Shown: positions 1 through 61,278 of the stretch, in pieces | Layout of the letters: each line of letters starts with the position of its first letter | How positions within the stretch are numbered: the first letter of the stretch is position 1 | Assembly (NCBI GenBank): GCA_028697255.1 | Contig: JAQVFM010000003.1 | Span: 1-61,278, forward strand | DNA: 61,278 nt | From: Oscillospiraceae bacterium | Lineage (GTDB): Bacteria > Bacillota > Clostridia > Oscillospirales > Acutalibacteraceae | Direction of reading: 5' to 3' | Notes under the pieces: model-generated | The model's database searches: none | What the model saw: the letters and a program-made list of their open reading frames with translations, nothing else | Told to the model about the DNA's origin: nothing | Position numbers and translations under genes: made by a program

Positions 1-2
1 AA

Positions 3-824
3 GTGATTGAACAGGTTTATGTATCGGACACGCTGAAAAAAGCAGGCGTATCCGAACAGCAAACAAAGCTTGCGCTGTCCGACATAACCTATACAATTGT
101 ATCCGCCGGTAAGATGGATGCAACAGGGTATGCACTTGGCGTAGTCCTAACTTTACTTATGTTCTTTTCAATCTATTATTACGGTTACGGTGTATCAATG
201 TCAGTGGCTTCAGAAAAAACATCCCGCGTGATGGAAACACTTATTGTATCGGCAAAGCCGTCGCGTATTCTTTTGGGCAAATGCTTGGCAATGGGCACAC
301 TGGGTCTTTTACAATTGTCTGTGTTTATTATTGCTGGTGCGTTAGGTTACACTTTTATAGTTCCAAACGACTTTACAATTTCCGGTGTTCCCCTCGCCCT
401 ATCCTCTTTCACACCGATATCGGCTCTTCTCATTCTTGTATATTTCCTGTTAGGATATTCCTTATACGCAATGATAAACTCGGTCTGCGGCTCTACGGTA
501 AGCCGTGTTGAAGATTTACAGTCGGCAATGATGCCATCAGTGCTTATAAGTCTAATTTCATTTTATGCAGCATATATGGTATTGTTTTTACCCGATCAGA
601 CAATTCGCCGTGTAATTAGCTATATACCGTTTACTTCTTCGTTTATAATGCCGTTCAGACTCCTAAACGAAACAGTTGCCGCTTTGGACGTAGTAATTTC
701 AGTTATGCTTCTGCTTGTCGCAATTATAGTGGTCTCCATCGTATCTGTAAGACTGTACTCGGCATCAGTGATGCATTACGGACAACGATTAAAAATCCGC
801 GATTTGTTTCGTCTAAGTAAGTAA
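3..824 (+). CDS. ABC transporter permease, NatB/ABC-2 type (5' truncated)
   Basis: Membrane permease of an ABC exporter of the NatB (sodium efflux) / ABC-2 family. The frame is open to the left edge, so this is only the C-terminal part and the GTG at base 3 is probably not the real start. The protein shows a juxtamembrane segment with SEKTSRVMETLIVSAKP, which resembles the cytosolic loop of ABC-2 permeases just after a membrane helix. Five or six hydrophobic helices follow and the C-terminus is basic. The ATPase partner would lie upstream, outside the window. The substrate cannot be read from the sequence; NatB-like is a family assignment. Confidence 0.8.
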   Translation: MIEQVYVSDTLKKAGVSEQQTKLALSDITYTIVSAGKMDATGYALGVVLTLLMFFSIYYYGYGVSMSVASEKTSRVMETLIVSAKPSRILLGKCLAMGTLGLLQLSVFIIAGALGYTFIVPNDFTISGVPLALSSFTPISALLILVYFLLGYSLYAMINSVCGSTVSRVEDLQSAMMPSVLISLISFYAAYMVLFLPDQTIRRVISYIPFTSSFIMPFRLLNETVAALDVVISVMLLLVAIIVVSIVSVRLYSASVMHYGQRLKIRDLFRLSK

Positions 825-872
825 TCACTTTAAAAATTATTCAGATTATGCTACAATAAGCAAGAACCTTCC

Positions 873-940
873 GCATAAAAATAATATGGCGAACGATAAT
901 GAAAGGCTCTCTTACGAATGTGGGTCTTTCATTTTTATGC
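873..940 (+). promoter_or_regulatory. Nested inverted repeat in the leader of the PII-like/antiporter operon
   Basis: GCATAAAAAT (873-882) pairs perfectly with ATTTTTATGC (931-940). Inside it GAAAG (901-905) pairs with CTTTC (926-930), leaving an 18-nt bulge and a 20-nt loop. It lies 79 bp before the chosen start of the PII-like gene. It is not GC-rich like a terminator and I could not match it to a known riboswitch class. It could be a leader regulatory RNA or a chance AT-rich repeat. Confidence 0.35.
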
Positions 941-1018
941 GCAGGTTTTTATATATTAACATTTTTACATTTATATTATTACGCCCTTCATGCAGGGGTG
1001 GAAAGGAATGGTGGTTTT

Positions 1019-1375
1019 ATGAAGCTGTTTGTTTTAATATTAAACCAAACAGAAAAACTTGATGATCTAATGGTATCCTATGCCAAAGAGGAGATCTGCG
1101 GCGCAACGATACTGGACAGCACCGGAATGGTGCGCGAGCTTTCAGGTTTAAGGTTTCACGAGGAGGAAATACCCTTTTGGGGTTCGGTTCGCAAATTCTT
1201 AAATAATGAAGATCATAAAAAAAGCAAAACCATTTTTACAGTAATTCGTGACGATCAAAAGGATAAGATCATTCGAATTACTGAAGAAGTAGTAGGTGAT
1301 TTCACAAAGCCTGATACAGGGATTATGTTTATCATCCCCCTTGATTTTGCGCGTGGAAAGGGACTTGAAAAATGA
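1019..1375 (+). CDS. PII-like small regulatory protein linked to cation antiporter
   Basis: About 118 residues. The layout fits a PII/GlnB-type fold: MKLFVLILN first strand, GATILDSTGM after the first helix, a variable middle loop, then FTVIRDD and a final GIMFIIPLDFARG strand. The ORF track starts at 899, but GGAAAGGA just ahead of the ATG at 1019 and the poor hydrophobic N-terminal extension favour the later start. Its stop overlaps the antiporter start by 4 nt, so the two are translationally coupled. PII-like proteins paired with membrane transporters usually gate them in response to nucleotides; that role here is inference. No T-loop uridylylation motif is evident. Confidence 0.65.
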   Translation: MKLFVLILNQTEKLDDLMVSYAKEEICGATILDSTGMVRELSGLRFHEEEIPFWGSVRKFLNNEDHKKSKTIFTVIRDDQKDKIIRITEEVVGDFTKPDTGIMFIIPLDFARGKGLEK

Positions 1376-2535
1376 GCATCCTTTTCTACACCGGATTATT
1401 GTTGATTTGCGGACTGTTGTTTGGGCGACTTGCAAAGCTTGTGGGACTTCCAAATGTCACTGGATACCTTATTGCAGGACTTATAATCGGTCCATATGTT
1501 TTGGGCGTAGTCTCTTTTGAGGCAGTCGACAGCATTAACATTGTATCCGAAATGGCACTTGCATTCATTGCGTTATCAATTGGTTCTGAATTTAAATTAT
1601 CATATCTAAAAGAGCTTGGAATAACTCCGTTTATCATCGCACTTGTTCAAGGAGTATTAGCAATCGTATTTGTCACCACTGGGTTAGTTGCCCTTGGTTT
1701 TGATTTTTCAATTTCATTAATGCTCGGAGCCATCGCATCTGCCACTGCCCCTGCCGCTACAGTAATGGTTATAAAGCAGTATCGCGCAAAGGGGCCTGTT
1801 ACGAGAACACTACTTAGCGTAGTTGCAGTTGATGACGCGATTGCGTTGATTGCGTTTGGCTTTGTTGTAACTTATATAAAGACAATGAAAGCGGGCAGCG
1901 ATAATATTGTAATGTCGGTACTCGACCCTTTTATTGAGCTTGGCATATCAGTTTTAATAGGCGTCATTTTCTCACTTGCTCTAACTGCTTTGCTACACTT
2001 TTTCAAAAAAGATTCTAACCGTATATGTGCAATAGTAGGCATACTGTTTGCCGTTTCGGCAGTTGCCGGTTATTTCAGGGCATCATCGTTGCTTGTTTGT
2101 ATGATGCTGGGCGCAATTTTTGTAAATATTTCAAAAGACGCTGTGCCGGTATTCAAAATAACTGACATAGCAACCCCGCCAATATTAATGCTTTTTTTTG
2201 TAATATCCGGTGCAAAGCTTGAGATTTTGCTAATACCTTCTATTGGAATTATCGGCATAATTTATGTAGTAATGCGTGTTGTGGGTAAAGTTTTCGGTAC
2301 ATGGCTTGGTGCGGTAATTACAAAATCACCTGAAACCGTAAAAAAGTATATGGGTTGGACAATGATTCCGCAAGCCGGAGTTGCCATCGGACTTACACTT
2401 GTAGTCGATAAGGTTTTACCGGAATATGCAGGACAAGTGCGGGCAGTTGTACTTTGTGCCACTTTAATTTATGAGTTGGTCGGCCCTGTTGCTACAAAGC
2501 TATCATTGAAAAAAGCCGGTGAAATCAGCGAATAA
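1372..2535 (+). CDS. Cation:proton antiporter, CPA2 family (Na+/H+ or K+/H+ exchanger)
   Basis: A 387-residue integral membrane protein with about 12 hydrophobic segments. It carries the family landmarks GRLAKLVGLPNVTGYLIAGLIIGP near the N-terminus, ATAPAATVMV at about residue 125, and VAVDDAIALIAF at about residue 150, whose Asp is the usual ion-binding residue. It lacks the C-terminal TrkA-N/RCK domain found in KefB/KefC-type members. Sensing may therefore be delegated to the coupled PII-like protein upstream (4-nt overlap). Ion specificity cannot be decided from sequence. It converges on the ABC exporter gene, with a 54-bp gap. Confidence 0.85.
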   Translation: MSILFYTGLLLICGLLFGRLAKLVGLPNVTGYLIAGLIIGPYVLGVVSFEAVDSINIVSEMALAFIALSIGSEFKLSYLKELGITPFIIALVQGVLAIVFVTTGLVALGFDFSISLMLGAIASATAPAATVMVIKQYRAKGPVTRTLLSVVAVDDAIALIAFGFVVTYIKTMKAGSDNIVMSVLDPFIELGISVLIGVIFSLALTALLHFFKKDSNRICAIVGILFAVSAVAGYFRASSLLVCMMLGAIFVNISKDAVPVFKITDIATPPILMLFFVISGAKLEILLIPSIGIIGIIYVVMRVVGKVFGTWLGAVITKSPETVKKYMGWTMIPQAGVAIGLTLVVDKVLPEYAGQVRAVVLCATLIYELVGPVATKLSLKKAGEISE

Positions 2536-2545
2536 GATATTTGTA

Positions 2546-2588
2546 TAATGCTTATTAAATTGACAACGACATTATTCAGTGAGCATTA
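2546..2588. repeat. Short TAATGC...GCATTA inverted-end element between convergent genes
   Basis: The gap between the antiporter and the ABC gene starts with TAATGC and ends with ATTCAGTGAGCATTA. The right end resembles the TTCAGCAGGCATTA end of the longer repeats at 10641-10912 and 19530-19739. It may be an internally deleted copy; at 43 bp this is tentative. Confidence 0.35.
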
Positions 2589-2589
2589 T

Positions 2590-4242
2590 TTATTTTTGAA
2601 TTATCTTGCCGTCGCAAAGCTCGATTATGCTGTCACAAACTGCCAACGCAGCCTGCCGATGGGATACAAAAATACATGTTTTATCAGACATAGCGCGCAA
2701 GTTATTAAGAATTTCTGCCTCTGTTTTTTCATCCAGGGCCGAAGTCGCCTCGTCAAAAAGCAAAATTGGTGCATCGCATAGTATACCCCGTGCGATTGAC
2801 AATCGCTGAATTTGCCCCTCCGAGAGTCCCGTCCCTCGTTCACCGAGCCTTGTTTCCATGCCGTTAGGAAGCTCTTTGATAAAATCTGCAATTCCCGCCG
2901 TCTCAACGGCACGCCAAACTTGGTCGTCTGTGGCATTGGGGCACCCGAACATAATATTCTGTTTTATAGTGCCCGACAGTATCAAATTCCCCTGAGGAAC
3001 ATATGAAAATAACGAACGGGTATGCGCCCCGATTTCAATGTCACCTTGCGAAGTATCGAGAATTATTTTACCTTCACTTGGCTCAAGAAAACCCAAAAGC
3101 ATTTTTAAAAGAGTGCTCTTTCCAATTCCGGAGTGGCCTTTAACAGCAATGAAATTACCCTTTTTTAAATACGCATTGGCATGCGAAAAAATTTGCTCAT
3201 TACCATAATAAAAGGACATATCCTTAATTGCTATACCTCTTATTTTTTGATAATCGCAAACATAAGGCACATCAAAACATTCTTCCTGCGGCAGGTCTTC
3301 AAGCTCTATAAGTCGTTCGGCAGATGCCAGCATATTGTAATATTGTGGAGTCATACCCGACATATTGCGAAAAGGCAATTGAATTTGTTGCACGATTTGC
3401 AAAAAAGCTGTAAGGGCACCAAAAGTAATCATACCGCTTGCCAAACGCCATGCGCCCCATGCAAGCGCAACATAATAGCTGCCGGAAAAAAGCAGAAACA
3501 CTGCGGTGCTTGCCAAACTGCCCAAAGTGTTTCTATGAATTTTCCTTTTAAAATTCAGATTTTGTAGCTCATTTAGCTGTTGCCCCGCCTGATTTTGCGC
3601 GTTAAAAGACTTAACGACAATCCAGTTCTCGATACACTCCTGAATAAATGAACGCATCTTCCCCTGAGTTTCTTGGCACTGCCGATGGATTTTTTTCATT
3701 TTAATACCGTAAAATCGGCTTAAAATGAACACCATCAGCCCCACCATGAGCAATATCACCGTAAACAATACATCCACAATCAGCAGCACTACAATACACG
3801 CAATCAGCCTTGTTATCATAGATAACCAGCGCGGTATCAATGTTATAAGAGCGTTTACAACTACAGTAACATCGCTGGTCATGCGTGTTAAAATGTCCCC
3901 CGAATGATAACTGCTTACCGACTGCCACTTTTTTGTGAATATCCGTGAAAAAAGTCTTTGATTAATTCGTATTTCGGTTTTTCCGAGTACATGTATGTTA
4001 AGACGGCTTTGCACAATACGAAGAACGGCCTGAAGTATTAAAACACCTAACAGCTTAGTGCTTTCTCGCCACATATCGCCCTCGGCGGCGCCGGTGGCGA
4101 TATCAACGACAGTCCGTGAAATTAAAGCAAACCAAATAGTACACAAAGATATAATAATGCCAAGCAGGGTTAGGATTATTATTATTGAAATATCTTTTCC
4201 GGCAGCTTTTAATATCCATTTTTGTGTATTGATATTCTTCAT
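2590..4242 (-). CDS. ABC transporter, fused permease and ATPase (exporter)
   Basis: A 550-residue half-transporter: an N-terminal ABC transmembrane domain (about residues 20-300, six helices) and a C-terminal ATPase. Walker A GHSGIGKST is at 369-377, the Q-loop YVPQ near 415, the signature LSEGQ at 473-477, Walker B ILLFDEAT at 493-500, and the switch SHRQAA near 535. There is no N-terminal C39 peptidase domain, so it would not cleave a leader itself. It is the last gene of the HprK-PqqD-S26-ABC cassette and overlaps the peptidase gene by 4 nt. By analogy with lasso-peptide and PqqD-type clusters it probably exports a modified peptide; the substrate is unknown. Confidence 0.85.
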   Translation of the reverse strand: MKNINTQKWILKAAGKDISIIIILTLLGIIISLCTIWFALISRTVVDIATGAAEGDMWRESTKLLGVLILQAVLRIVQSRLNIHVLGKTEIRINQRLFSRIFTKKWQSVSSYHSGDILTRMTSDVTVVVNALITLIPRWLSMITRLIACIVVLLIVDVLFTVILLMVGLMVFILSRFYGIKMKKIHRQCQETQGKMRSFIQECIENWIVVKSFNAQNQAGQQLNELQNLNFKRKIHRNTLGSLASTAVFLLFSGSYYVALAWGAWRLASGMITFGALTAFLQIVQQIQLPFRNMSGMTPQYYNMLASAERLIELEDLPQEECFDVPYVCDYQKIRGIAIKDMSFYYGNEQIFSHANAYLKKGNFIAVKGHSGIGKSTLLKMLLGFLEPSEGKIILDTSQGDIEIGAHTRSLFSYVPQGNLILSGTIKQNIMFGCPNATDDQVWRAVETAGIADFIKELPNGMETRLGERGTGLSEGQIQRLSIARGILCDAPILLFDEATSALDEKTEAEILNNLRAMSDKTCIFVSHRQAALAVCDSIIELCDGKIIQK

Positions 4243-4718
4243 TGCGCCCTTTTCCCGTCAGATATTTTCTTTACAATGCGATGTGACTTAAGCAAATACG
4301 GGCGAATTCTGCGCAAATGCCACCACAAGCTGACCCAGCACCGATAAACAGCACCGTTGCAATCAATAAACCGTCCTTTTCGATAAAAGCCTTTGGCAAC
4401 TGCGACAATTTGTTCGGGTTTTATACCTTTTTCCAGAACAGTCTGCGCATCGCCCAACATGGTATAAACCCCTTCATTAACCGCAACAATTCGATGCAGG
4501 ACATACTGGCCGTTCTTTCTGATATACAATGGCACATCGCCCTTTTTTAGCTTGCTGGCTTCCGGCTTTTGGAGCACAACCTGGTCGCGGTTGTGCTCTA
4601 AAAGCGGCTGCATACTATTGCCGGTTACAGTTAAAATTACATCCAGACCGTTGTCAAGACAGCCGTTTATTAAAGGCGATATTTCTTCTAAAGAGGTCTT
4701 AACAACTTGTTTTTCCAT
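4239..4718 (-). CDS. S24/S26 family signal-peptidase-like protein
   Basis: A 159-residue protein with a signal peptidase I core: TGNSMQP with the nucleophile Ser35, GDVPLY, YVLHRIV with His75, and MLGDAQ with Asp90. The Ser/His/Asp arrangement is that of the SipW/Sec11 subtype rather than the Ser/Lys dyad of bacterial LepB. No N-terminal membrane anchor is visible; the C-terminal 35 residues are Trp/Arg-rich. Ribosome binding site GGAG precedes the ATG. It sits between the PqqD-like and ABC exporter genes, so it is a plausible maturation peptidase of the cassette. That role is inference; a cytosolic S24-like function is the alternative. Confidence 0.75.
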   Translation of the reverse strand: MEKQVVKTSLEEISPLINGCLDNGLDVILTVTGNSMQPLLEHNRDQVVLQKPEASKLKKGDVPLYIRKNGQYVLHRIVAVNEGVYTMLGDAQTVLEKGIKPEQIVAVAKGFYRKGRFIDCNGAVYRCWVSLWWHLRRIRPYLLKSHRIVKKISDGKRAQ

Positions 4719-4722
4719 ATGA

Positions 4723-4986
4723 TTACTCCATTAAATTGTTTTGATCAAGATTCTCTATAAACTTATCAACGTCATGTGACGCCGTATGCTCGTCCACTTC
4801 AAACTCCTGAAGCAAAGCATCGATTAGTTCCTGACGGTTGCATCCTTTTTCAAGCTTTTTCCAAAGAAATGCGGCAGTGTCATTAAGCTTGATAATGCCT
4901 CGTAAATCTACCGTACGCGATCCCACCGGCACCACAATTGACTCCCCGCCTATTTCGCGCAGCATATACCCGTTTTTGATTTTCAC
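4723..4986 (-). CDS. PqqD-like peptide-carrier protein
   Basis: An 87-residue PqqD-family protein. It shows the typical middle LNDTAAFLWKKLEKG and the C-terminal winged-helix-like QELIDALLQEFEVDEHTASHDVDKFIENL. PqqD domains bind the leader of ribosomally made peptides and present it to modifying enzymes. The start is GTG at 4986, preceded by GGGAGG. The GTGA overlaps the stop of the HprK-like gene, so the two are coupled. No radical SAM, cyclase or transglutaminase gene accompanies it, unlike classical PQQ or lasso clusters. Confidence 0.85.
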   Translation of the reverse strand: MKIKNGYMLREIGGESIVVPVGSRTVDLRGIIKLNDTAAFLWKKLEKGCNRQELIDALLQEFEVDEHTASHDVDKFIENLDQNNLME

Positions 4987-5864
4987 GGCATATTCCTCCC
5001 TATTATTTCTTTATACACAGTCTCAACCGCTTGGCGGCTTATATTACAGCTCAGTCTATATACAGCAACGCTTTTCATAAGCTTTTCCATCGAATCAAGC
5101 AGTCTGACACCAAGTGCCTGGTCACAGGCAGGACGAGCAACGGCGTTTGCCATTTCGTAATATGTGTCGCCAATATTAAGCCGTTCAATACGGTTTTCCT
5201 CCGACCTTTGTAAAAACACAATTGCACTAAGAGGGGCACATATATTGTTGTTAATATCGGTTTTGCCGCTCCATGGTGTACCGTAAAGAAAGGGCTGCCC
5301 GCCCACAAAGCGGACTGCCGGTTTGTCGTCATTAATAATTTCAACGCTATCTGACAAATATTTTCGCCACAAGCCGGCATGTGTGGATTTGCCTGTACCG
5401 GAAACCGCCGAAAATGCAATTCCCTTGTCTTTATATTTAAGAGCCGACGCGTGAAGAACTAAACCGCCTTCAATTGCAAGCCGGTTGGAAAATGCCATTC
5501 CCGTATACATATATTCAAAATCTGTCAATGAAAAGACCGAATGTCTGCGGGTGGAAAGCTGCGAAATTTCAACCATTGAATAATCACTGTCATATATTGT
5601 ACAACTGACAACTTGCTTGTTTTTGTTAACACTATAATAATAAAAGCGACCCTCCGGCGTTTCTGCTAAAGTAAGTGCACGAATTTTTTCGATGGTATTT
5701 CCCTTGGGCAACACCACCTCGTCACTTACGCTGCTTTTTATTGTCATTCGAGGATTTATATGCTCATCGTCCGGCAGCCTGTATGCCTTAAGCCTTTTTT
5801 TAAAAAACTCGCTGTCATGGCAAGTTATATTTATCGGAATTTCCGCCACTTTGATTTGTATCAT
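4983..5864 (-). CDS. HPr kinase-like (HprK-related) kinase
   Basis: A 293-residue protein whose C-terminal half has the HPr kinase/phosphorylase-type P-loop AVSGTGKST (153-161), a preceding conserved LHASAL (137-142), INDDKPA with acidic residues at 179-180, and GTPWSGK (195-201). The N-terminal half is poorly conserved and is not the HprK regulatory domain. Such HprK-related kinases occur in lasso-peptide clusters, where some phosphorylate the precursor's C-terminal Ser. The ribosome binding site GAGGT supports the ATG at 5864. It is the first gene of the cassette, 50 bp after the Rrf2 gene. The target here is unknown. Confidence 0.8.
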   Translation of the reverse strand: MIQIKVAEIPINITCHDSEFFKKRLKAYRLPDDEHINPRMTIKSSVSDEVVLPKGNTIEKIRALTLAETPEGRFYYYSVNKNKQVVSCTIYDSDYSMVEISQLSTRRHSVFSLTDFEYMYTGMAFSNRLAIEGGLVLHASALKYKDKGIAFSAVSGTGKSTHAGLWRKYLSDSVEIINDDKPAVRFVGGQPFLYGTPWSGKTDINNNICAPLSAIVFLQRSEENRIERLNIGDTYYEMANAVARPACDQALGVRLLDSMEKLMKSVAVYRLSCNISRQAVETVYKEIIGRNMP

Positions 5865-5914
5865 CTTAATACCTCATATGTTGAACTACACAGTCGTATG
5901 TCAATGCCGGTAAA

Positions 5915-6340
5915 TTACCGAGAGGCAAGTGTTCCAAAATTTGTTTCATCAAGCTTATTTATTACCATTTGCGTGATTTCATCAAAAACTGTTCGGAAAG
6001 GACAAACCTCTACTGGTAAGCAATTGCAGTCATAATCCCCGTCCATACATCTGCTAAACCGATAAGGTCCCTCGACGGCTTCAATTACCTGCCGCAAAGT
6101 AATTTGATCGGGCTGCCGCGCTATCATATATCCGCCATGTGCCCCTTTATACGATTTAACTAACCCCGCTGCCACAAGCTTGCGCATTATCTTAAGGGTA
6201 AAACGCGGTGAAACCGAAGTTTTATCGGCTATGGTCGCAGCATCAAGCCTTTTGCCTGTCGGCTTTTCGTGGCTTAAATATTCCATGGCAAGACAATGCA
6301 CAATACGCACTGCATAGTCGGACTCAAGATTTATATGCAT
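5915..6340 (-). CDS. Rrf2 family transcriptional regulator
   Basis: A 141-residue Rrf2/IscR-type regulator with an N-terminal winged helix: YAVRIVHCLA, then AATIADKTSVSPRFTLKIMRKLVAAGLVKSYKGAHGGY. Four C-terminal cysteines (C98, C105, C107, C113) suit Fe-S cluster binding as in IscR and NsrR. It lies 50 bp downstream of rpoD and 50 bp upstream of the HprK-like gene, all on the same strand. It may control the peptide cassette or itself. No clear operator was recognised. Redox, iron or nitric-oxide sensing is a family inference. Confidence 0.85.
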   Translation of the reverse strand: MHINLESDYAVRIVHCLAMEYLSHEKPTGKRLDAATIADKTSVSPRFTLKIMRKLVAAGLVKSYKGAHGGYMIARQPDQITLRQVIEAVEGPYRFSRCMDGDYDCNCLPVEVCPFRTVFDEITQMVINKLDETNFGTLASR

Positions 6341-6389
6341 TTTAAAAATTCCTGCCTTTCAATAGAAAAATTTCTTAAAACGAAAAGCA

Positions 6390-7664
6390 TTAGTCAAGAA
6401 AATCCTTAAGCTTTTTGCTCCTGCTCGGATGTCTTAATTTTCGCAATGCTTTTGCCTCAATCTGGCGGATACGCTCACGAGTAACTTCAAACACCTTGCC
6501 CACTTCCTCAAGTGTGCGCGGCCTTCCGTCCTCTAAACCAAAACGCAGTTTCAGCACTTTCTCCTCGCGCGCGGTTAAAGTAGACAACACATCGCCAAGC
6601 TGCTCTTTAAGCAAAATTTGTGATGCTGCATCAGCAGGGGCGGGAGCATCATCATCGGGTATGAAATCGCCAAGATGGCTGTCCTCTTCCTCTCCGATAG
6701 GCGTTTCAAGAGAAACCGGCTCTTGTGCAACGCGCATAATTTCCCGCACTTTTTCAACCGGCATATCAAGTTCGTTCGATATTTCCTCGGCATTTGGTTC
6801 ACGCCCGTTCTTGTGCAAAAGCTGGCTTGAAGCCTTTTTAACTTTATTTATGGTTTCAACCATATGAACAGGAATGCGAATAGTGCGTGCCTGATCGGCG
6901 ATCGAACGTGTTATGGCCTGACGAATCCACCATGTTGCATAAGTGGAAAATTTAAATCCTTTTGTATAATCGAACTTTTCAACAGCCTTAATAAGACCGA
7001 GATTGCCCTCCTGAATCAAATCCAAAAACTGCATTCCCCGACCCACATATCGCTTGGCGATACTGACAACCAGCCGCAGGTTGGCCTCGGATAGGCGTTT
7101 TCTGGCAACCTCGTCACCGTTACTTATACGTATTGCCAATTCAATCTCCTCTTCGGGCGTCAGCAGCGGAACTCGTCCTATCTCTTTAAGATATACCTTA
7201 ACAGGGTCATCAATCGCAATTCCCTCAGAGTTTACCGCAACGTTAAGCTCCTCAGCTTCGGAAGGTGCCTCAAGCTCAAGATCTATATCCGAAAAGGCTT
7301 CGGACTCAAAATCGTCTACGATTTCAATGTTTTGAGACTCGAGCACATCATAAACCTTATCCATTTGTTCGGGATCAAAATCCACATCTTCAAGCGTATC
7401 AAGAATTTCCTGGGTAGTAAGCTTACCCTTGGAGCGACCCTTTTCAAGTAATTCTTTAATCAACGTTTTGGGGTCCTTTTTTTCAGTCTCTCCGTTTTCA
7501 TTCTGATGCGAATTGTCTTTAGATGCGACCCGTTTATTGTTTTGCTTTTCGTCTTCTTGTTCCGATTCGGAAATATCCTTATCAACTTTTTCAATTTCAT
7601 CCAATTCATTCTCGTCCGGAAACTCTTCAAGTAATGACATATTATCAAATTCCTGATTAAACAT
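6390..7664 (-). CDS. rpoD: RNA polymerase principal sigma factor RpoD (SigA)
   Basis: A 424-residue sigma-70 family housekeeping factor. An acidic N-terminus is followed by region 1.1 (about 65-115), region 1.2 ([17 protein letters not shown], 152-168), region 2 with the -10 recognition helix ([15 protein letters not shown], 239-253), region 3, and region 4 with the helix-turn-helix [19 protein letters not shown] (385-403). The ORF track begins 13 codons earlier, but AGAGGAAAAG precedes the ATG at 7664 and the protein then begins normally. It follows dnaG by 107 bp in the conserved macromolecular synthesis operon. Confidence 0.97.
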
Positions 7665-7771
7665 TTGCTTTTCCTCTTTCTTAACTGCTTTTATTAATAA
7701 CAATCACAATAAAACTTCACCGCTTAATACTTTACAAAAATGCGAGTGAGTCACATTGTATGCATAATATA

Positions 7772-9529
7772 CTAAGTTTTTTTTGCCCTAAGCACATCAA
7801 GTACTTCCTTAATTTTATCGTCTTCAATCTGTTCGGGATTTCTCAAAACCTTAAGTCTGTGTTCGCTTTTAATAACGCTTGCAAGCTCTAACACATGCTC
7901 CGGTGTATGCACAGTTTCTCGCGCATTCTGGACCATACGCGAAACATAAGACATCTCGTCATCATGGTAATCAGCCGCTAAAAATGAAAGCTCTGTCATT
8001 TTTCCCTGCCGGTGCCTTTCAACAATGCACTGATAAAGTCCGCGATTAAACCGGGTCACAATTGAATCGGGTTCAAGATTTTCGCAGATAATATCTATAT
8101 AATCAGGATGAAGTATCAGCAACCCCAACAGCTCCTCTTCGGCGCGTGCAGCACGTAAATGCTCGCCCGCTTCGGGATTAACCTTGCGAACGACTTCTTC
8201 AGAATTTCTGACCGCATGCGAAAGCTCCCTTTTTTTTCGCTGTTTTGTGTCCGTTTTTTTATACCTCATCACTTGGTCCAAAATTGCCTGCTTACTAACC
8301 GACAGCTCGTCCGAAAGCTTGCTTGCATATACATCACGCTCAATCGGGCTGGATAGCTGCGAAAGAATCTTAGTCGCTTCTCTGAGATATGAAATTCGCC
8401 CGTCGGTTGTATTTAATGAATGCTTAAGCCCAAGCTCAATAAGCTGGTATTCAACATCATTGACAGAACGCTCTATCAAAAGTTTAAACCGTTCAGGCCC
8501 ATATATTCGGATAAATTCTTCCGGATCTTTGTTATCGGGTAAGGTAACAACACGAATTTGCACACCGGTTTTTCTAAGCAGTGAAATTGCACGCTGCGCA
8601 CCCTTTTTGCCTGCGGCATCAGCGTCAAAAACCTGTATAACCTCGCGTGCATATCTGGAAATCAGACGTGCGTGCTCCTCGGTAAAAGAAGTGCCCAGTG
8701 CAGCAACTGCGTTATCAAACCCTGCCTGATGAAGGGCAATGACATCCATATATCCCTCACATAAAATTAAGCTTTCCTTTTTTGAAGACTTGGCAAAGTT
8801 AAGAGCAAAAAGCCCGTTCGTCTTTTTAAAAACAAGCGTGTCCGACGAATTAATATATTTTGGTTTAGAACCATCAAGTACACGCCCGCCGAAAGCTATG
8901 ACATTACCGCGTATATCAATAATTGGAATAATAATGCGCCGTCTAAAGATATCATAATAACCGCCTGACCTTGAGCTTTTCTTTATTAAGAAAGCCGCGG
9001 CAAGCTCTTCATCCTTATAGCCCATTTTTCTCATCTCGTTGAGCAATGCAAAGCCATCCGGCGCATAACCCAGTCCGAAATGCTTTATTGTTCTGTCGGT
9101 ATACCCTCGGCTGTAATAATACTCAAGCCCGACACGACCTTCTGAAGTATACAATATATTGTGGTAAAATCGTGCGGCGCTGCGGTTTATTTCAAGAATT
9201 TTAACACGCAGCCTGGAGGTCGCATCATCTGCTTTGTCCTCGGGCATTTTCATTCCCGCACGGTCTGCAAGAAAACGGACTGCATCGATATAACTTAAAT
9301 TTTCAATTTTTTTAATAAAGGTAATGACATCCCCGCCTGCACCGCAGCCAAAGCAATAAAAGGATGTCGTTTCGGGATAAATGGTAAACGAAGGCGTTTT
9401 TTCACCATGAAACGGACAAAGCCCAACCGCCGTGCGCCCCCTCTGCTTTGTGCGCACATAAGCAGACACTACGTCCTCTATTCGATTTCTACTAATAAGA
9501 TCTTGTAAAAAAGCATCGGGTAACGACAC
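7772..9529 (-). CDS. dnaG: DNA primase DnaG
   Basis: Synthesises RNA primers at the replication fork. It has the N-terminal CHC2 zinc finger (CPFHGEKTPSF...CFGCGAGG), an RNA-polymerase core with Toprim motifs (LILCEGYMDVIALHQAG and QVFDADAAGKKGA), and a C-terminal helicase-binding region of about 150 residues. The ORF track starts with GTG at 9553, but a GTG eight codons later (9529) is preceded by AAGGGGGG at proper spacing and gives the usual N-terminus. It is therefore preferred, giving 585 residues. Located between dgt and rpoD. Confidence 0.96.
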   Translation of the reverse strand: MSLPDAFLQDLISRNRIEDVVSAYVRTKQRGRTAVGLCPFHGEKTPSFTIYPETTSFYCFGCGAGGDVITFIKKIENLSYIDAVRFLADRAGMKMPEDKADDATSRLRVKILEINRSAARFYHNILYTSEGRVGLEYYYSRGYTDRTIKHFGLGYAPDGFALLNEMRKMGYKDEELAAAFLIKKSSRSGGYYDIFRRRIIIPIIDIRGNVIAFGGRVLDGSKPKYINSSDTLVFKKTNGLFALNFAKSSKKESLILCEGYMDVIALHQAGFDNAVAALGTSFTEEHARLISRYAREVIQVFDADAAGKKGAQRAISLLRKTGVQIRVVTLPDNKDPEEFIRIYGPERFKLLIERSVNDVEYQLIELGLKHSLNTTDGRISYLREATKILSQLSSPIERDVYASKLSDELSVSKQAILDQVMRYKKTDTKQRKKRELSHAVRNSEEVVRKVNPEAGEHLRAARAEEELLGLLILHPDYIDIICENLEPDSIVTRFNRGLYQCIVERHRQGKMTELSFLAADYHDDEMSYVSRMVQNARETVHTPEHVLELASVIKSEHRLKVLRNPEQIEDDKIKEVLDVLRAKKT

Positions 9530-9594
9530 GGTTATATCCCCCCTTAAAGCCACTTAAAATGATAAATTCAGGTTTATTAAGTGTTAGTATGCCA

Positions 9595-10611
9595 CTAATT
9601 GGAAAACTTCATTCCCTTTACTTGCCAACTTCGAGGAATGAAGAGACTATTATACACTTCCAATGCATAATTATCGGTCATCCCCGCTATATAATCACAT
9701 ACCGCCCTGCTTACGCCATCACGATCTGCTATTGCACGATATTCGTCAGGTAAAAGCTGGGGGTTGTCTTTAAAATAATAAAACATACGCTTGATAAGAC
9801 CGTCTACTTTTTTCTCCTCACCTTTGGCAACAGGATTAGTATAAACACTTTCAAACATGAATTTATGCAACTGATCAAATGCTTTGGCAGTATGCATGTC
9901 CATCTCAATATTATCGATGCTGTTTTCAATTATCGAAACAACAAGTGTATCAATACGCTTTGTCCGACCTTTTCCCAACACTGTCAAAATTTCGGAAGGA
10001 ATCATTTCCTCTTTAAGCAAACCGGCGCGTATTGCATCATCAATGTCATGGTTTAAATATGCAACCCTGTCCGAAATTCGGACAATGCGCCCTTCCAACG
10101 TTGCCGCCTGGTCTCCACATGTATGATGAAGTATGCCGTCGCGCACCTCCCATGTAAGGTTAAGCCCCTCACCGTCTTTTTCGAGTGCCTCAACCGTGCG
10201 TACGCTTTGCTCATAATGGCGAAAGCCTCCCTCCATTACATCGTTAAGTGCGCGCTCGCCGGCATGTCCAAAAGGTGTATGCCCCAAATCATGCCCGAGC
10301 GATATAGCCTCGGTCAAGTCCTCGTTCAGCAACAGAGCGCGGGCAATTGTACGGGCAATCTGAGACACTTCGGTTGTATGTGTAAGACGAGTTCTGTAAT
10401 GGTCACCCTCCGGGGATAAAAACACCTGTGTTTTATGCATTAAACGTCTGAAAGCTTTGCTGTGCAGTATACGATCTCTATCACGTTGAAAGGCTGTACG
10501 ATATTCGCAGCACTGCTCCGGCCTTTCTCTCCCACGGCTTTGAGATGAAAGTGCCGCCCGCTTAGACAAATACTGTTTTTCAAACGTTTCGCAGCGTTCG
10601 CGTATCGTCAT
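9595..10611 (-). CDS. dgt: Deoxyguanosinetriphosphate triphosphohydrolase (dGTPase) family HD protein
   Basis: An HD-domain dNTP triphosphohydrolase that hydrolyses dGTP or other dNTPs to deoxynucleoside and triphosphate. Visible features are FRRLMHKTQVF near the N-terminus, the metal-binding histidine RLTHTTEV, the HD motif SLGHDLGHTPFGHAGE, and the later ISDRVAYLNHDIDDA with an Asp ligand. The start at 10611 has GGGGGATG upstream and is preferred over the ORF-track start five codons earlier. First gene of dgt-dnaG-rpoD, an order common in Clostridia. Confidence 0.92.
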   Translation of the reverse strand: MTIRERCETFEKQYLSKRAALSSQSRGRERPEQCCEYRTAFQRDRDRILHSKAFRRLMHKTQVFLSPEGDHYRTRLTHTTEVSQIARTIARALLLNEDLTEAISLGHDLGHTPFGHAGERALNDVMEGGFRHYEQSVRTVEALEKDGEGLNLTWEVRDGILHHTCGDQAATLEGRIVRISDRVAYLNHDIDDAIRAGLLKEEMIPSEILTVLGKGRTKRIDTLVVSIIENSIDNIEMDMHTAKAFDQLHKFMFESVYTNPVAKGEEKKVDGLIKRMFYYFKDNPQLLPDEYRAIADRDGVSRAVCDYIAGMTDNYALEVYNSLFIPRSWQVKGMKFSN

Positions 10612-10640
10612 ACAGACATCCCCCATTATTTCGCTTTATT

Positions 10641-10912
10641 TAATGCCTGCTGAATAATTAAAAAATGCTGCAAAAAATGCTGCTAATATAAGGTTTAAGT
10701 ATTTTTTAATTATTCAGGTGCAAGGTTTTTTATTAAGAAATCGAAAAAACCCTGCACTTATATGAAACGGTTGTCCCCCGACCGTTTCATAATACAGGCG
10801 GCAATCAAGGCGAGCTGACCACAAAAATCATGATTTTTGTGGTTTTAGATACACATTAATGAGTATCTAAAGATAATATCGTTTAGCAAACGGTATTATT
10901 AAGTGAGCATTA
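10641..10912 (+). repeat. Dispersed repeat with TAATGC ends, copy A
   Basis: A 272-bp noncoding element starting TAATGCCTGCTGAATAATTA and ending GTGAGCATTA. It contains a hairpin ATGAAACGGT/ACCGTTTCAT (10762-10790), a perfect 26-nt palindrome (10818-10843) and a TTAGATAC/GTATCTAA stem. It matches the reverse complement of 19530-19739 over nearly its full length. Copy A has an extra direct duplication of about 12 bp (AAAAAATGCTGC). There is no ORF, so it is a MITE-like or structural repeat. Confidence 0.85.
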
Positions 10913-11027
10913 CATATACTTATACTCACTTTTAGCGTCTTTCACCTCTTTTTTAACAAAAAATTTACGAAATGGTTTTTGTCGAAAAAACACGAAATCC
11001 TACGCAGCTTTATAGACGAAACTAAAC

Positions 11028-11054
11028 GCCGCCGGTCATCCGAAGACTGGCGGC
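11028..11054. terminator. GC-rich hairpin downstream of lipoprotein gene
   Basis: A ten-base-pair stem GCCGCCGGTC/GACTGGCGGC with one G-T pair and a 7-nt loop, about 100 bp beyond the lipoprotein stop on the minus strand. No long T run follows, so it is a weak intrinsic terminator candidate or a structural hairpin. Confidence 0.4.
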
Positions 11055-11155
11055 GCCTGAATGCGTTAAGCAGTTGGATTGAATTAAATATGGCAACATA
11101 ATTACCGATATCCGCTCGCTCACTTTTATTCGATTAAAGGGCGAGGCTCTGTGCT

Positions 11156-12424
11156 TTATGAAGCCCTGGCCGCATCCTTTTCAAGCCGCTTGGGAGTGCA
11201 TTTTTTGACAACTGTTTTATTAAATTCGACATCCAATGTTTTTATATATTTTTTAATTTCCTTGTCAAATTCCTCAAATTTTGCGCCGTATATTACACGT
11301 TCACGGCTTTTTTCAAACCTGTATTGTGTATCTTCGGGATTAATGCGCAATATCAAGGCGGCTGTGTTTGATGTTCCGCCCTGTTTGTACTCAACTATTT
11401 TTGCCTTCCCTACCTTAACAGATTGAACAGCTTTTACAATATTCTCATCGTCAATATTTGCGTCAAGAGTTCTTAGATTTGGGTCGGTTGGCTCATCATC
11501 CTCCTCGTTTTGCTTATCTGATTCACCGCCGGTAGCAGTGGTAGAAGTGGTCGTGGTCGTAGTCGTAGTTGTAGTTGTAGTTGTGGTCGTGGTTGTGGTA
11601 GTAGTGGAGGTTGTTCCGGTTGTGGAATCGATAGATGCCGTTGTTGTGGTAGATGGTGTCGAAGTGCTTTCTGCTTGGCTGTCCTCGTTGAATTTTTCAA
11701 TCACTTTATCAAAATCGCCGTTTTTTTCGTACATATCAAGATAACCCTGCAGCTTAGCCTTGACTTCAGCAATACCGTCCTCGTCAAGGTCGGAACCCTG
11801 TTGGTCAGTAAGCGGCATTTCAATTATTTTATATGTCATAATGTTTTTGTCATAATATTCGCGAATATCCTTGTCGCTCATTGCGCGTTTGCCGCCTTTG
11901 TCATACAGGCCGTAAAACAGCGTTGACTCGTTAAAGGTTGTCGCCTTATACATTTTGCCATATGATTCTTTATTAAACCCCATTGCAATCATCATATCGT
12001 TAGATACAGACTGCATATGCGATTCGTAATTTTTTAAATCCTCATCCGACAGCTTTAACTTAAACTCTTCAAGCTTGTTGGCAATTGCCGCCTGACGTAT
12101 CATAGTATCCTTTGTTAACTGTTTTATATATTCCTCAACGGGCAACTCCTTTTCGTCGTCGCCCTCGCCATAGGGCAGCTTTTGCCCCCATGGATCCATA
12201 TCGTATTGAGCATAAGAACTGAGGTTGTAGCTATAAAATGTCATCTGATATGCATTGAAAAGGTACGCTAAGTATTCTCCCGTTGTAAATTTCCTGCCGT
12301 CAATTACTGCAGCAGTTTTGGGTGTGGAACATCCGGAAAACAGCAAGCTGCCGGAAAGCAGCGCCGCACAAATTGCAAAGCAACCTATAACCTTGAGATT
12401 ATGAGGCAAATCGCGTAAACGCAT
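11156..12424 (-). CDS. SurA/PrsA-like lipoprotein with poly-threonine tract
   Basis: A 422-residue lipoprotein. The lipobox LLFSGC places the lipidated Cys at about residue 32. A SurA_N/PrsA-like region follows (FTTGEYLAYLF through MSDKDIREYYDKNIMTYKIIEMPL). Around residues 250-305 is a very Ser/Thr-rich stretch with about 20 consecutive threonines, then the acidic ESDKQNEEDDEPTDPN. A complete parvulin rotamase domain is not evident, so foldase/PPIase function is uncertain. GGGAGG precedes the ATG. It is transcribed divergently from the radical SAM gene. Confidence 0.7.
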   Translation of the reverse strand: MRLRDLPHNLKVIGCFAICAALLSGSLLFSGCSTPKTAAVIDGRKFTTGEYLAYLFNAYQMTFYSYNLSSYAQYDMDPWGQKLPYGEGDDEKELPVEEYIKQLTKDTMIRQAAIANKLEEFKLKLSDEDLKNYESHMQSVSNDMMIAMGFNKESYGKMYKATTFNESTLFYGLYDKGGKRAMSDKDIREYYDKNIMTYKIIEMPLTDQQGSDLDEDGIAEVKAKLQGYLDMYEKNGDFDKVIEKFNEDSQAESTSTPSTTTTASIDSTTGTTSTTTTTTTTTTTTTTTTTTTTSTTATGGESDKQNEEDDEPTDPNLRTLDANIDDENIVKAVQSVKVGKAKIVEYKQGGTSNTAALILRINPEDTQYRFEKSRERVIYGAKFEEFDKEIKKYIKTLDVEFNKTVVKKCTPKRLEKDAARAS

Positions 12425-12625
12425 GATATATTTCCTCCCTGTGTATACTCATTTTCATATTATACATGCCAAATCAATGTTTGTCCATACAAAATTGAAT
12501 TTAGAATTAACGCGGCAAAATTACAGCGCGCAATATAGACTGCAATATTTTTCCGTGTTATACTAAATTTCGATTGATACTATATTATGTTTAATGACAG
12601 TATATAAAGGGGACATCGGCAGACA

Positions 12626-14305
12626 ATGACGGTAGTTATTTGTACGCTGAATTCAAAGTATATCCATTGCTCACCTGCACCGTGGTACCTGCTTGCGGGC
12701 ATCAAAGAACATTGCTTGCCGGGAATTAGCGGTGTGGTCGTTGAGGGTACAATTAACGAACAAACCGACGAGGTTTTAATGCGTATATGCGACAAAAAAC
12801 CACATGTTGTAGGATTTAGCTGTTATATCTGGAATATTGAAGCGACAATACGGTTAATAAAAAAATTAAAAGTAATAATGCCCGATGTAATAACCGTGCT
12901 GGGTGGGCCCGAAGTAAGCTATAATGCAGGACAAATTCTCAAAACTGAATCGTCTGTAGATTATATCATTTCAGGAGAAGGCGAAAAACCTTTTGCCCTG
13001 TTTCTTAACGATATTTTACAAGGTAAATGGCCTCAAAGCATCCCCGGCTTGTGTTTTCGCGATAACGATCAAATAGTACTTTCAAAGCCATATATTTCCT
13101 GCGAGCAGCCGCCGTCACCCTATACCGAAGAATATTTTGAAGCTTTAAAAGGACGTATAGCATACCTTGAAACCAGCCGCGGTTGTCCCTACCATTGCGC
13201 ATACTGCCTTTCGGGGCGTTGCGGCAGTGTGCGTTTTTTTGATATTGACCGTGCAAAAAAAGAGCTTTTGCTGCTTGCCAACAGCGGCACCAAAACAATA
13301 AAGTTAATTGACCGCACCTTTAACGCAAACAGCAAAAGGGCAAATGAACTGTTTTTATTTATTATAAACAATTATGGAAAAGCCATTCCTTATGGAACCA
13401 GGTTTCATTTTGAAATAGCAGGCGATATTCTCGATAATCAAACACTTGATATATTGGCCTTAGCACCTTTGGGTGCAATGCAGCTTGAAATAGGCTTGCA
13501 AAGCTTTAATGACAAAACACTAAACGCCGTAAACCGTAAGACAAACTTAGAGCGGCTCAAATACAATATAAAAAGGCTTGTTGATAATGCCAATTTGCAT
13601 ATCCATATTGATTTGATTGCAGGTCTGCCCTATGAAGATTATGAAAGCTTAATGCATAGCTTTAATACAGCATTTGAGCTAAGACCAAACATGCTTCAGC
13701 TTGGGTTTTTAAAACTGCTTCACGGTTCTCCCATGCGCGACCGGCCCGACAAATATCCGTGCCGTTTCAGCTCCCGACCGCCGTACGAAGTTATTGAGAC
13801 ACCATGGATGTCAAAAAGTGATTTGCAAAGCTTGCATAGAACAGAAGACGCACTGCAACGCCTATATAACAGCGGGCGCTTTACCCGCACAATCGAGTAT
13901 TTGCTTGAAAAAATCTCTTGTTCTCCATTTGAGCTTTTCACAAGCTTTGGTGAATATTTCGAGCAATGTAGATGCAAGCGAATATCACTTGACGATTTTA
14001 CTGCACTTGTATTTGAGTATTTTTCAAAGCAAACAAATATTGACAAAGCTGTTTTGCGAGACATAATGGTGTGCGATCGTCTTTCTTCCAACCCGTCAGG
14101 GCATATCCCTTTAACATTAAAAATCAAGGATGAAATAATTGATAAAAAACTAAAAAAATTAAAGAAAAGCAATACTAAAAAAGGAGTAAGACGGGGCGTA
14201 GCCTACCTTTATTCGCAAAAATGCGCAGTATATGCCGATTATGTTGACAAAAACCCCGTGACAGGGCAATACCCGCTGACAAAGGTTCAATTATTAGCCG
14301 ATTAA
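12626..14305 (+). CDS. B12-binding domain radical SAM protein (DUF4080 type)
   Basis: A 559-residue protein. The N-terminal cobalamin-binding Rossmann-like domain has FSCYIWNIE and VLGGPEVSYN (about residues 63-100) and SGEGE. The radical SAM cluster motif is RGCPYHCAYC (C187, C191, C194), followed by the AdoMet barrel with IGLQSFNDKTLNAVNR and DLIAGLPYEDYESL. The last about 170 residues fit the DUF4080 extension. The reaction is unknown; B12 radical SAM enzymes often methylate unactivated carbon or cleave C-C bonds. AAAGGGG precedes the ATG. It is monocistronic in context, between divergent and convergent genes. Confidence 0.88.
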   Translation: MTVVICTLNSKYIHCSPAPWYLLAGIKEHCLPGISGVVVEGTINEQTDEVLMRICDKKPHVVGFSCYIWNIEATIRLIKKLKVIMPDVITVLGGPEVSYNAGQILKTESSVDYIISGEGEKPFALFLNDILQGKWPQSIPGLCFRDNDQIVLSKPYISCEQPPSPYTEEYFEALKGRIAYLETSRGCPYHCAYCLSGRCGSVRFFDIDRAKKELLLLANSGTKTIKLIDRTFNANSKRANELFLFIINNYGKAIPYGTRFHFEIAGDILDNQTLDILALAPLGAMQLEIGLQSFNDKTLNAVNRKTNLERLKYNIKRLVDNANLHIHIDLIAGLPYEDYESLMHSFNTAFELRPNMLQLGFLKLLHGSPMRDRPDKYPCRFSSRPPYEVIETPWMSKSDLQSLHRTEDALQRLYNSGRFTRTIEYLLEKISCSPFELFTSFGEYFEQCRCKRISLDDFTALVFEYFSKQTNIDKAVLRDIMVCDRLSSNPSGHIPLTLKIKDEIIDKKLKKLKKSNTKKGVRRGVAYLYSQKCAVYADYVDKNPVTGQYPLTKVQLLAD

Positions 14306-14364
14306 TACTATTCTCAGATTAAACCGAAGACAATCGTGTCTCATTTTCAAGCTGAGAATAGTAT
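14305..14364. repeat. 13-bp inverted repeat ATACTATTCTCAG / CTGAGAATAGTAT
   Basis: Perfect 13-bp arms 34 nt apart, starting at the stop codon of the radical SAM gene and followed by AAAAA. It could form a bidirectional terminator stem. The arm end GAGAATAGTAT recurs at 53547, downstream of trxA. Confidence 0.5.
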
Positions 14365-14398
14365 AAAAATGCACGGACGACCACATGCCGCCCGTGCA
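14365..14398 (-). terminator. Intrinsic terminator of the sugar operon
   Basis: TGCACGG and CCGTGCA (14370-14376 / 14392-14398) form a stem. On the minus strand it is followed by TTTTT. It lies 33 bp downstream of the last gene of the 14431-17254 operon. Confidence 0.65.
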
Positions 14399-14430
14399 AG
14401 TATGGTTTCATTGAAAACCCGCTTGGCTCA

Positions 14431-15315
14431 TCACAGTTCTTGCTCGGCTTGTTTAATATACCTTTTCAGGTTATCAAGACCAATGCGAATACCTAAAATC
14501 GGGTCCTCCATGCCTTCATATTCAATTGAAACCGAACCATTATATCCTGCACTCATCAGTGCGGATATGCATTGCTTTACCGGCACGTTACCGTGCCCTA
14601 TTATTGCACCGCGCAGATAGTTGCCGGCTCTCGATTTAAAAAAGCCCTCTCCCGGTGATGGGTGCATTCCGCTCTTTACATGAAAATCCTTGGCGTGGAC
14701 ATGAAAAGCATAGGGTGCAGCACGCCCTACTGCAGTAACAGGGCTTTCATCCGCACACAAAAAATTGCCGATATCAACAAGCCAACCAAAATTGGGATGA
14801 GCAACTGTATTTACAAGCTTTTCAACACGTTTGCTATCCTGACAGAAAAATCCGTGATTTTCCACCATTGTGCGCACACCTAAGTTAGCGGCATATTCGG
14901 TGACTTGTCTGCATGCATCGGCAATATGCGGCAGTGCGTTGTCAAACCCCCTATATTCCCGCTTATCTTTTGCAAAGCCGTTTGTTGCATCATGGCGCAC
15001 ACCGCCCGCTCCCAACAACACAGCCAAGTCAATTTGCTTTTTAACCCGCTCAATTTCGGCGTTAACATCGCCGCCGCTTCCGGTCAAAAAATCGGCCCCA
15101 AATGTGTAAGTCAAAACATCAATTTTGCATTCGTCCGCCTTTTTACGCAGCTTTTCGGCATATGTTTGTTGTGACGAGCCGTCATGGGGGATAATATCGA
15201 CAAACTCAATAGCGTCAAATCCCATATCGGCTGCACGCTCAATGCAGTCTAACTGGGACATTGCACCATTATTGATAAGGCGGGAAAAGCTGTAAGAACT
15301 AACTGCAGTCTTCAT
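14431..15315 (-). CDS. Sugar phosphate isomerase/epimerase (xylose-isomerase-like TIM barrel)
   Basis: A 294-residue AP-endonuclease-2-type TIM barrel. It shows DAIEFVDI, MVENHGF with the metal-ligand Glu, FGWLVDIGNFLC, FHVHAKDFH and VSIEYEG at the expected strand ends. These enzymes isomerise or epimerise sugars or keto-sugars with a divalent metal. Third gene of a three-gene operon with a Gfo/Idh oxidoreductase and a second isomerase. The substrate is unknown; inositol or a rare hexose derivative is possible but not shown. Confidence 0.85.
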   Translation of the reverse strand: MKTAVSSYSFSRLINNGAMSQLDCIERAADMGFDAIEFVDIIPHDGSSQQTYAEKLRKKADECKIDVLTYTFGADFLTGSGGDVNAEIERVKKQIDLAVLLGAGGVRHDATNGFAKDKREYRGFDNALPHIADACRQVTEYAANLGVRTMVENHGFFCQDSKRVEKLVNTVAHPNFGWLVDIGNFLCADESPVTAVGRAAPYAFHVHAKDFHVKSGMHPSPGEGFFKSRAGNYLRGAIIGHGNVPVKQCISALMSAGYNGSVSIEYEGMEDPILGIRIGLDNLKRYIKQAEQEL

Positions 15316-15330
15316 TTATAGCCTCCGTTG

Positions 15331-16395
15331 TCAGTTGATAATCACTTCATGACCTGTACGGGCAGATTCGTAAATAGCATCTAAAATTTTCATTAAATCT
15401 ACACCGTCACTTGCCGGTGATTTGCAAGGCACGTTATTGCGTATACAATCAACAAAATGGTTGATTTCATTTTCAAACAGACCGTCAAATGAAAGCGCTG
15501 TCGGAGTAGCCAGACTGACATCTGCTAAATAATCGTTTATTTCAGTATAAATTTCGAGCTCTGGATCAAGCTTTGCACCGGCTTTTGTGCCGAACAGCTC
15601 AATTTTGCCCTCGTCCTTTTTAATGTTCAGACTGAAACTGGCTTCTATTGAAAGCACCGCTCCGTTGTCAAACCTAATTAGTGCAGTTGCCAAATCCTCT
15701 ACATCGCAAATATCGCCGGAGCTTTTATCGGCCGATGAATATCCGATGCTGCCCTTTATGTTTTTGCGGTCCTTTAGCTTGTTAAATGTCGCCCCATAAA
15801 CAGATATCGGCTTGGGATTGCCGAAAAGGTAGCGTACCAAATCAATTACATGCACACCCAGATCAATCAGCGGACCGCCGCCCGAACGGGATTTGTCGCC
15901 GAACCAGCCACCCGGATTACCGTTTCGCCGCAGATAAGTGGCCTTGGCATAATATAAATCTCCAAAATATCCTGTGTCAATAAAATCTTTAAGCACCAAG
16001 CAGTCATTCCCAAAACGACGGACAAACCCAACCATCAACAGCTTGCCGCTTTTTTGTGCGGCTGCTTGCATATTGCGCGCACTTTCGGCAGACGTTGCCA
16101 TAGGCTTTTCGCAAAGAACATGCTTTCCCGCTTCAAGCACGGCAATAACACATGGCTCGTGGGCACAATTCCATGTGCACACACTGACGGCATCAAGTTC
16201 GGGCAATGATCTTAACATTTCATCCTTGTCGGTAAAAAGTCTTGTTACATCATAGCGTTGCCCCATTTCACGCAACCGCTTTTCATTTATATCACAAAAA
16301 GCATACAGCTCGACATCGGGGTTCTTTTTATATGCGTCAATGTGCACTGTCGAAATGCTGCCTGTGCCGATAATACCTATTTTTGTCTTGCTCAT
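15331..16395 (-). CDS. Gfo/Idh/MocA family NAD(P)-dependent oxidoreductase
   Basis: A 354-residue dehydrogenase. It has an N-terminal Rossmann motif IGIIGTGSISTVHIDAY, the family's cofactor/substrate motif LCEKPMATS (about residue 95), and GPLIDLGVHVIDLVRYLFG with the catalytic Asp/His region. The C-terminal half is the alpha/beta substrate domain. It probably oxidises a sugar or cyclitol, giving the 3-keto intermediate handled by the flanking isomerases. It is 15 bp upstream of one isomerase and 16 bp downstream of the other. Substrate unresolved. Confidence 0.9.
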   Translation of the reverse strand: MSKTKIGIIGTGSISTVHIDAYKKNPDVELYAFCDINEKRLREMGQRYDVTRLFTDKDEMLRSLPELDAVSVCTWNCAHEPCVIAVLEAGKHVLCEKPMATSAESARNMQAAAQKSGKLLMVGFVRRFGNDCLVLKDFIDTGYFGDLYYAKATYLRRNGNPGGWFGDKSRSGGGPLIDLGVHVIDLVRYLFGNPKPISVYGATFNKLKDRKNIKGSIGYSSADKSSGDICDVEDLATALIRFDNGAVLSIEASFSLNIKKDEGKIELFGTKAGAKLDPELEIYTEINDYLADVSLATPTALSFDGLFENEINHFVDCIRNNVPCKSPASDGVDLMKILDAIYESARTGHEVIIN

Positions 16396-16411
16396 TTCAC
16401 TATACCTTCCT

Positions 16412-17254
16412 TTAACCTATAAGATTTTCCAAAAACCGGACGGCATCCCGGATATCCTTTTCGGGATTTTGTCCCACTTCGCGTTCAATGGTAAGATATC
16501 CATGATAGCCGATGTCATCAAGCGCTTTCAGGTAATTTGGAAAATCCACGTCACCTTGCCCGAGTGGCAATTCAACAAACGCTTGTTCCTCCTGAATGGC
16601 ATCCTCTATCATGCCGTATATAATTTCCGGGTCACATTCAATAAGCCGGCGGCCATCCTTTGCATGTGTATGTACAATATAGTCGCGCAAGGTATATACT
16701 GCCTGAACAGGATCGTCACCCGTCACCATCACAAAATTTGCAGGATCAAAATTCACAGCAACGCCTTTTGAACCCAACGAATCCAAAAACTTTTTTAACG
16801 TAACTGCAATTTCGGGTCCTGTTTCCACTGCAAAATGAGAATTTAAGCTATCGGCATAGCTGCAAAGCTGTCCGCAAGCGTCCTGCATAATTTTGTACCG
16901 CTCGTGCGAGGTATCTTCGGGAACAACACCGATATGCGTTGTGACTATGTCAGTTTCAAGCTCTTTAGCCATATAAAGAATACGTTTTGAGCGTTCGATT
17001 AAATCGGGGTTTTTTTCAGGATTACCAAATCCATGCCCCAAATCACCGCACAGGGCTGAAATCACAAGCCCGTGGTCTTTAACCAGTTTTAAAAATTCGC
17101 GGCGTTTTTCTCCCACAAGAACATCGGCCGACAACTCACCGTTTGTCGCATAAACCTGTATGCCCTGTGCACCGACATCGACGGCTTTTTTTAGTGCAGA
17201 GCGTACATCCGTACGAAACGAGTCCAGCATAACTCCAATAGAAAATGAATACAT
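16412..17254 (-). CDS. Sugar phosphate isomerase/epimerase (second TIM-barrel paralogue)
   Basis: A 280-residue TIM-barrel protein of the xylose-isomerase-like family. DIVTTHIGVVPED, FAVETGPE, VAVNFDPANF, IVHTHAKDG and ELPLGQGDVDFPNYLKAL carry the metal-binding His, Glu and Asp residues expected. First gene of the operon. A 124-bp divergent promoter region separates it from the AraC gene. Two different isomerases flanking one Gfo/Idh enzyme suggests sequential steps on one substrate. Confidence 0.87.
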   Translation of the reverse strand: MYSFSIGVMLDSFRTDVRSALKKAVDVGAQGIQVYATNGELSADVLVGEKRREFLKLVKDHGLVISALCGDLGHGFGNPEKNPDLIERSKRILYMAKELETDIVTTHIGVVPEDTSHERYKIMQDACGQLCSYADSLNSHFAVETGPEIAVTLKKFLDSLGSKGVAVNFDPANFVMVTGDDPVQAVYTLRDYIVHTHAKDGRRLIECDPEIIYGMIEDAIQEEQAFVELPLGQGDVDFPNYLKALDDIGYHGYLTIEREVGQNPEKDIRDAVRFLENLIG

Positions 17255-17332
17255 TGCTATCCCCCATTTAAAATGATGTTGCTTTCTTTATCTTTATTTT
17301 ATAAAATACTATTATCTGAGTAAAGGCACTAT

Positions 17333-17352
17333 ATTAACGGTTATTAACACAA
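17333..17352 (+). promoter_or_regulatory. Direct repeat ATTAAC in the divergent AraC/sugar operon region
   Basis: ATTAAC occurs at 17333-17338 and 17343-17348, exactly one helical turn apart, in the shared intergenic region. AraC-type dimers often bind in-phase direct repeats, so this is a candidate operator. Seen by eye only. Confidence 0.3.
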
Positions 17353-17378
17353 TATTGCTTTTTTAGGAGGAATTGAGC

Positions 17379-18203
17379 TTGCCCGCCAAATATGAGCATC
17401 ACATACTTCACGATCCGGATTTTCCGGTTATATTTCATTTTGATACACTGCATGAAAATCAATCAATTTTCGTGCACTGGCACGAAAACCCGGAGCTTTT
17501 ATTCTTTAAGCGGGGAGATGCTGTTGTATACTGTGACACTGTTGAAATAAACTCCTGTGCCGGGGACTTGATTGTGGTTAACAGCGGGGCGTTGCACACA
17601 ATACATAGCAAATCACCTTTATGCGAATATTACTGTCTGATAATTGATAAGACTTTTTGTGAAAATTTTGAACTTCCTGTTAGAGAAATACACTTGCGCA
17701 GTCCGATAAGCGATGAAAAGGTGCAAGCAAGCTTTGACTTTATCGCAAAGGAAATGAATGAGCAAAACTTATATTTTAAGGCTGCGATAAAAGCAGAGGT
17801 TATATCACTTATGGTAAGACTTTTTCGTATTTCTCCGGCACAACCTGCCTGTGAAAACAAACATAGCCGTCACCTTGATATGGTGCGCAAGAGTATCAGA
17901 TACATACGTCAAAATTACAAGGAGCAAATTTCAATAGACGACATATGCAACCATGTTGGTTACACGAAGTATTATTTCTGCCGAGTATTTCGCGAAATAA
18001 CAGGAAAAACTGTAATAGACACCGTCAACTTCATGCGATGCGATTATGCACGTACATTGCTGCTCAGCGGACGCTTTAATGTTGGCGAAAGTGCAGAGCT
18101 TAGCGGATTTAATAATCTTTCGTATTTTTCTAAAATGTATAAACGACACATGGGGGTTTTGCCGTCCGAAACATGGCAAATTTCTGAACGAGAAAAGATA
18201 TAA
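17379..18203 (+). CDS. AraC family transcriptional regulator
   Basis: The N-terminal cupin sugar-sensing domain (HWHENPELLFF, GDLIVVNSGALHTI) is followed by a C-terminal double helix-turn-helix of about 100 residues (ISIDDICNHVGYTKYYFCRVFREITGKT and VGESAELSGFNNLSYFSKMYKRHMGVLP). TAGGAGG at 17364-17370 is spaced properly for the TTG at 17379 and is too close to the ORF-track TTG at 17373. It is divergent from the sugar operon at 14431-17254 and very likely its local activator (inference). Confidence 0.9.
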   Translation: MPAKYEHHILHDPDFPVIFHFDTLHENQSIFVHWHENPELLFFKRGDAVVYCDTVEINSCAGDLIVVNSGALHTIHSKSPLCEYYCLIIDKTFCENFELPVREIHLRSPISDEKVQASFDFIAKEMNEQNLYFKAAIKAEVISLMVRLFRISPAQPACENKHSRHLDMVRKSIRYIRQNYKEQISIDDICNHVGYTKYYFCRVFREITGKTVIDTVNFMRCDYARTLLLSGRFNVGESAELSGFNNLSYFSKMYKRHMGVLPSETWQISEREKI

Positions 18204-18217
18204 TTTTTGGCACTATG

Positions 18218-18286
18218 TAAAAAACTATAGTCTTACTAAAAAACTATAGGTGCAATCGCTTGCAAAAACAGGAAATATACTATAAT
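18218..18286 (+). promoter_or_regulatory. pgk promoter with upstream direct repeats
   Basis: TAAAAAACTATAG occurs twice (18218-18230 and 18237-18249), 19 bp apart. It is followed by TTGCAA (18260) and TATAAT (18281), with a 15-bp spacer that is slightly short. The direct repeats are a candidate operator for control of the glycolytic genes. Confidence 0.5.
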
Positions 18287-18341
18287 ATATTCTTTTGTAG
18301 ATTATCTGATAAAAATTCTATTTTGGGAAAGAAGGTATTAT

Positions 18342-19532
18342 ATGAACTTTTTAAACAAAAAAACAATAGAAGATATCCAAGTTAATGGGAAAAAGGTTCT
18401 TGTACGGTGTGATTTCAACGTTCCGTTAAACGATGGTGTTATTGCTGACGACAAGCGTATAAGGGAATCTATTCCTACAATACAATATCTGATTGACAAC
18501 GGTGCAGCCGTAATTCTTTGCTCGCACCTGGGCAGACCAAAAGACGAGGAGTCAAAAAAGAAATTCACGCTGGCACCTGTCGCAAAACGACTTTCCGAGC
18601 TTATGCAGCGTGAAGTCAAATTTACGACCGATATAATTGGTGAACATGCCCATTCAATGGCAGCTGCCCTAAAATCAGGCGAAATCATGGTTATCGAAAA
18701 TGTGCGTTTTTACAAGGAAGAAACAAAAAACGATCCTGAATTTGCAAAATCACTTGCCTCACTTGCAGAAATCTTTGTAAACGACGCATTTGGAACCGCG
18801 CACCGCGCCCATGCATCTACTGCCGGTGTTGCAGATTATCTGCCCGCTGTTTGCGGCTATTTGATTAAAAAAGAAATTTCGATAATGGGCGGCGCACTCG
18901 AAAATCCCAAACGCCCATTTGTTGCAATTCTCGGTGGTGCAAAGGTTTCGGACAAAATCGGTGTGATTACAAATCTTCTTGAAAAGGTCGACACACTTAT
19001 AGTGGGCGGCGCAATGGCCTACACTTTCCACGCTGCGATTGGTAAAAAAATCGGCGATTCAAAATTTGAAGCCGATAAGCTTGAATTGGCAAAAGAAATA
19101 TTGAAAAAAGCTAAACAAAAAGGTGTTAAATTTTTGTTGCCGGTTGACAATGTGGCAGCAGATGAATTTAGCGAAAATGCCAATATCAAAGTATTTGAAG
19201 GCGGAATTGACGATGGCTGGATGGGTCTTGATATTGGACCTAAAACTCAAAAAATCTTTGCGGACGCTATTGACGGTGCCGGCACAGTAGTCTGGAACGG
19301 CCCAATGGGTGTAAGTGAAATGGCACCCTTTGCCGCCGGTACGATTGCCGTTGCAAAAGCGATTGCGGACAGCGGGTCTGTCTCGATTATCGGCGGCGGT
19401 GATTCGGCCGCCGCGGTAGAACAGCTTGGCTTTGCCGATAAAATGACGCATATATCAACAGGCGGCGGAGCTTCGCTTGAATTTTTAGAGGGATTAGAAC
19501 TTCCCGGTATAGCCTGCCTCAACGATAAATAA
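18342..19532 (+). CDS. pgk: Phosphoglycerate kinase
   Basis: Interconverts 1,3-bisphosphoglycerate plus ADP and 3-phosphoglycerate plus ATP. The 396-residue length is normal. It shows [12 protein letters not shown] at the N-terminus, [20 protein letters not shown], the nucleotide-site [12 protein letters not shown] and the C-terminal [13 protein letters not shown]. First gene of a pgk-tpiA-gpmI series. The stop TAA is also the first three bases of the inserted repeat (TAATGC), so the element abuts the coding end exactly. No gap gene precedes it in this window. Confidence 0.98.
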
Positions 19533-19739
19533 TGCTCGCTGGGTGAGTATCTAAAGACAAAAATCTTGATTTTTGTGGTAAGCTCGTATTGATTGCCGCC
19601 TGTTATATGAAACGGTCGGGGGACGACCGTTTCATATAAGTGCAAGTTTCAATTTATTATAAAAAATCTTGTACCTGAATAATTAAAAAATACTTATACC
19701 TTATATTAGTAGCATTTTTTAATTATTCAGCAGGCATTA
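19530..19739 (-). repeat. Dispersed repeat with TAATGC ends, copy B
   Basis: A 210-bp element in inverted orientation relative to copy A. It begins TAATGCTCGC at the pgk stop and ends TTCAGCAGGCATTA. It contains the ATGAAACGGTCG/CGACCGTTTCAT hairpin and an imperfect form of the palindrome. It fills nearly the entire pgk-tpiA gap. Confidence 0.85.
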
Positions 19740-19766
19740 AATAATCAAATAAAGGATGATATTTTT

Positions 19767-20522
19767 ATGAGCCGCAAATATGTAATTGCAGGCAACTGGA
19801 AGATGAACAAAAACCCCCAGCAAGCTTACAAGCTTATTGAGGAGATTAAACCACTTGTCACCAACGCCGCATGCGATGTTATAGTCGCAGTTCCTTTTGT
19901 TGACATTCCTGCTGCCCTTGAAGCCGTAAAGGGCAGCAAAATCAGCGTGGCCGCACAAAATTGCCACTGGGAAGAATCCGGCGCATTTACGGGCGAAATT
20001 TCTGCCTGCATGCTTAAAAGCATGGGCGTTAACACAGTAATAATAGGTCATAGCGAACGCCGAACCTATTTTGGAGAAACCGACATCACAGTAAACAAGC
20101 GTGTCAAAGCCGCTCTTAATGCCGGGCTAAACGTTATACTTTGTGTGGGCGAGCAGCTTGAACAACGCGAGCAGGGCATTACCGACGAAGTGGTTGCGAT
20201 CCAGGTCAAAATTGCGCTGAATGGTGTCAGCGTTCAACAATTGGATCGCGTTATAATCGCATACGAGCCTGTATGGGCAATCGGTACCGGCCGCACAGCC
20301 ACAGCCGAACAAGCAAATGAAGTGTGCGCATTGATACGTTCTACGATATCCCGTCTATATGGTGATGCAGCAGCCCAAAACATTGTAATACAATACGGTG
20401 GTTCGATGAATGCATCAAATGCGGCAGAATTGCTGGCATGCGAGCATGTTGACGGCGGCCTTATCGGTGGCGCATCTCTCAAACCGGCCGACTTTGCCCA
20501 AATAGTATCTGCAGCTAAATAA
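19767..20522 (+). CDS. tpiA: Triosephosphate isomerase
   Basis: A 251-residue TIM barrel interconverting dihydroxyacetone phosphate and glyceraldehyde 3-phosphate. Lys in GNWKMNK, the catalytic His in IIGHSERR, the catalytic Glu and flexible loop in AYEPVWAIGTG, and the phosphate-binding YGGSMN and GLIGGASL are all present. AAAGGATG precedes the ATG. It is separated from pgk by repeat copy B, which may alter co-transcription. Confidence 0.98.
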   Translation: MSRKYVIAGNWKMNKNPQQAYKLIEEIKPLVTNAACDVIVAVPFVDIPAALEAVKGSKISVAAQNCHWEESGAFTGEISACMLKSMGVNTVIIGHSERRTYFGETDITVNKRVKAALNAGLNVILCVGEQLEQREQGITDEVVAIQVKIALNGVSVQQLDRVIIAYEPVWAIGTGRTATAEQANEVCALIRSTISRLYGDAAAQNIVIQYGGSMNASNAAELLACEHVDGGLIGGASLKPADFAQIVSAAK

Positions 20523-20597
20523 TATTTTGATTATTATAGATGATGCAGCTTTTTGTTGTTCAGTTGGCATTATAGTCGATTGCGTCATATAAAGATT

Positions 20598-20675
20598 GCG
20601 GGCGAACACAGTTCGCCCCTACTTTTGACCACTATAGCAGCAGCGTTTTTAATTATACAGCAGGCATTAGGCATT
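20598..20675. repeat. GGGCGAAC hairpin and partial TAATGC-element end before gpmI
   Basis: GCGGGCGAACACAGTTCGCC (from 20598) is a member of the short GC-rich hairpin family. It is followed by TTTTTAATTATACAGCAGGCATTA-like sequence matching the right end of copies A and B. It sits in the 168-bp tpiA-gpmI gap. Confidence 0.65.
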
Positions 20676-20690
20676 AAAGGAGCTTTATTG

Positions 20691-22223
20691 ATGAAAAAAC
20701 CCGTAACACTGATTATAATGGACGGTTTCGGCTTAAATACCGAAACACAAGGCAACGCTATAAAAAGCGCAAACACCCCAAATCTTAATAAGCTGTTTTC
20801 ACAAAACCCATATACTGAAATAGGCGCGTCGGGTATGGACGTTGGGTTGCCCGATGGTCAGATGGGCAACAGCGAGGTCGGTCACACAAATATCGGCGCA
20901 GGACGCATTGTTTATCAAGAACTGACAAGAATATCCAAATCAATTGATGACGGTGATTTTTTTAATAATCCTGTTTTGCTTGCTGCGATGGAAAATGCCA
21001 AAAAACCGGGTGCTGCACTGCATTTAACGGGACTGTTGTCGGACGGCGGCGTACACAGTCATAACACACATCTTTATGCACTTCTTAAATTTGCAAAAAC
21101 ATGCGGTGTTAAAGACGTTTTTATTCACGCCATGCTTGACGGCCGTGATGTGCCCCCCACCTCGGGCGCAGCATACATTCGTGAACTTGAGGATAAAATA
21201 AAAGAGATTGGCATTGGAAAAATTGCCACAGTAATGGGCCGATATTACGGAATGGACCGCGACTCTCAGTGGGATCGGGTTGAAAAAGCGTATGACGCCA
21301 TGGTAAATCGGCGTGGTCTTAACGCTGATGATGCCGCCGCTGCTGTCGAAAAATCTTACTTAACGCTCGATAACGAAGGAAAATACACAACCGACGAATT
21401 TGTGGTTCCGACGGTTATTGAGGGCGGCAGAGCGGTTTGCACCAATGACAGCGTAGTTTTCTTTAACTTTCGACCCGACCGTGCCCGTGAAATAACACGC
21501 GCCTTTGTCGACCCTGAATTCACCGGCTTTGAGCGCAGTGGCGGCATGCTGTCTTTGTGTTTTGTGTGTATGACCGAATACGATGCAACGATGCCTAATG
21601 TAACGGTGGCATTCGCACCCCAAACACTGACAATGACCATGGGAGAAACCGTAAGCAAAGCGGGCAAAACACAGCTTCGTATTGCTGAAACAACCAAATA
21701 TGCTCATGTTACTTTCTTTTTTAATGGTGGCAGGGAAGTCATGTTCGAGGGCGAAGACCGTGTTTTAATCCCAACACCTGATGTTGCCACATTTGACCAA
21801 AAGCCAGAAATGAGTGCCTATCCCGTATGCGAAGAAGCGGAAAAGCGAATATTGTCCGGGAAATATGACATGATTGTGCTCAACTTCGCAAACTGCGATA
21901 TGGTAGGACATACAGGTATATTCGATGCTGCCGTTAAAGCGGTTGAAGTCGTGGACGAGTGTGTCGGACGCGTTGTGGATGCAACAATAAAAATGGGCGG
22001 TACGGCTATAGTAACAGCCGACCACGGTAACGCCGACAAGCTAACCGATTCGGACGGCTCACCATTCACCGCACACACCACATTTAATGTACCGTTTTGC
22101 ATAGTCGGATTCCCTTGCATGCTTCGCAAAGGCGGACGGCTGGCAGACATTTCGCCAACCATGTTAAAAATAATGGGGCTGCCTCAGCCGCCCGAAATGA
22201 CCGGCAAAAGCCTAATAGAATGA
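20691..22223 (+). CDS. gpmI: Phosphoglycerate mutase, 2,3-BPG-independent
   Basis: A 510-residue Mn-dependent alkaline-phosphatase superfamily mutase converting 3- to 2-phosphoglycerate. It has the metal-binding MDGFGL, the phosphoserine motif [37 protein letters not shown], and late metal motifs [12 protein letters not shown] and VTADHGNAD. The ORF track starts 46 codons upstream inside a repeat, but AAAGGAGC directly precedes the ATG at 20691. The stop codon lies within the loop of its own terminator. Confidence 0.97.
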
Positions 22224-22242
22224 CATTCTATTAGGCTTTTTT
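22209..22242 (+). terminator. gpmI intrinsic terminator overlapping the stop codon
   Basis: AGCCTAATAGAATG and CATTCTATTAGGCT form a perfect 14-bp inverted repeat around the TGA stop (22221-22223), then TTTTTT. The last codons of gpmI encode the 5' arm. Confidence 0.9.
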
Positions 22243-22284
22243 GTGAAACAACAAGGTTCCCGGGTACCCGCCCACAATCTTTGA

Positions 22285-24450
22285 TTATGAGTGGGTAGGG
22301 TTCTTTTTTGATTTCATGGTCAGCGATATGCGATTTTTTTCAACATCAACACTTAATACCCATACCTTTACAATATCACCGATACGGACAACCTCTGACG
22401 GGTGCTTTACAAAATGATCCGCCAACTGCGAAACATGAACAAGTCCGTCCTGCTGAACGCCAATGTCAACAAAAGCTCCAAAATCAACCACGTTGCGAAC
22501 CGTGCCGTCCATTTCCATACCCGGCTTTAAGTCCTCGATGCCGATAACATCTTTTCGCAATAGAGGGGGCGGCAATTCGTCGCGCGGGTCACGGCCCGGG
22601 CGTGTAAGCTCAGAAATAATGTCCTGCAAAGTGGGCAGTCCTACACCAATTTTGTCGGCAAGGTTTTCGATGCCCAATTCCTCAGCCTTTTTAGGCAGCT
22701 CATCAACACGGCGGTGCTTTACATCGTCAGGCGTATATCCGCAAAGCTCAAGCAGCATTTTTGCCGCGTCATAGCTTTCCGGATGCACAGCAGTGTTATC
22801 AAGCACATTATCGCTTTCAGCCACGCGCAAAAATCCCGCACATTGCTCGAATGCTTTTGGACCCAGTCTTGGCACTTTTTTTAGCTGACTACGCGAGTCA
22901 AACAGACCGTTTTCTTCACGAAATGCAACAATATTTTTTGCCACAGATGAATTTACGCCGGCAACTTGCGACAACAATTCAACTGATGCCGTATTCAAAT
23001 CCACACCAACAGCATTCACACATTCTTCCACAACACCATAAAGCGCCTCCGACAGCCTGTTTTGAGGCATATCGTGCTGGTATTGCCCAACGCCGATAGC
23101 CTTAGGCTCGATTTTTACAAGCTCGGCCAACGGGTCTTGAAGCCGACGGGCTATTGAAACAGCCGAACGCAGCGACACATCAAAGTCGGGAAATTCCTTT
23201 GCCGCAAGCTTTGAAGCCGAATACACCGATGCACCCGCCTCGCTTACGACCATATAAGAAAGGTCGGTGTCAAGCCCGCTTATAAGCTCGGTAACAAACA
23301 CCTCGGTTTCGTGAGAGGCAGTACCGTTGCCTATCGCAATTACCTGAACACCATATTTTTTAATAAGGTCTGTTAAAATCCGGCTGGCTTGTTCCTTTTT
23401 GTTGTGTGGCGGAGTGGGATAAATCACCCCTGTATCAAGTACCTTTCCGGTACAATCAACAACCGCCACCTTGCACCCTGTTCGGTAACCGGGGTCAAGC
23501 CCCAGCGTCACGCGTCCTCTTACCGGCGGCTGCATTAAAAGGTGGCGCAGATTGAGCGAAAACAGCTTTATTGCATCCTCGCTTGCACGGTCAGTCAGCT
23601 CGTTTCTCAACTCGCGCTCAATAGACGGAAATATCAATCTGTCATATGCGTCCTCGGCCGCCAATCGCACGATATCTGTGCAGGGCGAACCTTCTTTTAC
23701 ATGCGCCGAGCAGACTATTCCCACACCTTTGATTCTGTCAAACTCAACACTGACTTTTAAAAATTCCTCTCGTTCTCCCCTGTTTACGGCAAGTACGCGA
23801 TGACCTGCCATTCGTTTGAGGGGTTCGCGAAAATCGGCATACATTTCATAAACGTCCATATCTTCTTTTAAGCCTTTGGCAACAACCTCGCCGCTTTCCA
23901 TGCATACGACGCGCAGCCTGCGGCGCACATTGGCATCGTCCGAAATCATTTCGGCTATTATATCCTGCGCCCCCTGTAACGCGTCTTGTGCACTGTCAAC
24001 TCCTTTATCCTGATTTATATAATCGGCGGCAAGACTAAGTGGATTGGCACAATCCGCTTGCTGCAAATATATTAAATCCGCAAGCGGCTGCAATCCTTTT
24101 TCACGCGCAACTGATGCGCGTGTTTTTCTTTTGGGGCGGAAAGGGCGATATATATCCTCAATTTCGGTAAGTGTCACTGCAGCATCCAGCGCCGAGGCAA
24201 TCTCGTCGGTCATCGCACCCTGCTTTTCAATTGTATCACGCACCTTTTCACGCTGTTCGTCAAGATTACGAAGATATTCAAGGCGCTTTGAAAGCTCGCG
24301 CAGCAATTGGTCGTCAAGAGACCCTGTCATTTCCTTGCGATAACGAGCAATAAACGGGATTGTGTTTCCATCATCAATTAACTGTATTGTAGTCTGCACC
24401 TGTCCCGGACGCAGCCCAAACTCCTTTGCCAAAACGGCGATAATATCCAT
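22285..24450 (-). CDS. tex: Tex family RNA-binding protein (S1 domain)
   Basis: A 721-residue Tex protein, a transcription-associated nucleic-acid-binding factor. It shows the N-terminal Tex region (GNTIPFIARYRKEMTGSLDD), the YqgF/RNase H-like centre (LGLDPGYRTGCKVAVVD), the helix-hairpin-helix region (LNTASVELLSQVAGVNSSVAKNI) and the C-terminal S1 domain (GMEMDGTVRNVVDFGAFVDIG). The ATG at 24450 has AAGGAG upstream and is preferred over the ORF-track start ten codons earlier. Standalone gene, convergent with gpmI. Confidence 0.95.
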   Translation of the reverse strand: MDIIAVLAKEFGLRPGQVQTTIQLIDDGNTIPFIARYRKEMTGSLDDQLLRELSKRLEYLRNLDEQREKVRDTIEKQGAMTDEIASALDAAVTLTEIEDIYRPFRPKRKTRASVAREKGLQPLADLIYLQQADCANPLSLAADYINQDKGVDSAQDALQGAQDIIAEMISDDANVRRRLRVVCMESGEVVAKGLKEDMDVYEMYADFREPLKRMAGHRVLAVNRGEREEFLKVSVEFDRIKGVGIVCSAHVKEGSPCTDIVRLAAEDAYDRLIFPSIERELRNELTDRASEDAIKLFSLNLRHLLMQPPVRGRVTLGLDPGYRTGCKVAVVDCTGKVLDTGVIYPTPPHNKKEQASRILTDLIKKYGVQVIAIGNGTASHETEVFVTELISGLDTDLSYMVVSEAGASVYSASKLAAKEFPDFDVSLRSAVSIARRLQDPLAELVKIEPKAIGVGQYQHDMPQNRLSEALYGVVEECVNAVGVDLNTASVELLSQVAGVNSSVAKNIVAFREENGLFDSRSQLKKVPRLGPKAFEQCAGFLRVAESDNVLDNTAVHPESYDAAKMLLELCGYTPDDVKHRRVDELPKKAEELGIENLADKIGVGLPTLQDIISELTRPGRDPRDELPPPLLRKDVIGIEDLKPGMEMDGTVRNVVDFGAFVDIGVQQDGLVHVSQLADHFVKHPSEVVRIGDIVKVWVLSVDVEKNRISLTMKSKKNPTHS

Positions 24451-24611
24451 GTTTAATACTCCTTTCCAAAAGGGATGCAAAAGATTATATCACAGCCTCA
24501 AACAGCGCGCAACGTGATGAATACTATTCTTAAAATAATAGATGTTTAAAATTTCCAGCTCTCATCATCAGTAGGTGCGATTGGAAAATAAAAATATTTA
24601 AAAATTTATAC

Positions 24612-24639
24612 TTGCAAATTATTACAATACATGTATAAT
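24612..24639 (+). promoter_or_regulatory. Promoter of the LexA-box membrane protein gene
   Basis: TTGCAA (24612-24617) and TATAAT (24634-24639) are separated by 16 bp. The predicted start of transcription falls inside the first LexA box. Confidence 0.7.
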
Positions 24640-24645
24640 AGTAAT

Positions 24646-24672
24646 CGAACACTTGTTCGGAACGTTTGTTCA
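24646..24672 (+). promoter_or_regulatory. Tandem LexA (SOS) boxes
   Basis: CGAACACTTGTTCG (24646-24659) and GGAACGTTTGTTCA (24659-24672) each contain GAAC-N4-GTTC, the Gram-positive LexA/DinR core. They are adjacent and lie immediately downstream of a -10 box, an ideal position for repression. Confidence 0.8.
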
Positions 24673-24694
24673 TAGACGAAAAGGGGTATTCATT

Positions 24695-25027
24695 ATGTTG
24701 TTAAGCATTTTAAGCATTATTTTAATGAGCATCATGTCGTTATATATGATTAATAAAGCAAAGTTTGCAAGCACTCGCCGTATGGCGCTTATACCGCTGT
24801 GCTGCGTTTTTGTCGAGCTTATGACTGCGGGTCTTTTGTCTATATCTTCGTTTTGGGTGTTGACCTTAATACTGATAATATTGCGTGCCGTGATTTTAAT
24901 TAGCTGTATCGGTGAATTACAAAGAGATGCAGCAGCCGCCCGGCGCAGGGCACACCGCTGTGCTGTACATAAATACAGGGCTGCAACAGTATACGCAAAA
25001 GCCCACCAGCCAAAGCGCTGCGCTTAA
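24695..25027 (+). CDS. Small membrane protein of unknown function, predicted SOS-induced
   Basis: About 110 residues. I do not recognise the family. Three hydrophobic segments are visible (about 1-19, 29-49 and 52-72), followed by a short Arg/Ala/His-rich cytosolic-looking tail (AAAARRRAHRC, ending KRCA). The ATG at 24695 follows AAGGGG and excludes the ORF-track leader, which is coded by the LexA-box region. Two perfect-core LexA boxes overlap its promoter, so DNA-damage induction is likely. SOS-induced small membrane proteins in Gram-positives (for example YneA or SidA types) often block cell division. YneA has a LysM domain, which is absent here, so a similar role is only a hypothesis. Confidence 0.65.
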   Translation: MLLSILSIILMSIMSLYMINKAKFASTRRMALIPLCCVFVELMTAGLLSISSFWVLTLILIILRAVILISCIGELQRDAAAARRRAHRCAVHKYRAATVYAKAHQPKRCA

Positions 25028-25076
25028 AAACTTAGCCGTTAAATTTATGATAAATTTACAAGTATATTTTCTTTGC

Positions 25077-25101
25077 GGGCGAGCACAGTTCGCCCCTACA
25101 C
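25077..25101. repeat. GC-rich hairpin repeat (GGGCGAGC...GTTCGCCCC)
   Basis: GCGGGCGAGCACAGTTCGCC followed by CCTAC, nearly identical to 20598-20622. It lies just after the SOS gene and may act as its transcript end. Confidence 0.7.
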
Positions 25102-25218
25102 TTTTTTATAGTTAGATTAGTAAGTTATAATAAATTTTCCTTTTGACTTTTAATTTGTTCATCTTTGTGGTAGAATACTGTAAAATCAACGGTTTACCGT
25201 GAACAGGAGATGAACGAT

Positions 25219-25704
25219 ATGAAAACTGAACATTTCACTGCAAAACGCCTGTTTGCAGCCTCTGCGCTGCGGAATATATTGATAATTTGTTTAATTGCTG
25301 TTACCGCCCTTTCAGGCTGTAAAAAAGATCAGGAAAATTCATCGCAAATTTCTACAACCACAACTACACAAACAACCTCCACACAAACCGCTGATTCAGA
25401 CACAACAATTTTAAATACGGACACAACCACTGTTACGGCAGCAACCGGTATTCCGCCTTATGGGTGGTGCAACGCCTCCACCATGCACATACGCAGTGGT
25501 CCCGGCACTGAATACGGAGCAATCGGGGGACTCAAAAAAGGCGAAAAGGTTACGATTGTAGACCGCGAGGGTGATTGGTTTAAGATTGAGTTTAAGGACG
25601 GCTTCGGATATGTCAGTGCGCTTTATATTCAAGACACCGAGGTTATGCCCGACGAAACCACTATGACAGCTGAAACTACTCCAGCCACCACTGTAGCTCA
25701 ATAA
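25219..25704 (+). CDS. Lipoprotein with bacterial SH3 domain
   Basis: A 161-residue secreted lipoprotein. Signal peptide with lipobox TALSGC, a Thr/Gln/Ser-rich linker of about 50 residues, a single SH3b domain (MHIRSGPGTEYGAIGGLKKGEKVTIVDREGDWFKIEFKDGFGYVSALYI), and a Thr-rich tail. SH3b domains usually bind cell-wall peptides. GGAG is too close to the first ATG (25210) and fits the ATG at 25219. It is followed by a strong terminator. Confidence 0.85.
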   Translation: MKTEHFTAKRLFAASALRNILIICLIAVTALSGCKKDQENSSQISTTTTTQTTSTQTADSDTTILNTDTTTVTAATGIPPYGWCNASTMHIRSGPGTEYGAIGGLKKGEKVTIVDREGDWFKIEFKDGFGYVSALYIQDTEVMPDETTMTAETTPATTVAQ

Positions 25705-25717
25705 AAATAAAACATTT

Positions 25718-25745
25718 ACCCGCGGAATGAGTCCGCGGGTTTTTT
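25718..25745 (+). terminator. Intrinsic terminator after SH3 lipoprotein
   Basis: ACCCGCGGA / TCCGCGGGT 9-bp stem with a 5-nt loop, followed by TTTTTT. Confidence 0.92.
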
Positions 25746-25756
25746 GTCAGTGCTAT

Positions 25757-25783
25757 CGGCGGGATGGGGCATCTCGCCCTACA
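25757..25783. repeat. GC-rich hairpin repeat (CGGGATGGGGCATCTCGCCC)
   Basis: A degenerate member of the GTAGGGGCG hairpin family, directly after the terminator and between convergent genes. Confidence 0.55.
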
Positions 25784-25833
25784 AATGCCGGGGAAAACAT
25801 AGGGCACAGTGCCCTTAAGTACGCTGCTTTTAA

Positions 25834-26787
25834 TCAAGCCTTTGCCTTGATTGCTAACGCCTCTTTTGCCTTGCTTGCAATATTTTTGCCCGTAAGTCCG
25901 TAAATTTCAAGCAGCTCTAACGCGGGGCCCGACTTGCCAAACTCGTCGTTAATACCGACTCTTACAACCGGTACAGGCTGTGTTTCGCATACTGCCTCGC
26001 ACACAGCACTACCCAGCCCGCCAATTATGTTGTGTTCCTCTGCAGTTACGATAGCACCGGTTTCTGCCGCTGCCTTTAATACAATTTCCTTGTCCAATGG
26101 CTTAATTGTCGAAATATTAATTACTCTTGCCTTAATGCCGTCATCTTTTAAAATTTCTGCCGCTTCGAGCGCCGCCGACACCAAAATGCCCGTAGCGATA
26201 ATGGACACATCGTCGCCCTCTAAAAGCTGCACTCCCTTGCCAATCTTAAATTCATATGCATTGTCAAACAATACAGGCACGGCCAACCGCCCTAACCGCA
26301 GATAAGCCGGTCCGTTAAGTTCCATAACTGCATGCATTGCCTTGATTGTCTCGACTACGTCGGCAGGACATATTATCGTCATACCGGGGATACTGCGCAT
26401 CAATGCAATATCCTCACAGCATTGATGTGTTGCACCGTCTTCGCCAACCGAGATTCCGGCATGTGTCGCACCGATTTTAACCGGAATATGCGGGTATCCG
26501 ATAGAATTTCTGATTTGCTCAAAAGCCCTGCCTGCGGCAAACATTGCAAATGATGAAGCGAAAACCTGTTTTCCGGACGTTGCAAGTCCTGCCGCAATCG
26601 ACATCATGTTCTGCTCTGCAATTCCGCAATCAAAAAACCTGTCAGGATATGCCTTTTTAAAGGTCACGGTTTTAGTAGCTGCCGCAAGATCGGAATCGAG
26701 CACAATGAGATTTGGATATTTTGCCGCCAGCTCCACCAGACCTTCTCCGTATGCCTCTCGGGTTGCTTTTTTAACAGTGCCCGCCAT
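25834..26787 (-). CDS. Transketolase, C-terminal subunit
   Basis: A 317-residue pyrimidine-binding and C-terminal half of a split transketolase. It has DSDLAAATKT, RFFDCGIAEQNMMSIAAGLA with the Glu that activates thiamine diphosphate, and GATHAGISVGEDGATHQ. The C-terminal TK_C domain begins near residue 190. Its ATG overlaps the stop of the N-terminal subunit gene (TAATG). With that subunit it transfers two-carbon units in the non-oxidative pentose phosphate pathway; a DXS-like role is less likely. Confidence 0.93.
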   Translation of the reverse strand: MAGTVKKATREAYGEGLVELAAKYPNLIVLDSDLAAATKTVTFKKAYPDRFFDCGIAEQNMMSIAAGLATSGKQVFASSFAMFAAGRAFEQIRNSIGYPHIPVKIGATHAGISVGEDGATHQCCEDIALMRSIPGMTIICPADVVETIKAMHAVMELNGPAYLRLGRLAVPVLFDNAYEFKIGKGVQLLEGDDVSIIATGILVSAALEAAEILKDDGIKARVINISTIKPLDKEIVLKAAAETGAIVTAEEHNIIGGLGSAVCEAVCETQPVPVVRVGINDEFGKSGPALELLEIYGLTGKNIASKAKEALAIKAKA

Positions 26788-27635
26788 TATACCGCCTCCT
26801 CATAAAGTTTCAGCTGCGCTTTCAGCTCATTCATTGCCTGCTCGTACTGCTCTTTATTTGGGGCAGATCCGTGCCAATTAACCTGATTTTCCATAAATGA
26901 AACGCCCTTGCCCTTTATACTTTTCTGTATAATTGCGGTAGGCTTGCCCTTGCAGGCTTCGGCAGCGTTAAACGCAGCTTCTATTTGTTCCATATCATGA
27001 GCATCAATTTCAATAACGTTGAATCCAAAAGCTTTAAATTTTTCGGGTATGGGGTACGGGGAATTTACCTCGTCCAAAGTCCCGTCAATTTGCAAGTCGT
27101 TGTAATCTATTACAATGCAGAGGTTATCAAGCTTTTTATGCGCGGCAAACATCGCTGCCTCCCAAACCTGACCTTCCTCAAGCTCTCCATCGCCAAGAAT
27201 TGCATAAACACGGCGTTGTCCGCCGTCTATTTTGGCAGCCAATGCCATTCCTGTCGCGGCTGAAACACCCTGTCCAAGCGAACCCGTAGTCATATCGACA
27301 CCGGGCGTGCCTTTCATGTCAGGGTGACCCTGAAGATGTGAATCCACCTTGCGCAACGTTGGAATATCATCTTGCGGAAAATATCCGCGCAGCGCCAGCG
27401 CACCGTATAAAGCGGGCGCCGTATGTCCTTTTGACAGAACCAGGCGGTCACGTTCAGGCCATGCCGGGTTTGACGGATCAATGCGCATTTTATCAAAGTA
27501 TAAAAATGCGAGCACATCAGCAATAGACAGTGAACCGCCGGGATGACCGCTTTTAGCGTGATATGTTCCTTCAATCACAGCCATTCTTATTTTTGTGGCC
27601 GCAATCAAGAGTTGCTTTTTCTTCAATGCATCCAA
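26787..27635 (-). CDS. Transketolase, N-terminal subunit
   Basis: A 282-residue thiamine-diphosphate-binding half: GTYHAKSGHPGGSLSIADVLAFLYF, DRLVLSKGHTAPALYGALALRGYF, TGSLGQGVSAATGMALA, and the ThDP motif GDGELEEGQVWEA...N (ILGDGELEEGQ...CIVIDYNDLQIDG). The split two-gene form is common in Clostridia and Thermotogales. Rpe for the same pathway lies at 34877. Confidence 0.94.
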   Translation of the reverse strand: MDALKKKQLLIAATKIRMAVIEGTYHAKSGHPGGSLSIADVLAFLYFDKMRIDPSNPAWPERDRLVLSKGHTAPALYGALALRGYFPQDDIPTLRKVDSHLQGHPDMKGTPGVDMTTGSLGQGVSAATGMALAAKIDGGQRRVYAILGDGELEEGQVWEAAMFAAHKKLDNLCIVIDYNDLQIDGTLDEVNSPYPIPEKFKAFGFNVIEIDAHDMEQIEAAFNAAEACKGKPTAIIQKSIKGKGVSFMENQVNWHGSAPNKEQYEQAMNELKAQLKLYEEAV

Positions 27636-27797
27636 ACTTCAATCATCCTCTCATCAGTCCCATTAAAAAACTAAACCGGACTAAAAAATTATGTTAAAAT
27701 GACTGCCGGCATTATACCATATTTATAAAATCTTGAACAGGGTAAAATTGGTATTATTTTCTTTTCATTGTGTCCCAACAAATGTTTGGGTTTAAAG

Positions 27798-27826
27798 TTG
27801 CGCTAAAAGCCTTGCAAGGGTATAAT
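27798..27826 (+). promoter_or_regulatory. Promoter of the QueG-like gene
   Basis: TTGCGC and TATAAT separated by 17 bp, about 40 bp upstream of the start codon. A CCCAAACA/TGTTTGGG-like hairpin (about 27774-27790) lies just before it. Confidence 0.55.
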
Positions 27827-27868
27827 ATTTACCCGATATACCGTATGCAGGTTTTAGTGAGGTAAATT

Positions 27869-28702
27869 ATGAACATTACTAAAAATAAAAAGATTATTGA
27901 CAAAATCCTAACCGCGCACGAGCTTGCCCTGCACGGCTATTGCGATTTTGATATGTTAAAGGACAAACTTATTACTTGCCGTGCATCTTTGAGTCTTTTT
28001 GATGCTTTTAGCCCCGATCTTCCTAATACAATAATTTGCGTATTATTTCCCTATTGCTTTGATAAATTACAAGGCAACCTGTCGCAATATGCGCGCGTTC
28101 CCGATTATCATTCATCTGCCGGAGCCGTACTTGAAAATGCGGCCAAGGATTTAAAATCTGCTTTGCCTAAGTACAATTTCTTATCCTTTATTGATAATTC
28201 GCCGATACCCGAGGTGCTTGCAGCGGCGCTCTCAGGCCTTGGATGCGTCGGTGATAACGGACTGCTGATAAATCCTATTTACGGCTCATGGGTGTTTATC
28301 GGCACTATTGTCACTAACATACCTTTCGATATGCCGCCCGTCAGTATTGCTAAGTGTACGCAATGCGGCGCATGCTCGACCGCCTGTCCTGGCGGCTGCA
28401 TCGGCAAATCGCGTGACACCTGTGTGTCACGCATATCGCAGAACAAAGGAGAACTAAGCCAAGACCAAATAGCGCTTTTGCAAAAAAGCGGTATGGCGTG
28501 GGGCTGCGATCGTTGCCAGCACATTTGCCCGCTAAATGCAAATGCTCTTATCAATCCGCATCCTTGCTTTGGCGACAAACCATTTAATCCCGACCTTACA
28601 GATGAGTCCTTAAACGACCTTAAAGGCAAAGCATATGGATGGAGAGGCGTCGGGGTTTTAAAAAGAAACATTTCATTTCTTGGACGAAATAAAGGTGAAT
28701 AA
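27869..28702 (+). CDS. Epoxyqueuosine reductase-like (QueG-type) iron-sulfur protein
   Basis: A 277-residue protein with an N-terminal DUF1730-like cobalamin-binding part (about 50-160, including SGLGCVGDNGLLINPIYGSWVFIG) and a double 4Fe-4S ferredoxin domain (CTQCGACSTACPGGCI and CDRCQHICPLN). It is shorter than QueG (about 380 residues) because the C-terminal HEAT-repeat tRNA-binding region is missing. It may still reduce epoxyqueuosine, or act as a related B12-dependent reductase. The downstream gene follows by 1 bp. Confidence 0.78.
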   Translation: MNITKNKKIIDKILTAHELALHGYCDFDMLKDKLITCRASLSLFDAFSPDLPNTIICVLFPYCFDKLQGNLSQYARVPDYHSSAGAVLENAAKDLKSALPKYNFLSFIDNSPIPEVLAAALSGLGCVGDNGLLINPIYGSWVFIGTIVTNIPFDMPPVSIAKCTQCGACSTACPGGCIGKSRDTCVSRISQNKGELSQDQIALLQKSGMAWGCDRCQHICPLNANALINPHPCFGDKPFNPDLTDESLNDLKGKAYGWRGVGVLKRNISFLGRNKGE

Positions 28703-28703
28703 C

Positions 28704-30068
28704 ATGGAAATTCCCATCTTTGAAATGCTTTCAAAATACGTGGCAAAAGGGCGCGCTTCGTTTCATACACCGGGACACAAAAACCGCGCCGGGCTGCTCG
28801 ACTCCTTACAATTTTTAACCTATGACTTAACCGAGCTGCCCGACACGTCAAGCCTATTTAGCGCAGGCAGTGCTGATGCCATTGAACAGGCGGAACGCAT
28901 GGCTGCCGATGTGTTTGGCTCAGAGCTTACATTGTTCAGCACAGGTGGTTGTACGCTGTGTATACAAACCATGCTGCTGCTTAGCAAGTGTCAGGGCAAG
29001 CGTGTGCTGTTTGCCCGCAATTCGCATATTAGTGCGGTACATACTGCCGCTTTGTTAGGAATTTGCCCTGTATGGATCTGGCCAAGCGGTAAGAACTATC
29101 AAATAACTTGCAGTGATATAGAAAAGGCACTGACATCTTATCCCGATGTACGCACTGTTTTTATAACAAGTCCGGATTACTACGGTAATATAGCCGATGT
29201 AAGGTCAATTGCCTCGTTATGCCGACGTAAAGGTGCATTGCTTATTGTGGACAACGCACATGGCAGCCATCTCGGGGCATTTGGTATGCACCCGTTATCT
29301 TTAGGTGCAGATATGACGGCTGACTCATGCCATAAAACCCTGCCTGTGTTGACCGGTGGTGCAATGCTTCATATTAAGAATTTGCATAAACACGGCATTG
29401 ACAGGTCAACCGCAAAAGCTGCAATGATGATGTTTGGCTCAACCTCGCCATCCTTTCCGGTGCTGGCGTCACTTGATATTGCACGGGACTGGTGGTGGCG
29501 TGCAGGAATTCAAGCCTATCAGCTACTTGCAGAATCTGTTGAACAACTGGCAAACAAAGCGCTCAAAAACGAAATAGGAGTTTTAAGAGGCAAGTTAAAC
29601 GATCCAACCAGACTAACTCTTGATATCGGCACTGTGGGGGCAGATGGTGTGACGGCCGCTGAGTTTTTCCGTGAAAAGGGCTGCGAGCCGGAATACTCTG
29701 ATTCTCGTTTTATCGTTTTTATAATTACACCCTTTAACACTCCCAACGAGCTTAGTCGGCTTGGCGAGGCGATAAATCAATTTCCTATCGCTCTAAGACG
29801 AGGAAGATTTTTAAAACGTTCACAAAGCTTGCCGAATTATGTTGACAATACACCACCCGAAACTGTTCTTTCTCCCCGCGATGCATTGCTACTACCGTGT
29901 GAAACGGTAAACACCGACTCGGCCGCCGGGCGCATTGCCGCGCGTGCGGTCTGCCCTTGCCCACCGGGTATCGCCGCTGTCGTTCCGGGTGAAAAAATAA
30001 GCCGGGATACTGCTGAAATGTTAAATCTTCATGGGTTTAAAAGGCTGACCGTGGTTAAAACTTCCTGA
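28704..30068 (+). CDS. Orn/Lys/Arg decarboxylase family PLP enzyme (YaaO/SpeA-like)
   Basis: A PLP-dependent fold type I enzyme of the Orn/Lys/Arg decarboxylase family. FHTPGHKNRAGL is the family's N-terminal signature. LFSTGGCTLCIQTML, LLIVDNAHGSHLGAF (Asp binding PLP) and ADMTADSCHKTLPVLTGGAML, with the Schiff-base Lys in CHKT, follow. The length of about 454 residues matches the short YaaO-type, lacking the N-terminal wing domain. The ATG at 28704 with AAAGGTG upstream is preferred over 28680. As in Bacillus it precedes the pstA-holB-ricT block; likely a lysine or arginine decarboxylase. Confidence 0.88.
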   Translation: MEIPIFEMLSKYVAKGRASFHTPGHKNRAGLLDSLQFLTYDLTELPDTSSLFSAGSADAIEQAERMAADVFGSELTLFSTGGCTLCIQTMLLLSKCQGKRVLFARNSHISAVHTAALLGICPVWIWPSGKNYQITCSDIEKALTSYPDVRTVFITSPDYYGNIADVRSIASLCRRKGALLIVDNAHGSHLGAFGMHPLSLGADMTADSCHKTLPVLTGGAMLHIKNLHKHGIDRSTAKAAMMMFGSTSPSFPVLASLDIARDWWWRAGIQAYQLLAESVEQLANKALKNEIGVLRGKLNDPTRLTLDIGTVGADGVTAAEFFREKGCEPEYSDSRFIVFIITPFNTPNELSRLGEAINQFPIALRRGRFLKRSQSLPNYVDNTPPETVLSPRDALLLPCETVNTDSAAGRIAARAVCPCPPGIAAVVPGEKISRDTAEMLNLHGFKRLTVVKTS

Positions 30069-30073
30069 TTGTC

Positions 30074-30102
30074 TTGTTTATTGTTAAAAAATGCGATATA
30101 AT
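30074..30102 (+). promoter_or_regulatory. Promoter of the pstA-holB block
   Basis: TTGTTT and TATAAT with a 17-bp spacer in the 153-bp gap after the decarboxylase gene. It implies a leader of more than 100 nt before pstA. Confidence 0.5.
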
Positions 30103-30221
30103 AAACAAAAAGATAATAGTTTTGTTTTAACCCGGGGTTTGATATAAATAGCATTTTTTATATTAAAATTGTAATAAATATAGTAATGATACATTTATTT
30201 TACAAGAACGGAGGAATAATG

Positions 30222-30542
30222 ATGAAGCTTGTTCTTGCAATCGTAAACAAGGACGACAGCAGCACTGTTTCTGCAGCTCTTACAAAGGAAGGCTTCTCGG
30301 TTACAAAACTTGCTACAACAGGCGGGTTTTTGATGGCGGGCAACACCACATTCCTTGTGGGCACAGACGACAGCCGCGTTGAAGAGGTTTTGTCCGTTAT
30401 AGAGAAGCATTCTAAAAAGCGCAGCCAGATGATACCGAGCACCACTTACGGCAATGCGGCCTACGCATCGATACCCGTCGAAGTTACGGTTGGCGGTGCA
30501 ACGGTTTTTGTTCTTAACATTGAGCGATACGAACGGATATAG
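30222..30542 (+). CDS. pstA: Cyclic-di-AMP receptor PstA/DarA (PII-like)
   Basis: About 106 residues of the YaaQ/PstA/DarA family, a trimeric PII-like receptor for c-di-AMP. MKLVLAIVNKDDSSTVSAALTKEGFSVTKLATTGGFLMAGNTTFLVGTDDSRVEEVLSVI is the characteristic start, and VEVTVGGATVFVLNIERYERI the characteristic end. GGAGG is best spaced for the second ATG (30222). Gene order pstA-holB-ricT matches Bacillus, supporting identity. Confidence 0.95.
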   Translation: MKLVLAIVNKDDSSTVSAALTKEGFSVTKLATTGGFLMAGNTTFLVGTDDSRVEEVLSVIEKHSKKRSQMIPSTTYGNAAYASIPVEVTVGGATVFVLNIERYERI

Positions 30543-30595
30543 CTCGTCGCACTTAATTTTTAATTGTTATGTCTTAAAAGAAGCGGTTGATTTAG

Positions 30596-31582
30596 ATGAA
30601 GTTTGAGGGATTTGCCGGAAATGAAAAGGTTAAACAAACGCTCTCGGCTTTTGTCGACGGGGGGCGGCTTCCACATGTGCTGCTCATCGAAGGCCCGGAG
30701 GGCAGCGGACGGCGCACATTGGCACGGCTGATTGCCAAAGCCGGTCTGTGTAAATCCAAAGAAGAAAAGCCTTGCGGCGAATGCAGCTCGTGTATAAAAG
30801 CAAAAGGCGGCAATCATCCCGACATACTTGAAATTAAAGACGATTTTACTTCACAGTATAAAATACAACCGATGCGCGATCTTCGTCAAAGCGCATATAT
30901 CATGCCCAACGAATCCGAGCGTCGCTTTATTATTATGCCTGACATACAACATATGTCGGAAACCGTTCAAAATGTGCTTTTAAAAATTCTTGAAGAGCCG
31001 CCCGGTTATTTATTATTCATACTTACCTGCGAAAACCGAACTCAGCTTTTGCCAACCATTTTGTCACGCACCGTATGTGTTGCCCTAAGTTCGGTTGACA
31101 TCCCGCTCGCAACTGATGTGATAAAAAGTGCACTGCCCGACACTCCACATCAGGACGCTTGTAATGCGGCGGCAGTTTTCGGCGGCATTATCGGACAGGC
31201 CATAAAGGGAATATCCGACGGCTCATTTCGCCAAGTGCTTGAGCTGTCGCCCGAGTTAGCACTGGCTGTGATTGCTCCCGACGAGCTAACACTTCTGCGG
31301 CTTACCGCCCGTATGGAAAAGGATAAAGATCTGGTCGACGGTGTTCTTAACCTGTTAGCACTAATATTCAGGGACGCGCTTGTGCGCCGAGCCGGAGTTG
31401 AGGATGATATGTCTCCAAGCCCTGAAACGGCTCAAACACTTGCCCGCGCGCTGAAACCTAAAAATTTAATTGAGTTGATTTCTACAGTTGACGAGCTTCG
31501 CTCTCTTAGGCAGCAGCACATTAATCACACCCTGTTTTTGACCTTGCTTTGCAGCCGTTTTAGAACCGCGGCGGGGCGCTGA
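30596..31582 (+). CDS. holB: DNA polymerase III subunit delta'
   Basis: A 328-residue clamp-loader subunit. It has a P-loop-like IEGPEGSGRRTLARLIA, the four-cysteine zinc module (CKSKEEKPCGECSSC), the DEAD-equivalent FIIMPDIQHMSETVQNVLLKILEEPP and the LSRTV sensor region. As usual for delta', the ATPase motifs are altered (RR rather than K-S/T after the P-loop glycines), consistent with a non-hydrolysing subunit. Conserved location between pstA and ricT. Confidence 0.93.
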   Translation: MKFEGFAGNEKVKQTLSAFVDGGRLPHVLLIEGPEGSGRRTLARLIAKAGLCKSKEEKPCGECSSCIKAKGGNHPDILEIKDDFTSQYKIQPMRDLRQSAYIMPNESERRFIIMPDIQHMSETVQNVLLKILEEPPGYLLFILTCENRTQLLPTILSRTVCVALSSVDIPLATDVIKSALPDTPHQDACNAAAVFGGIIGQAIKGISDGSFRQVLELSPELALAVIAPDELTLLRLTARMEKDKDLVDGVLNLLALIFRDALVRRAGVEDDMSPSPETAQTLARALKPKNLIELISTVDELRSLRQQHINHTLFLTLLCSRFRTAAGR

Positions 31583-31602
31583 AAACTGTTTTATGATGTA
31601 AT

Positions 31603-31710
31603 ATACGATATGTAATAACCCAAATCGATTAATTGGTGTAGGGGCGGATTCCATATCCGCCCGTACGATAATCAAAGGATGGAGTAGGGGCATCTACCCG
31701 AAATACAATA
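31603..31710 (+). repeat. ATACGATAT-type intergenic repeat with GTAGGGGCG hairpin, copy 1
   Basis: ATACGATATGTAATAACCCAAATCGATTAATTGGTGTAGGGG-type sequence, followed by the hairpin GGGGCGGAT/ATCCGCCC and GTAGGGGCATCTACCC. It shares its head with 39736-39860 and 44487-44640. Confidence 0.7.
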
Positions 31711-31756
31711 ATTATTTTTGTGTGCTGTAAAGGCACGGGAAGGCTTGGTAAACTGC

Positions 31757-32623
31757 ATGGCTGATATTATAGGTGTCCGTTTTAAAAATATGGGGAAGCT
31801 TTATTACTTTGATCCGGATGGTCATAGTTTTCAAAGGGGCGACAAGGTGGTTGTTGAAACCTCTCACGGGCTGGATTGCGGCGAGGTTGCCATGGCAAAC
31901 CGTGAGATTGACGATAAAGAACTCGTCAAGCCACTTAAAAAAGTGGTGCGTCCGGCATCACCGGATGATATTCAGCACGCCCAAGAAAATGTTGAAAAAG
32001 AAAAGCGGGCGTTTGAGATATGCCTGGAAAAGATAAAATTGCATAAGCTTGACATGAAGCTTGTGAACGTGGAGTATACTTTTGATAATTCCAAAATTCT
32101 TTTTTATTTTACTGCTGACGGACGTGTGGACTTCCGGGAACTTGTAAAGGACTTAGCATCGGTATTTCGCACACGGATTGAACTGCGACAAATCGGTGTC
32201 AGAGACGAGGCAAAAATGCTCGGCGGTCTCGGAATATGCGGCCGGCCTTTTTGTTGCTCCCAATTTTTAAGCGATTTTCAACCCGTATCAATAAAAATGG
32301 CAAAAGAGCAGGGGCTTTCACTTAATCCAACAAAAATCTCCGGCGCATGTGGCCGGTTGATGTGTTGCTTAAAGTATGAGCAGGAGTTATACGAAGATCT
32401 GATTAAAATCACCCCGAAAACCGGTGCAATTGTGAGCACAAAAGAAGGGCGCGGCATTGTGACAGGTTCTAATCTGCTGTCCGGTGAAGTAATGGTGCTG
32501 CTTGATAAATCTCCCGATTCTCCCCCTATCGTTGTCAATGTGCGGGATATTAAGGTTATACGCGACAACCGCAGCAGGGATGATATGGACGAAATCGAAG
32601 ACCTTGAAATCCTTGAAGACTGA
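31757..32623 (+). CDS. ricT: PSP1 domain protein RicT (YaaT)
   Basis: A 288-residue PSP1-domain protein. In Bacillus RicT, with RicA and RicF, forms a complex that carries Fe-S clusters and promotes RNase Y-dependent RNA processing. It shows GVRFKNMGKLYYFDPDG, RTRIELRQIGVRDEAKMLGGLGICGRPFCCS and GACGRLMCCLKYE, giving the conserved cysteines. Start at ATG 31757, chosen because the protein then begins like its homologues; the ORF-track start is within a repeat-flanked leader. Between holB and a ferredoxin gene. Confidence 0.94.
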   Translation: MADIIGVRFKNMGKLYYFDPDGHSFQRGDKVVVETSHGLDCGEVAMANREIDDKELVKPLKKVVRPASPDDIQHAQENVEKEKRAFEICLEKIKLHKLDMKLVNVEYTFDNSKILFYFTADGRVDFRELVKDLASVFRTRIELRQIGVRDEAKMLGGLGICGRPFCCSQFLSDFQPVSIKMAKEQGLSLNPTKISGACGRLMCCLKYEQELYEDLIKITPKTGAIVSTKEGRGIVTGSNLLSGEVMVLLDKSPDSPPIVVNVRDIKVIRDNRSRDDMDEIEDLEILED

Positions 32624-32708
32624 TTCAAAATAAAATTTTAGCGCAAAGCTCAACAATATGCTTAGAAATGCTTTTACGAAACGGTCACACTGTTTATTAA
32701 AAAAATAA

Positions 32709-32736
32709 TTGATTTTTTGTTTCATTATGTTATTAT
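32709..32736 (+). promoter_or_regulatory. Promoter of the small ferredoxin gene
   Basis: TTGATT and TATTAT with a 16-bp spacer, 30 bp upstream of the ferredoxin start. AAAGGAGGTG is the ribosome binding site. Confidence 0.5.
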
Positions 32737-32765
32737 AGGAAAGAACATAAAAAGGAGGTGCCTAA

Positions 32766-32936
<171 letters not shown>

Positions 32937-32953
32937 ATTGCTATAGGCTTTCC

Positions 32954-32989
32954 TTTGCCGGGCCATCCCTTTACGGGTTGCCCGGCAAA
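32954..32989 (+). terminator. Hairpin after ferredoxin gene
   Basis: TTTGCCGGGC / GCCCGGCAAA 10-bp stem with a 16-nt loop. No uninterrupted T run follows, only TTAAATTTT. It is a partial terminator or transcript-stabilising hairpin before the methylase gene. Confidence 0.6.
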
Positions 32990-33010
32990 TTAAATTTTGA
33001 GGTGGTGCTT

Positions 33011-33733
33011 ATGCAGCCTGCCAATAGATTCGAGGATATTGGCGGTGGTGTTTTTGTTGAGGTTTCGCGCGAGCACGGCTTTGGTGAGGATGCGTTGCTG
33101 CTTGCGCAATTTGCTGCACCCCGCCCATACGAATACGCTTGCGATTTGGGTACAGGCTGCGGCATTATTCCTCTTTGGTGGTGTCGGCGGCAGCCGGCTC
33201 CTTTCGTACAAGCTATTGAGCTTCAGCCAACGGCAGCGATGATGGCCAAGCGCTCGGTAGAACGGGCAAATCTACAACATCTTATAACCGTATATCAGGC
33301 TGACTTAAAGGACTGGCGCACTTTATTAAAGCCCGGCTCTCAACATTTGGTGACAATGAATCCACCTTATTTCGCTGCCGGCTCGGGCGCCTTAAGCCGT
33401 TCAAAAGCAGCACGAATATCGCGCCATGAAGGCGAGGGCTGCACATTGGCGGAAGTGACACAAGCTGCATACGGACTTTTGCGGCAGGGCGGACGGTTCT
33501 GTATATGCCACAAACCCGTAAGGCTATGTGATGTCCTTAGCATACTGCGTGCTTCACGTATTGAACCTAAATGCCTGCGCTTTGTATACAATAACGATAA
33601 TTCTCAAGCGTGGCTGTTCCTGTGTGAAGCTCACAAAGGCGGCTCAAAAGGCCTTAAGGTCATGCCCCCGTTTATATGTTATGATGCACACGGCAACCCC
33701 ACAAAAGAGTATTTAAATTTATTTAATATTTAA
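33011..33733 (+). CDS. tRNA1(Val) A37 N6-methyltransferase-like protein (TrmN6/YabB)
   Basis: A 240-residue class I SAM methyltransferase. It has the AdoMet motif YACDLGTGCGIIPLWW and the N6-adenine catalytic motif VTMNPPYF (NPPY). The order next to rsmI matches yabB-yabC of Bacillus. The ATG at 33011, preceded by GAGGTGG, is preferred over the TTG-initiated longer ORF, whose first codons form the ferredoxin hairpin. The tRNA target is by homology. Confidence 0.9.
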   Translation: MQPANRFEDIGGGVFVEVSREHGFGEDALLLAQFAAPRPYEYACDLGTGCGIIPLWWCRRQPAPFVQAIELQPTAAMMAKRSVERANLQHLITVYQADLKDWRTLLKPGSQHLVTMNPPYFAAGSGALSRSKAARISRHEGEGCTLAEVTQAAYGLLRQGGRFCICHKPVRLCDVLSILRASRIEPKCLRFVYNNDNSQAWLFLCEAHKGGSKGLKVMPPFICYDAHGNPTKEYLNLFNI

Positions 33734-33776
33734 TTAATATCAATACAAAACGCAGGAAACAGCATGCTGCACAACT

Positions 33777-33805
33777 TGTAGGGGCGACCTGTGGTCGCCC
33801 CTGTA
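33777..33805. repeat. GTAGGGGCGACC hairpin repeat
   Basis: GTAGGGGCGACC...GGTCGCCCC, a 10-11-bp stem with a 3-nt loop, in the gap before rsmI. Clearest member of the short hairpin family. Confidence 0.8.
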
Positions 33806-33850
33806 TTTCGCATTTGACTAATTTTTAACACTTGAAAGGGAGGTGCTGAT

Positions 33851-34681
33851 ATGGCCGGCACATTAACACTTGTGGGTACACCCATAGGCAATCTTTCTGA
33901 TTTGACGCCGCGCGCACAAGCTGCTCTTAACGAATGCGATTTTATTGCAGCGGAGGATACCCGCGTAACATTGAGATTGCTAAATCATCTAAATATAAAC
34001 AAGCCGCTGATAAGCTATTACGAGCACAACAAACGCGAGCGCGGTGAGCTGATATGCTCAAGAATAATATCGGGACAAAACTGTGCGCTTGTTACTGATG
34101 CGGGAATGCCGGCAATATCCGATCCCGGAGAGGATTTAGTGGCTCTGTGCCTTGAATACGGCATTAAGGTGCAGGTTGTGCCCGGTCCCAGTGCCGTTAT
34201 AACTGCACTGTCAGTATCCGGATTGCCGGCCGGCAGATTTACATTCGAAGGCTTTTTAAGCGTCAACAAGCGCAATCGGCGTGAGCATCTGGAGGCACTC
34301 AAGGATGAACGACGCACGATGGTGTTTTATGAGGCACCCCATAAGCTGCGTGCAACTCTTAAGGATTTGCTTGATACTTTTGGCAACAGGCGTGTCACGA
34401 TTGCACGCGAGCTTACAAAGCTTCATGAGGAAGTTATATACACCACGCTTGAACAGGCGTCTGAAAAATACCGCAATATGCAACCAAGGGGAGAATTTGT
34501 ACTGGTAATTGAAGGTGCGCCGCAACAGCAAAAAGACGAGATTACAGCCGATCAAGCTGCTGCAATTGCCTGCGACTTGATGAAGCAGGGCCACTCTACC
34601 TCTGAAGCGGCAAAATTGGCTGCAAATCAAACCGGTGTGAAAAAAGGTGAAATATATCGTTTAATCTGTAAAGAAAGCTGA
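33851..34681 (+). CDS. rsmI: 16S rRNA (cytidine-1402-2'-O)-methyltransferase
   Basis: A 276-residue tetrapyrrole-methylase-fold enzyme that 2'-O-methylates C1402 of 16S rRNA. It shows LVGTPIGNLSDLTPRA, AAEDTRVT, ALVTDAGMPAISDPG and VVPGPSAVITALSVSGLP. The C-terminal extension (DQAAAIACDLMKQGHSTSEAAKLAANQTG) is typical. GGGAGGTG precedes the ATG. Last gene of the yaaO-like to rsmI run, followed by a terminator. Confidence 0.97.
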   Translation: MAGTLTLVGTPIGNLSDLTPRAQAALNECDFIAAEDTRVTLRLLNHLNINKPLISYYEHNKRERGELICSRIISGQNCALVTDAGMPAISDPGEDLVALCLEYGIKVQVVPGPSAVITALSVSGLPAGRFTFEGFLSVNKRNRREHLEALKDERRTMVFYEAPHKLRATLKDLLDTFGNRRVTIARELTKLHEEVIYTTLEQASEKYRNMQPRGEFVLVIEGAPQQQKDEITADQAAAIACDLMKQGHSTSEAAKLAANQTGVKKGEIYRLICKES

Positions 34682-34720
34682 AAACCGTGCGGATTTATTT
34701 TAATTCAGCACGGTTTTCTA
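34681..34720 (+). terminator. rsmI intrinsic terminator
   Basis: AAAACCGTGC / GCACGGTTTT stem directly after the stop codon, ending in TTTT. Confidence 0.85.
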
Positions 34721-34775
34721 ATTTTGCTTTAACTAAAAACATTCAATGCAAGGAGATTTCATACCAATTCGCTGC

Positions 34776-34789
34776 TACCAAATTTGGTA
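34776..34789. promoter_or_regulatory. TACCAAATTTGGTA palindrome upstream of rpe
   Basis: A perfect 14-bp palindrome 88 bp ahead of rpe. It lies upstream of a probable TTGACC...TATAAT promoter (about 34805-34822, short spacer). Candidate operator; the regulator is unknown. Confidence 0.35.
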
Positions 34790-34876
34790 TTACTGATAAA
34801 TGATTGACCTTTTCTATAATATGGAGTAGAATAATGGTTGCTTTTAATGTCATCTATACTAAACGGAGGTAATTCA

Positions 34877-35524
34877 ATGAAGGTATCCCCCTCTATTCTA
34901 AACAGCGATTTTTCCAATCTTGCCGAAGTGATAAAATTTGTTGAGCGTTCAGGCGCCGATATGGTGCATTTGGATGTGATGGACGGGGTATTTGTTCCTA
35001 ATATGTCTTTTGGTCCGCCTGTAATCAGCGACTTACGCCCGCTAACAAACCTGACGTTTGATGTACATCTTATGATGCAGCACCCCGACAGATTGATAGA
35101 TGCATTTTGCGAGGCAGGCGCCGATATAATTAATATCCATCTTGAAAGCCAGGCCCCAATAGACTCAACGCTTGACCATATCCGCTCGCTCGGCAAAACT
35201 GCCGGATTGACGATTAAGCCCAAGACACCGGCCCAGGCGGTTTTCCCTTATCTTGACAAAGTCGGTCTGGTTCTTATCATGACGGTAGAACCGGGCTTCG
35301 GCGGACAGCGCTTTATGTCCGATATGATGCCAAAGGTAGAGGCGGTACGAAAAGAAATCGACCGCCGCAATCTCACGGTAGAGCTTGAAGTTGACGGTGG
35401 AATCAATGCAGATACAGCATTGATAGCAGCAAAATCGGGCGCCGATATAGCGGTTGTGGGAAGCGCCCTTTTCAAATCTGACGACGCACCAGCGCTGGTC
35501 AGCAGTATCCAGTCCATAACATAA
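34877..35524 (+). CDS. rpe: Ribulose-phosphate 3-epimerase
   Basis: A 215-residue TIM barrel epimerising ribulose 5-phosphate and xylulose 5-phosphate. It has SPSILNSDFSNL, HLDVMDGVFVPN, FDVHLMM, MTVEPGFGGQRF, and EVDGGIN with the phosphate-binding VVGSALF. CGGAGGT precedes the ATG at 34877, preferred over the ORF-track start. It supplies substrate for the split transketolase. Confidence 0.97.
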   Translation: MKVSPSILNSDFSNLAEVIKFVERSGADMVHLDVMDGVFVPNMSFGPPVISDLRPLTNLTFDVHLMMQHPDRLIDAFCEAGADIINIHLESQAPIDSTLDHIRSLGKTAGLTIKPKTPAQAVFPYLDKVGLVLIMTVEPGFGGQRFMSDMMPKVEAVRKEIDRRNLTVELEVDGGINADTALIAAKSGADIAVVGSALFKSDDAPALVSSIQSIT

Positions 35525-35551
35525 AAAGATAGCGCTTGTTATAACAACTGA

Positions 35552-36133
35552 TTAGTTTGCCGTATCATTGTTTTTGGAGCACATTGCGTCACAAATTCGG
35601 TTGAGCGCATCGCCAATTGCAATCGACTCACCGTGCTCGGCTGTATAAGCGGCAGCAATGTCGCCCTCACCTGCCGGGTGTGCAAATTCATAAAGCAAAT
35701 TGCCAAGCTCCTTTGACAAAGGTGTCCCCGGATACAGCACAAGACGATACCTATTGTCAAAGCGATATAGTGAGCTTCCGAACATCGGCGGAGTTTGCTC
35801 CCCTACACTTTGAGCCAGACGCAGCACGGCATCTACATCGTCCAGCTCAAATATGTATGGCCCCGCCGCACGTTTAATACGCACATGCCGCTTGCCGCCC
35901 GTGGGCGTCAACAGCAACAAGCACCCGCCGTCCACCGGCAGCACCTCAATAATCAGGCTGCCGGTAAAATCAAATCCGGTTTTGCTCCGTGCCATATCTA
36001 ATAGCTGATGCAGAGCATTTCGTGTGCTTTCATTATTGTAATCCAGATCTTCAAATGTAAGATCAAAACCGAGAAGGTCCTCCTCCGTCAGTAAAATTTT
36101 CAAGCAACCGTTTTCCAGTAAATCCATTTTCAC
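35552..36133 (-). CDS. MecA-like adaptor protein
   Basis: A 193-residue protein similar to MecA/YpbH, the substrate adaptors of ClpC. The N-terminal part (LENGCLKILLTEEDLLGFDLTFEDLDYNNESTRNALHQLLDMARSKTGFDF) is the recognisable MecA N-domain. The C-terminal half keeps VDAVLRLAQSV and SSLYRFDNRYRLVLYPG of the Clp-binding domain. The acidic linker between the domains is short. GTG start with GGGGGG upstream. Divergent from the Rnf-like operon. Confidence 0.78.
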   Translation of the reverse strand: MKMDLLENGCLKILLTEEDLLGFDLTFEDLDYNNESTRNALHQLLDMARSKTGFDFTGSLIIEVLPVDGGCLLLLTPTGGKRHVRIKRAAGPYIFELDDVDAVLRLAQSVGEQTPPMFGSSLYRFDNRYRLVLYPGTPLSKELGNLLYEFAHPAGEGDIAAAYTAEHGESIAIGDALNRICDAMCSKNNDTAN

Positions 36134-36176
36134 GACCGTCCCCCCATAGTTATTGTGCTTCCTAATGAGCTTTCAA

Positions 36177-36200
36177 CCCGGATACAAATCCTTATCCGGG
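36177..36200 (+). promoter_or_regulatory. Hairpin in the leader of the Rnf-like operon
   Basis: CCCGGATA (36177-36184) and TATCCGGG (36193-36200) form an 8-bp stem in the 129-bp divergent region. It could be an attenuator or a protein site. Confidence 0.4.
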
Positions 36201-36262
36201 ATATTTCCCTCCTATTCTATGATATTACCCGGACAGGCTCTTTGCAAGAGGTGAATTACAGG

Positions 36263-37516
36263 TTGTCGAAATTTACTAAAAAAGGCGTATCACTTATCAC
36301 AGCCAAAGAACCGGCTGCATCACGCCCAATCGTTGATATAGCGCCATTATCACAGGTTACAGTCCCGCTTCTGTCAGCCAGCGGCGACAGCTTGCGTTCG
36401 GCTGTAAAGATTAACCAAACTGTGCTTCAGGGCGACCTGTTAGGTCTTGCCGAACCTGGGGCAGGATATCCTGTATATGCGCCGGTATCCGGGTTGTTGG
36501 TCGGTTTTCGTGAAATACAGCACCCACTGCTTGGAAACGTAAGCTGTGCGGTGCTTAACTGCACTATAGCCGGCAGCAAATATAATAAGCAAGATCAAAG
36601 GTCGGTTGACAAATCGGCTGATTATATAAAGCTTGCTCAAACGATGGGAATCATTGATGAGCTTGACGGCATGCCGCTTGCAAAAAAACTTGCGCAGTGG
36701 AAAAAAATTAATTCGGTTTGTCTTGTTGCCGATGCCAGTGAACAGGAGCCTTACAGCTCATCGGCATGGAGCGTGCTGAACGAGTCGACTGCCGAGGTTG
36801 AAAAGGGTCTTGAGCTTATCTCGCTTGCAATACAGGCATCAAGCCGTCATATAGCGGTTATGCAGCCCAAAGCAAATTATAAAAAATTAAAATCCTTAAT
36901 AAAAAACACCGATCTTTTGCAGGTAAGCGGAAAATATCCTGCAAAATTAGTTTCGGGTGCCAAAAATATATGCCGCGTAGGAGTACAGGCGTGTCTTGCG
37001 CTTTACCATGCTGTTGAATACAACCGGCCGCCCTGCAATGTTGTTGTAACCGTGACCGGTGATGCTGTGACCAACGCGCAGAATGTACGTGTACCTATAG
37101 GCACTTTAGTAGACGATGTTTTACACTTTTGCAGGCTTTCGCCCCGCCCTGAATATGTAATAATCGGCGACGCAATGACCGGAAACACGATTAATCGCAC
37201 CGATATTCCCATAGTTCCCGGCATTACATGTATTATTGCACTTAAAGCATGCCCGCGTTCATCGGTACACCCGTGTATCGGGTGCGGGCGCTGTGTCAGT
37301 GCGTGTCACGCCGGCTTGCTTCCCTATGAAATTATGCGTCGGCTTGACAATATGCAATATGAACGGCTGGCATCACTGCTGGCCGAGGAGTGCGACGGTT
37401 GCGGCGCGTGCTCTTATGTCTGCCCTTCGGGTCTTGATGTTGCGGCAAAGGTAATCGAGGCAAAAGATGCACACGGCAATATTTTTTTAAAGTGGGGTAA
37501 CGGTGATGACATATAA
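36263..37516 (+). CDS. RnfC-like subunit, degenerate flavin/NADH loop
   Basis: About 417 residues from a TTG start at 36263, preceded by AGAGGTG. The ORF-track ATG adds 36 residues unlike RnfC. The RnfC layout is visible: an N-terminal barrel-sandwich region, the VADASEQEPY equivalent of the GAECEPY motif, VVVTVTGDAV, and two complete CxxCxxCxxxC clusters (338-348 and 377-387). Where RnfC has the glycine-rich GLGGATFPTHVKL-type loop for FMN/NADH, this protein reads GIIDELDGMPLAKKL, so that site seems lost. First gene of a C-D-E-A operon without G and B. It probably accepts electrons from another protein, if redox-active. Confidence 0.8.
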   Translation: MSKFTKKGVSLITAKEPAASRPIVDIAPLSQVTVPLLSASGDSLRSAVKINQTVLQGDLLGLAEPGAGYPVYAPVSGLLVGFREIQHPLLGNVSCAVLNCTIAGSKYNKQDQRSVDKSADYIKLAQTMGIIDELDGMPLAKKLAQWKKINSVCLVADASEQEPYSSSAWSVLNESTAEVEKGLELISLAIQASSRHIAVMQPKANYKKLKSLIKNTDLLQVSGKYPAKLVSGAKNICRVGVQACLALYHAVEYNRPPCNVVVTVTGDAVTNAQNVRVPIGTLVDDVLHFCRLSPRPEYVIIGDAMTGNTINRTDIPIVPGITCIIALKACPRSSVHPCIGCGRCVSACHAGLLPYEIMRRLDNMQYERLASLLAEECDGCGACSYVCPSGLDVAAKVIEAKDAHGNIFLKWGNGDDI

Positions 37517-38498
37517 GCTTGCATATGCACCTTACATAAGGCGCACCGAACGCGCCGCAAAGCTGTCGGCAGACGTTTTGATAGCGCTGGTTCCGCTTTG
37601 TATCTTTTCAGCCGTATATTATGGACTACGACCTGTTTTATTGGTGCTGTCGGGTTTATTAAGCGCACTGATTTGCGAACTGTTTGCCTGCCTGCTGATG
37701 AAGCGTGTACCTACTGTAGGCGATGGCTCGGCTGCTGTCACAGGTTCAATTATCGGATTTCTGGTCTCCCCTCTCTCACCTTACTGGCTTCCTGCTGTGG
37801 GTGCTGCTTTTGCGATTTTAATAGTCAAAATGCCTATGGGAGGAAGCGGCCGCAATTTGTTTAATCCTGCCGCAGCAGGGCTCGCTGCAATTACACTTTT
37901 ATTTCCCAAATATATGTTTACATACCCTGATCCCGGTTTAGGCATTCCGCTGCCGATTTCGAACGAAGCTTTAGAAACCGTAGTAACACAGGCGTCGCCC
38001 GCATCACTGCTTATGAGCGGCGGCAAAACTTTATATACCCCCGCGATGCTTCTGCTTGGCGATTTTCCGGGTCCAATTGGTGCAACGGCTGTATTAATTC
38101 TTGTTTCCTGCGGGGTTTTCCTGTTTGCAAGACGAACGATTTCATCTTTTATAATACTTCCCTATCTTTTGGTTTGTGCAGTGATTGCGGCTGTGTTTCC
38201 GCGTGTCCTGGGAGGACAAGCAGACAGCATTATGGTTGAATTGTGTGCGGGATACCTTTTATTTGCCGGAATTTTTCTGCTAAATGATCCGGTAACCGCT
38301 CCCCGTCACTGGTTGGGACGAATAATCTGCGGAGTAATAGCCGGGCTTTTTGTAATGCTAATGCGATATTTCGGAAGGTTTGAGGAGGGCACCTGTTTTG
38401 CAGTTCTGCTCGTAAACGCCTTCTCATCAACATTCGACCGTCTCGGATGGTATGCGCTCAATTATAAACGAATAAGAAAAAGGAGGCGCAACAGATGA
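37506..38498 (+). CDS. RnfD-like membrane subunit
   Basis: About 330 residues with nine or ten membrane helices. It keeps the NqrB/RnfD core motif MGGSGRNLFNPAAAG (about 112-126). The covalent-FMN site, in RnfD normally a D-x-x-[ST]-x-A-T type motif, reads TVVTQASP near residue 160. The leading Asp is absent and the acceptor Thr is replaced by Ser, so ApbE flavinylation is doubtful. It overlaps the RnfC-like gene by about 11 nt and the RnfE-like gene by 4 nt. A GTG one codon earlier is an alternative start. Confidence 0.82.
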   Translation: MTYKLAYAPYIRRTERAAKLSADVLIALVPLCIFSAVYYGLRPVLLVLSGLLSALICELFACLLMKRVPTVGDGSAAVTGSIIGFLVSPLSPYWLPAVGAAFAILIVKMPMGGSGRNLFNPAAAGLAAITLLFPKYMFTYPDPGLGIPLPISNEALETVVTQASPASLLMSGGKTLYTPAMLLLGDFPGPIGATAVLILVSCGVFLFARRTISSFIILPYLLVCAVIAAVFPRVLGGQADSIMVELCAGYLLFAGIFLLNDPVTAPRHWLGRIICGVIAGLFVMLMRYFGRFEEGTCFAVLLVNAFSSTFDRLGWYALNYKRIRKRRRNR

Positions 38499-39154
38499 GT
38501 AAGCTGGAAAAGCAGCCGTTTTCAAAAGCAGACGGAGAGCTTCGTTATGTATTTTTATCCGCTTTTTTGGAGAATAATATAGTTCTTGTTCAGGCAATAG
38601 GCATCTGCCCTATTTTGGCAGTGGGCATTACATTGCAAAACGGAGTCGTGCTTTCTGTATGCACGGCCGCTGTGCTATTGCCATCCAGCCTATTTATGTC
38701 ACTGCTGGGCGAAAGGCTTCCGGCATGGCTGCGCCCTCCTATATATACGGTCGGGGCCGCATTGATATTGCTCGGTGCTGCAATAATAATTGACAGCTTT
38801 ATTTCTCATGAGCTATATGCCGCCCTATATGTTTTTTTGCCTTTAACAGCGGTGAATACGCTTATTTCATTCCGCGCCGGCGGCTTCTCGGTTAATCATA
38901 ATCCGGTCGTTGCTCTGACTGACGCTTTAGCTTCAACAATGGGATTCAGTCTTGTGATTTGTATTGTATCGGCAATTAGAGAAGCCGTGGCTCTCGGCAC
39001 ATTATGGGGAAAACCCGTAAAACTGGATATTCGGATACCAGAAATGGCGTTGCCGTTTGCGGCTTTTTTGCTGTTGGGATTTATATCTGCACTCCTGCAA
39101 TGGTCAAAATCTGTGATTGTCCGCCGCACGCGCCGAAAGGAGTTGTATAAATGA
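38495..39154 (+). CDS. RnfE-like membrane subunit with one iron-sulfur Cys missing
   Basis: A 219-residue six-helix protein of the RnfA/RnfE (NqrD/NqrE) family. LVQAIGICPILAVG retains the first cluster cysteine (C38). The second, normally in VVNCxxLGRAEAF, is replaced by Thr in AVNTLISFRAGGF (T122). The end SAIREAVALGTLWG is typical of RnfE. It overlaps both neighbours by 4 nt. In Rnf/Nqr two Cys each from the E- and A-type subunits hold a membrane 2Fe-2S cluster; here only one of four remains. Confidence 0.82.
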   Translation: MSKLEKQPFSKADGELRYVFLSAFLENNIVLVQAIGICPILAVGITLQNGVVLSVCTAAVLLPSSLFMSLLGERLPAWLRPPIYTVGAALILLGAAIIIDSFISHELYAALYVFLPLTAVNTLISFRAGGFSVNHNPVVALTDALASTMGFSLVICIVSAIREAVALGTLWGKPVKLDIRIPEMALPFAAFLLLGFISALLQWSKSVIVRRTRRKELYK

Positions 39155-39738
39155 GCAGCTTTTTATGGAGCTTTTTTGCAGCCGCTGTTTTTCAAAATGC
39201 CGTACTTATGACAGGGTTTGGATCATCGGTATTGATTAGAATGACGCGCAAGCGCACCAATATCATACCATTTGGCATTCTGCTTTGTGTTTTTGCAACA
39301 TTAACTATGCTTATATGTTATCCAATCGACATGCTTATCGGCACCGAAGTGCTCGTAAAATGGATTCGTCCGTTTATAATAATTGCGATAACGTCTATCC
39401 TATATATTATAATAACACTAATATTAAACAAAAAATTTTCAGCGCTTTATTCCCGTATCAAACGGCTTGTGTCCATAGCAGCCTTTAACAATCTTGTAAT
39501 CGGAATTGTTATTGTTGTAAATCATCGGTTTGCAGTGTCGCTGTTAGGCGCTTTAGGGCTCTCCCTTGGCGCCTGTGCCGGTTTTTTGTTGCTGTCGTGG
39601 CTCATGGCCGACGGAATAGAGCGGCTCGACAATTCAGATGTGCCGGCATCTTTTCGCGGACTGCCTTCGGTGCTTATTTATCTTGGCATACTTGCATTGG
39701 CGCTTATGGGTTTTTCGGGTAGCGTTTCTATGGTATAA
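39151..39738 (+). CDS. RnfA-like membrane subunit with both iron-sulfur Cys missing
   Basis: A 195-residue six-helix protein. The C-terminus LMADGIERLDNSDVPASFRGLPSVLIYLGILALALMGFSG is unmistakably RnfA. The first cluster motif (GxCxF) reads GFGSSVL (Ser near 26) and the second (TNC) reads AFNNLVIG (Asn114), so both ligands are gone. An rnfB gene would normally follow; instead there is a repeat and then a hydrolase-like gene. The gene is intact, without frameshifts, arguing for retained but altered function. Confidence 0.82.
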   Translation: MSSFLWSFFAAAVFQNAVLMTGFGSSVLIRMTRKRTNIIPFGILLCVFATLTMLICYPIDMLIGTEVLVKWIRPFIIIAITSILYIIITLILNKKFSALYSRIKRLVSIAAFNNLVIGIVIVVNHRFAVSLLGALGLSLGACAGFLLLSWLMADGIERLDNSDVPASFRGLPSVLIYLGILALALMGFSGSVSMV

Positions 39739-39860
39739 TATAAAAATATTCTGGTGATACGATATCTAATAAACTAAATCAATTAAATTGGTGTAGGGTC
39801 GAATTCCATATCCGCCCGGAAGATTGGCAATTATCGTGAATACGCATCTATATAAATCAA
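39736..39860 (+). repeat. ATATTCTGGTGA intergenic repeat, copy 2
   Basis: TATAATATAAAAATATTCTG...GATACGATATCTAATAAACTAAATC, then GTGTAGGGTCG...CCGCCC hairpin remnants and CATCTATATAAATCAA. Nearly the same head as the copy at 44487. Starts at the stop codon of the RnfA-like gene. Confidence 0.75.
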
Positions 39861-39962
39861 TAGAAAACGGGCGAAGGTAGAAGTAGAGGTATAATAAAAC
39901 AAATGACGATGTAATGTGGTATTGAGTCATGATATAATACATTAGACAGGGGGTACAATGGG

Positions 39963-41216
39963 ATGCGTAGCAGAAATAAAAGAAGAAAAATTCGTCGGCG
40001 ATCCAATGTGTTTAGTCGGAACACCCGGAGAAAAGACATTTTAAAAGTAATTGGATTGGCTGTTTTAGCTGCTGCAATCGTCTTTTCAGGATTTTTTGCT
40101 GCTAAATTTATTAATGAAGGCTCCTTGCCCGTATCCGATCCGTCCTCAGAATCTTCAATGACAAATTCTGATACAACGCGCCAGCCTACAAAAACTACCG
40201 AAACTAAGCCTAAGGGTTCGGACAATACCAAAAGTCTTCGTGCTTTTTATTTACCGGTTTTAAACCTTGAAACGAATGATTCGCTTTTTGACGATGCGGC
40301 CGATGCCGGCTTTAACGCCGTGGTTTTTGACCTTAAAAGCGAGGATGGCATTCTATATTATCAGTCCACAACCGAGCTTAGCGAAAAATCTAAAGCTATT
40401 GCGGACAATGCGCTTACCTTAAATCAATTAAGTTCGCTGAAAAAACAATTACAGGATAAGGGCTTTACGCCGATACCAAGGCTGTATGCATTCCGCGACC
40501 CGATTTCACCAAGCAATATTCCTTCTGCAAAAATATTGCTTAAAGATTATCCGGGATACACTTGGCTGGACAACTCAAGGGAAAAAGGAGGAAAGCCATG
40601 GCTTAATCCTTACGCTCCTGATGCCCACAGCTATATTATCGGGCTTGCAGAGGAGCTTTCGGGCATTGGGTTTTCCAAAATCATTCTTGATGGAGTGCAA
40701 TTCCCCAACCAGACTTCGCGCGCCTATTACGGCGAATCCGATCTTATTTCTCTTTCAAAACAGGAAGTTTTAAAAAAATTTATTAATGATATAAAAACAG
40801 CAGTAGGATCAAACTGCGAAATTATACACAGCATGCCCGGGTTGCCGGTTTTCAAAGACGGTACAGAACCTTTTGGCGGTAACCCGGTTACGCTCGGTGC
40901 CGACGTCATTGCGCCGCAGCTTTTGCCCTCAATGCTTGGCAAAAGCCTAAAAGCCGGCGAAACCACGCTTGGCGACCCCTCGTCCAATCCGTCAGACGCA
41001 GTCGAGCTTGCGGCGGGACAGGTTAAACTACGACTTGAGCTTATTGATGAGACACAACGACCGTCGGTAATGCCTTGGCTACAGGCCTTTGACTATACAG
41101 CCGAACAAATTAACGGACAGATAAGCGCCACGACAAAGATATTGGGCAACAATGCACCATACATTCTTTATAATCCGGACGGCGTCTATGATTTCAAAGA
41201 AATTAAACAGCGCTAA
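39963..41216 (+). CDS. Membrane-anchored glycoside-hydrolase-like protein (DUF4015 type)
   Basis: 417 residues: a very basic N-terminus (RSRNKRRKIRRRSN), one membrane helix (about 27-48), a Ser/Thr-rich linker, and an extracytoplasmic TIM-barrel-like domain with FNAVVFDLKSEDG, GFTPIPRLYAFRDP, WLNPYAPDAHSYIIGLAEEL and IILDGVQFP. This fits the putative glycoside hydrolase family DUF4015. The substrate is unknown; a cell-wall or surface glycan is plausible. AGGGGG lies 9 bp ahead of the ATG. Confidence 0.78.
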   Translation: MRSRNKRRKIRRRSNVFSRNTRRKDILKVIGLAVLAAAIVFSGFFAAKFINEGSLPVSDPSSESSMTNSDTTRQPTKTTETKPKGSDNTKSLRAFYLPVLNLETNDSLFDDAADAGFNAVVFDLKSEDGILYYQSTTELSEKSKAIADNALTLNQLSSLKKQLQDKGFTPIPRLYAFRDPISPSNIPSAKILLKDYPGYTWLDNSREKGGKPWLNPYAPDAHSYIIGLAEELSGIGFSKIILDGVQFPNQTSRAYYGESDLISLSKQEVLKKFINDIKTAVGSNCEIIHSMPGLPVFKDGTEPFGGNPVTLGADVIAPQLLPSMLGKSLKAGETTLGDPSSNPSDAVELAAGQVKLRLELIDETQRPSVMPWLQAFDYTAEQINGQISATTKILGNNAPYILYNPDGVYDFKEIKQR

Positions 41217-41232
41217 AGGGAGATTAAAGATT

Positions 41233-42084
41233 TTGATTATTGATATTCATACCCACCTGTTTCCGGATGCACTTGCCGAAAAGGCATTGAAACGGTTGGT
41301 TCAAAACCTGCAAGATTACGATCCTTATTATAACCCGTCTGCCCCCTATACAGATGCTACAATGAGCGGGCTTGCGGCATCTGCCGAGGCTGCCGGGATA
41401 GATGTTTGTGTTGTAATGCCAATTGCAACCTCCCCTCGCCCGTCTGCAACCTTAAACGATTTTGCGACCAAGGTAAACAGCATGCCAAAATTTCGTTCAT
41501 TCGGTAGCGTACACCCTAAAAGCCATGACGCACTGCATGAGCTTGAACGAATAAGAGAGCTTGGTATACGCGGCATAAAGCTGCACCCCGAATATCAGAA
41601 ATGCTATGTGGACGGCGCCGAAACTGTTGCTGTTGTTCGGCACGCGGCACAACTTGGAATGTGGGTGCTGTTTCACGCCGGCGCCGATGCCGGTATGCCA
41701 CCGCCGGTACACGGTGCGCCCGAACATTTTGCAAGACTGCGCGACGCCGCACCGGACGCTAAAATCATTCTTGCGCACATGGGTGCATACCGCCTTTGGC
41801 ATCAAGCTGTAAGCCTGTATAGAGGACTGGGCTTTTACGCCGATACGAGCTACAGCATTGATGTGCATCCTGAAGAACAAGAAATATTCGCCGAGTTAAT
41901 CAGGATATTGGGCGCAGACCATGTGATGTTTGGCACCGATTCACCATGGGCCTGCCAAACAACAGCACTTAAAGCAACAAAGGCGTTTCTATCAAAATAC
42001 GGTTTCACGGCTAACGAATGCTCGGATATTTTGGGCGGCAACGCTGTGCGTATATTAGACATAAAACAGGAATGTAATCAGTAA
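41233..42084 (+). CDS. Amidohydrolase family 2 (TIM-barrel metal hydrolase)
   Basis: 283 residues beginning MIIDIHTHLFPD from a TTG at 41233, 16 bp after the previous stop, with AAAGGGAG upstream. The ORF-track ATG lies inside the previous gene. Metal and catalytic motifs: DIHTH, GIKLHPEYQ, LFHAGAD, ILAHMG and FGTDSPW. This is the amidohydrolase_2 superfamily (ACMSD/uronate-isomerase-like). The reaction cannot be specified. Confidence 0.85.
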   Translation: MIIDIHTHLFPDALAEKALKRLVQNLQDYDPYYNPSAPYTDATMSGLAASAEAAGIDVCVVMPIATSPRPSATLNDFATKVNSMPKFRSFGSVHPKSHDALHELERIRELGIRGIKLHPEYQKCYVDGAETVAVVRHAAQLGMWVLFHAGADAGMPPPVHGAPEHFARLRDAAPDAKIILAHMGAYRLWHQAVSLYRGLGFYADTSYSIDVHPEEQEIFAELIRILGADHVMFGTDSPWACQTTALKATKAFLSKYGFTANECSDILGGNAVRILDIKQECNQ

Positions 42085-42106
42085 AGACTGCTGGTGATTA
42101 TAGCTA

Positions 42107-42976
42107 ATGCAAAATTTGCTGTCAAACAAAAAAGCACCCTTACCTTATTGGGCTGCGACCACAGGCTGGGCGCTGCTTATTTTTATACTGTACTCAATGC
42201 CGGACAGTGCAATATTTTTATTAAACAGCAAGGCAGCCGATGGTATCACAACTTTAATAACAATCCTTTTTGGTACTGAATTTAAGAAAGACATACTCTT
42301 AATTACAATAGCCATTGTCGAAAAAGGGCTGATGACTCCGTTTTTTGCTGTCCTATCCTTACTCTTTTGGGTTTCTCTTTACAAAAACGGGTACAAACCG
42401 GTTAAAGCCTCTGTGTTTTCTTTTTTTATTTCGTCTGCTGCCGCAATGCTGTTTGAGCTGTACCGACTGCAGTTTATAGGGGATAAGCCGTTGTCGCCCG
42501 GTTTTAACATCGCTGCTGCTTTGGCGGCGCAGGCCGCAGTGCTTTTCGTACGGTGGCTTAAAAAACGATTTCCATGGGCAATTAACCGCGAAACAATCAG
42601 TTATATAGTTTTTGGTGTACTTACTACATTAATCAATTTATTAGTATACGGTATTTGTTATAATACATTCAAAATTCACAACCTGATAAGCAATATAATT
42701 GCTTGGGTTGCTGCGGTTTTGTTTGCATATGTCGTAAACAAGCGATTTGTCTTTCGTTCAAAAACATATACCACCGCACAAACAATACGCGAATTTAAGT
42801 TATTTGTAGGTGCAAGGCTTTTTTCGCTTGCGTTCGATGAATTAGGCATGTGGCTAACAGTGAACAAACTGTCGTTAAACGGCGGCATTTCAAAAATTAT
42901 CATGAATATATTTGTTCTTGTAAGCAATTACTTTTTCAGCAAATTAATAATATTCAAATCTGAAAGGCCGGATTAA
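42107..42976 (+). CDS. VanZ-like and GtrA-like fused membrane protein
   Basis: A 289-residue membrane protein with about eight helices. The N-terminal half (TGWALLIFILYSMPDSA ... FELYRLQFIGDKPLSPGFNIAAALAAQ) looks VanZ-like. The C-terminal half from about 160 (ISYIVFGVLTTLINLLVYGICY ... VVNKRFVFRSK ... NYFFSKLIIFKSE) is a clear GtrA domain, associated with moving prenyl-linked sugars across the membrane. The fusion suggests a cell-envelope glycan role. The GtrA half is more certain than the VanZ half. Confidence 0.75.
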   Translation: MQNLLSNKKAPLPYWAATTGWALLIFILYSMPDSAIFLLNSKAADGITTLITILFGTEFKKDILLITIAIVEKGLMTPFFAVLSLLFWVSLYKNGYKPVKASVFSFFISSAAAMLFELYRLQFIGDKPLSPGFNIAAALAAQAAVLFVRWLKKRFPWAINRETISYIVFGVLTTLINLLVYGICYNTFKIHNLISNIIAWVAAVLFAYVVNKRFVFRSKTYTTAQTIREFKLFVGARLFSLAFDELGMWLTVNKLSLNGGISKIIMNIFVLVSNYFFSKLIIFKSERPD

Positions 42977-42977
42977 T

Positions 42978-44000
42978 ATGCAAGGATACAATACGGGCGG
43001 ATGGATGCCCCCCAACCCAAAAGCAGCAAATCAAAAACAAGCATTGCGGCGCGACGCTAACTTTGTAGGCGCTGTTGCATTCTCAACCACTCTTTTGCCA
43101 CAGCTAATGTTTTTTATGGCATTCTTTTTGCTTTCCATGCTGGGCATATCCCAGCCGGGTACAGACAAATACTATGGGCTAAGCAGTACCGGCTTTTTAA
43201 TAATATACTCAATTATTTACTGTATCGGTATTGGTCTGCCTGCCCCCTTTTCAGCCCTGATAACAGATCGCAAAATAAGACCCTTTGACCGATTTGATGA
43301 AACAGATGAACAAATTCGCCCTAATGCACAACAGATCATTCTAATACTTTTTGCGGGCCTGTCAATATGCGTGCTGTCTAATTTTGCGGCTTCGTACATT
43401 ATGATGATTTTAAACGAGCTTGGTTTGCAACCTCCTGAAATGCCTTCATATTTTGATAAAAGCGTTTTAAGTTTGGTTATAAATATAATTATTTTTGCAC
43501 TGTTCCCCGCAATACTTGAAGAAATGGTATATCGCGGCTATATTTTAAGAATACTTAAAACCCACGGTGACTCCTTTGCAATGGTTGTCTCATCACTGTT
43601 ATTTGCGTTGATGCACGTAAATATAATGCAAATTCCTTTTGCATTCATAATAGGGTTAACCTGCGCATTTATCGTGCTTAAAACCGGTTATGTGTGGATT
43701 GCTGTCATGCTGCACTTTCTTAATAACTTTATGTCTTTATTGCTTCAATATGCAGGTTTGTTTTCGGCAAATGAAGAACAAAACCAGCGTATGATAATGA
43801 TTGTATTTTCAATTGTCGGTATTTTGGGGCTTGTTTCAATTCTGATATTATATGCAACCGCTAACAAAGCGGTACGCCGTATTGAGGATAAGGCACAACC
43901 ACTGACTACCTCTCAGAAAACCGGTGTACTCCTGCTATCTCCGGGAATAATTATCAGTATCTTGCTTTCTTTATTCTTTACGGTTATAACAACTCGGTGA
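42978..44000 (+). CDS. CPBP family intramembrane glutamic protease
   Basis: A 340-residue protein with about eight helices. The CPBP/Abi motifs are present: EEMVYRGYILRIL (EExxxR), FALMHVNIMQ (FxxxH), and a third His region VMLHFLNN (HxxxN). These intramembrane proteases resemble Rce1 and can process prenylated or bacteriocin-related substrates. The soluble N-terminal tail (QGYNTGGWMPPNPKA) is Pro/Asn-rich. Adjacent to the VanZ-GtrA gene (1 bp) and followed by tadA. Confidence 0.88.
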   Translation: MQGYNTGGWMPPNPKAANQKQALRRDANFVGAVAFSTTLLPQLMFFMAFFLLSMLGISQPGTDKYYGLSSTGFLIIYSIIYCIGIGLPAPFSALITDRKIRPFDRFDETDEQIRPNAQQIILILFAGLSICVLSNFAASYIMMILNELGLQPPEMPSYFDKSVLSLVINIIIFALFPAILEEMVYRGYILRILKTHGDSFAMVVSSLLFALMHVNIMQIPFAFIIGLTCAFIVLKTGYVWIAVMLHFLNNFMSLLLQYAGLFSANEEQNQRMIMIVFSIVGILGLVSILILYATANKAVRRIEDKAQPLTTSQKTGVLLLSPGIIISILLSLFFTVITTR

Positions 44001-44011
44001 GGAGGAAGCGC

Positions 44012-44473
44012 ATGGATAAATCGAATGAACCGAAAGAGTACATGAAGCAGGCAATTGAACTTGCGAAGCTTGCCGCAAAAAACGGAGAAGTCCCGGTAGG
44101 TGCCGTGATAGTGCATAACGGCAAAATTATCGGTCGTGGCTTTAACCGCCGTGAAAGTGAACGAAATGCACTTGCCCATGCCGAAATCCAGGCTATTGAC
44201 GAAGCATGTCGCCGACTTAACGGCTGGCGTCTTATAGACTGTGAAATGTATGTTACGCTCGAGCCATGCCCAATGTGTGCCGGAGCAATAATAAACTCCC
44301 GTATAGACAAGGTAATATACGGTGCTTTTGACCCAAAAGCCGGCTCATGTGGGTCGGTTTTTGATTTGTTTTCATTGCCATTTAATCATCGGCCGGTAAG
44401 CGAAGGCGGTTTGCTGGCCGACGAATGCTCTGCTTTATTAAAAGATTTTTTTAATAATCTTAGAAAAAGCTAA
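44012..44473 (+). CDS. tadA: tRNA-specific adenosine deaminase TadA
   Basis: A 153-residue zinc deaminase that makes inosine at the wobble base of tRNA(Arg). It has HAEIQAI with the zinc His and catalytic Glu, and LEPCPMCAGAI with the two Cys ligands. GGTGAGGAGG precedes the ATG at 44012; the ORF-track start at 43997 would sit upstream of it. No SRP RNA gene, which often neighbours tadA in Firmicutes, is visible next to it. Confidence 0.95.
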   Translation: MDKSNEPKEYMKQAIELAKLAAKNGEVPVGAVIVHNGKIIGRGFNRRESERNALAHAEIQAIDEACRRLNGWRLIDCEMYVTLEPCPMCAGAIINSRIDKVIYGAFDPKAGSCGSVFDLFSLPFNHRPVSEGGLLADECSALLKDFFNNLRKS

Positions 44474-44486
44474 ACATTTATCTATT

Positions 44487-44660
44487 CGTGATATAATAAA
44501 AATATTCTGGTGACACGATATCTATTAAACCAAATCCGATTAAATCGTTGAAGGTGCATCTATATAAATCAAATATAGTAACACCCCGCCCATTGGTGAC
44601 GAAAACAGGTGTAGGGCGCGATGCACTCATCCCGCCGATAAAAATCTTGCTATTCGTGAT
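44487..44660 (+). repeat. ATATTCTGGTGA intergenic repeat, copy 3
   Basis: ATAATAAAAATATTCTGGTG...ACACGATATCTATTAAACCAAATCC, then GCATCTATATAAATCAAA and a GTGTAGGGCGCGATGC hairpin relative, then ATTCGTGATATACTAAA that echoes the sequence before the head (ATTCGTGATATAATAAA). It fills the tadA-polA gap of 226 bp; no gene in it. Confidence 0.75.
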
Positions 44661-44699
44661 ATACTAAAGCTTATATACTAAAAACTTGGAGGCATTGTC

Positions 44700-47282
44700 A
44701 TGCGCTTGCTGCTGCTTGATGCAAACAGCATTATAAATCGTGCTTTTTACGGTATCAGAATGTTAACCACAAAAGACGGTCGATACACAAATGCACTGTA
44801 CGGTTTTTTGCTTATTTTAAATAAACTGCGCGAGGAAATAAAGCCTGACGGCATAGCGGCAGCATTTGATATGCATGCCCCAACATTTCGTCATAGTGAA
44901 TATGCTGAATACAAGGCCGGACGCAAAGGTATGCCAGACGAGCTTAGCCAGCAGGTCCCGGTTCTAAAAGAGCTCCTATCTCTGATGGGCTGCCATGTGG
45001 TAGAATGTGAGGGTTATGAGGCTGACGATATACTCGGCACTCTTGCATCTTCTGCCGATATTTCAAACGATGAATGTTTTATTGCAACCGGCGACAGGGA
45101 TTCTTTACAGCTTGTACGCGACGGTGTTACCGTTTTGCTTGCTACAACAAAAAGGGGACAACCGCAAACCGATGTTTACGACACTGCTGCAATTTTAGAC
45201 AAATATGGTCTTGCCCCTCGGCAATTGATTGATTTAAAAGCGTTGATGGGCGATGCAAGCGATAACATACCGGGCGTGCGCGGCATAGGTGAAAAAACTG
45301 CACTTGATTTAATAAATCGGTTTGGCAATATTGATTATATTTATGAAAATCTTGACAAGCTTGAAATCCGCGACAGCATACGTGAAAAACTGTGCGCCGG
45401 TCGCGACAGCGCATATTTAAGCCGGCAGCTTGGTACAATTTGTTGTGATGTTCCGATAGAGCGTTCAATTAAAAACTATAAGCAGGCACCCGTCCGTAAA
45501 GCCGAGCTTTCGTCACTACTTATCCGATTAGAATTTTTCTCATGGATTGGCAAGCTGGGTTTAGAAGACGCAAGTGCAAACCACGACAATGAGCAAATTA
45601 AATTGACAAAAACCATAACGGTTGAGGGTGCTGAGGCACTACCGGATTTGACTGCCTGGGTTGATAAACACAAAACGCTATATATAACTGCAGAGGTTGA
45701 CAACCGGCGCCTTAAATCAATTTCTGCCGCTTTTGGTGATCGCATTGTGACAATATGTTGCGAAACACAAGGATTTGATATTTTAAAAGACCTTATATGC
45801 GACGACAGTATAAAAAAATGCGTTGCAGACGTAAAGCCCCTTTGCGCGGCACTACTCGCCGAAGGAAAGAGACCTGCCGGTATTGAAATGGACACAATGC
45901 TTGCCGGTTATCTGTTAAATCCACTTGCAAATGACTACTCTCTTGGTCGTCTTGCAAAGGAATATACAATTACTGCTCCCTTTGTCGAGGGCAAAGACGG
46001 CGGAGTATCATTACTTCCCGCCGTTGCCGACAAACTGACGAATCTGATAAAATCAAATAATCAGTATGACTTGCTTTGCAAAGTGGAACTGCCGCTTGCT
46101 CTTGTACTGGCCGAAATGGAAAACTCCGGTTTTGCTGTGGATGCAGCAGGAATTGAGGCCTTTGGCATACAAATTGAAGCTCAAATTACCGAAATACAAA
46201 AAAATATATTCTCTGCAGTCGGCTATGAATTCAATCTTAACAGCCCAAAGCAGCTTGCAAAAGCATTGTTTGAGGATTTGGGACTGCCTGCAAAGAAAAA
46301 AACCAAAACCGGTTATTCCACAAACGCCGAGGTGCTTGAAAGCCTGCGCAACGCACATCCGGCCGTTGCAATGCTGCTGGAATACAGAATGCTTGCAAAG
46401 CTAAAATCCACTTATTGCGACGGGCTGCTTAAGGTAATAGGCTCGGACGGCCGAATTCATACTTCATTTAACCAGACCGAAACGCGAACCGGCCGAATAT
46501 CCTCAACTGAACCAAACCTGCAGAATATACCTGTTAGGCAGCGGCTTGGCAGGGAATTAAGACGCTTTTTCCATGCTCAGGACGGTTGGGTTCTGTGCGA
46601 CGCCGACTATTCTCAAATTGAGCTTAGAGTTCTGGCCCATATGGCAAACGACAAAAATATGATAGCGGCATTTAATACCGGCACCGATATTCACACTGTT
46701 ACGGCTTCACAAGTATTCGGTATTCCCGAGGATATGGTAACACCTCTTATGCGTTCCCGTGCTAAGGCTGTCAATTTCGGCATTGTGTACGGCATAGGCC
46801 CACATTCATTATCCGAGGATATTGGCGTTAGCTATTACGAGGCCAAAAAGTATATCGAACAATACATGGCGCATTACTCGGGTGTCGCACAATTCATGGA
46901 AAACATGGTCGACATCGCAAAACAAAAGGGATATGCCGAAACAATGTTTGCAAGGCGTCGTCCCTTGCCCGAACTCAAATCATCAAACAGGGCAATGCGT
47001 TCATTCGGCGAAAGAGTGGCGCGCAACATGCCCATTCAAGGCACCGCAGCCGACATTATAAAAATAGCAATGGTGCGTGTACGCAACAGACTGATAAAGG
47101 AAAATATGCTCTCACGTCTGATATTACAGGTGCATGACGAGCTTATTATCGAAGCGCCCGAAGCAGAAGCCGAAAAAGCAGCAGCATTGTTAAAGGAAGA
47201 GATGGAATCTGCCGTCTCAATGTCTGTTAAGCTTACGGCCGATGTCAATATCGGAAAAACGTGGTATGATGCGAAAGGATGA
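44700..47282 (+). CDS. polA: DNA polymerase I
   Basis: 860 residues. The N-terminal 5'-3' exonuclease (1-about 290) has GYEADDILGTLA and ATGDRDSLQLV plus the helix-hairpin-helix SDNIPGVRGIGEKTALDLI. The central 3'-5' exonuclease domain is degenerate (ITAEVDNRRLKSISAAFG lacks the DxE pair), as in Bacillus-type Pol I, so there is no proofreading. The C-terminal polymerase shows motif A DADYSQIELRVLAHMA, motif B RSRAKAVNFGIVYG and motif C QVHDEL. It overlaps the phosphatase gene by 4 nt. Confidence 0.97.
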   Translation: MRLLLLDANSIINRAFYGIRMLTTKDGRYTNALYGFLLILNKLREEIKPDGIAAAFDMHAPTFRHSEYAEYKAGRKGMPDELSQQVPVLKELLSLMGCHVVECEGYEADDILGTLASSADISNDECFIATGDRDSLQLVRDGVTVLLATTKRGQPQTDVYDTAAILDKYGLAPRQLIDLKALMGDASDNIPGVRGIGEKTALDLINRFGNIDYIYENLDKLEIRDSIREKLCAGRDSAYLSRQLGTICCDVPIERSIKNYKQAPVRKAELSSLLIRLEFFSWIGKLGLEDASANHDNEQIKLTKTITVEGAEALPDLTAWVDKHKTLYITAEVDNRRLKSISAAFGDRIVTICCETQGFDILKDLICDDSIKKCVADVKPLCAALLAEGKRPAGIEMDTMLAGYLLNPLANDYSLGRLAKEYTITAPFVEGKDGGVSLLPAVADKLTNLIKSNNQYDLLCKVELPLALVLAEMENSGFAVDAAGIEAFGIQIEAQITEIQKNIFSAVGYEFNLNSPKQLAKALFEDLGLPAKKKTKTGYSTNAEVLESLRNAHPAVAMLLEYRMLAKLKSTYCDGLLKVIGSDGRIHTSFNQTETRTGRISSTEPNLQNIPVRQRLGRELRRFFHAQDGWVLCDADYSQIELRVLAHMANDKNMIAAFNTGTDIHTVTASQVFGIPEDMVTPLMRSRAKAVNFGIVYGIGPHSLSEDIGVSYYEAKKYIEQYMAHYSGVAQFMENMVDIAKQKGYAETMFARRRPLPELKSSNRAMRSFGERVARNMPIQGTAADIIKIAMVRVRNRLIKENMLSRLILQVHDELIIEAPEAEAEKAAALLKEEMESAVSMSVKLTADVNIGKTWYDAKG

Positions 47283-47746
47283 CAAAATTGACCATTTTGT
47301 TTGTATGCACGGGCAATACTTGCCGCAGCCCTATGGCGATGGCATTGATGAGGCGCGCGCTTGACAAGCGAAACCGGAAAGATATAATTATAGAAAGCGC
47401 GGGGCTTTCCGCACACGGGCAGCCGGCCGCATTAAACGCGATCCTTGCAATTGCAGAGCTTGACAATCAATATGCGCAGCCACTAAAAGCCCATATATCG
47501 CAGAATATTACGGCAGACCAGCTTGACCGTGCCGACTTTGTCGCGGTTATGAGCAGTGGACACGCTGAATCTGTAGCGGCACTTGGAAAGGATAAGGACA
47601 AAATACACATACTTTCAGCCGGCGAGGTTGCGGGTATTGCCGATCCTTTCGGCGGGGATATGGAAATATACCGTAAAACTCGTGACCAGCTTGAAAAAGC
47701 GGTTGAATCACTGGCCGATATTGTCTGCTCTAAAGAAAGGATTTGA
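47279..47746 (+). CDS. Low molecular weight protein arginine/tyrosine phosphatase (YwlE-like)
   Basis: A 155-residue LMW phosphatase: CTGNTCRS is the CX5R catalytic loop and IADPFGG the general acid Asp. The Thr inside the loop (CTGNTCR), rather than Ile or Leu, is characteristic of YwlE-type protein-arginine phosphatases. Arginine dephosphorylation is therefore the more likely activity, linking to ClpC-based quality control and possibly the MecA-like adaptor. Coupled to polA by a 4-nt overlap. Confidence 0.87.
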   Translation: MTKLTILFVCTGNTCRSPMAMALMRRALDKRNRKDIIIESAGLSAHGQPAALNAILAIAELDNQYAQPLKAHISQNITADQLDRADFVAVMSSGHAESVAALGKDKDKIHILSAGEVAGIADPFGGDMEIYRKTRDQLEKAVESLADIVCSKERI

Positions 47747-47752
47747 CTGATA

Positions 47753-48226
47753 ATGGCGGACATACAAGCCGTCCCGCATATAAATTTTGTGATAACAAAT
47801 ATGCAAACTGAGCATCTTGATGACCTTGCAGAAATCGAAAAATTAACTTTTTCGCGTCCCTGGTCATATGACGCGCTTGCGGAGGAACTGCAAAACCCGC
47901 TTGCTGTCTTTTTTGTGGCAAAATTGCCTGAAACCGGTCGTGCAGTCGGTTACCTCGGCATGCACCATATACTAAACGAGGGTTCAATTTCAAATATAGT
48001 TGTACATCCCGATTATCAAAGACAAGGCATAGCCTCGGCTTTAATGCATAAAGCAATAAAATATGTAAAAACCAATCGATTAACCAGGCTTACTTTGGAG
48101 GTTCGCGTATCAAACACGCCTGCTATAGCGTTGTATAAACGTTTTGGGTTTGAGTGCGACGGTATTCGCCCCGGCTTTTATGATTCGCCGAAAGAGGACG
48201 CCGCAATATATTCGCTATATTTTTAA
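47753..48226 (+). CDS. rimI: Ribosomal protein alanine N-acetyltransferase RimI-like
   Basis: A 157-residue GNAT acetyltransferase: MQTEHLDDLAEIEKLTFSRPWS at the start, the acetyl-CoA loop VVHPDYQRQGIASALM (Q/RxxGxG/A), and LEVRVSNTPAIALYKRFGFECDG. This pattern is RimI. Its position before tsaD is conserved, but tsaB and tsaE, which usually complete the cluster, are not next to it here. Confidence 0.9.
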   Translation: MADIQAVPHINFVITNMQTEHLDDLAEIEKLTFSRPWSYDALAEELQNPLAVFFVAKLPETGRAVGYLGMHHILNEGSISNIVVHPDYQRQGIASALMHKAIKYVKTNRLTRLTLEVRVSNTPAIALYKRFGFECDGIRPGFYDSPKEDAAIYSLYF

Positions 48227-48282
48227 CAGAAATATTATTGATTTTAATTTATTTAAAATTATAAACCAGGGAGCCAATATTG

Positions 48283-49299
48283 ATGAAAATTCTTGCAGTT
48301 GAAACTTCCTGTGATGAAACGGCGGCCGCTGTAGTACGCGACGGCCGCCATATGTTATCCAATGTTGTTGCGTCGCAGGTAGAAGAACACAAGCTTTACG
48401 GCGGTGTTGTGCCCGAAATCGCTTCACGCCGCCATGCCGAAATAATATCGGATGTTGTAAGACAGGCACTTTCGGACGCGAACACCCCTGTGTCCGATAT
48501 TGATGCACTTGCCGTCACCCATGCACCCGGTCTTATCGGCTCTTTGCTGGTCGGCGTTAATTTTCAAAAGGGGCTCGCCTTATCAACAGGTTTGCCTCTT
48601 ATTCCTGTTCATCATCTGCGTTCGCACATTGCTGCCAACTACCTTGTTACAAAGCCTGAACAGCCTCTGTTAACCCCCCCATTTTTATGCCTTGTAGTAT
48701 CAGGCGGTCACAGTCATATTGTTAATGTGCGAGATTATACAAGCTTTGCAGTACTTGGTCGCACACGCGACGACGCCGTCGGAGAATGCTATGACAAGGT
48801 TGCCCGTACAATGGGAATGCCTTATCCCGGGGGTTATCATCTTGATTCGCACGCAGCCTCGGGCAATGCTGATGCATTTAAGCTGCCGCGCCCTCATGTT
48901 GAGGGTAGTCTATATGATTTCAGCTTTTCCGGCCTTAAAACCGCAGTGATTAATCTTATCCACAACGCAAGCCAAAAGGGCGAATCTATCAACTACAACG
49001 ATTTATCCGCCTCATTCCAACAAACAGCAGTTAACATGTTGGTAGAAAATACTCTGCGTGCGGCAAAAGATATAAAAGCAAAAACGATTGCTCTTGCAGG
49101 AGGCGTTTCGGCAAACTCAGCTCTACGATCAAGAATGGTGCAAGAATGCAGGCGGCTTGGCATAAATTTATATTTCCCGCCAATTGAACTTTGCGGCGAC
49201 AATGCAGCAATGGTCGGTGCGCAAGCCTATTACGAATTTCAAAACGGAAATATCAGTGGCTTAAATTTAAATGCATATGCCACAATGGAAATAGATTAA
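48283..49299 (+). CDS. tsaD: tRNA N6-threonylcarbamoyladenosine transferase TsaD
   Basis: A 338-residue ASKHA-fold enzyme that transfers the threonylcarbamoyl group to A37 of ANN-decoding tRNAs. It has MKILAVETSCDETAAAVV, THAPGLIGSLLVG, the metal site HHLRSH, LVVSGGHSHIV, and SGVSANS-type AGGVSANSALR. CAGGGAG upstream fits the ATG at 48283; the TTG one codon earlier is the ORF-track start. Confidence 0.97.
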   Translation: MKILAVETSCDETAAAVVRDGRHMLSNVVASQVEEHKLYGGVVPEIASRRHAEIISDVVRQALSDANTPVSDIDALAVTHAPGLIGSLLVGVNFQKGLALSTGLPLIPVHHLRSHIAANYLVTKPEQPLLTPPFLCLVVSGGHSHIVNVRDYTSFAVLGRTRDDAVGECYDKVARTMGMPYPGGYHLDSHAASGNADAFKLPRPHVEGSLYDFSFSGLKTAVINLIHNASQKGESINYNDLSASFQQTAVNMLVENTLRAAKDIKAKTIALAGGVSANSALRSRMVQECRRLGINLYFPPIELCGDNAAMVGAQAYYEFQNGNISGLNLNAYATMEID

Positions 49300-49348
49300 T
49301 AAAATATGCAATTTAAGGGTAATAATACTTGCAAAATTCTGTTTTTTA

Positions 49349-49436
49349 TTTTCATACTATTTTCATACTATTATTAAAATATTCACACTTTGCCTATTGC
49401 AATTTTAAGGCAATTTAAGGTATAATAATATGCGAT
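49349..49436 (+). promoter_or_regulatory. pckG upstream region with tandem repeats
   Basis: TTTTCATACTA occurs twice in tandem (49349-49370). CAATTTTAAGGCAATTTAAGG follows, then TATAAT (49431-49436). Spacing of TTGCAA (49397) to the -10 is too long for one promoter, so the repeats may be activator or repressor sites. Suggests regulated gluconeogenic expression. Confidence 0.4.
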
Positions 49437-49491
49437 ATCGTTTTTTTCCGGTAAGAAAATCATGGTATACACGGAAAGGAGAATCGCAATC

Positions 49492-51249
49492 ATGACTAAA
49501 AATCAATCACTACTATCTTGGATTGATGAAATGAAGGATTTGGTGCAGCCTGACAAGGTTGTTTGGATTGATGGCTCAAAAGAGCAAACTGAATTACTGC
49601 GCGCTGAATCCTGCAAAACCGGTGAAATGACTAAACTTAATCAGGATAAACTTCCCGATTGTTATCTTCACAGGACCGCAATCAATGACGTTGCCCGTGT
49701 CGAGCACCGGACATTTATTTGTTCAGAAAAAGAAGAGGATGCCGGTCCGACAAATAACTGGATGAACCCGGCCGATGCATACAAAATGCTTTACGACATT
49801 GCACGCGGCAGTTATAAAGGCCGCACAATGTATGTAATACCATATTCTATGGGGCCTGTCGGGTCACCCTTTGCAAAATATGGTATTGAGCTTACTGACT
49901 CAATATATGTTGTGCTCAATATGTTGATTATGACGCGTGCGGGCAAAGAAGTCCTTGATGCACTGGGTGACAGCACAGATTGGGTAAAGGGCCTGCACTG
50001 CAAATGTGATATTGATGAGGAAAAGCGCTATATTTGCCATTTCCCCCAGGATAACACAATAATATCAGTCAATTCGGGCTACGGTGGCAATGTGCTGCTT
50101 GGTAAAAAATGTTTTGCATTGAGAATTGCCTCTTATTTAGGCTATACAGAAGGCTGGATGGCCGAGCACATGCTTATCCTCGGGGTTGAAAATCCGCAGG
50201 GAGATGTTAAATACATCGCTGCAGCGTTCCCGTCAGCCTGCGGCAAAACCAATCTTGCCATGCTTATACCGCCCGAAATATATAAGAAAAAGGGTTACAA
50301 GGTTTGGTGTGTCGGAGACGACATTGCGTGGATGCGCATTGGCGAAGACGGCCGGCTGTGGGCTGTAAATCCCGAAAACGGCTTTTTCGGAGTTGCTCCC
50401 GGTACCAACATGAAATCTAATCCAAACGCATTGATTTCCACCCAAAGGGGCACAATCTTTACAAATGTGGCTCACAATCTTGACGACAACACGGTGTGGT
50501 GGGAAGGCTTGGACAAAAACCCGCCCAAAAATGCCGTCAACTGGAAAGGTGAGCCATGGGATAGCACCGACGGCTCTAAAGGCGCACATCCAAACTCCCG
50601 TTTCACCGCGCCCGCCAAAAATTGCCCATGTCTGTCAAGCGAATTTGATTCGGGCAAGGGAGTGCCAATTTCAGCTATTGTCTTTGGTGGCAGGCGTGCC
50701 AAAACTGCACCTTTAGTCTACCAATCAAGTGACTGGAACAACGGCGTTTTCGTAGGCTCTATCATGGCATCCGAAACCACCGCAGCAGCGGCAGGTGCAG
50801 TTGGTGTTGTACGCCGTGATCCGATGGCCATGCTGCCCTTCTGTGGCTATCACATGGGTGATTACTGGACACACTGGCTTGAAATGGGCAAAAAGCTTGG
50901 TGACAAAGCGCCAAAGATATTCAACGTTAACTGGTTTAGACTTGACGATGACGGGAACTTCATCTGGCCCGGATTTGGTGAAAACCTGCGTGTTCTGGAA
51001 TGGATCATTAAACGCTGTGAAGATAAGGTTGGCGCTGAAGAAACTCCGATTGGCTTTATACCAAAGGTTGAGGACATTAACACAGAGGATCTTGACATTT
51101 CGGTTGATGCGCTTAAGTCAATTCTTGAAGTTGATAATGACATTTGGAAAGAAGAAGCCGACGGCATTGCTGAATTTTATAAAAAATTTGGCGATAAGCT
51201 ACCCAAAGAGCTTGAAAATCAGTTAAACGCCCTTAAAGCAAGGTTATAA
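49492..51249 (+). CDS. pckG: Phosphoenolpyruvate carboxykinase (GTP)
   Basis: 585 residues, the GTP-dependent class. It shows the substrate loop (YVIPYSMGPVGSPFAKYGIELTDS), the P-loop AAFPSACGKTNLAML, the kinase-2 motif VGDDIAWM, and NPENGFFGVAPGT. It interconverts oxaloacetate and PEP using GTP/GDP. In anaerobes it can also work in the carboxylating direction. GGAGAA fits the ATG at 49492; the ORF-track start is ten codons earlier. Followed by a terminator. Confidence 0.97.
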   Translation: MTKNQSLLSWIDEMKDLVQPDKVVWIDGSKEQTELLRAESCKTGEMTKLNQDKLPDCYLHRTAINDVARVEHRTFICSEKEEDAGPTNNWMNPADAYKMLYDIARGSYKGRTMYVIPYSMGPVGSPFAKYGIELTDSIYVVLNMLIMTRAGKEVLDALGDSTDWVKGLHCKCDIDEEKRYICHFPQDNTIISVNSGYGGNVLLGKKCFALRIASYLGYTEGWMAEHMLILGVENPQGDVKYIAAAFPSACGKTNLAMLIPPEIYKKKGYKVWCVGDDIAWMRIGEDGRLWAVNPENGFFGVAPGTNMKSNPNALISTQRGTIFTNVAHNLDDNTVWWEGLDKNPPKNAVNWKGEPWDSTDGSKGAHPNSRFTAPAKNCPCLSSEFDSGKGVPISAIVFGGRRAKTAPLVYQSSDWNNGVFVGSIMASETTAAAAGAVGVVRRDPMAMLPFCGYHMGDYWTHWLEMGKKLGDKAPKIFNVNWFRLDDDGNFIWPGFGENLRVLEWIIKRCEDKVGAEETPIGFIPKVEDINTEDLDISVDALKSILEVDNDIWKEEADGIAEFYKKFGDKLPKELENQLNALKARL

Positions 51250-51252
51250 TTA

Positions 51253-51286
51253 AAACCCCGGCAGAATTTCTGTCGGGGTTTGTTTT
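51253..51286 (+). terminator. pckG intrinsic terminator
   Basis: AAACCCCGGCAGAA / TTCTGTCGGGGTTT stem-loop with one G-T pair, followed by GTTTT. Confidence 0.9.
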
Positions 51287-51321
51287 AGCGTGGGCGTAAT
51301 ATTCGCAAAATATAAAATGAT

Positions 51322-51350
51322 AAAAAAAGCCCGCCAAATTGATGGCGGGG
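51322..51350 (-). terminator. rpsT intrinsic terminator
   Basis: On the minus strand CCCGCC / GGCGGG with an 8-nt loop is followed by CTTTTTTT. It lies 12 bp past the rpsT stop. Confidence 0.9.
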
Positions 51351-51361
51351 TTAATTTTGCT

Positions 51362-51616
51362 TTATGCTCCGGCCTTTTTGGAAAGAGCCGATTTTTTGCG
51401 TGCGGCAGTATTTTTATGCAAAATACCTTTTGCCACAGCCTTGTCAATTACTTTAAAGGTTGAGCGTAAAATCTCCGCTTTATTATCCGCACCGTTTTCA
51501 ATTGCAAGATTTGCTTTTTTAATCTCTGTTTTAAGTGCGGAACCAGCCGCCAAGTTACGGGCGGTTTTAGATGCAATCACCTTAACGCGTTTCTTTGCTG
51601 ATTTTATATTGGGCAT
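51362..51616 (-). CDS. rpsT: Small ribosomal subunit protein bS20
   Basis: 84 residues, Lys/Ala-rich: MPNIKSAKKRVKVIASKTARN at the N-terminus and NTAARKKSALSKKA at the end, characteristic of S20. AAAGGGGGGAA precedes the ATG at 51616; the ORF-track start is 14 codons upstream. Its promoter and terminator are recognisable, so it is monocistronic. Convergent with pckG. Confidence 0.97.
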   Translation of the reverse strand: MPNIKSAKKRVKVIASKTARNLAAGSALKTEIKKANLAIENGADNKAEILRSTFKVIDKAVAKGILHKNTAARKKSALSKKAGA

Positions 51617-51663
51617 GTTTATTCCCCCCTTTAAAATCAATAATTTGTAACAGCGCAACAGTT

Positions 51664-51692
51664 ATATTAACACGAATTGCATGACATTGCAA
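51664..51692 (-). promoter_or_regulatory. rpsT promoter
   Basis: On the minus strand TTGCAA (51692-51687) and TAATAT (51669-51664) with a 17-bp spacer, about 50 bp before the start codon. Confidence 0.6.
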
Positions 51693-51759
51693 CTGTTTTT
51701 TGGTTTTATCATTCTTTTTGTTCTTGATTATAATATAAATCTTTATTTTTTAAACACAC

Positions 51760-51788
51760 TTGACTTATTAAAGTCTGAGTGTTATTAT
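51760..51788 (+). promoter_or_regulatory. Promoter and dyad upstream of the HxlR gene
   Basis: TTGACT (51760-51765) and TATTAT (51783-51788) with a 17-bp spacer. The spacer start carries a GACTT-ATTA-AAGTC dyad, a natural site for autoregulation by the HxlR protein (inference). Confidence 0.65.
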
Positions 51789-51831
51789 ATTTCCAGAAAT
51801 AACTAAAATGTGATTGAATGGAGGATAATCT

Positions 51832-52266
51832 TTGAAAAAGGGTTATTCATTGCCCTGCAACATTGCACAGACACTAAATTTAATCGGCGACCGTTGGACC
51901 CTTCTAATTCTCCATAGACTAATGACAGGCCACTGCACATATAAGCAGCTTAAGGATTGTCTTGACGGCATACCGAGCAACCTTTTGTCCGGCCGACTTA
52001 AATCACTTGAGGCTGACGGTCTTATTAAAAGCGAGCTGTATCAAGAACACCCTCCGCGTTATCGCTATACTTTATCTGAAAGCGGCAGTGAGCTTAACGA
52101 CGTTTTTAACTCACTTGTTCTTTGGGGCGAAAAGCATTTAACCACATGTTATAAACACCTGACTCACAAAGGCTGCAAAAGCGGATTAGAGCACCGTTAT
52201 TATTGTAAACACTGCGGCAAAATAATTACTTCCGCTGAAATAGCGGTTTGTGACAAGCAGGAATAA
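51832..52266 (+). CDS. HxlR family winged-helix regulator with C-terminal zinc-ribbon-like motif
   Basis: 144 residues. The HxlR core is clear: CNIAQTLNLIGDRWTLLILHRLMTGHCTYKQLKDCLDGIPSNLLSGRLKSLEADGLI. An added C-terminal segment has CYKHLTHKGC and YYCKHCGKIIT, a likely metal-binding or redox-sensing cysteine module beyond the usual HxlR length. TTG start with GGAGG upstream. Upstream of the thioredoxin pair, so it probably controls them in response to thiol or metal state. Confidence 0.88.
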   Translation: MKKGYSLPCNIAQTLNLIGDRWTLLILHRLMTGHCTYKQLKDCLDGIPSNLLSGRLKSLEADGLIKSELYQEHPPRYRYTLSESGSELNDVFNSLVLWGEKHLTTCYKHLTHKGCKSGLEHRYYCKHCGKIITSAEIAVCDKQE

Positions 52267-52309
52267 TATCATATATATTTAGGTATTATAATTCGAAAGG
52301 AGAATTATA

Positions 52310-53176
52310 ATGGGCAATCGCACTGATATTGCGATAATCGGCGGCGGTCCTGCCGGTCTGTCAGCTGCCGTTAACGCAATTGCTCGCGGCAAAAGCGTGC
52401 AATTAATGTCAGCAGCCGGCAACAACCTTGAAAAATCCGAAAATGTTGACAATTATCTTGGGTTCTATAAAATTTCCGGCACTGAGCTTATGAACAAGTT
52501 TGAGGAACACGCAGCTGCTCTTGGTGTATCTGCAATGAAAGGTCGCGTATCCAATATTATGCCTCTTGGCGACCACTTTTTAATCAATTTTGGCGGCGAA
52601 ATTTCCGAATCAACCACTGTGATTTTGGCGATAGGTGTAGCCAAAGCACGCCAAATCCCCGGCGAAGCCGACCTGCTGGGGCGTGGTGTCAGCTATTGCG
52701 CCACCTGCGACGGCATGCTTTATCGCGGTAAAAAAGCTGCGGTTTGGGGCATGGCACAAGATGCGATTGAAGAAACAAATTTTCTTCATGGCATAGGTGT
52801 TGATGTTACATTAATTGCCCGTGGCAGCAGACCTTCGGAGCTAAAAGCTGATATACCTTTTATATCGGGAGCTGTCGGGGAAATCATTGGTGAAGATAGG
52901 GTTGCAGCAGTAACGGTTGGACAAAACACAATCGAAGTTGACGGGGTTTTCATACTCCGCAGCTCAATTGCTCCTTCCTCGCTTGTTCCGGGACTTGAAA
53001 CACAGGACGGATATATCAAAGTCACAAACAGAATGGAAACTAATATCCCAGGCTTATTTGCCGCCGGCGACTGCACCGGCACTCCCCTCCAAATCTCTAA
53101 AGCAACAGGAGAAGGACTTATTGCAGCCCAACAGGCTGCCAAATACATTGATGCATACCAATCAAAGTTATTATAA
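52310..53176 (+). CDS. Thioredoxin reductase-like flavoenzyme lacking NADPH motifs
   Basis: 288 residues. The FAD motif IAIIGGGPAGLSAAVNA and the redox-active CATC (SYCATCDGMLY), plus the C-terminal GLFAAGDCTG, define a thioredoxin reductase. The NADPH domain lacks the GGGDSA/HRRxxFR type signatures; the equivalents read VWGMAQDAIEE and IARGSRPSE. This pattern recalls the pyridine-nucleotide-independent ferredoxin-dependent flavin thioredoxin reductases of Clostridium. It lies 18 bp upstream of thioredoxin, its probable substrate. Length is slightly below standard TrxB (about 310). Confidence 0.85.
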   Translation: MGNRTDIAIIGGGPAGLSAAVNAIARGKSVQLMSAAGNNLEKSENVDNYLGFYKISGTELMNKFEEHAAALGVSAMKGRVSNIMPLGDHFLINFGGEISESTTVILAIGVAKARQIPGEADLLGRGVSYCATCDGMLYRGKKAAVWGMAQDAIEETNFLHGIGVDVTLIARGSRPSELKADIPFISGAVGEIIGEDRVAAVTVGQNTIEVDGVFILRSSIAPSSLVPGLETQDGYIKVTNRMETNIPGLFAAGDCTGTPLQISKATGEGLIAAQQAAKYIDAYQSKLL

Positions 53177-53194
53177 ACGAAAGAGGTTGATGTT

Positions 53195-53518
53195 ATGTCT
53201 ACAACAATTGTTTATCCTAACGCAACAGAGTTTGACCAGCTTATAGCAGGCGACAAACCCGTTTTAGTTGATTTTTGGGCGGAATGGTGTATGCCCTGCC
53301 GTATGCTCGGTCCGGTTATTGAGCAGATCGGAGAAGAGTATTCGGACAAAGTTGCAGTTGCAAAAGTCAACGTCGATGAACAACCCGCTCTTGCAGCACG
53401 CTATAATATTCAATCTATCCCAACCGTAATAATATTCAACAACGGTAATATTGTGGATACACAAATCGGGATGCATCCGGCCGATGTCTATACCCGCATT
53501 CTTGATACGATAATATAA
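53195..53518 (+). CDS. trxA: Thioredoxin
   Basis: 107 residues with the thioredoxin fold and active site WAEWCMPCRMLGP (WCMPC rather than WCGPC), the buried Asp in VDFWAEW, and the cis-Pro in SIPTVIIF. Reduces protein disulfides, recharged by the adjacent reductase. Ends the HxlR-reductase-thioredoxin set. Confidence 0.96.
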   Translation: MSTTIVYPNATEFDQLIAGDKPVLVDFWAEWCMPCRMLGPVIEQIGEEYSDKVAVAKVNVDEQPALAARYNIQSIPTVIIFNNGNIVDTQIGMHPADVYTRILDTII

Positions 53519-53564
53519 TATTATTCTCTTGTCTTCTTTTTTAACCGAGAATAGTATAATGCTA

Positions 53565-53603
53565 ACCCCGTAAGCCATATTTTTGGTTTACGGGGTATTT
53601 ATT
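53565..53603 (+). terminator. Terminator after trxA
   Basis: ACCCCGTAAGCC / GGTTTACGGGGT stem with a 10-nt T-rich loop, followed by ATTTATT. A GAGAATAGTAT arm like that at 14354-14364 lies just before it. Confidence 0.75.
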
Positions 53604-53612
53604 ATAAAGCTT

Positions 53613-53640
53613 CAATTTTCAATTGTTCAGCAGGCACTAA
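53613..53640 (+). repeat. Partial end of the TAATGC element beside the MetH-like gene
   Basis: CAATTTTCAATTGTTCAGCAGGCACTAA matches the right end of copy B (TTTTAATTATTCAGCAGGCATTAA) with a few changes. It lies 15 bp beyond the stop codon of the truncated methyltransferase gene. Confidence 0.6.
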
Positions 53641-53654
53641 ATAATGCAATTTTC

Positions 53655-54863
53655 TTAAAAAACGACTGCACCGTATTTAGATGCAATATCTTCTAAAAGC
53701 GGCCTTTCAATTTCGCACAAAGAGTCAACGATTAGACGACCGGTAAAGCGATGCAGCGCATCATCAAGAAGAACGGCGTTATCTGTGTGAAGTGCAATCG
53801 GCAATCGGCTCATGCCACCAAATTCGATTAAATTGTCGACATCACCCTGGCAGCTTATCTGCAAAAGTGCCGCATTTGAGCAATCTTCGGCCTCTATCAA
53901 CCGCTGTGCCAGATCACTGTCGCACGGTATTGGTTCGCAAAATTCAATATTATCATCAATGAAAAAGGCTTCACTCTCAACAGCAACGGCATTTATGTCA
54001 ATCTCACGCGGTACTACAAGCGGATGGTTATCAACTGCTCCACGCAGCACAGCAATATGTTCCGGTGTCGTGCCGCAGCACCCGCCAACTATTACTGCGC
54101 CCGCATCAAGAAGCATCTGCATTTCCTGCCCAAACCTAAGCGGAGACAACTCACCTTGCGAGTCCATTGCGTTAGGCTTTGCAACAAGCGGAACAGCGGC
54201 GTGTGGTAAAGCCTCGGCAAGCGGTTTTGCCATTGCAGTTACACCTTCCGAGCAATTAAGACCTACGGCTGCAGCACCAAGCGACTGAAGTGTAATAACG
54301 CAAGGCAGCAAGCGTGCCCCTGACATTGTGCGACCGTTTTTGTCTATTGTGAAAGTCACAATAACCGGCAGTCCGGTATTCCGGGCGGCAAGCAATGCCG
54401 CGCGTGCTTCAGTCAGGTTTGTCATAGTCTCACAAACCAGCAAATCCACACCTGCCTCATAAAGAGCCGTCGCTTGTTCACTGAATATTTCCTCAAAAAC
54501 ATTAAATGGCGTTTCACCCCACGGAGCCGGAAACAGTCCGGTCGGAGACATCCCGCCTGCAACCAACACTTGGCGCTTTGAGGACTTAGCAGTGTTTATT
54601 GTCAACTCGACCAGGCTTTTGTTAAGTTCAATGACTTTGTCACCCAATCCAAAATCACTAAGCCGTGCGCGGTTTGCACCAAATGTCGGAGTGTATAAAA
54701 CATCGCTTCCCGCAAGCACATAACGGTGCTGTACTGTAGTTATGACATCCGGGTGTTCGAGTACCCACTGCTCGGGGCAAGCGTCGGAGGCCATACCGGC
54801 ATCCATAAGCTGTGTACCTGTAGCTCCGTCAAGCAACAAAGGCACTTTCCATGGTAGCTTCAT
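53655..54863 (-). CDS. Homocysteine S-methyltransferase family protein with truncated pterin-domain-like tail
   Basis: 402 residues. The N-terminal about 285 residues are the homocysteine-binding barrel of methionine synthase: LLDGATGTQLMDAGM, TPTFGANRARL, the zinc ligands GLNCSEG and GGCCGTTPEH. The remaining about 115 residues end in LPIALHTDNAVLLDDALHRFTGRLIVDS and LEDIASKYGAVVF. These resemble the beginning-to-middle strands of the MetH folate (DHPS-like) barrel, which should continue further. The B12 and activation domains are absent. Whether it is natural or truncated is unclear. ATG at 54863 chosen for its AGGCAGG spacing. 24 bp after argS. Confidence 0.82.
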   Translation of the reverse strand: MKLPWKVPLLLDGATGTQLMDAGMASDACPEQWVLEHPDVITTVQHRYVLAGSDVLYTPTFGANRARLSDFGLGDKVIELNKSLVELTINTAKSSKRQVLVAGGMSPTGLFPAPWGETPFNVFEEIFSEQATALYEAGVDLLVCETMTNLTEARAALLAARNTGLPVIVTFTIDKNGRTMSGARLLPCVITLQSLGAAAVGLNCSEGVTAMAKPLAEALPHAAVPLVAKPNAMDSQGELSPLRFGQEMQMLLDAGAVIVGGCCGTTPEHIAVLRGAVDNHPLVVPREIDINAVAVESEAFFIDDNIEFCEPIPCDSDLAQRLIEAEDCSNAALLQISCQGDVDNLIEFGGMSRLPIALHTDNAVLLDDALHRFTGRLIVDSLCEIERPLLEDIASKYGAVVF

Positions 54864-54887
54864 TATCAAAACCTGCCTTTCGGCTTT

Positions 54888-56579
54888 TTACATAGATAAA
54901 GGTGCTTCTATTTTAAGCAATGACAACGAATTTTTGAGTGTATGGCGTGTGGCAGCGCAGAGTGCCAGCCTTGCCTGCATCAGAGGTTCCTCTTCCCCTT
55001 TTACGCGGCAAGAATTATAAAACTTGTGAAACAGTGTTGCAAGCTCAAGGCAGTACCGTGTAATCCTTGCAGGATCTCTTGTTTTTGCAGATTCAACTAT
55101 TTCATCAGTAAATAGTGATAAATGACGAATTAGCTCCTTTTCTTCGGCTTGCACAAGTTGTGACAACTCGGAAATTGTGCAATCTCTTGGCACAATTCCC
55201 TCCTGCTCAAGATTGCGGAAAATAGAGCATATGCGTGCATGTGCGTACTGCACATAGTATACAGGATTTTGCGAAGACTGTTCAACCGCAAGGTCAAGGT
55301 CAAAATCCATTTGTGTATTTGCTTCTCGCTGATTAAAAAAGAAGCGTGCTGCGTCAACAGGCACCTCGTCAAGCAAATCCGCAAGCTGTATTGCTTTGCC
55401 CGACCGCTTTGACATACGGACAACCTCACCGTCCCGCATAAGGCGCACAAGCTGGATTAAAACTACCTCAAGCTTGCTGCCATCATAACCTGCGGCATCC
55501 ATTGCACCCTTCATACGGGCTACATGCCCGTGATGGTCGGCTCCCCAAATATTAATGCAAATATCAAATCCGCGTTTGAATTTATTTATATGATATGCAA
55601 TATCCGCAGCAAAATATGTGGGTATTTTGTTAGCACGGATTAAAACCTCGTCTTTTTCGCCATTGTTTTCGGATGCTTTATACCACAATGCACCGTCTTT
55701 TTCGTATGTCATGTTCCGCTCGCTCAGCAGTCTTATCGCATCAGCAATATCACCGTTATTATGCAAAGTTGATTCGGAAAACCAGCAATCATATTCGATA
55801 CGGTATTTTTTTAAATCGTTACGCATTCGTTCAACATTAAGCGGCAATGCATATTTCACCAATGCATCACGCCGTTCACGACTATCTGTATTTAAATACT
55901 TGTCACCATAAATCTTGGCAAAGCCGGCGGCATGCTCGCGAATATCGTCTCCGTGATACGCATCCTCCGGAAATTCAACCGCGTCTTCACCTTTCAAAAG
56001 CTGAATATACCTCGCCTCGAGTGATATACCAAATTTTTCAATCTGGTTACCCGCATCATTTACATAAAACTCGCGCCAGACCGAATATCCTGCCGCCTCC
56101 ATTACCGAAGCAAGGCAATCACCCAGTGCGCCGCCGCGTGCATTGCCCATATGCATCGGTCCTGTCGGATTAGCCGACACAAATTCTACAATCACTTTTT
56201 TGCCTTTGCCAAAATCCGAGCGGCCGTAGTTATCACCTTGACTGAGTACATCCTCAACAACTTTTGCGTAATAGTCATCAGACAGTCTGAAATTAAGAAA
56301 CCCGGGGCCCGCCACTTCAGCAGATTTTAACATAGTATTTTCAAGCTCTAAATGCTTCATTATCATCTCGGCAATCTTACGCGGAGGGCGCCCAAACACC
56401 TTGGCCGAAACTAACGCCACATTGGACGACAAATCTCCATGTGCGCGCTCGGCCGGTATTTCTATGCCGAAATCGGGCACGGATACCTCTGGCAATTCGC
56501 CCTCGACAACTGCTGCACGCACTGCATCAAGCACGGCTTGTTTTAGCTGCTTATGAGCGAGCTCAACTATTTTTGACAT
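54888..56579 (-). CDS. argS: Arginine--tRNA ligase
   Basis: A 563-residue class I synthetase. The N-terminal Add1 domain has ERAHGDLSSNVAL. The HIGH-equivalent is SANPTGPMHMGNARGGALGD, the KMSKS-equivalent VRMSKRSGKAIQLADLLDEV, and the DALR anticodon-binding domain is at the C-terminus (YVQYAHARICSIFRNLEQEG ... FHKFYNSCRV). Its start overlaps the DUF1934 gene by 13 nt, the same ywiB-argS arrangement seen in Bacillus. Confidence 0.97.
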   Translation of the reverse strand: MSKIVELAHKQLKQAVLDAVRAAVVEGELPEVSVPDFGIEIPAERAHGDLSSNVALVSAKVFGRPPRKIAEMIMKHLELENTMLKSAEVAGPGFLNFRLSDDYYAKVVEDVLSQGDNYGRSDFGKGKKVIVEFVSANPTGPMHMGNARGGALGDCLASVMEAAGYSVWREFYVNDAGNQIEKFGISLEARYIQLLKGEDAVEFPEDAYHGDDIREHAAGFAKIYGDKYLNTDSRERRDALVKYALPLNVERMRNDLKKYRIEYDCWFSESTLHNNGDIADAIRLLSERNMTYEKDGALWYKASENNGEKDEVLIRANKIPTYFAADIAYHINKFKRGFDICINIWGADHHGHVARMKGAMDAAGYDGSKLEVVLIQLVRLMRDGEVVRMSKRSGKAIQLADLLDEVPVDAARFFFNQREANTQMDFDLDLAVEQSSQNPVYYVQYAHARICSIFRNLEQEGIVPRDCTISELSQLVQAEEKELIRHLSLFTDEIVESAKTRDPARITRYCLELATLFHKFYNSCRVKGEEEPLMQARLALCAATRHTLKNSLSLLKIEAPLSM

Positions 56580-57076
56580 ATACCTTTTTCCCCTTTGGAT
56601 TCACTTTTTTTGCGGCACCTAACAACTTTGCGTCGTCTTTTTGCAGCTGCCTGTCGTTCAGGCTGTGCCGCCCGAACCGATACATATACATCATGTGCAA
56701 AGGCCATGCCTGAATTTATATCAAGGGTATAGTGAAAATCAAAGTCTCCCCCGCTCTCTGCAAGCGAATATCGTATATCATGCGCATAAACACCCATCAT
56801 CATACTGCCGTACTCTGTATCGTAATTGCATATAGTCCGCTTACCCTTTTCCAGCACCATTATCGAATTAAAGGCTCCCTGCCGTTTGAGTGTAATTGCT
56901 GACGGATTAACAATCATTGAGGTGGTTACTCCCTTCATACCGGTGGTTTCGCTTTCCTCATATGTAATGTGAAATCCGTCTTCAGTCCGTTCCATAAATC
57001 CCAGCGTGCTAAGCTCAAGTGAACTGCTTTCGCCATCGGCGTGCTGCACGCCCTTTATAGAAATCCATACGTCCAT
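56567..57076 (-). CDS. DUF1934 (YwiB-like) beta-barrel protein
   Basis: About 169 residues. The DUF1934 domain, a calycin-like small barrel, spans about 1-140: MDVWISIKGVQHADGESSSLELSTLGFMERTEDGFHITYEESETTGMKGVTTSMIV and LHYTLDINSGMA-like FHYTLDINSGMAFAHDVYVSVR. A basic, low-complexity tail (QAAAKRRRKVVRCRKKSESK) is added. Function unknown; always near argS in many Firmicutes. GAGGTG precedes TTG-ATG, and the ATG at 57076 is chosen. Confidence 0.85.
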   Translation of the reverse strand: MDVWISIKGVQHADGESSSLELSTLGFMERTEDGFHITYEESETTGMKGVTTSMIVNPSAITLKRQGAFNSIMVLEKGKRTICNYDTEYGSMMMGVYAHDIRYSLAESGGDFDFHYTLDINSGMAFAHDVYVSVRAAQPERQAAAKRRRKVVRCRKKSESKGEKGICQK

Positions 57077-57114
57077 CAAAGCACCTCTTTGAAAAATTTA
57101 TACTATTATTTATT

Positions 57115-57957
57115 TTAAACACCGCATTCGACGGGAATATCTACATTATCAATATTTATTGTGTGCACATCACCGTTGACGTCGCGCCCCAAAAACATAC
57201 CGGCAACTCGTGCAAAATCTTCGGTGCGGTCGCTTAAATAAAATCGCAAACTGCCATTGCCGCTCTTTTCACACAGCATATCATTTTCTGCAAGCATCTG
57301 GGCACATTTTGTTGCGGCAATTTTGCCCGGATCTATAAGAGTAACACTTGGCCCTAAAATTTTTGATATAATAGGTTTCAATAACGGAAAATGCGTGCAT
57401 CCAAGCAGAAGTGTATCAACACCCTGGTTTAATAATGGAAGAAGATAGCGGCGTGCTGTAAGGCAAGTCACCTCGTCATTTTCATCAATCCAACCGTTTT
57501 CCACCAAAGGCACAAACAGCGGACATGCTTGCTCTACCACTTGTGATGATGGGCGGATTTTTCGGATATTTATTAAAAACGAACCTGAATTTATGGTTGC
57601 CGACGTTCCGATGACGCCAATAATTCCATTTCGCGTAACCGTGGCTGCGGCTTTTGCGGCCGGTTCAACCACACCTAAAGCAGGCACAGGGAGGGTGTTT
57701 AAGACATGAGGCGCCACAGAACTGACCGTGCCACAAGCGGCAATAATCAGCTTTACATCCTCTTTAAGCAGAAAATTGCAATCCTGCCGAGTATATTTTT
57801 CAATCGTTTCAGGGCTACGCGTCCCATAGGGAACACGGCCCGTATCGCCGAAATAAATTATTTGCTCACCCGGAAGCTCACGAATTAACTGACGCACCAC
57901 TGTAAGCCCGCCAAGCCCGGAATCAAAAACGCCAATCGGCCTGTTATCCACTATCAT
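57115..57957 (-). CDS. murI: Glutamate racemase
   Basis: A 280-residue cofactor-independent racemase giving D-glutamate for peptidoglycan. It shows IGVFDSGLGGLTVVRQL, FGDTGRVPYGTRS, the first catalytic Cys in IIAACGTVSS, and the second in LLLGCTHFPLL. The usual ACNT around the first Cys is ACGT here, an Asn-to-Gly change in a normally conserved position; the rest of the site is normal. A C-terminal extension (DVNGDVHTINIDNVDIPVECGV) is slightly longer than usual. First gene of murI-DUF1934-argS-MetH-like. Confidence 0.93.
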   Translation of the reverse strand: MIVDNRPIGVFDSGLGGLTVVRQLIRELPGEQIIYFGDTGRVPYGTRSPETIEKYTRQDCNFLLKEDVKLIIAACGTVSSVAPHVLNTLPVPALGVVEPAAKAAATVTRNGIIGVIGTSATINSGSFLINIRKIRPSSQVVEQACPLFVPLVENGWIDENDEVTCLTARRYLLPLLNQGVDTLLLGCTHFPLLKPIISKILGPSVTLIDPGKIAATKCAQMLAENDMLCEKSGNGSLRFYLSDRTEDFARVAGMFLGRDVNGDVHTINIDNVDIPVECGV

Positions 57958-58090
57958 CCCCCCTTTTTACTATAAAGTTACAGAAGTTCGATAAGCATTA
58001 TATTACCATATATGCACTGTTATATCAACGACAAAAAAGATTTGGTATAATTCAATAAATCAAAAAGCCCGACTGTTTGTCTAAGAAAGA

Positions 58091-58120
58091 TTGACAATTT
58101 TAAAACAAACAGATTATAAT
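58091..58120 (+). promoter_or_regulatory. acnA promoter
   Basis: Consensus TTGACA (58091-58096) and TATAAT (58115-58120) with an 18-bp spacer, 30 bp before the start codon. Confidence 0.8.
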
Positions 58121-58150
58121 GTTATCAGCATAAAAACAGGAGCTGAAAAA

Positions 58151-60091
58151 ATGGGTTACACTTTGGCACAAAAACTAATACGCTCGCATTTGCTGAACGG
58201 CGATATGAAGCCGGGCAGTGAAATCGGGCTTCGCATTGACCAAACCCTTACACAGGACGCCACCGGAACCATGGCATATCTCGAATTTGAAGCGATGGGT
58301 ATTCCGCGCGTTAAGACAGAGCTGTCGGTTGCTTATATAGACCACAACACACTTCAAACCGGATTTGAAAACGCTGACGATCACCTTTACATCCAGTCGA
58401 TATGCAAAAAGCACGGGTTGTATTTTTCCCGACCGGGCAACGGAATATGTCATCAGGTGCATCTTGAGCGATTTGGCATACCCGGCAAAACATTAATCGG
58501 TTCTGACAGCCATACACCGACTGCCGGCGGCATAGGCATGCTCGCATTCGGCGCAGGTGGCATGGATGTTGCTGTGGCAATGGGCGGCGGCGCATATTAT
58601 ATCACAATGCCCAGAATTGTAAAAGTTAATCTCACGGGACAGCTTAGCCCTTGGGTTGCGGCAAAGGACATTATACTTGAAGTGCTGCGAATTATGTCGG
58701 TAAAGGGCGGTGTCGGCAAAATTATCGAATACGGCGGCCCCGGCGTAAAAACGCTAAGCGTTCCCGAAAGAGCAACCATTACAAACATGGGGGCAGAGCT
58801 TGGTGCATCTACATCCATCTTCCCTTCCGACGAAATAACACGCGAGTTTATGCGCGCTCAGGGGCGTGAAGCAGACTGGACTCAGTTGCAGCCTGATGAC
58901 GATGCAGTATATGACGAAATTGTGGAAATAGACCTATCCAAATTGCAGCCTTTGGCAGCATGTCCTCATTCGCCGGATAATGTAAAGCCTGTCCAAGACC
59001 TGCAGGGCATACCGATTAACCAATGTCTTATTGGTTCGTGCACAAATTCATCACTGTTGGATCTTCTAAAAGTCGCGGCCATACTCAAGGGAAAAACGGT
59101 CCACCCCGCCGTCAGCCTTTCAATTGCACCGGGTTCAAAGCAGGTATACAATATGTTAGCTGAAAACGGTGCACTTGCAGATTTGATAGCCGCCGGCGCA
59201 AGAATTTTAGAATGTACATGCGGTCCGTGTATTGGCATGGGACAGTCACCAAATTCAGCGGGCGTATCGCTTCGCACCTTTAACCGCAACTTTGAGGGAC
59301 GTTCGGGCACAGCCGACGCGCAGGTCTATCTTGTAAGCCCGGAAACCGCTGCTGCATCGGCAATTACCGGCTTGTTTACCGATCCGCGCACATTGGGACA
59401 GCCGCCAAAAATAAAAATGCCTGACAAATTTTTGATAAACGACAATATGATTATACCACCGGCACCTGAATCCGAAATGGAGGATATAGAAATTCGCCGG
59501 GGACCTAATATAAAGCCTTTTCCAGACACTTCTCCTATGTCAGAAAGTATCAAGGCAAAGGTTCTGCTCAAAGTCGGCGACAACATCACAACTGACCACA
59601 TCATGCCTGCCGGGGCAAAAATTTTGCCTCTGCGCTCAAATATTCCTGCAATATCTGAGCACTGCTTTACCCGCTGCGATGAAGAATTTCCGTCACGCTG
59701 CAAAAAAGAAAAGCAGGGAATAATAATTGGCGGCTCAAACTATGGTCAAGGAAGCTCGCGCGAGCACGCGGCGCTTGCCCCTCTCTATCTTGGCATCAAG
59801 GCCGTTATTGTAAAATCCTTTGCTCGCATTCATGTTGCCAACCTTATAAATGCCGGTATATTGCCACTAACCTTTGCAAACGAGTCGGATTATGATAAGG
59901 TTTCGATGTGGGATATGCTTTGTCTACCCGACATCAGCAAGAGATTAAAGGATGGCAAAGAAATTGCACTATTAAACGAAACAACCGGCGATACTATACC
60001 ACTTCATGCTAACTTTACAAAACGGCAGGCAGATATACTGCTCGCCGGCGGTTTACTAAACTATACACGCGAACAAAGCAGCACTAAATAA
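58151..60091 (+). CDS. acnA: Aconitate hydratase (AcnA, monofunctional short type)
   Basis: 646 residues of the short aconitase type found in Clostridia and Aquifex. DSHTPTAGGIGMLAFGAGGMDVAVAMGG is the aconitase signature. Cluster ligands are in IGSCTNSS and CTCGPCIGMG, and the swivel domain has GGSNYGQGSSREHAALAP. Isomerises citrate and isocitrate via a 4Fe-4S cluster. AGGAG fits the ATG at 58151; the ORF-track start is 20 codons upstream and overlaps the promoter. Neither citrate synthase nor isocitrate dehydrogenase is nearby. A related homoaconitase-type substrate cannot be excluded. Confidence 0.93.
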   Translation: MGYTLAQKLIRSHLLNGDMKPGSEIGLRIDQTLTQDATGTMAYLEFEAMGIPRVKTELSVAYIDHNTLQTGFENADDHLYIQSICKKHGLYFSRPGNGICHQVHLERFGIPGKTLIGSDSHTPTAGGIGMLAFGAGGMDVAVAMGGGAYYITMPRIVKVNLTGQLSPWVAAKDIILEVLRIMSVKGGVGKIIEYGGPGVKTLSVPERATITNMGAELGASTSIFPSDEITREFMRAQGREADWTQLQPDDDAVYDEIVEIDLSKLQPLAACPHSPDNVKPVQDLQGIPINQCLIGSCTNSSLLDLLKVAAILKGKTVHPAVSLSIAPGSKQVYNMLAENGALADLIAAGARILECTCGPCIGMGQSPNSAGVSLRTFNRNFEGRSGTADAQVYLVSPETAAASAITGLFTDPRTLGQPPKIKMPDKFLINDNMIIPPAPESEMEDIEIRRGPNIKPFPDTSPMSESIKAKVLLKVGDNITTDHIMPAGAKILPLRSNIPAISEHCFTRCDEEFPSRCKKEKQGIIIGGSNYGQGSSREHAALAPLYLGIKAVIVKSFARIHVANLINAGILPLTFANESDYDKVSMWDMLCLPDISKRLKDGKEIALLNETTGDTIPLHANFTKRQADILLAGGLLNYTREQSSTK

Positions 60092-60147
60092 AATAAACGG
60101 GGATAACCGCAAAAGTACAGTTTTTCCTCTTGCAAGGAGGGGTCGTA

Positions 60148-60792
60148 ATGGCTAAAGAAAATCAGAACATTTCCATGTCTGTAATCCGCCGACTCCCGAG
60201 ATACTACCGGTTCCTGCACAACCTTAAGGAAAATGGCATAATCCGCATTTCATCGCGCGAATTGTCCATGCGTATGGGATTGACTGCCTCACAAATCAGG
60301 CAGGACCTCAACTGCTTTGGAGGTTTCGGTCAGCAGGGTTATGGCTACATCGTTGATCAGCTTTATAATGAAATCGGGCATATCCTTGGTGTTGATGTAC
60401 CTACGCCTACAGTTTTGTTGGGTGCCGGCAACATGGGGCGTGCTATTGCAAACCACATGGATTTTGAAAAGCGCGGTATTCGATTAGTCGGAATTTTTGA
60501 TGATTCGCCTCATGTTGTGGGCAGCAAAATCCGTAACAACGAGGTTCTGCCTATTAGCAAAATCGACGAGGTATGCAAAGCTAATAAAGTTGAGGTTGCA
60601 ATCCTTTGCATACCGGAAGAAGTTACGCCCAAGATTGTCAAACACATGATATCACTTGGCATTAGCGGGTTTTGGAATTTTACCCATTATGATATAGCTT
60701 ATCATTTTCCCGATGTTGCTGTGGAAAATGTTCATCTTAGTGATAGCCTTATGACACTAACATATCAAATGAACAAAAGAAGAAAAAAATAA
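60148..60792 (+). CDS. rex: Redox-sensing transcriptional repressor Rex
   Basis: 214 residues. An N-terminal winged helix (VIRRLPRYYRFLHNLKENGIIRISSRELSMRMGLTASQIRQDLNCFGGFGQQGYGY) and a Rossmann NAD(H)-binding domain (VLLGAGNMGRAIA). The C-terminal helix swaps in the dimer. Rex represses fermentation and electron-transfer genes at low NADH/NAD+. AAGGAGGGG precedes the ATG at 60148. I saw no clear TTGTTAANNNNTTAACAA operator in this window. Confidence 0.96.
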   Translation: MAKENQNISMSVIRRLPRYYRFLHNLKENGIIRISSRELSMRMGLTASQIRQDLNCFGGFGQQGYGYIVDQLYNEIGHILGVDVPTPTVLLGAGNMGRAIANHMDFEKRGIRLVGIFDDSPHVVGSKIRNNEVLPISKIDEVCKANKVEVAILCIPEEVTPKIVKHMISLGISGFWNFTHYDIAYHFPDVAVENVHLSDSLMTLTYQMNKRRKK

Positions 60793-60889
60793 AAAAATGA
60801 GTTTATGCGTCTTGTTATACTATTAAACGGCAAAAAATATAAGTAGATATTAATGCCGCGCTATGCTATACTGTTATACGCACCTTATT

Positions 60890-60923
60890 ATCAGCCGCTT
60901 GGCACTCTATTAAGACGGCTGAT
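60890..60923 (+). promoter_or_regulatory. Hairpin immediately upstream of tmRNA
   Basis: ATCAGCCG (60890-60897) / CGGCTGAT (60916-60923), an 8-bp stem ending 7 nt before the mature tmRNA 5' end. It may mark the rex transcript end or the 5' processing site. TATACT at 60867-60872 could be the ssrA -10 box, with a poor -35. Confidence 0.45.
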
Positions 60924-60930
60924 ATTATAC

Positions 60931-61278
60931 GGGGGCGTAAAGGTTTCGACGGGGATTGTGAACCTTGGTAAGCGAGCAGCGGGGCGGGCCCGCTATAAAA
61001 TCCGCACTTTTAAAAACAAACGACAACAAAACTGTTGCGTACGCAGCCTAATTAGGCTGCCGTCTTTACTCGGAATACCGCGACCGGGATAAAGGCGTCG
61101 ATTAGCGGTGCACGTGAATAAAGATGAGCCGTGCTCTTTATCATGAATTAACGGCTACCGTAATCGGAAGCTTGCCTGTCAGCGTCCGATGAGGGGAATC
61201 TAAAAAGACCGGCTGCGCTCGGAGAAAGCCAGGGCAAGTGATTTTCGGACAGGGGTTCGATTCCCCTCGCCTCCACCA
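60931..61278 (+). ncRNA. ssrA: tmRNA (transfer-messenger RNA), complete
   Basis: A 348-nt one-piece tmRNA. The 5' end GGGGGCG pairs with CGCCTCC before the encoded ACCA at the window end, forming the alanyl acceptor stem. GGTTCGATTCC is the T-loop. The open reading frame runs from a GCA resume codon (61004) to TAA (61049-61051) and encodes ALLKTNDNKTVAYAA. GCAGCCTAATTAGGCTGC (61043-61060) is the perfect helix 5 hairpin holding the stop codon. The tag ends AYAA rather than the common ALAA. It rescues stalled ribosomes and tags proteins for Clp proteases. The resume codon is inferred from position. Confidence 0.97.

Follow-up and report, generated by a model that had tools for sequence, protein, structure and literature searches.

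What does a small membrane protein of no recognised family do when its promoter carries two adjoining LexA boxes? We addressed this question at one locus of an Oscillospiraceae bacterium. The window (the whole stretch of DNA that was analysed, 61,278 nucleotides) is contig C72 of a 79-contig, 1.59-Mb draft assembly that is estimated to be 88.5% complete.

LexA boxes at the promoter and in homologous loci

The promoter region of the gene contains the following elements, given in window coordinates.

24612-24639, + strand: promoter TTGCAA-N16-TATAAT, read directly (TTGCAA 24612-24617, TATAAT 24634-24639)
24646-24659, strandless: LexA box 1, CGAACACTTGTTCG (14-mer), over the expected transcription start
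24659-24672, strandless: LexA box 2, GGAACGTTTGTTCA (14-mer), 13 bp past box 1
24680-24686, + strand: putative (inferred) ribosome-binding site AAAGGGG, 8 nt ahead of the ATG

An initial annotation, made from the letters of this DNA, had described two directly abutting GAAC-N4-GTTC sites that coincide with the transcription start of a TTGCAA-N16-TATAAT promoter, and direct reading found its coordinates to be correct. The two palindromes, GAACACTTGTTC (24647-24658) and GAACGTTTGTTC (24660-24671), follow each other in a 13-bp register, base 24659 is common to the two 14-mers, and the promoter scores 10/12 against the consensus in a consensus scan. A terminator-like call (24645-24660) corresponds to the LexA palindrome, and a search of Rfam for RNA features in the promoter gave no match. 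In the window the tandem pattern has a single occurrence, versus 0/100 shuffles. A lone GAACN4GTTC is not rare (0.64 expected in the window), and the decisive evidence for the boxes, as judged from sequence comparison, is their conservation and not the rarity of a single site.

Conservation was assessed in 30 clear homologous loci, 12 in the window's genus and 18 from 8 other genera. Every one of them (30/30) has a RAACN4GTTY box at most 250 bp upstream of the start, versus 1.5% of shuffled upstream regions. Nearly all homologues have the 16-nt-spacer promoter in the equivalent position, and in most of the clear ones the box starts 2-18 nt past its -10 element, which places the box on the transcription start. 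The tandem pair is present in 16/30: every one of the 12 genus members has it, as do 4 of the other loci. Homologues devoid of LexA boxes had been named at the outset as the observation that would speak against SOS control; with all 30 boxed, the proposed LexA/SOS control is strongly supported, and we regard LexA control of the gene as near certain.

Tandem boxes located anywhere were present in 17/300 family genomes, at the membrane-protein gene in 8 and at dinB in 2; in the others they fell mostly in the interior of coding sequences, in hairpins or at unrelated places. Tandem 13-bp LexA boxes stand ahead of dinB-like polymerase genes at two loci (L162 and L163, genomes G165 and G317) of one other genus of the family. 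At locus L111 (about 146-172; genome G284), a perfect CGAACATATGTTCG followed by GGAACAC lies about 1.3 kb upstream of lexA, before a gene start.

Many relatives carry a further LexA-like site, which is absent from the window's own promoter. This site, with at most one mismatch from GAACN4GTTC, lies upstream of the -35 element in 19 homologous loci from 7 genera (L005, L006, L009-L012, L014, L037, L039-L042, L044-L047, L052-L054). Genus members mostly have a perfect box whose centre varies (e.g. GAACCGATGTTC), and elsewhere the usual form is CGAACAAATTTTCG or CGAACATTTTTTCG, read in either orientation. The motif GAACAWWTTTTC occurs 24 times in loci of the membrane-protein gene, some of which overlap each other, versus 0 times in 277 kb of other fetched sequence. 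Relative to the -35, the extra site starts at -21/-22, -30 to -32 or -42, in steps of one turn, and its helical phase with the -35 gives a Rayleigh R of 0.955 at 10.5 bp (n = 22). The nominal p of 2e-9 is too low, as the sites share ancestry, and it is safer to rest on the agreement of phase among 7 genera. No phase was found relative to the downstream box, and phasing with the promoter, not with the other operator, suggests a contact with RNA polymerase.

The gene, its relatives and its product

The gene and the features of its product are as follows.

24695-25027, + strand: gene for a 110-aa three-helix membrane protein, stop included (ATG at 24695; homologues, dN/dS)
24698-24754, + strand: membrane helix 1, aa 2-20, N-terminus predicted outside (hydropathy and charge in 38 members; AlphaFold2 helix 2-21)
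24788-24838, + strand: membrane helix 2, aa about 32-48, after the basic, predicted cytoplasmic loop KAKFASTRRM (hydropathy, charge, AlphaFold2)
24854-24913, + strand: membrane helix 3, aa about 54-73, predicted to run on as a long cytoplasmic helix to aa 103 (AlphaFold2 H54-103)
24920-25024, + strand: Arg/Ala-rich tail, predicted cytoplasmic, net charge +4 to +14 in 38/38 members (gaps in alignment A3)
25013-25024, + strand: C-terminal KRCA, putative C-degron (terminal Ala in 38/38 homologues, penultimate Cys in 24/38)

That this is a real gene for a protein of about 110 residues, as first annotated, is borne out by its relatives. When 60 related genomes were searched with the protein, a homologue turned up in 11/11 other genus genomes (E < 1e-19), and the closest pair, the window and L004, has a dN of 0.059 and a dS of 0.375 (ratio 0.16). 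The conserved ATG is the start of homology, and the reading frame is intact in all homologues. Close relatives are Ruminococcaceae bacterium UBA5423, Clostridiales bacterium DTU033 and Candidatus Avimonas (Clostridia). A profile search of 300 family genomes gave 30 positives (about 10%, 22 of them strong) in 14/135 genera, which implies that most relatives manage without the gene or use something else; besides the window's genus, at least 8 genera of the family have homologues. In order- and class-wide searches, convincing matches were essentially confined to this one family of uncultured gut and digester bacteria. The one strong match outside it is in a genome of another family (G447, family f10; L085, G447:C158), where the copy is nearly identical to that of genome G304 (L058) and has the same promoter; a transfer or faulty binning may explain it. 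Profile-profile comparison also joined a distant clade (L055-L062) to the family (probability 96.7, E 3.9e-10), and its predicted layout is similar. In the distant clade (L055-L062, L085-L087, L090), GAACATATGAGC-like sites lie near the transcription start, without the full GAACN4GTTC palindrome, and most of the lexA genes fetched from it carry AAACATTTGTTT-type boxes.

The gene is chromosomal. In the genus it lies mostly opposite tex, with variable genes downstream (a DUF218 gene, an SH3 lipoprotein), and in the distant clade it lies near rpe/rsgA-like genes and a gene for a DUF348/G5/3D cell-wall protein. As neighbours differ between genera, context is uninformative on function, and a conserved operon or neighbour that would indicate function was rejected. 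In the window, the downstream gene (25210-25704, + strand) is SH3-domain lipoprotein-like (Pfam SH3_3, E 5.9e-15); this gene is also found in L063 and is not beside the membrane-protein gene in the other genus loci read. A mobile-element or holin origin was rejected as well, with no relatives in IMG/VR, phage or plasmid collections and no PHROG match.

The initial annotation had seen three membrane segments and an Arg/Ala-rich tail in a protein that it did not recognise and that was without the LysM domain of YneA, and each of these points holds. Hydropathy and AlphaFold2 agree on the segments and the tail, the conserved end of which is Arg-Cys-Ala. By sequence there was no significant match to a known family in Pfam, NCBIfam, PHROGs, PADLOC or PDB, a PDB fold search found no match, and neither LysM nor any other significant Pfam domain was detected in any of the 13 members searched. 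The best NCBIfam hit, the divisome protein SepX/GlpR, is insignificant (E 0.022) and was read as an effect of composition (helix plus Arg/Ala tail), and a viral fold match named holin (E 6.3, probability 0.06) is meaningless. On the evidence of these searches, the protein family is previously unclassified.

A common charge pattern in 38/38 aligned members (N-terminus nearly uncharged, loop 1 from +1 to +5, loop 2 from -1 to +1) places, by the positive-inside rule, the N-terminus outside and the tail inside, and a uniform N-out/C-in topology is predicted for the family. The AlphaFold2 model of the window protein has helices at 2-21, 25-30/32-45 and 54-103 with moderate confidence (pLDDT 78.5, pTM 0.52), and the charged cytoplasmic helix continues helix 3 unbroken in both structure models. 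Residues T27, R28, P34, L35 and E41 are invariant in the homologue alignment A1, D78 is also conserved, and C71 is at least 90% conserved in 38 members. Homologues are 110-139 aa long; their membrane part is conserved, while the tail is poorly so in sequence and in length (from short to more than 50 residues), save its end.

Only 1/52 other long window ORFs ends in Ala. The tmRNA gene, complete at the contig end (60931-61278, + strand), specifies the tag DNKTVAYAA, and the cleaved LexA N-fragment of this genome is predicted to end in GRVTA. The exposed C-terminal signals of the ssrA tag and of cleaved LexA are ClpXP substrates in other bacteria (PMC5742171). Given the terminal Ala in all homologues and these two parallels, a cytoplasmic C-degron is the most economical reading, and the C-terminus looks like a putative ClpXP-type degron. 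The likeness to the known ClpXP C-degrons lies in the exposed, Ala-ended C-terminus; unlike them, the putative signal here, -RCA, is built into an SOS membrane protein.

The SOS regulon and the proposed function

The SOS regulon of the genome was pieced together from pattern searches of the assembly, in which GAACN4GTTC has 11 matches, both window sites included, and the relaxed pattern RAACRNNYGTTY has 35. Promoter boxes were found at lexA (AAACATTTGTTT, contig C62), recA (GAACACAGGTTC, contig C31, from the GAACN4GTTC pattern) and dinB (GAACATATGTTC, contig C50), all in the window's genome (G000) and identified by their domains; the LexA protein itself (G000:C62) has LexA_DNA_bind and S24 peptidase domains. 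Across the family, lexA promoters bear RAACAWWYGTTT-type boxes of the same motif, which supports it as the local LexA site. Among the sites inspected in the pattern scans, no promoter-located box was seen beyond those of lexA, recA, dinB and the membrane-protein gene, which makes the latter one of four apparent SOS targets, to which others may be added, given that the reading covered part of the 35 relaxed sites in an incomplete assembly. The membrane-protein gene is the only apparent non-repair, non-regulatory SOS target found in this genome.

A small membrane protein that inhibits division is a common member of SOS regulons in Gram-positives (PMC6851548, PMC3998124). In this genome no small LysM protein of the YneA type was seen (all LysM frames of the assembly have at least 209 aa), nor was a yneA-like gene present among the neighbours of lexA. 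Because the gene is the only non-repair, non-regulatory SOS target found, and because no YneA-type protein was seen, we read its product as a LexA-repressed, short-lived membrane effector, for which division inhibitor is the leading candidate role, a proposal with about an even chance of being right. What sequence conservation shows is LexA-box control, selection on the protein, the topology pattern and the C-terminal motif; an architecture unlike that of described inhibitors and the many family genomes (most of them) without a detectable copy speak against division inhibition.

The proposed cascade would run as follows. In the undamaged cell, LexA dimers would lie side by side on the tandem box and, judging from the position and conservation of the sites, would shut the near-consensus promoter very tightly. 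Upon DNA damage, RecA would trigger LexA self-cleavage and the gene would fire as a single-gene unit. The product is predicted to enter the inner membrane with its N-terminus outside, three helices and the Arg-rich helical tail in the cytoplasm. Its membrane part would most likely bind a membrane component of the division machinery, e.g. the FtsW/FtsI/FtsL-DivIC septal synthesis complex, and septation would be halted while RecA and DinB handle the damage. Once LexA returns, the Ala-ended C-terminus could let a cytoplasmic AAA+ protease such as ClpXP clear the protein, and this quick removal would make the division block reversible. A tight operator together with a likely degron would give the on-off behaviour that a reversible checkpoint needs.

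A second possibility, which we consider rather unlikely, is an SOS-induced membrane regulator that does not block division, perhaps acting as adaptor or anchor of a partner in the cytoplasm and so altering the envelope, protease activity or chromosome position during repair. In such a role the Arg-rich helix could contact DNA, RNA or acidic lipids; strong charge is confined to this cytoplasmic helix, which is continuous with helix 3 in both models, and the cell-wall protein gene near the distant-clade homologues would also suit it. However, it is the membrane part that is conserved and the tail that, except for its end, is not, and the neighbours vary between genera. The very tight tandem operator, which a harmful product would call for, the small size, strong hydrophobicity and basic charge of the protein, and a putative terminal degron that would keep levels low could also be those of a TisB-like SOS membrane toxin, which would leave the membrane leaky or depolarised and lead badly damaged cells to dormancy or death. 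Yet a toxin of this kind is unlikely for a protein of 110-139 aa with conserved polar or structural residues in loops and helices (T27, R28, P34, E41, D78), which is under purifying selection and long retained in the chromosome across the whole genus, with no antisense RNA (Rfam empty) or antitoxin-like neighbour recognised and no phage or plasmid relatives. Chance palindromes before a spurious or decaying ORF, conceivable for a single site expected 0.64 times per window of this size, are refuted beyond reasonable doubt by conservation: boxes in 30/30, the same promoter geometry, a dN/dS of 0.16 and intact frames in all homologues.

A new DNA-damage checkpoint effector, as the initial annotation had suggested, is in our analysis the best remaining reading, with an effector activity that we infer. 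Tentatively, the gene may represent a non-homologous class of three-helix SOS checkpoint effectors with a built-in cytoplasmic C-degron, in one large uncultured Clostridia clade, where many promoters would use the distal LexA-like site, at whole turns from the -35, so that LexA not only blocks RNA polymerase but contacts or locks it from upstream. With the clade's very small apparent SOS regulon (lexA, recA, dinB and the membrane gene), one uncharacterised membrane protein would be the main non-repair output. The homologue set is simple and testable, with a promoter that has unusual helically phased operator sites.

Comparison with known SOS membrane proteins

Inhibitors of cell division under SOS control have arisen many times over with no similarity in sequence, and most of what is known of them comes from model organisms. 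Among SOS toxins, TisB of E. coli is a LexA-controlled, small hydrophobic membrane peptide with a single short helix and an RNA antitoxin. The new protein is similar to TisB (treated in PMC11575346) as a LexA-controlled small hydrophobic membrane product, and differs in its three helices and in having no recognised antitoxin.

We compared SidA, DidA, YneA and ChiZ by their architecture as published in the literature. Known Gram-positive SOS division inhibitors are small membrane proteins cleared by proteolysis (PMC6851548, PMC6051672, PMC13396833), and those of the YneA/SosA/ChiZ type have one membrane segment and an extracellular C-terminus and are often encoded beside lexA (PMC6851548). The new protein does not belong to this type, as it has three segments and a C-terminus predicted to be cytoplasmic, and its gene, on C72, is not linked to lexA, on C62; it also lacks the C-terminal LysM domain that marks the YneA/ChiZ family. 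YneA of Bacillus subtilis is likewise a small LexA-controlled membrane protein; it is cleared by proteolysis and blocks septal wall synthesis through FtsW (PMC13396833). However, YneA has a single helix, its LysM domain lies outside the cell and CtpA/DdcP degrade it, whereas the new family combines three helices with a cytoplasmic tail and lacks both LysM and a link to lexA. In Staphylococcus aureus, SosA is a small SOS-induced membrane protein without LysM, the C-terminus of which governs its turnover (PMC6851548), but it has 77 aa, one helix and an extracellular C-terminus, its gene adjoins lexA, and the searches made gave no sequence resemblance. SidA and DidA of Caulobacter crescentus are small damage-induced inner-membrane division inhibitors that act on FtsW/FtsN (PMC4211646); by published architecture they differ in being short and from another phylum, and DidA is not SOS-controlled. 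Nothing in YneA, SosA or SidA corresponds to the Arg-rich cytoplasmic tail.

By the features tested, the new protein is thus not of the YneA, SosA or ChiZ type, and by published architecture it stands apart from SidA and DidA; nevertheless, it probably works like YneA, SosA or SidA. If it blocks division, it would represent a new inhibitor architecture, with three helices and a cytoplasmic degron, in which the shut-off shifts from extracellular proteases to a cytoplasmic one.
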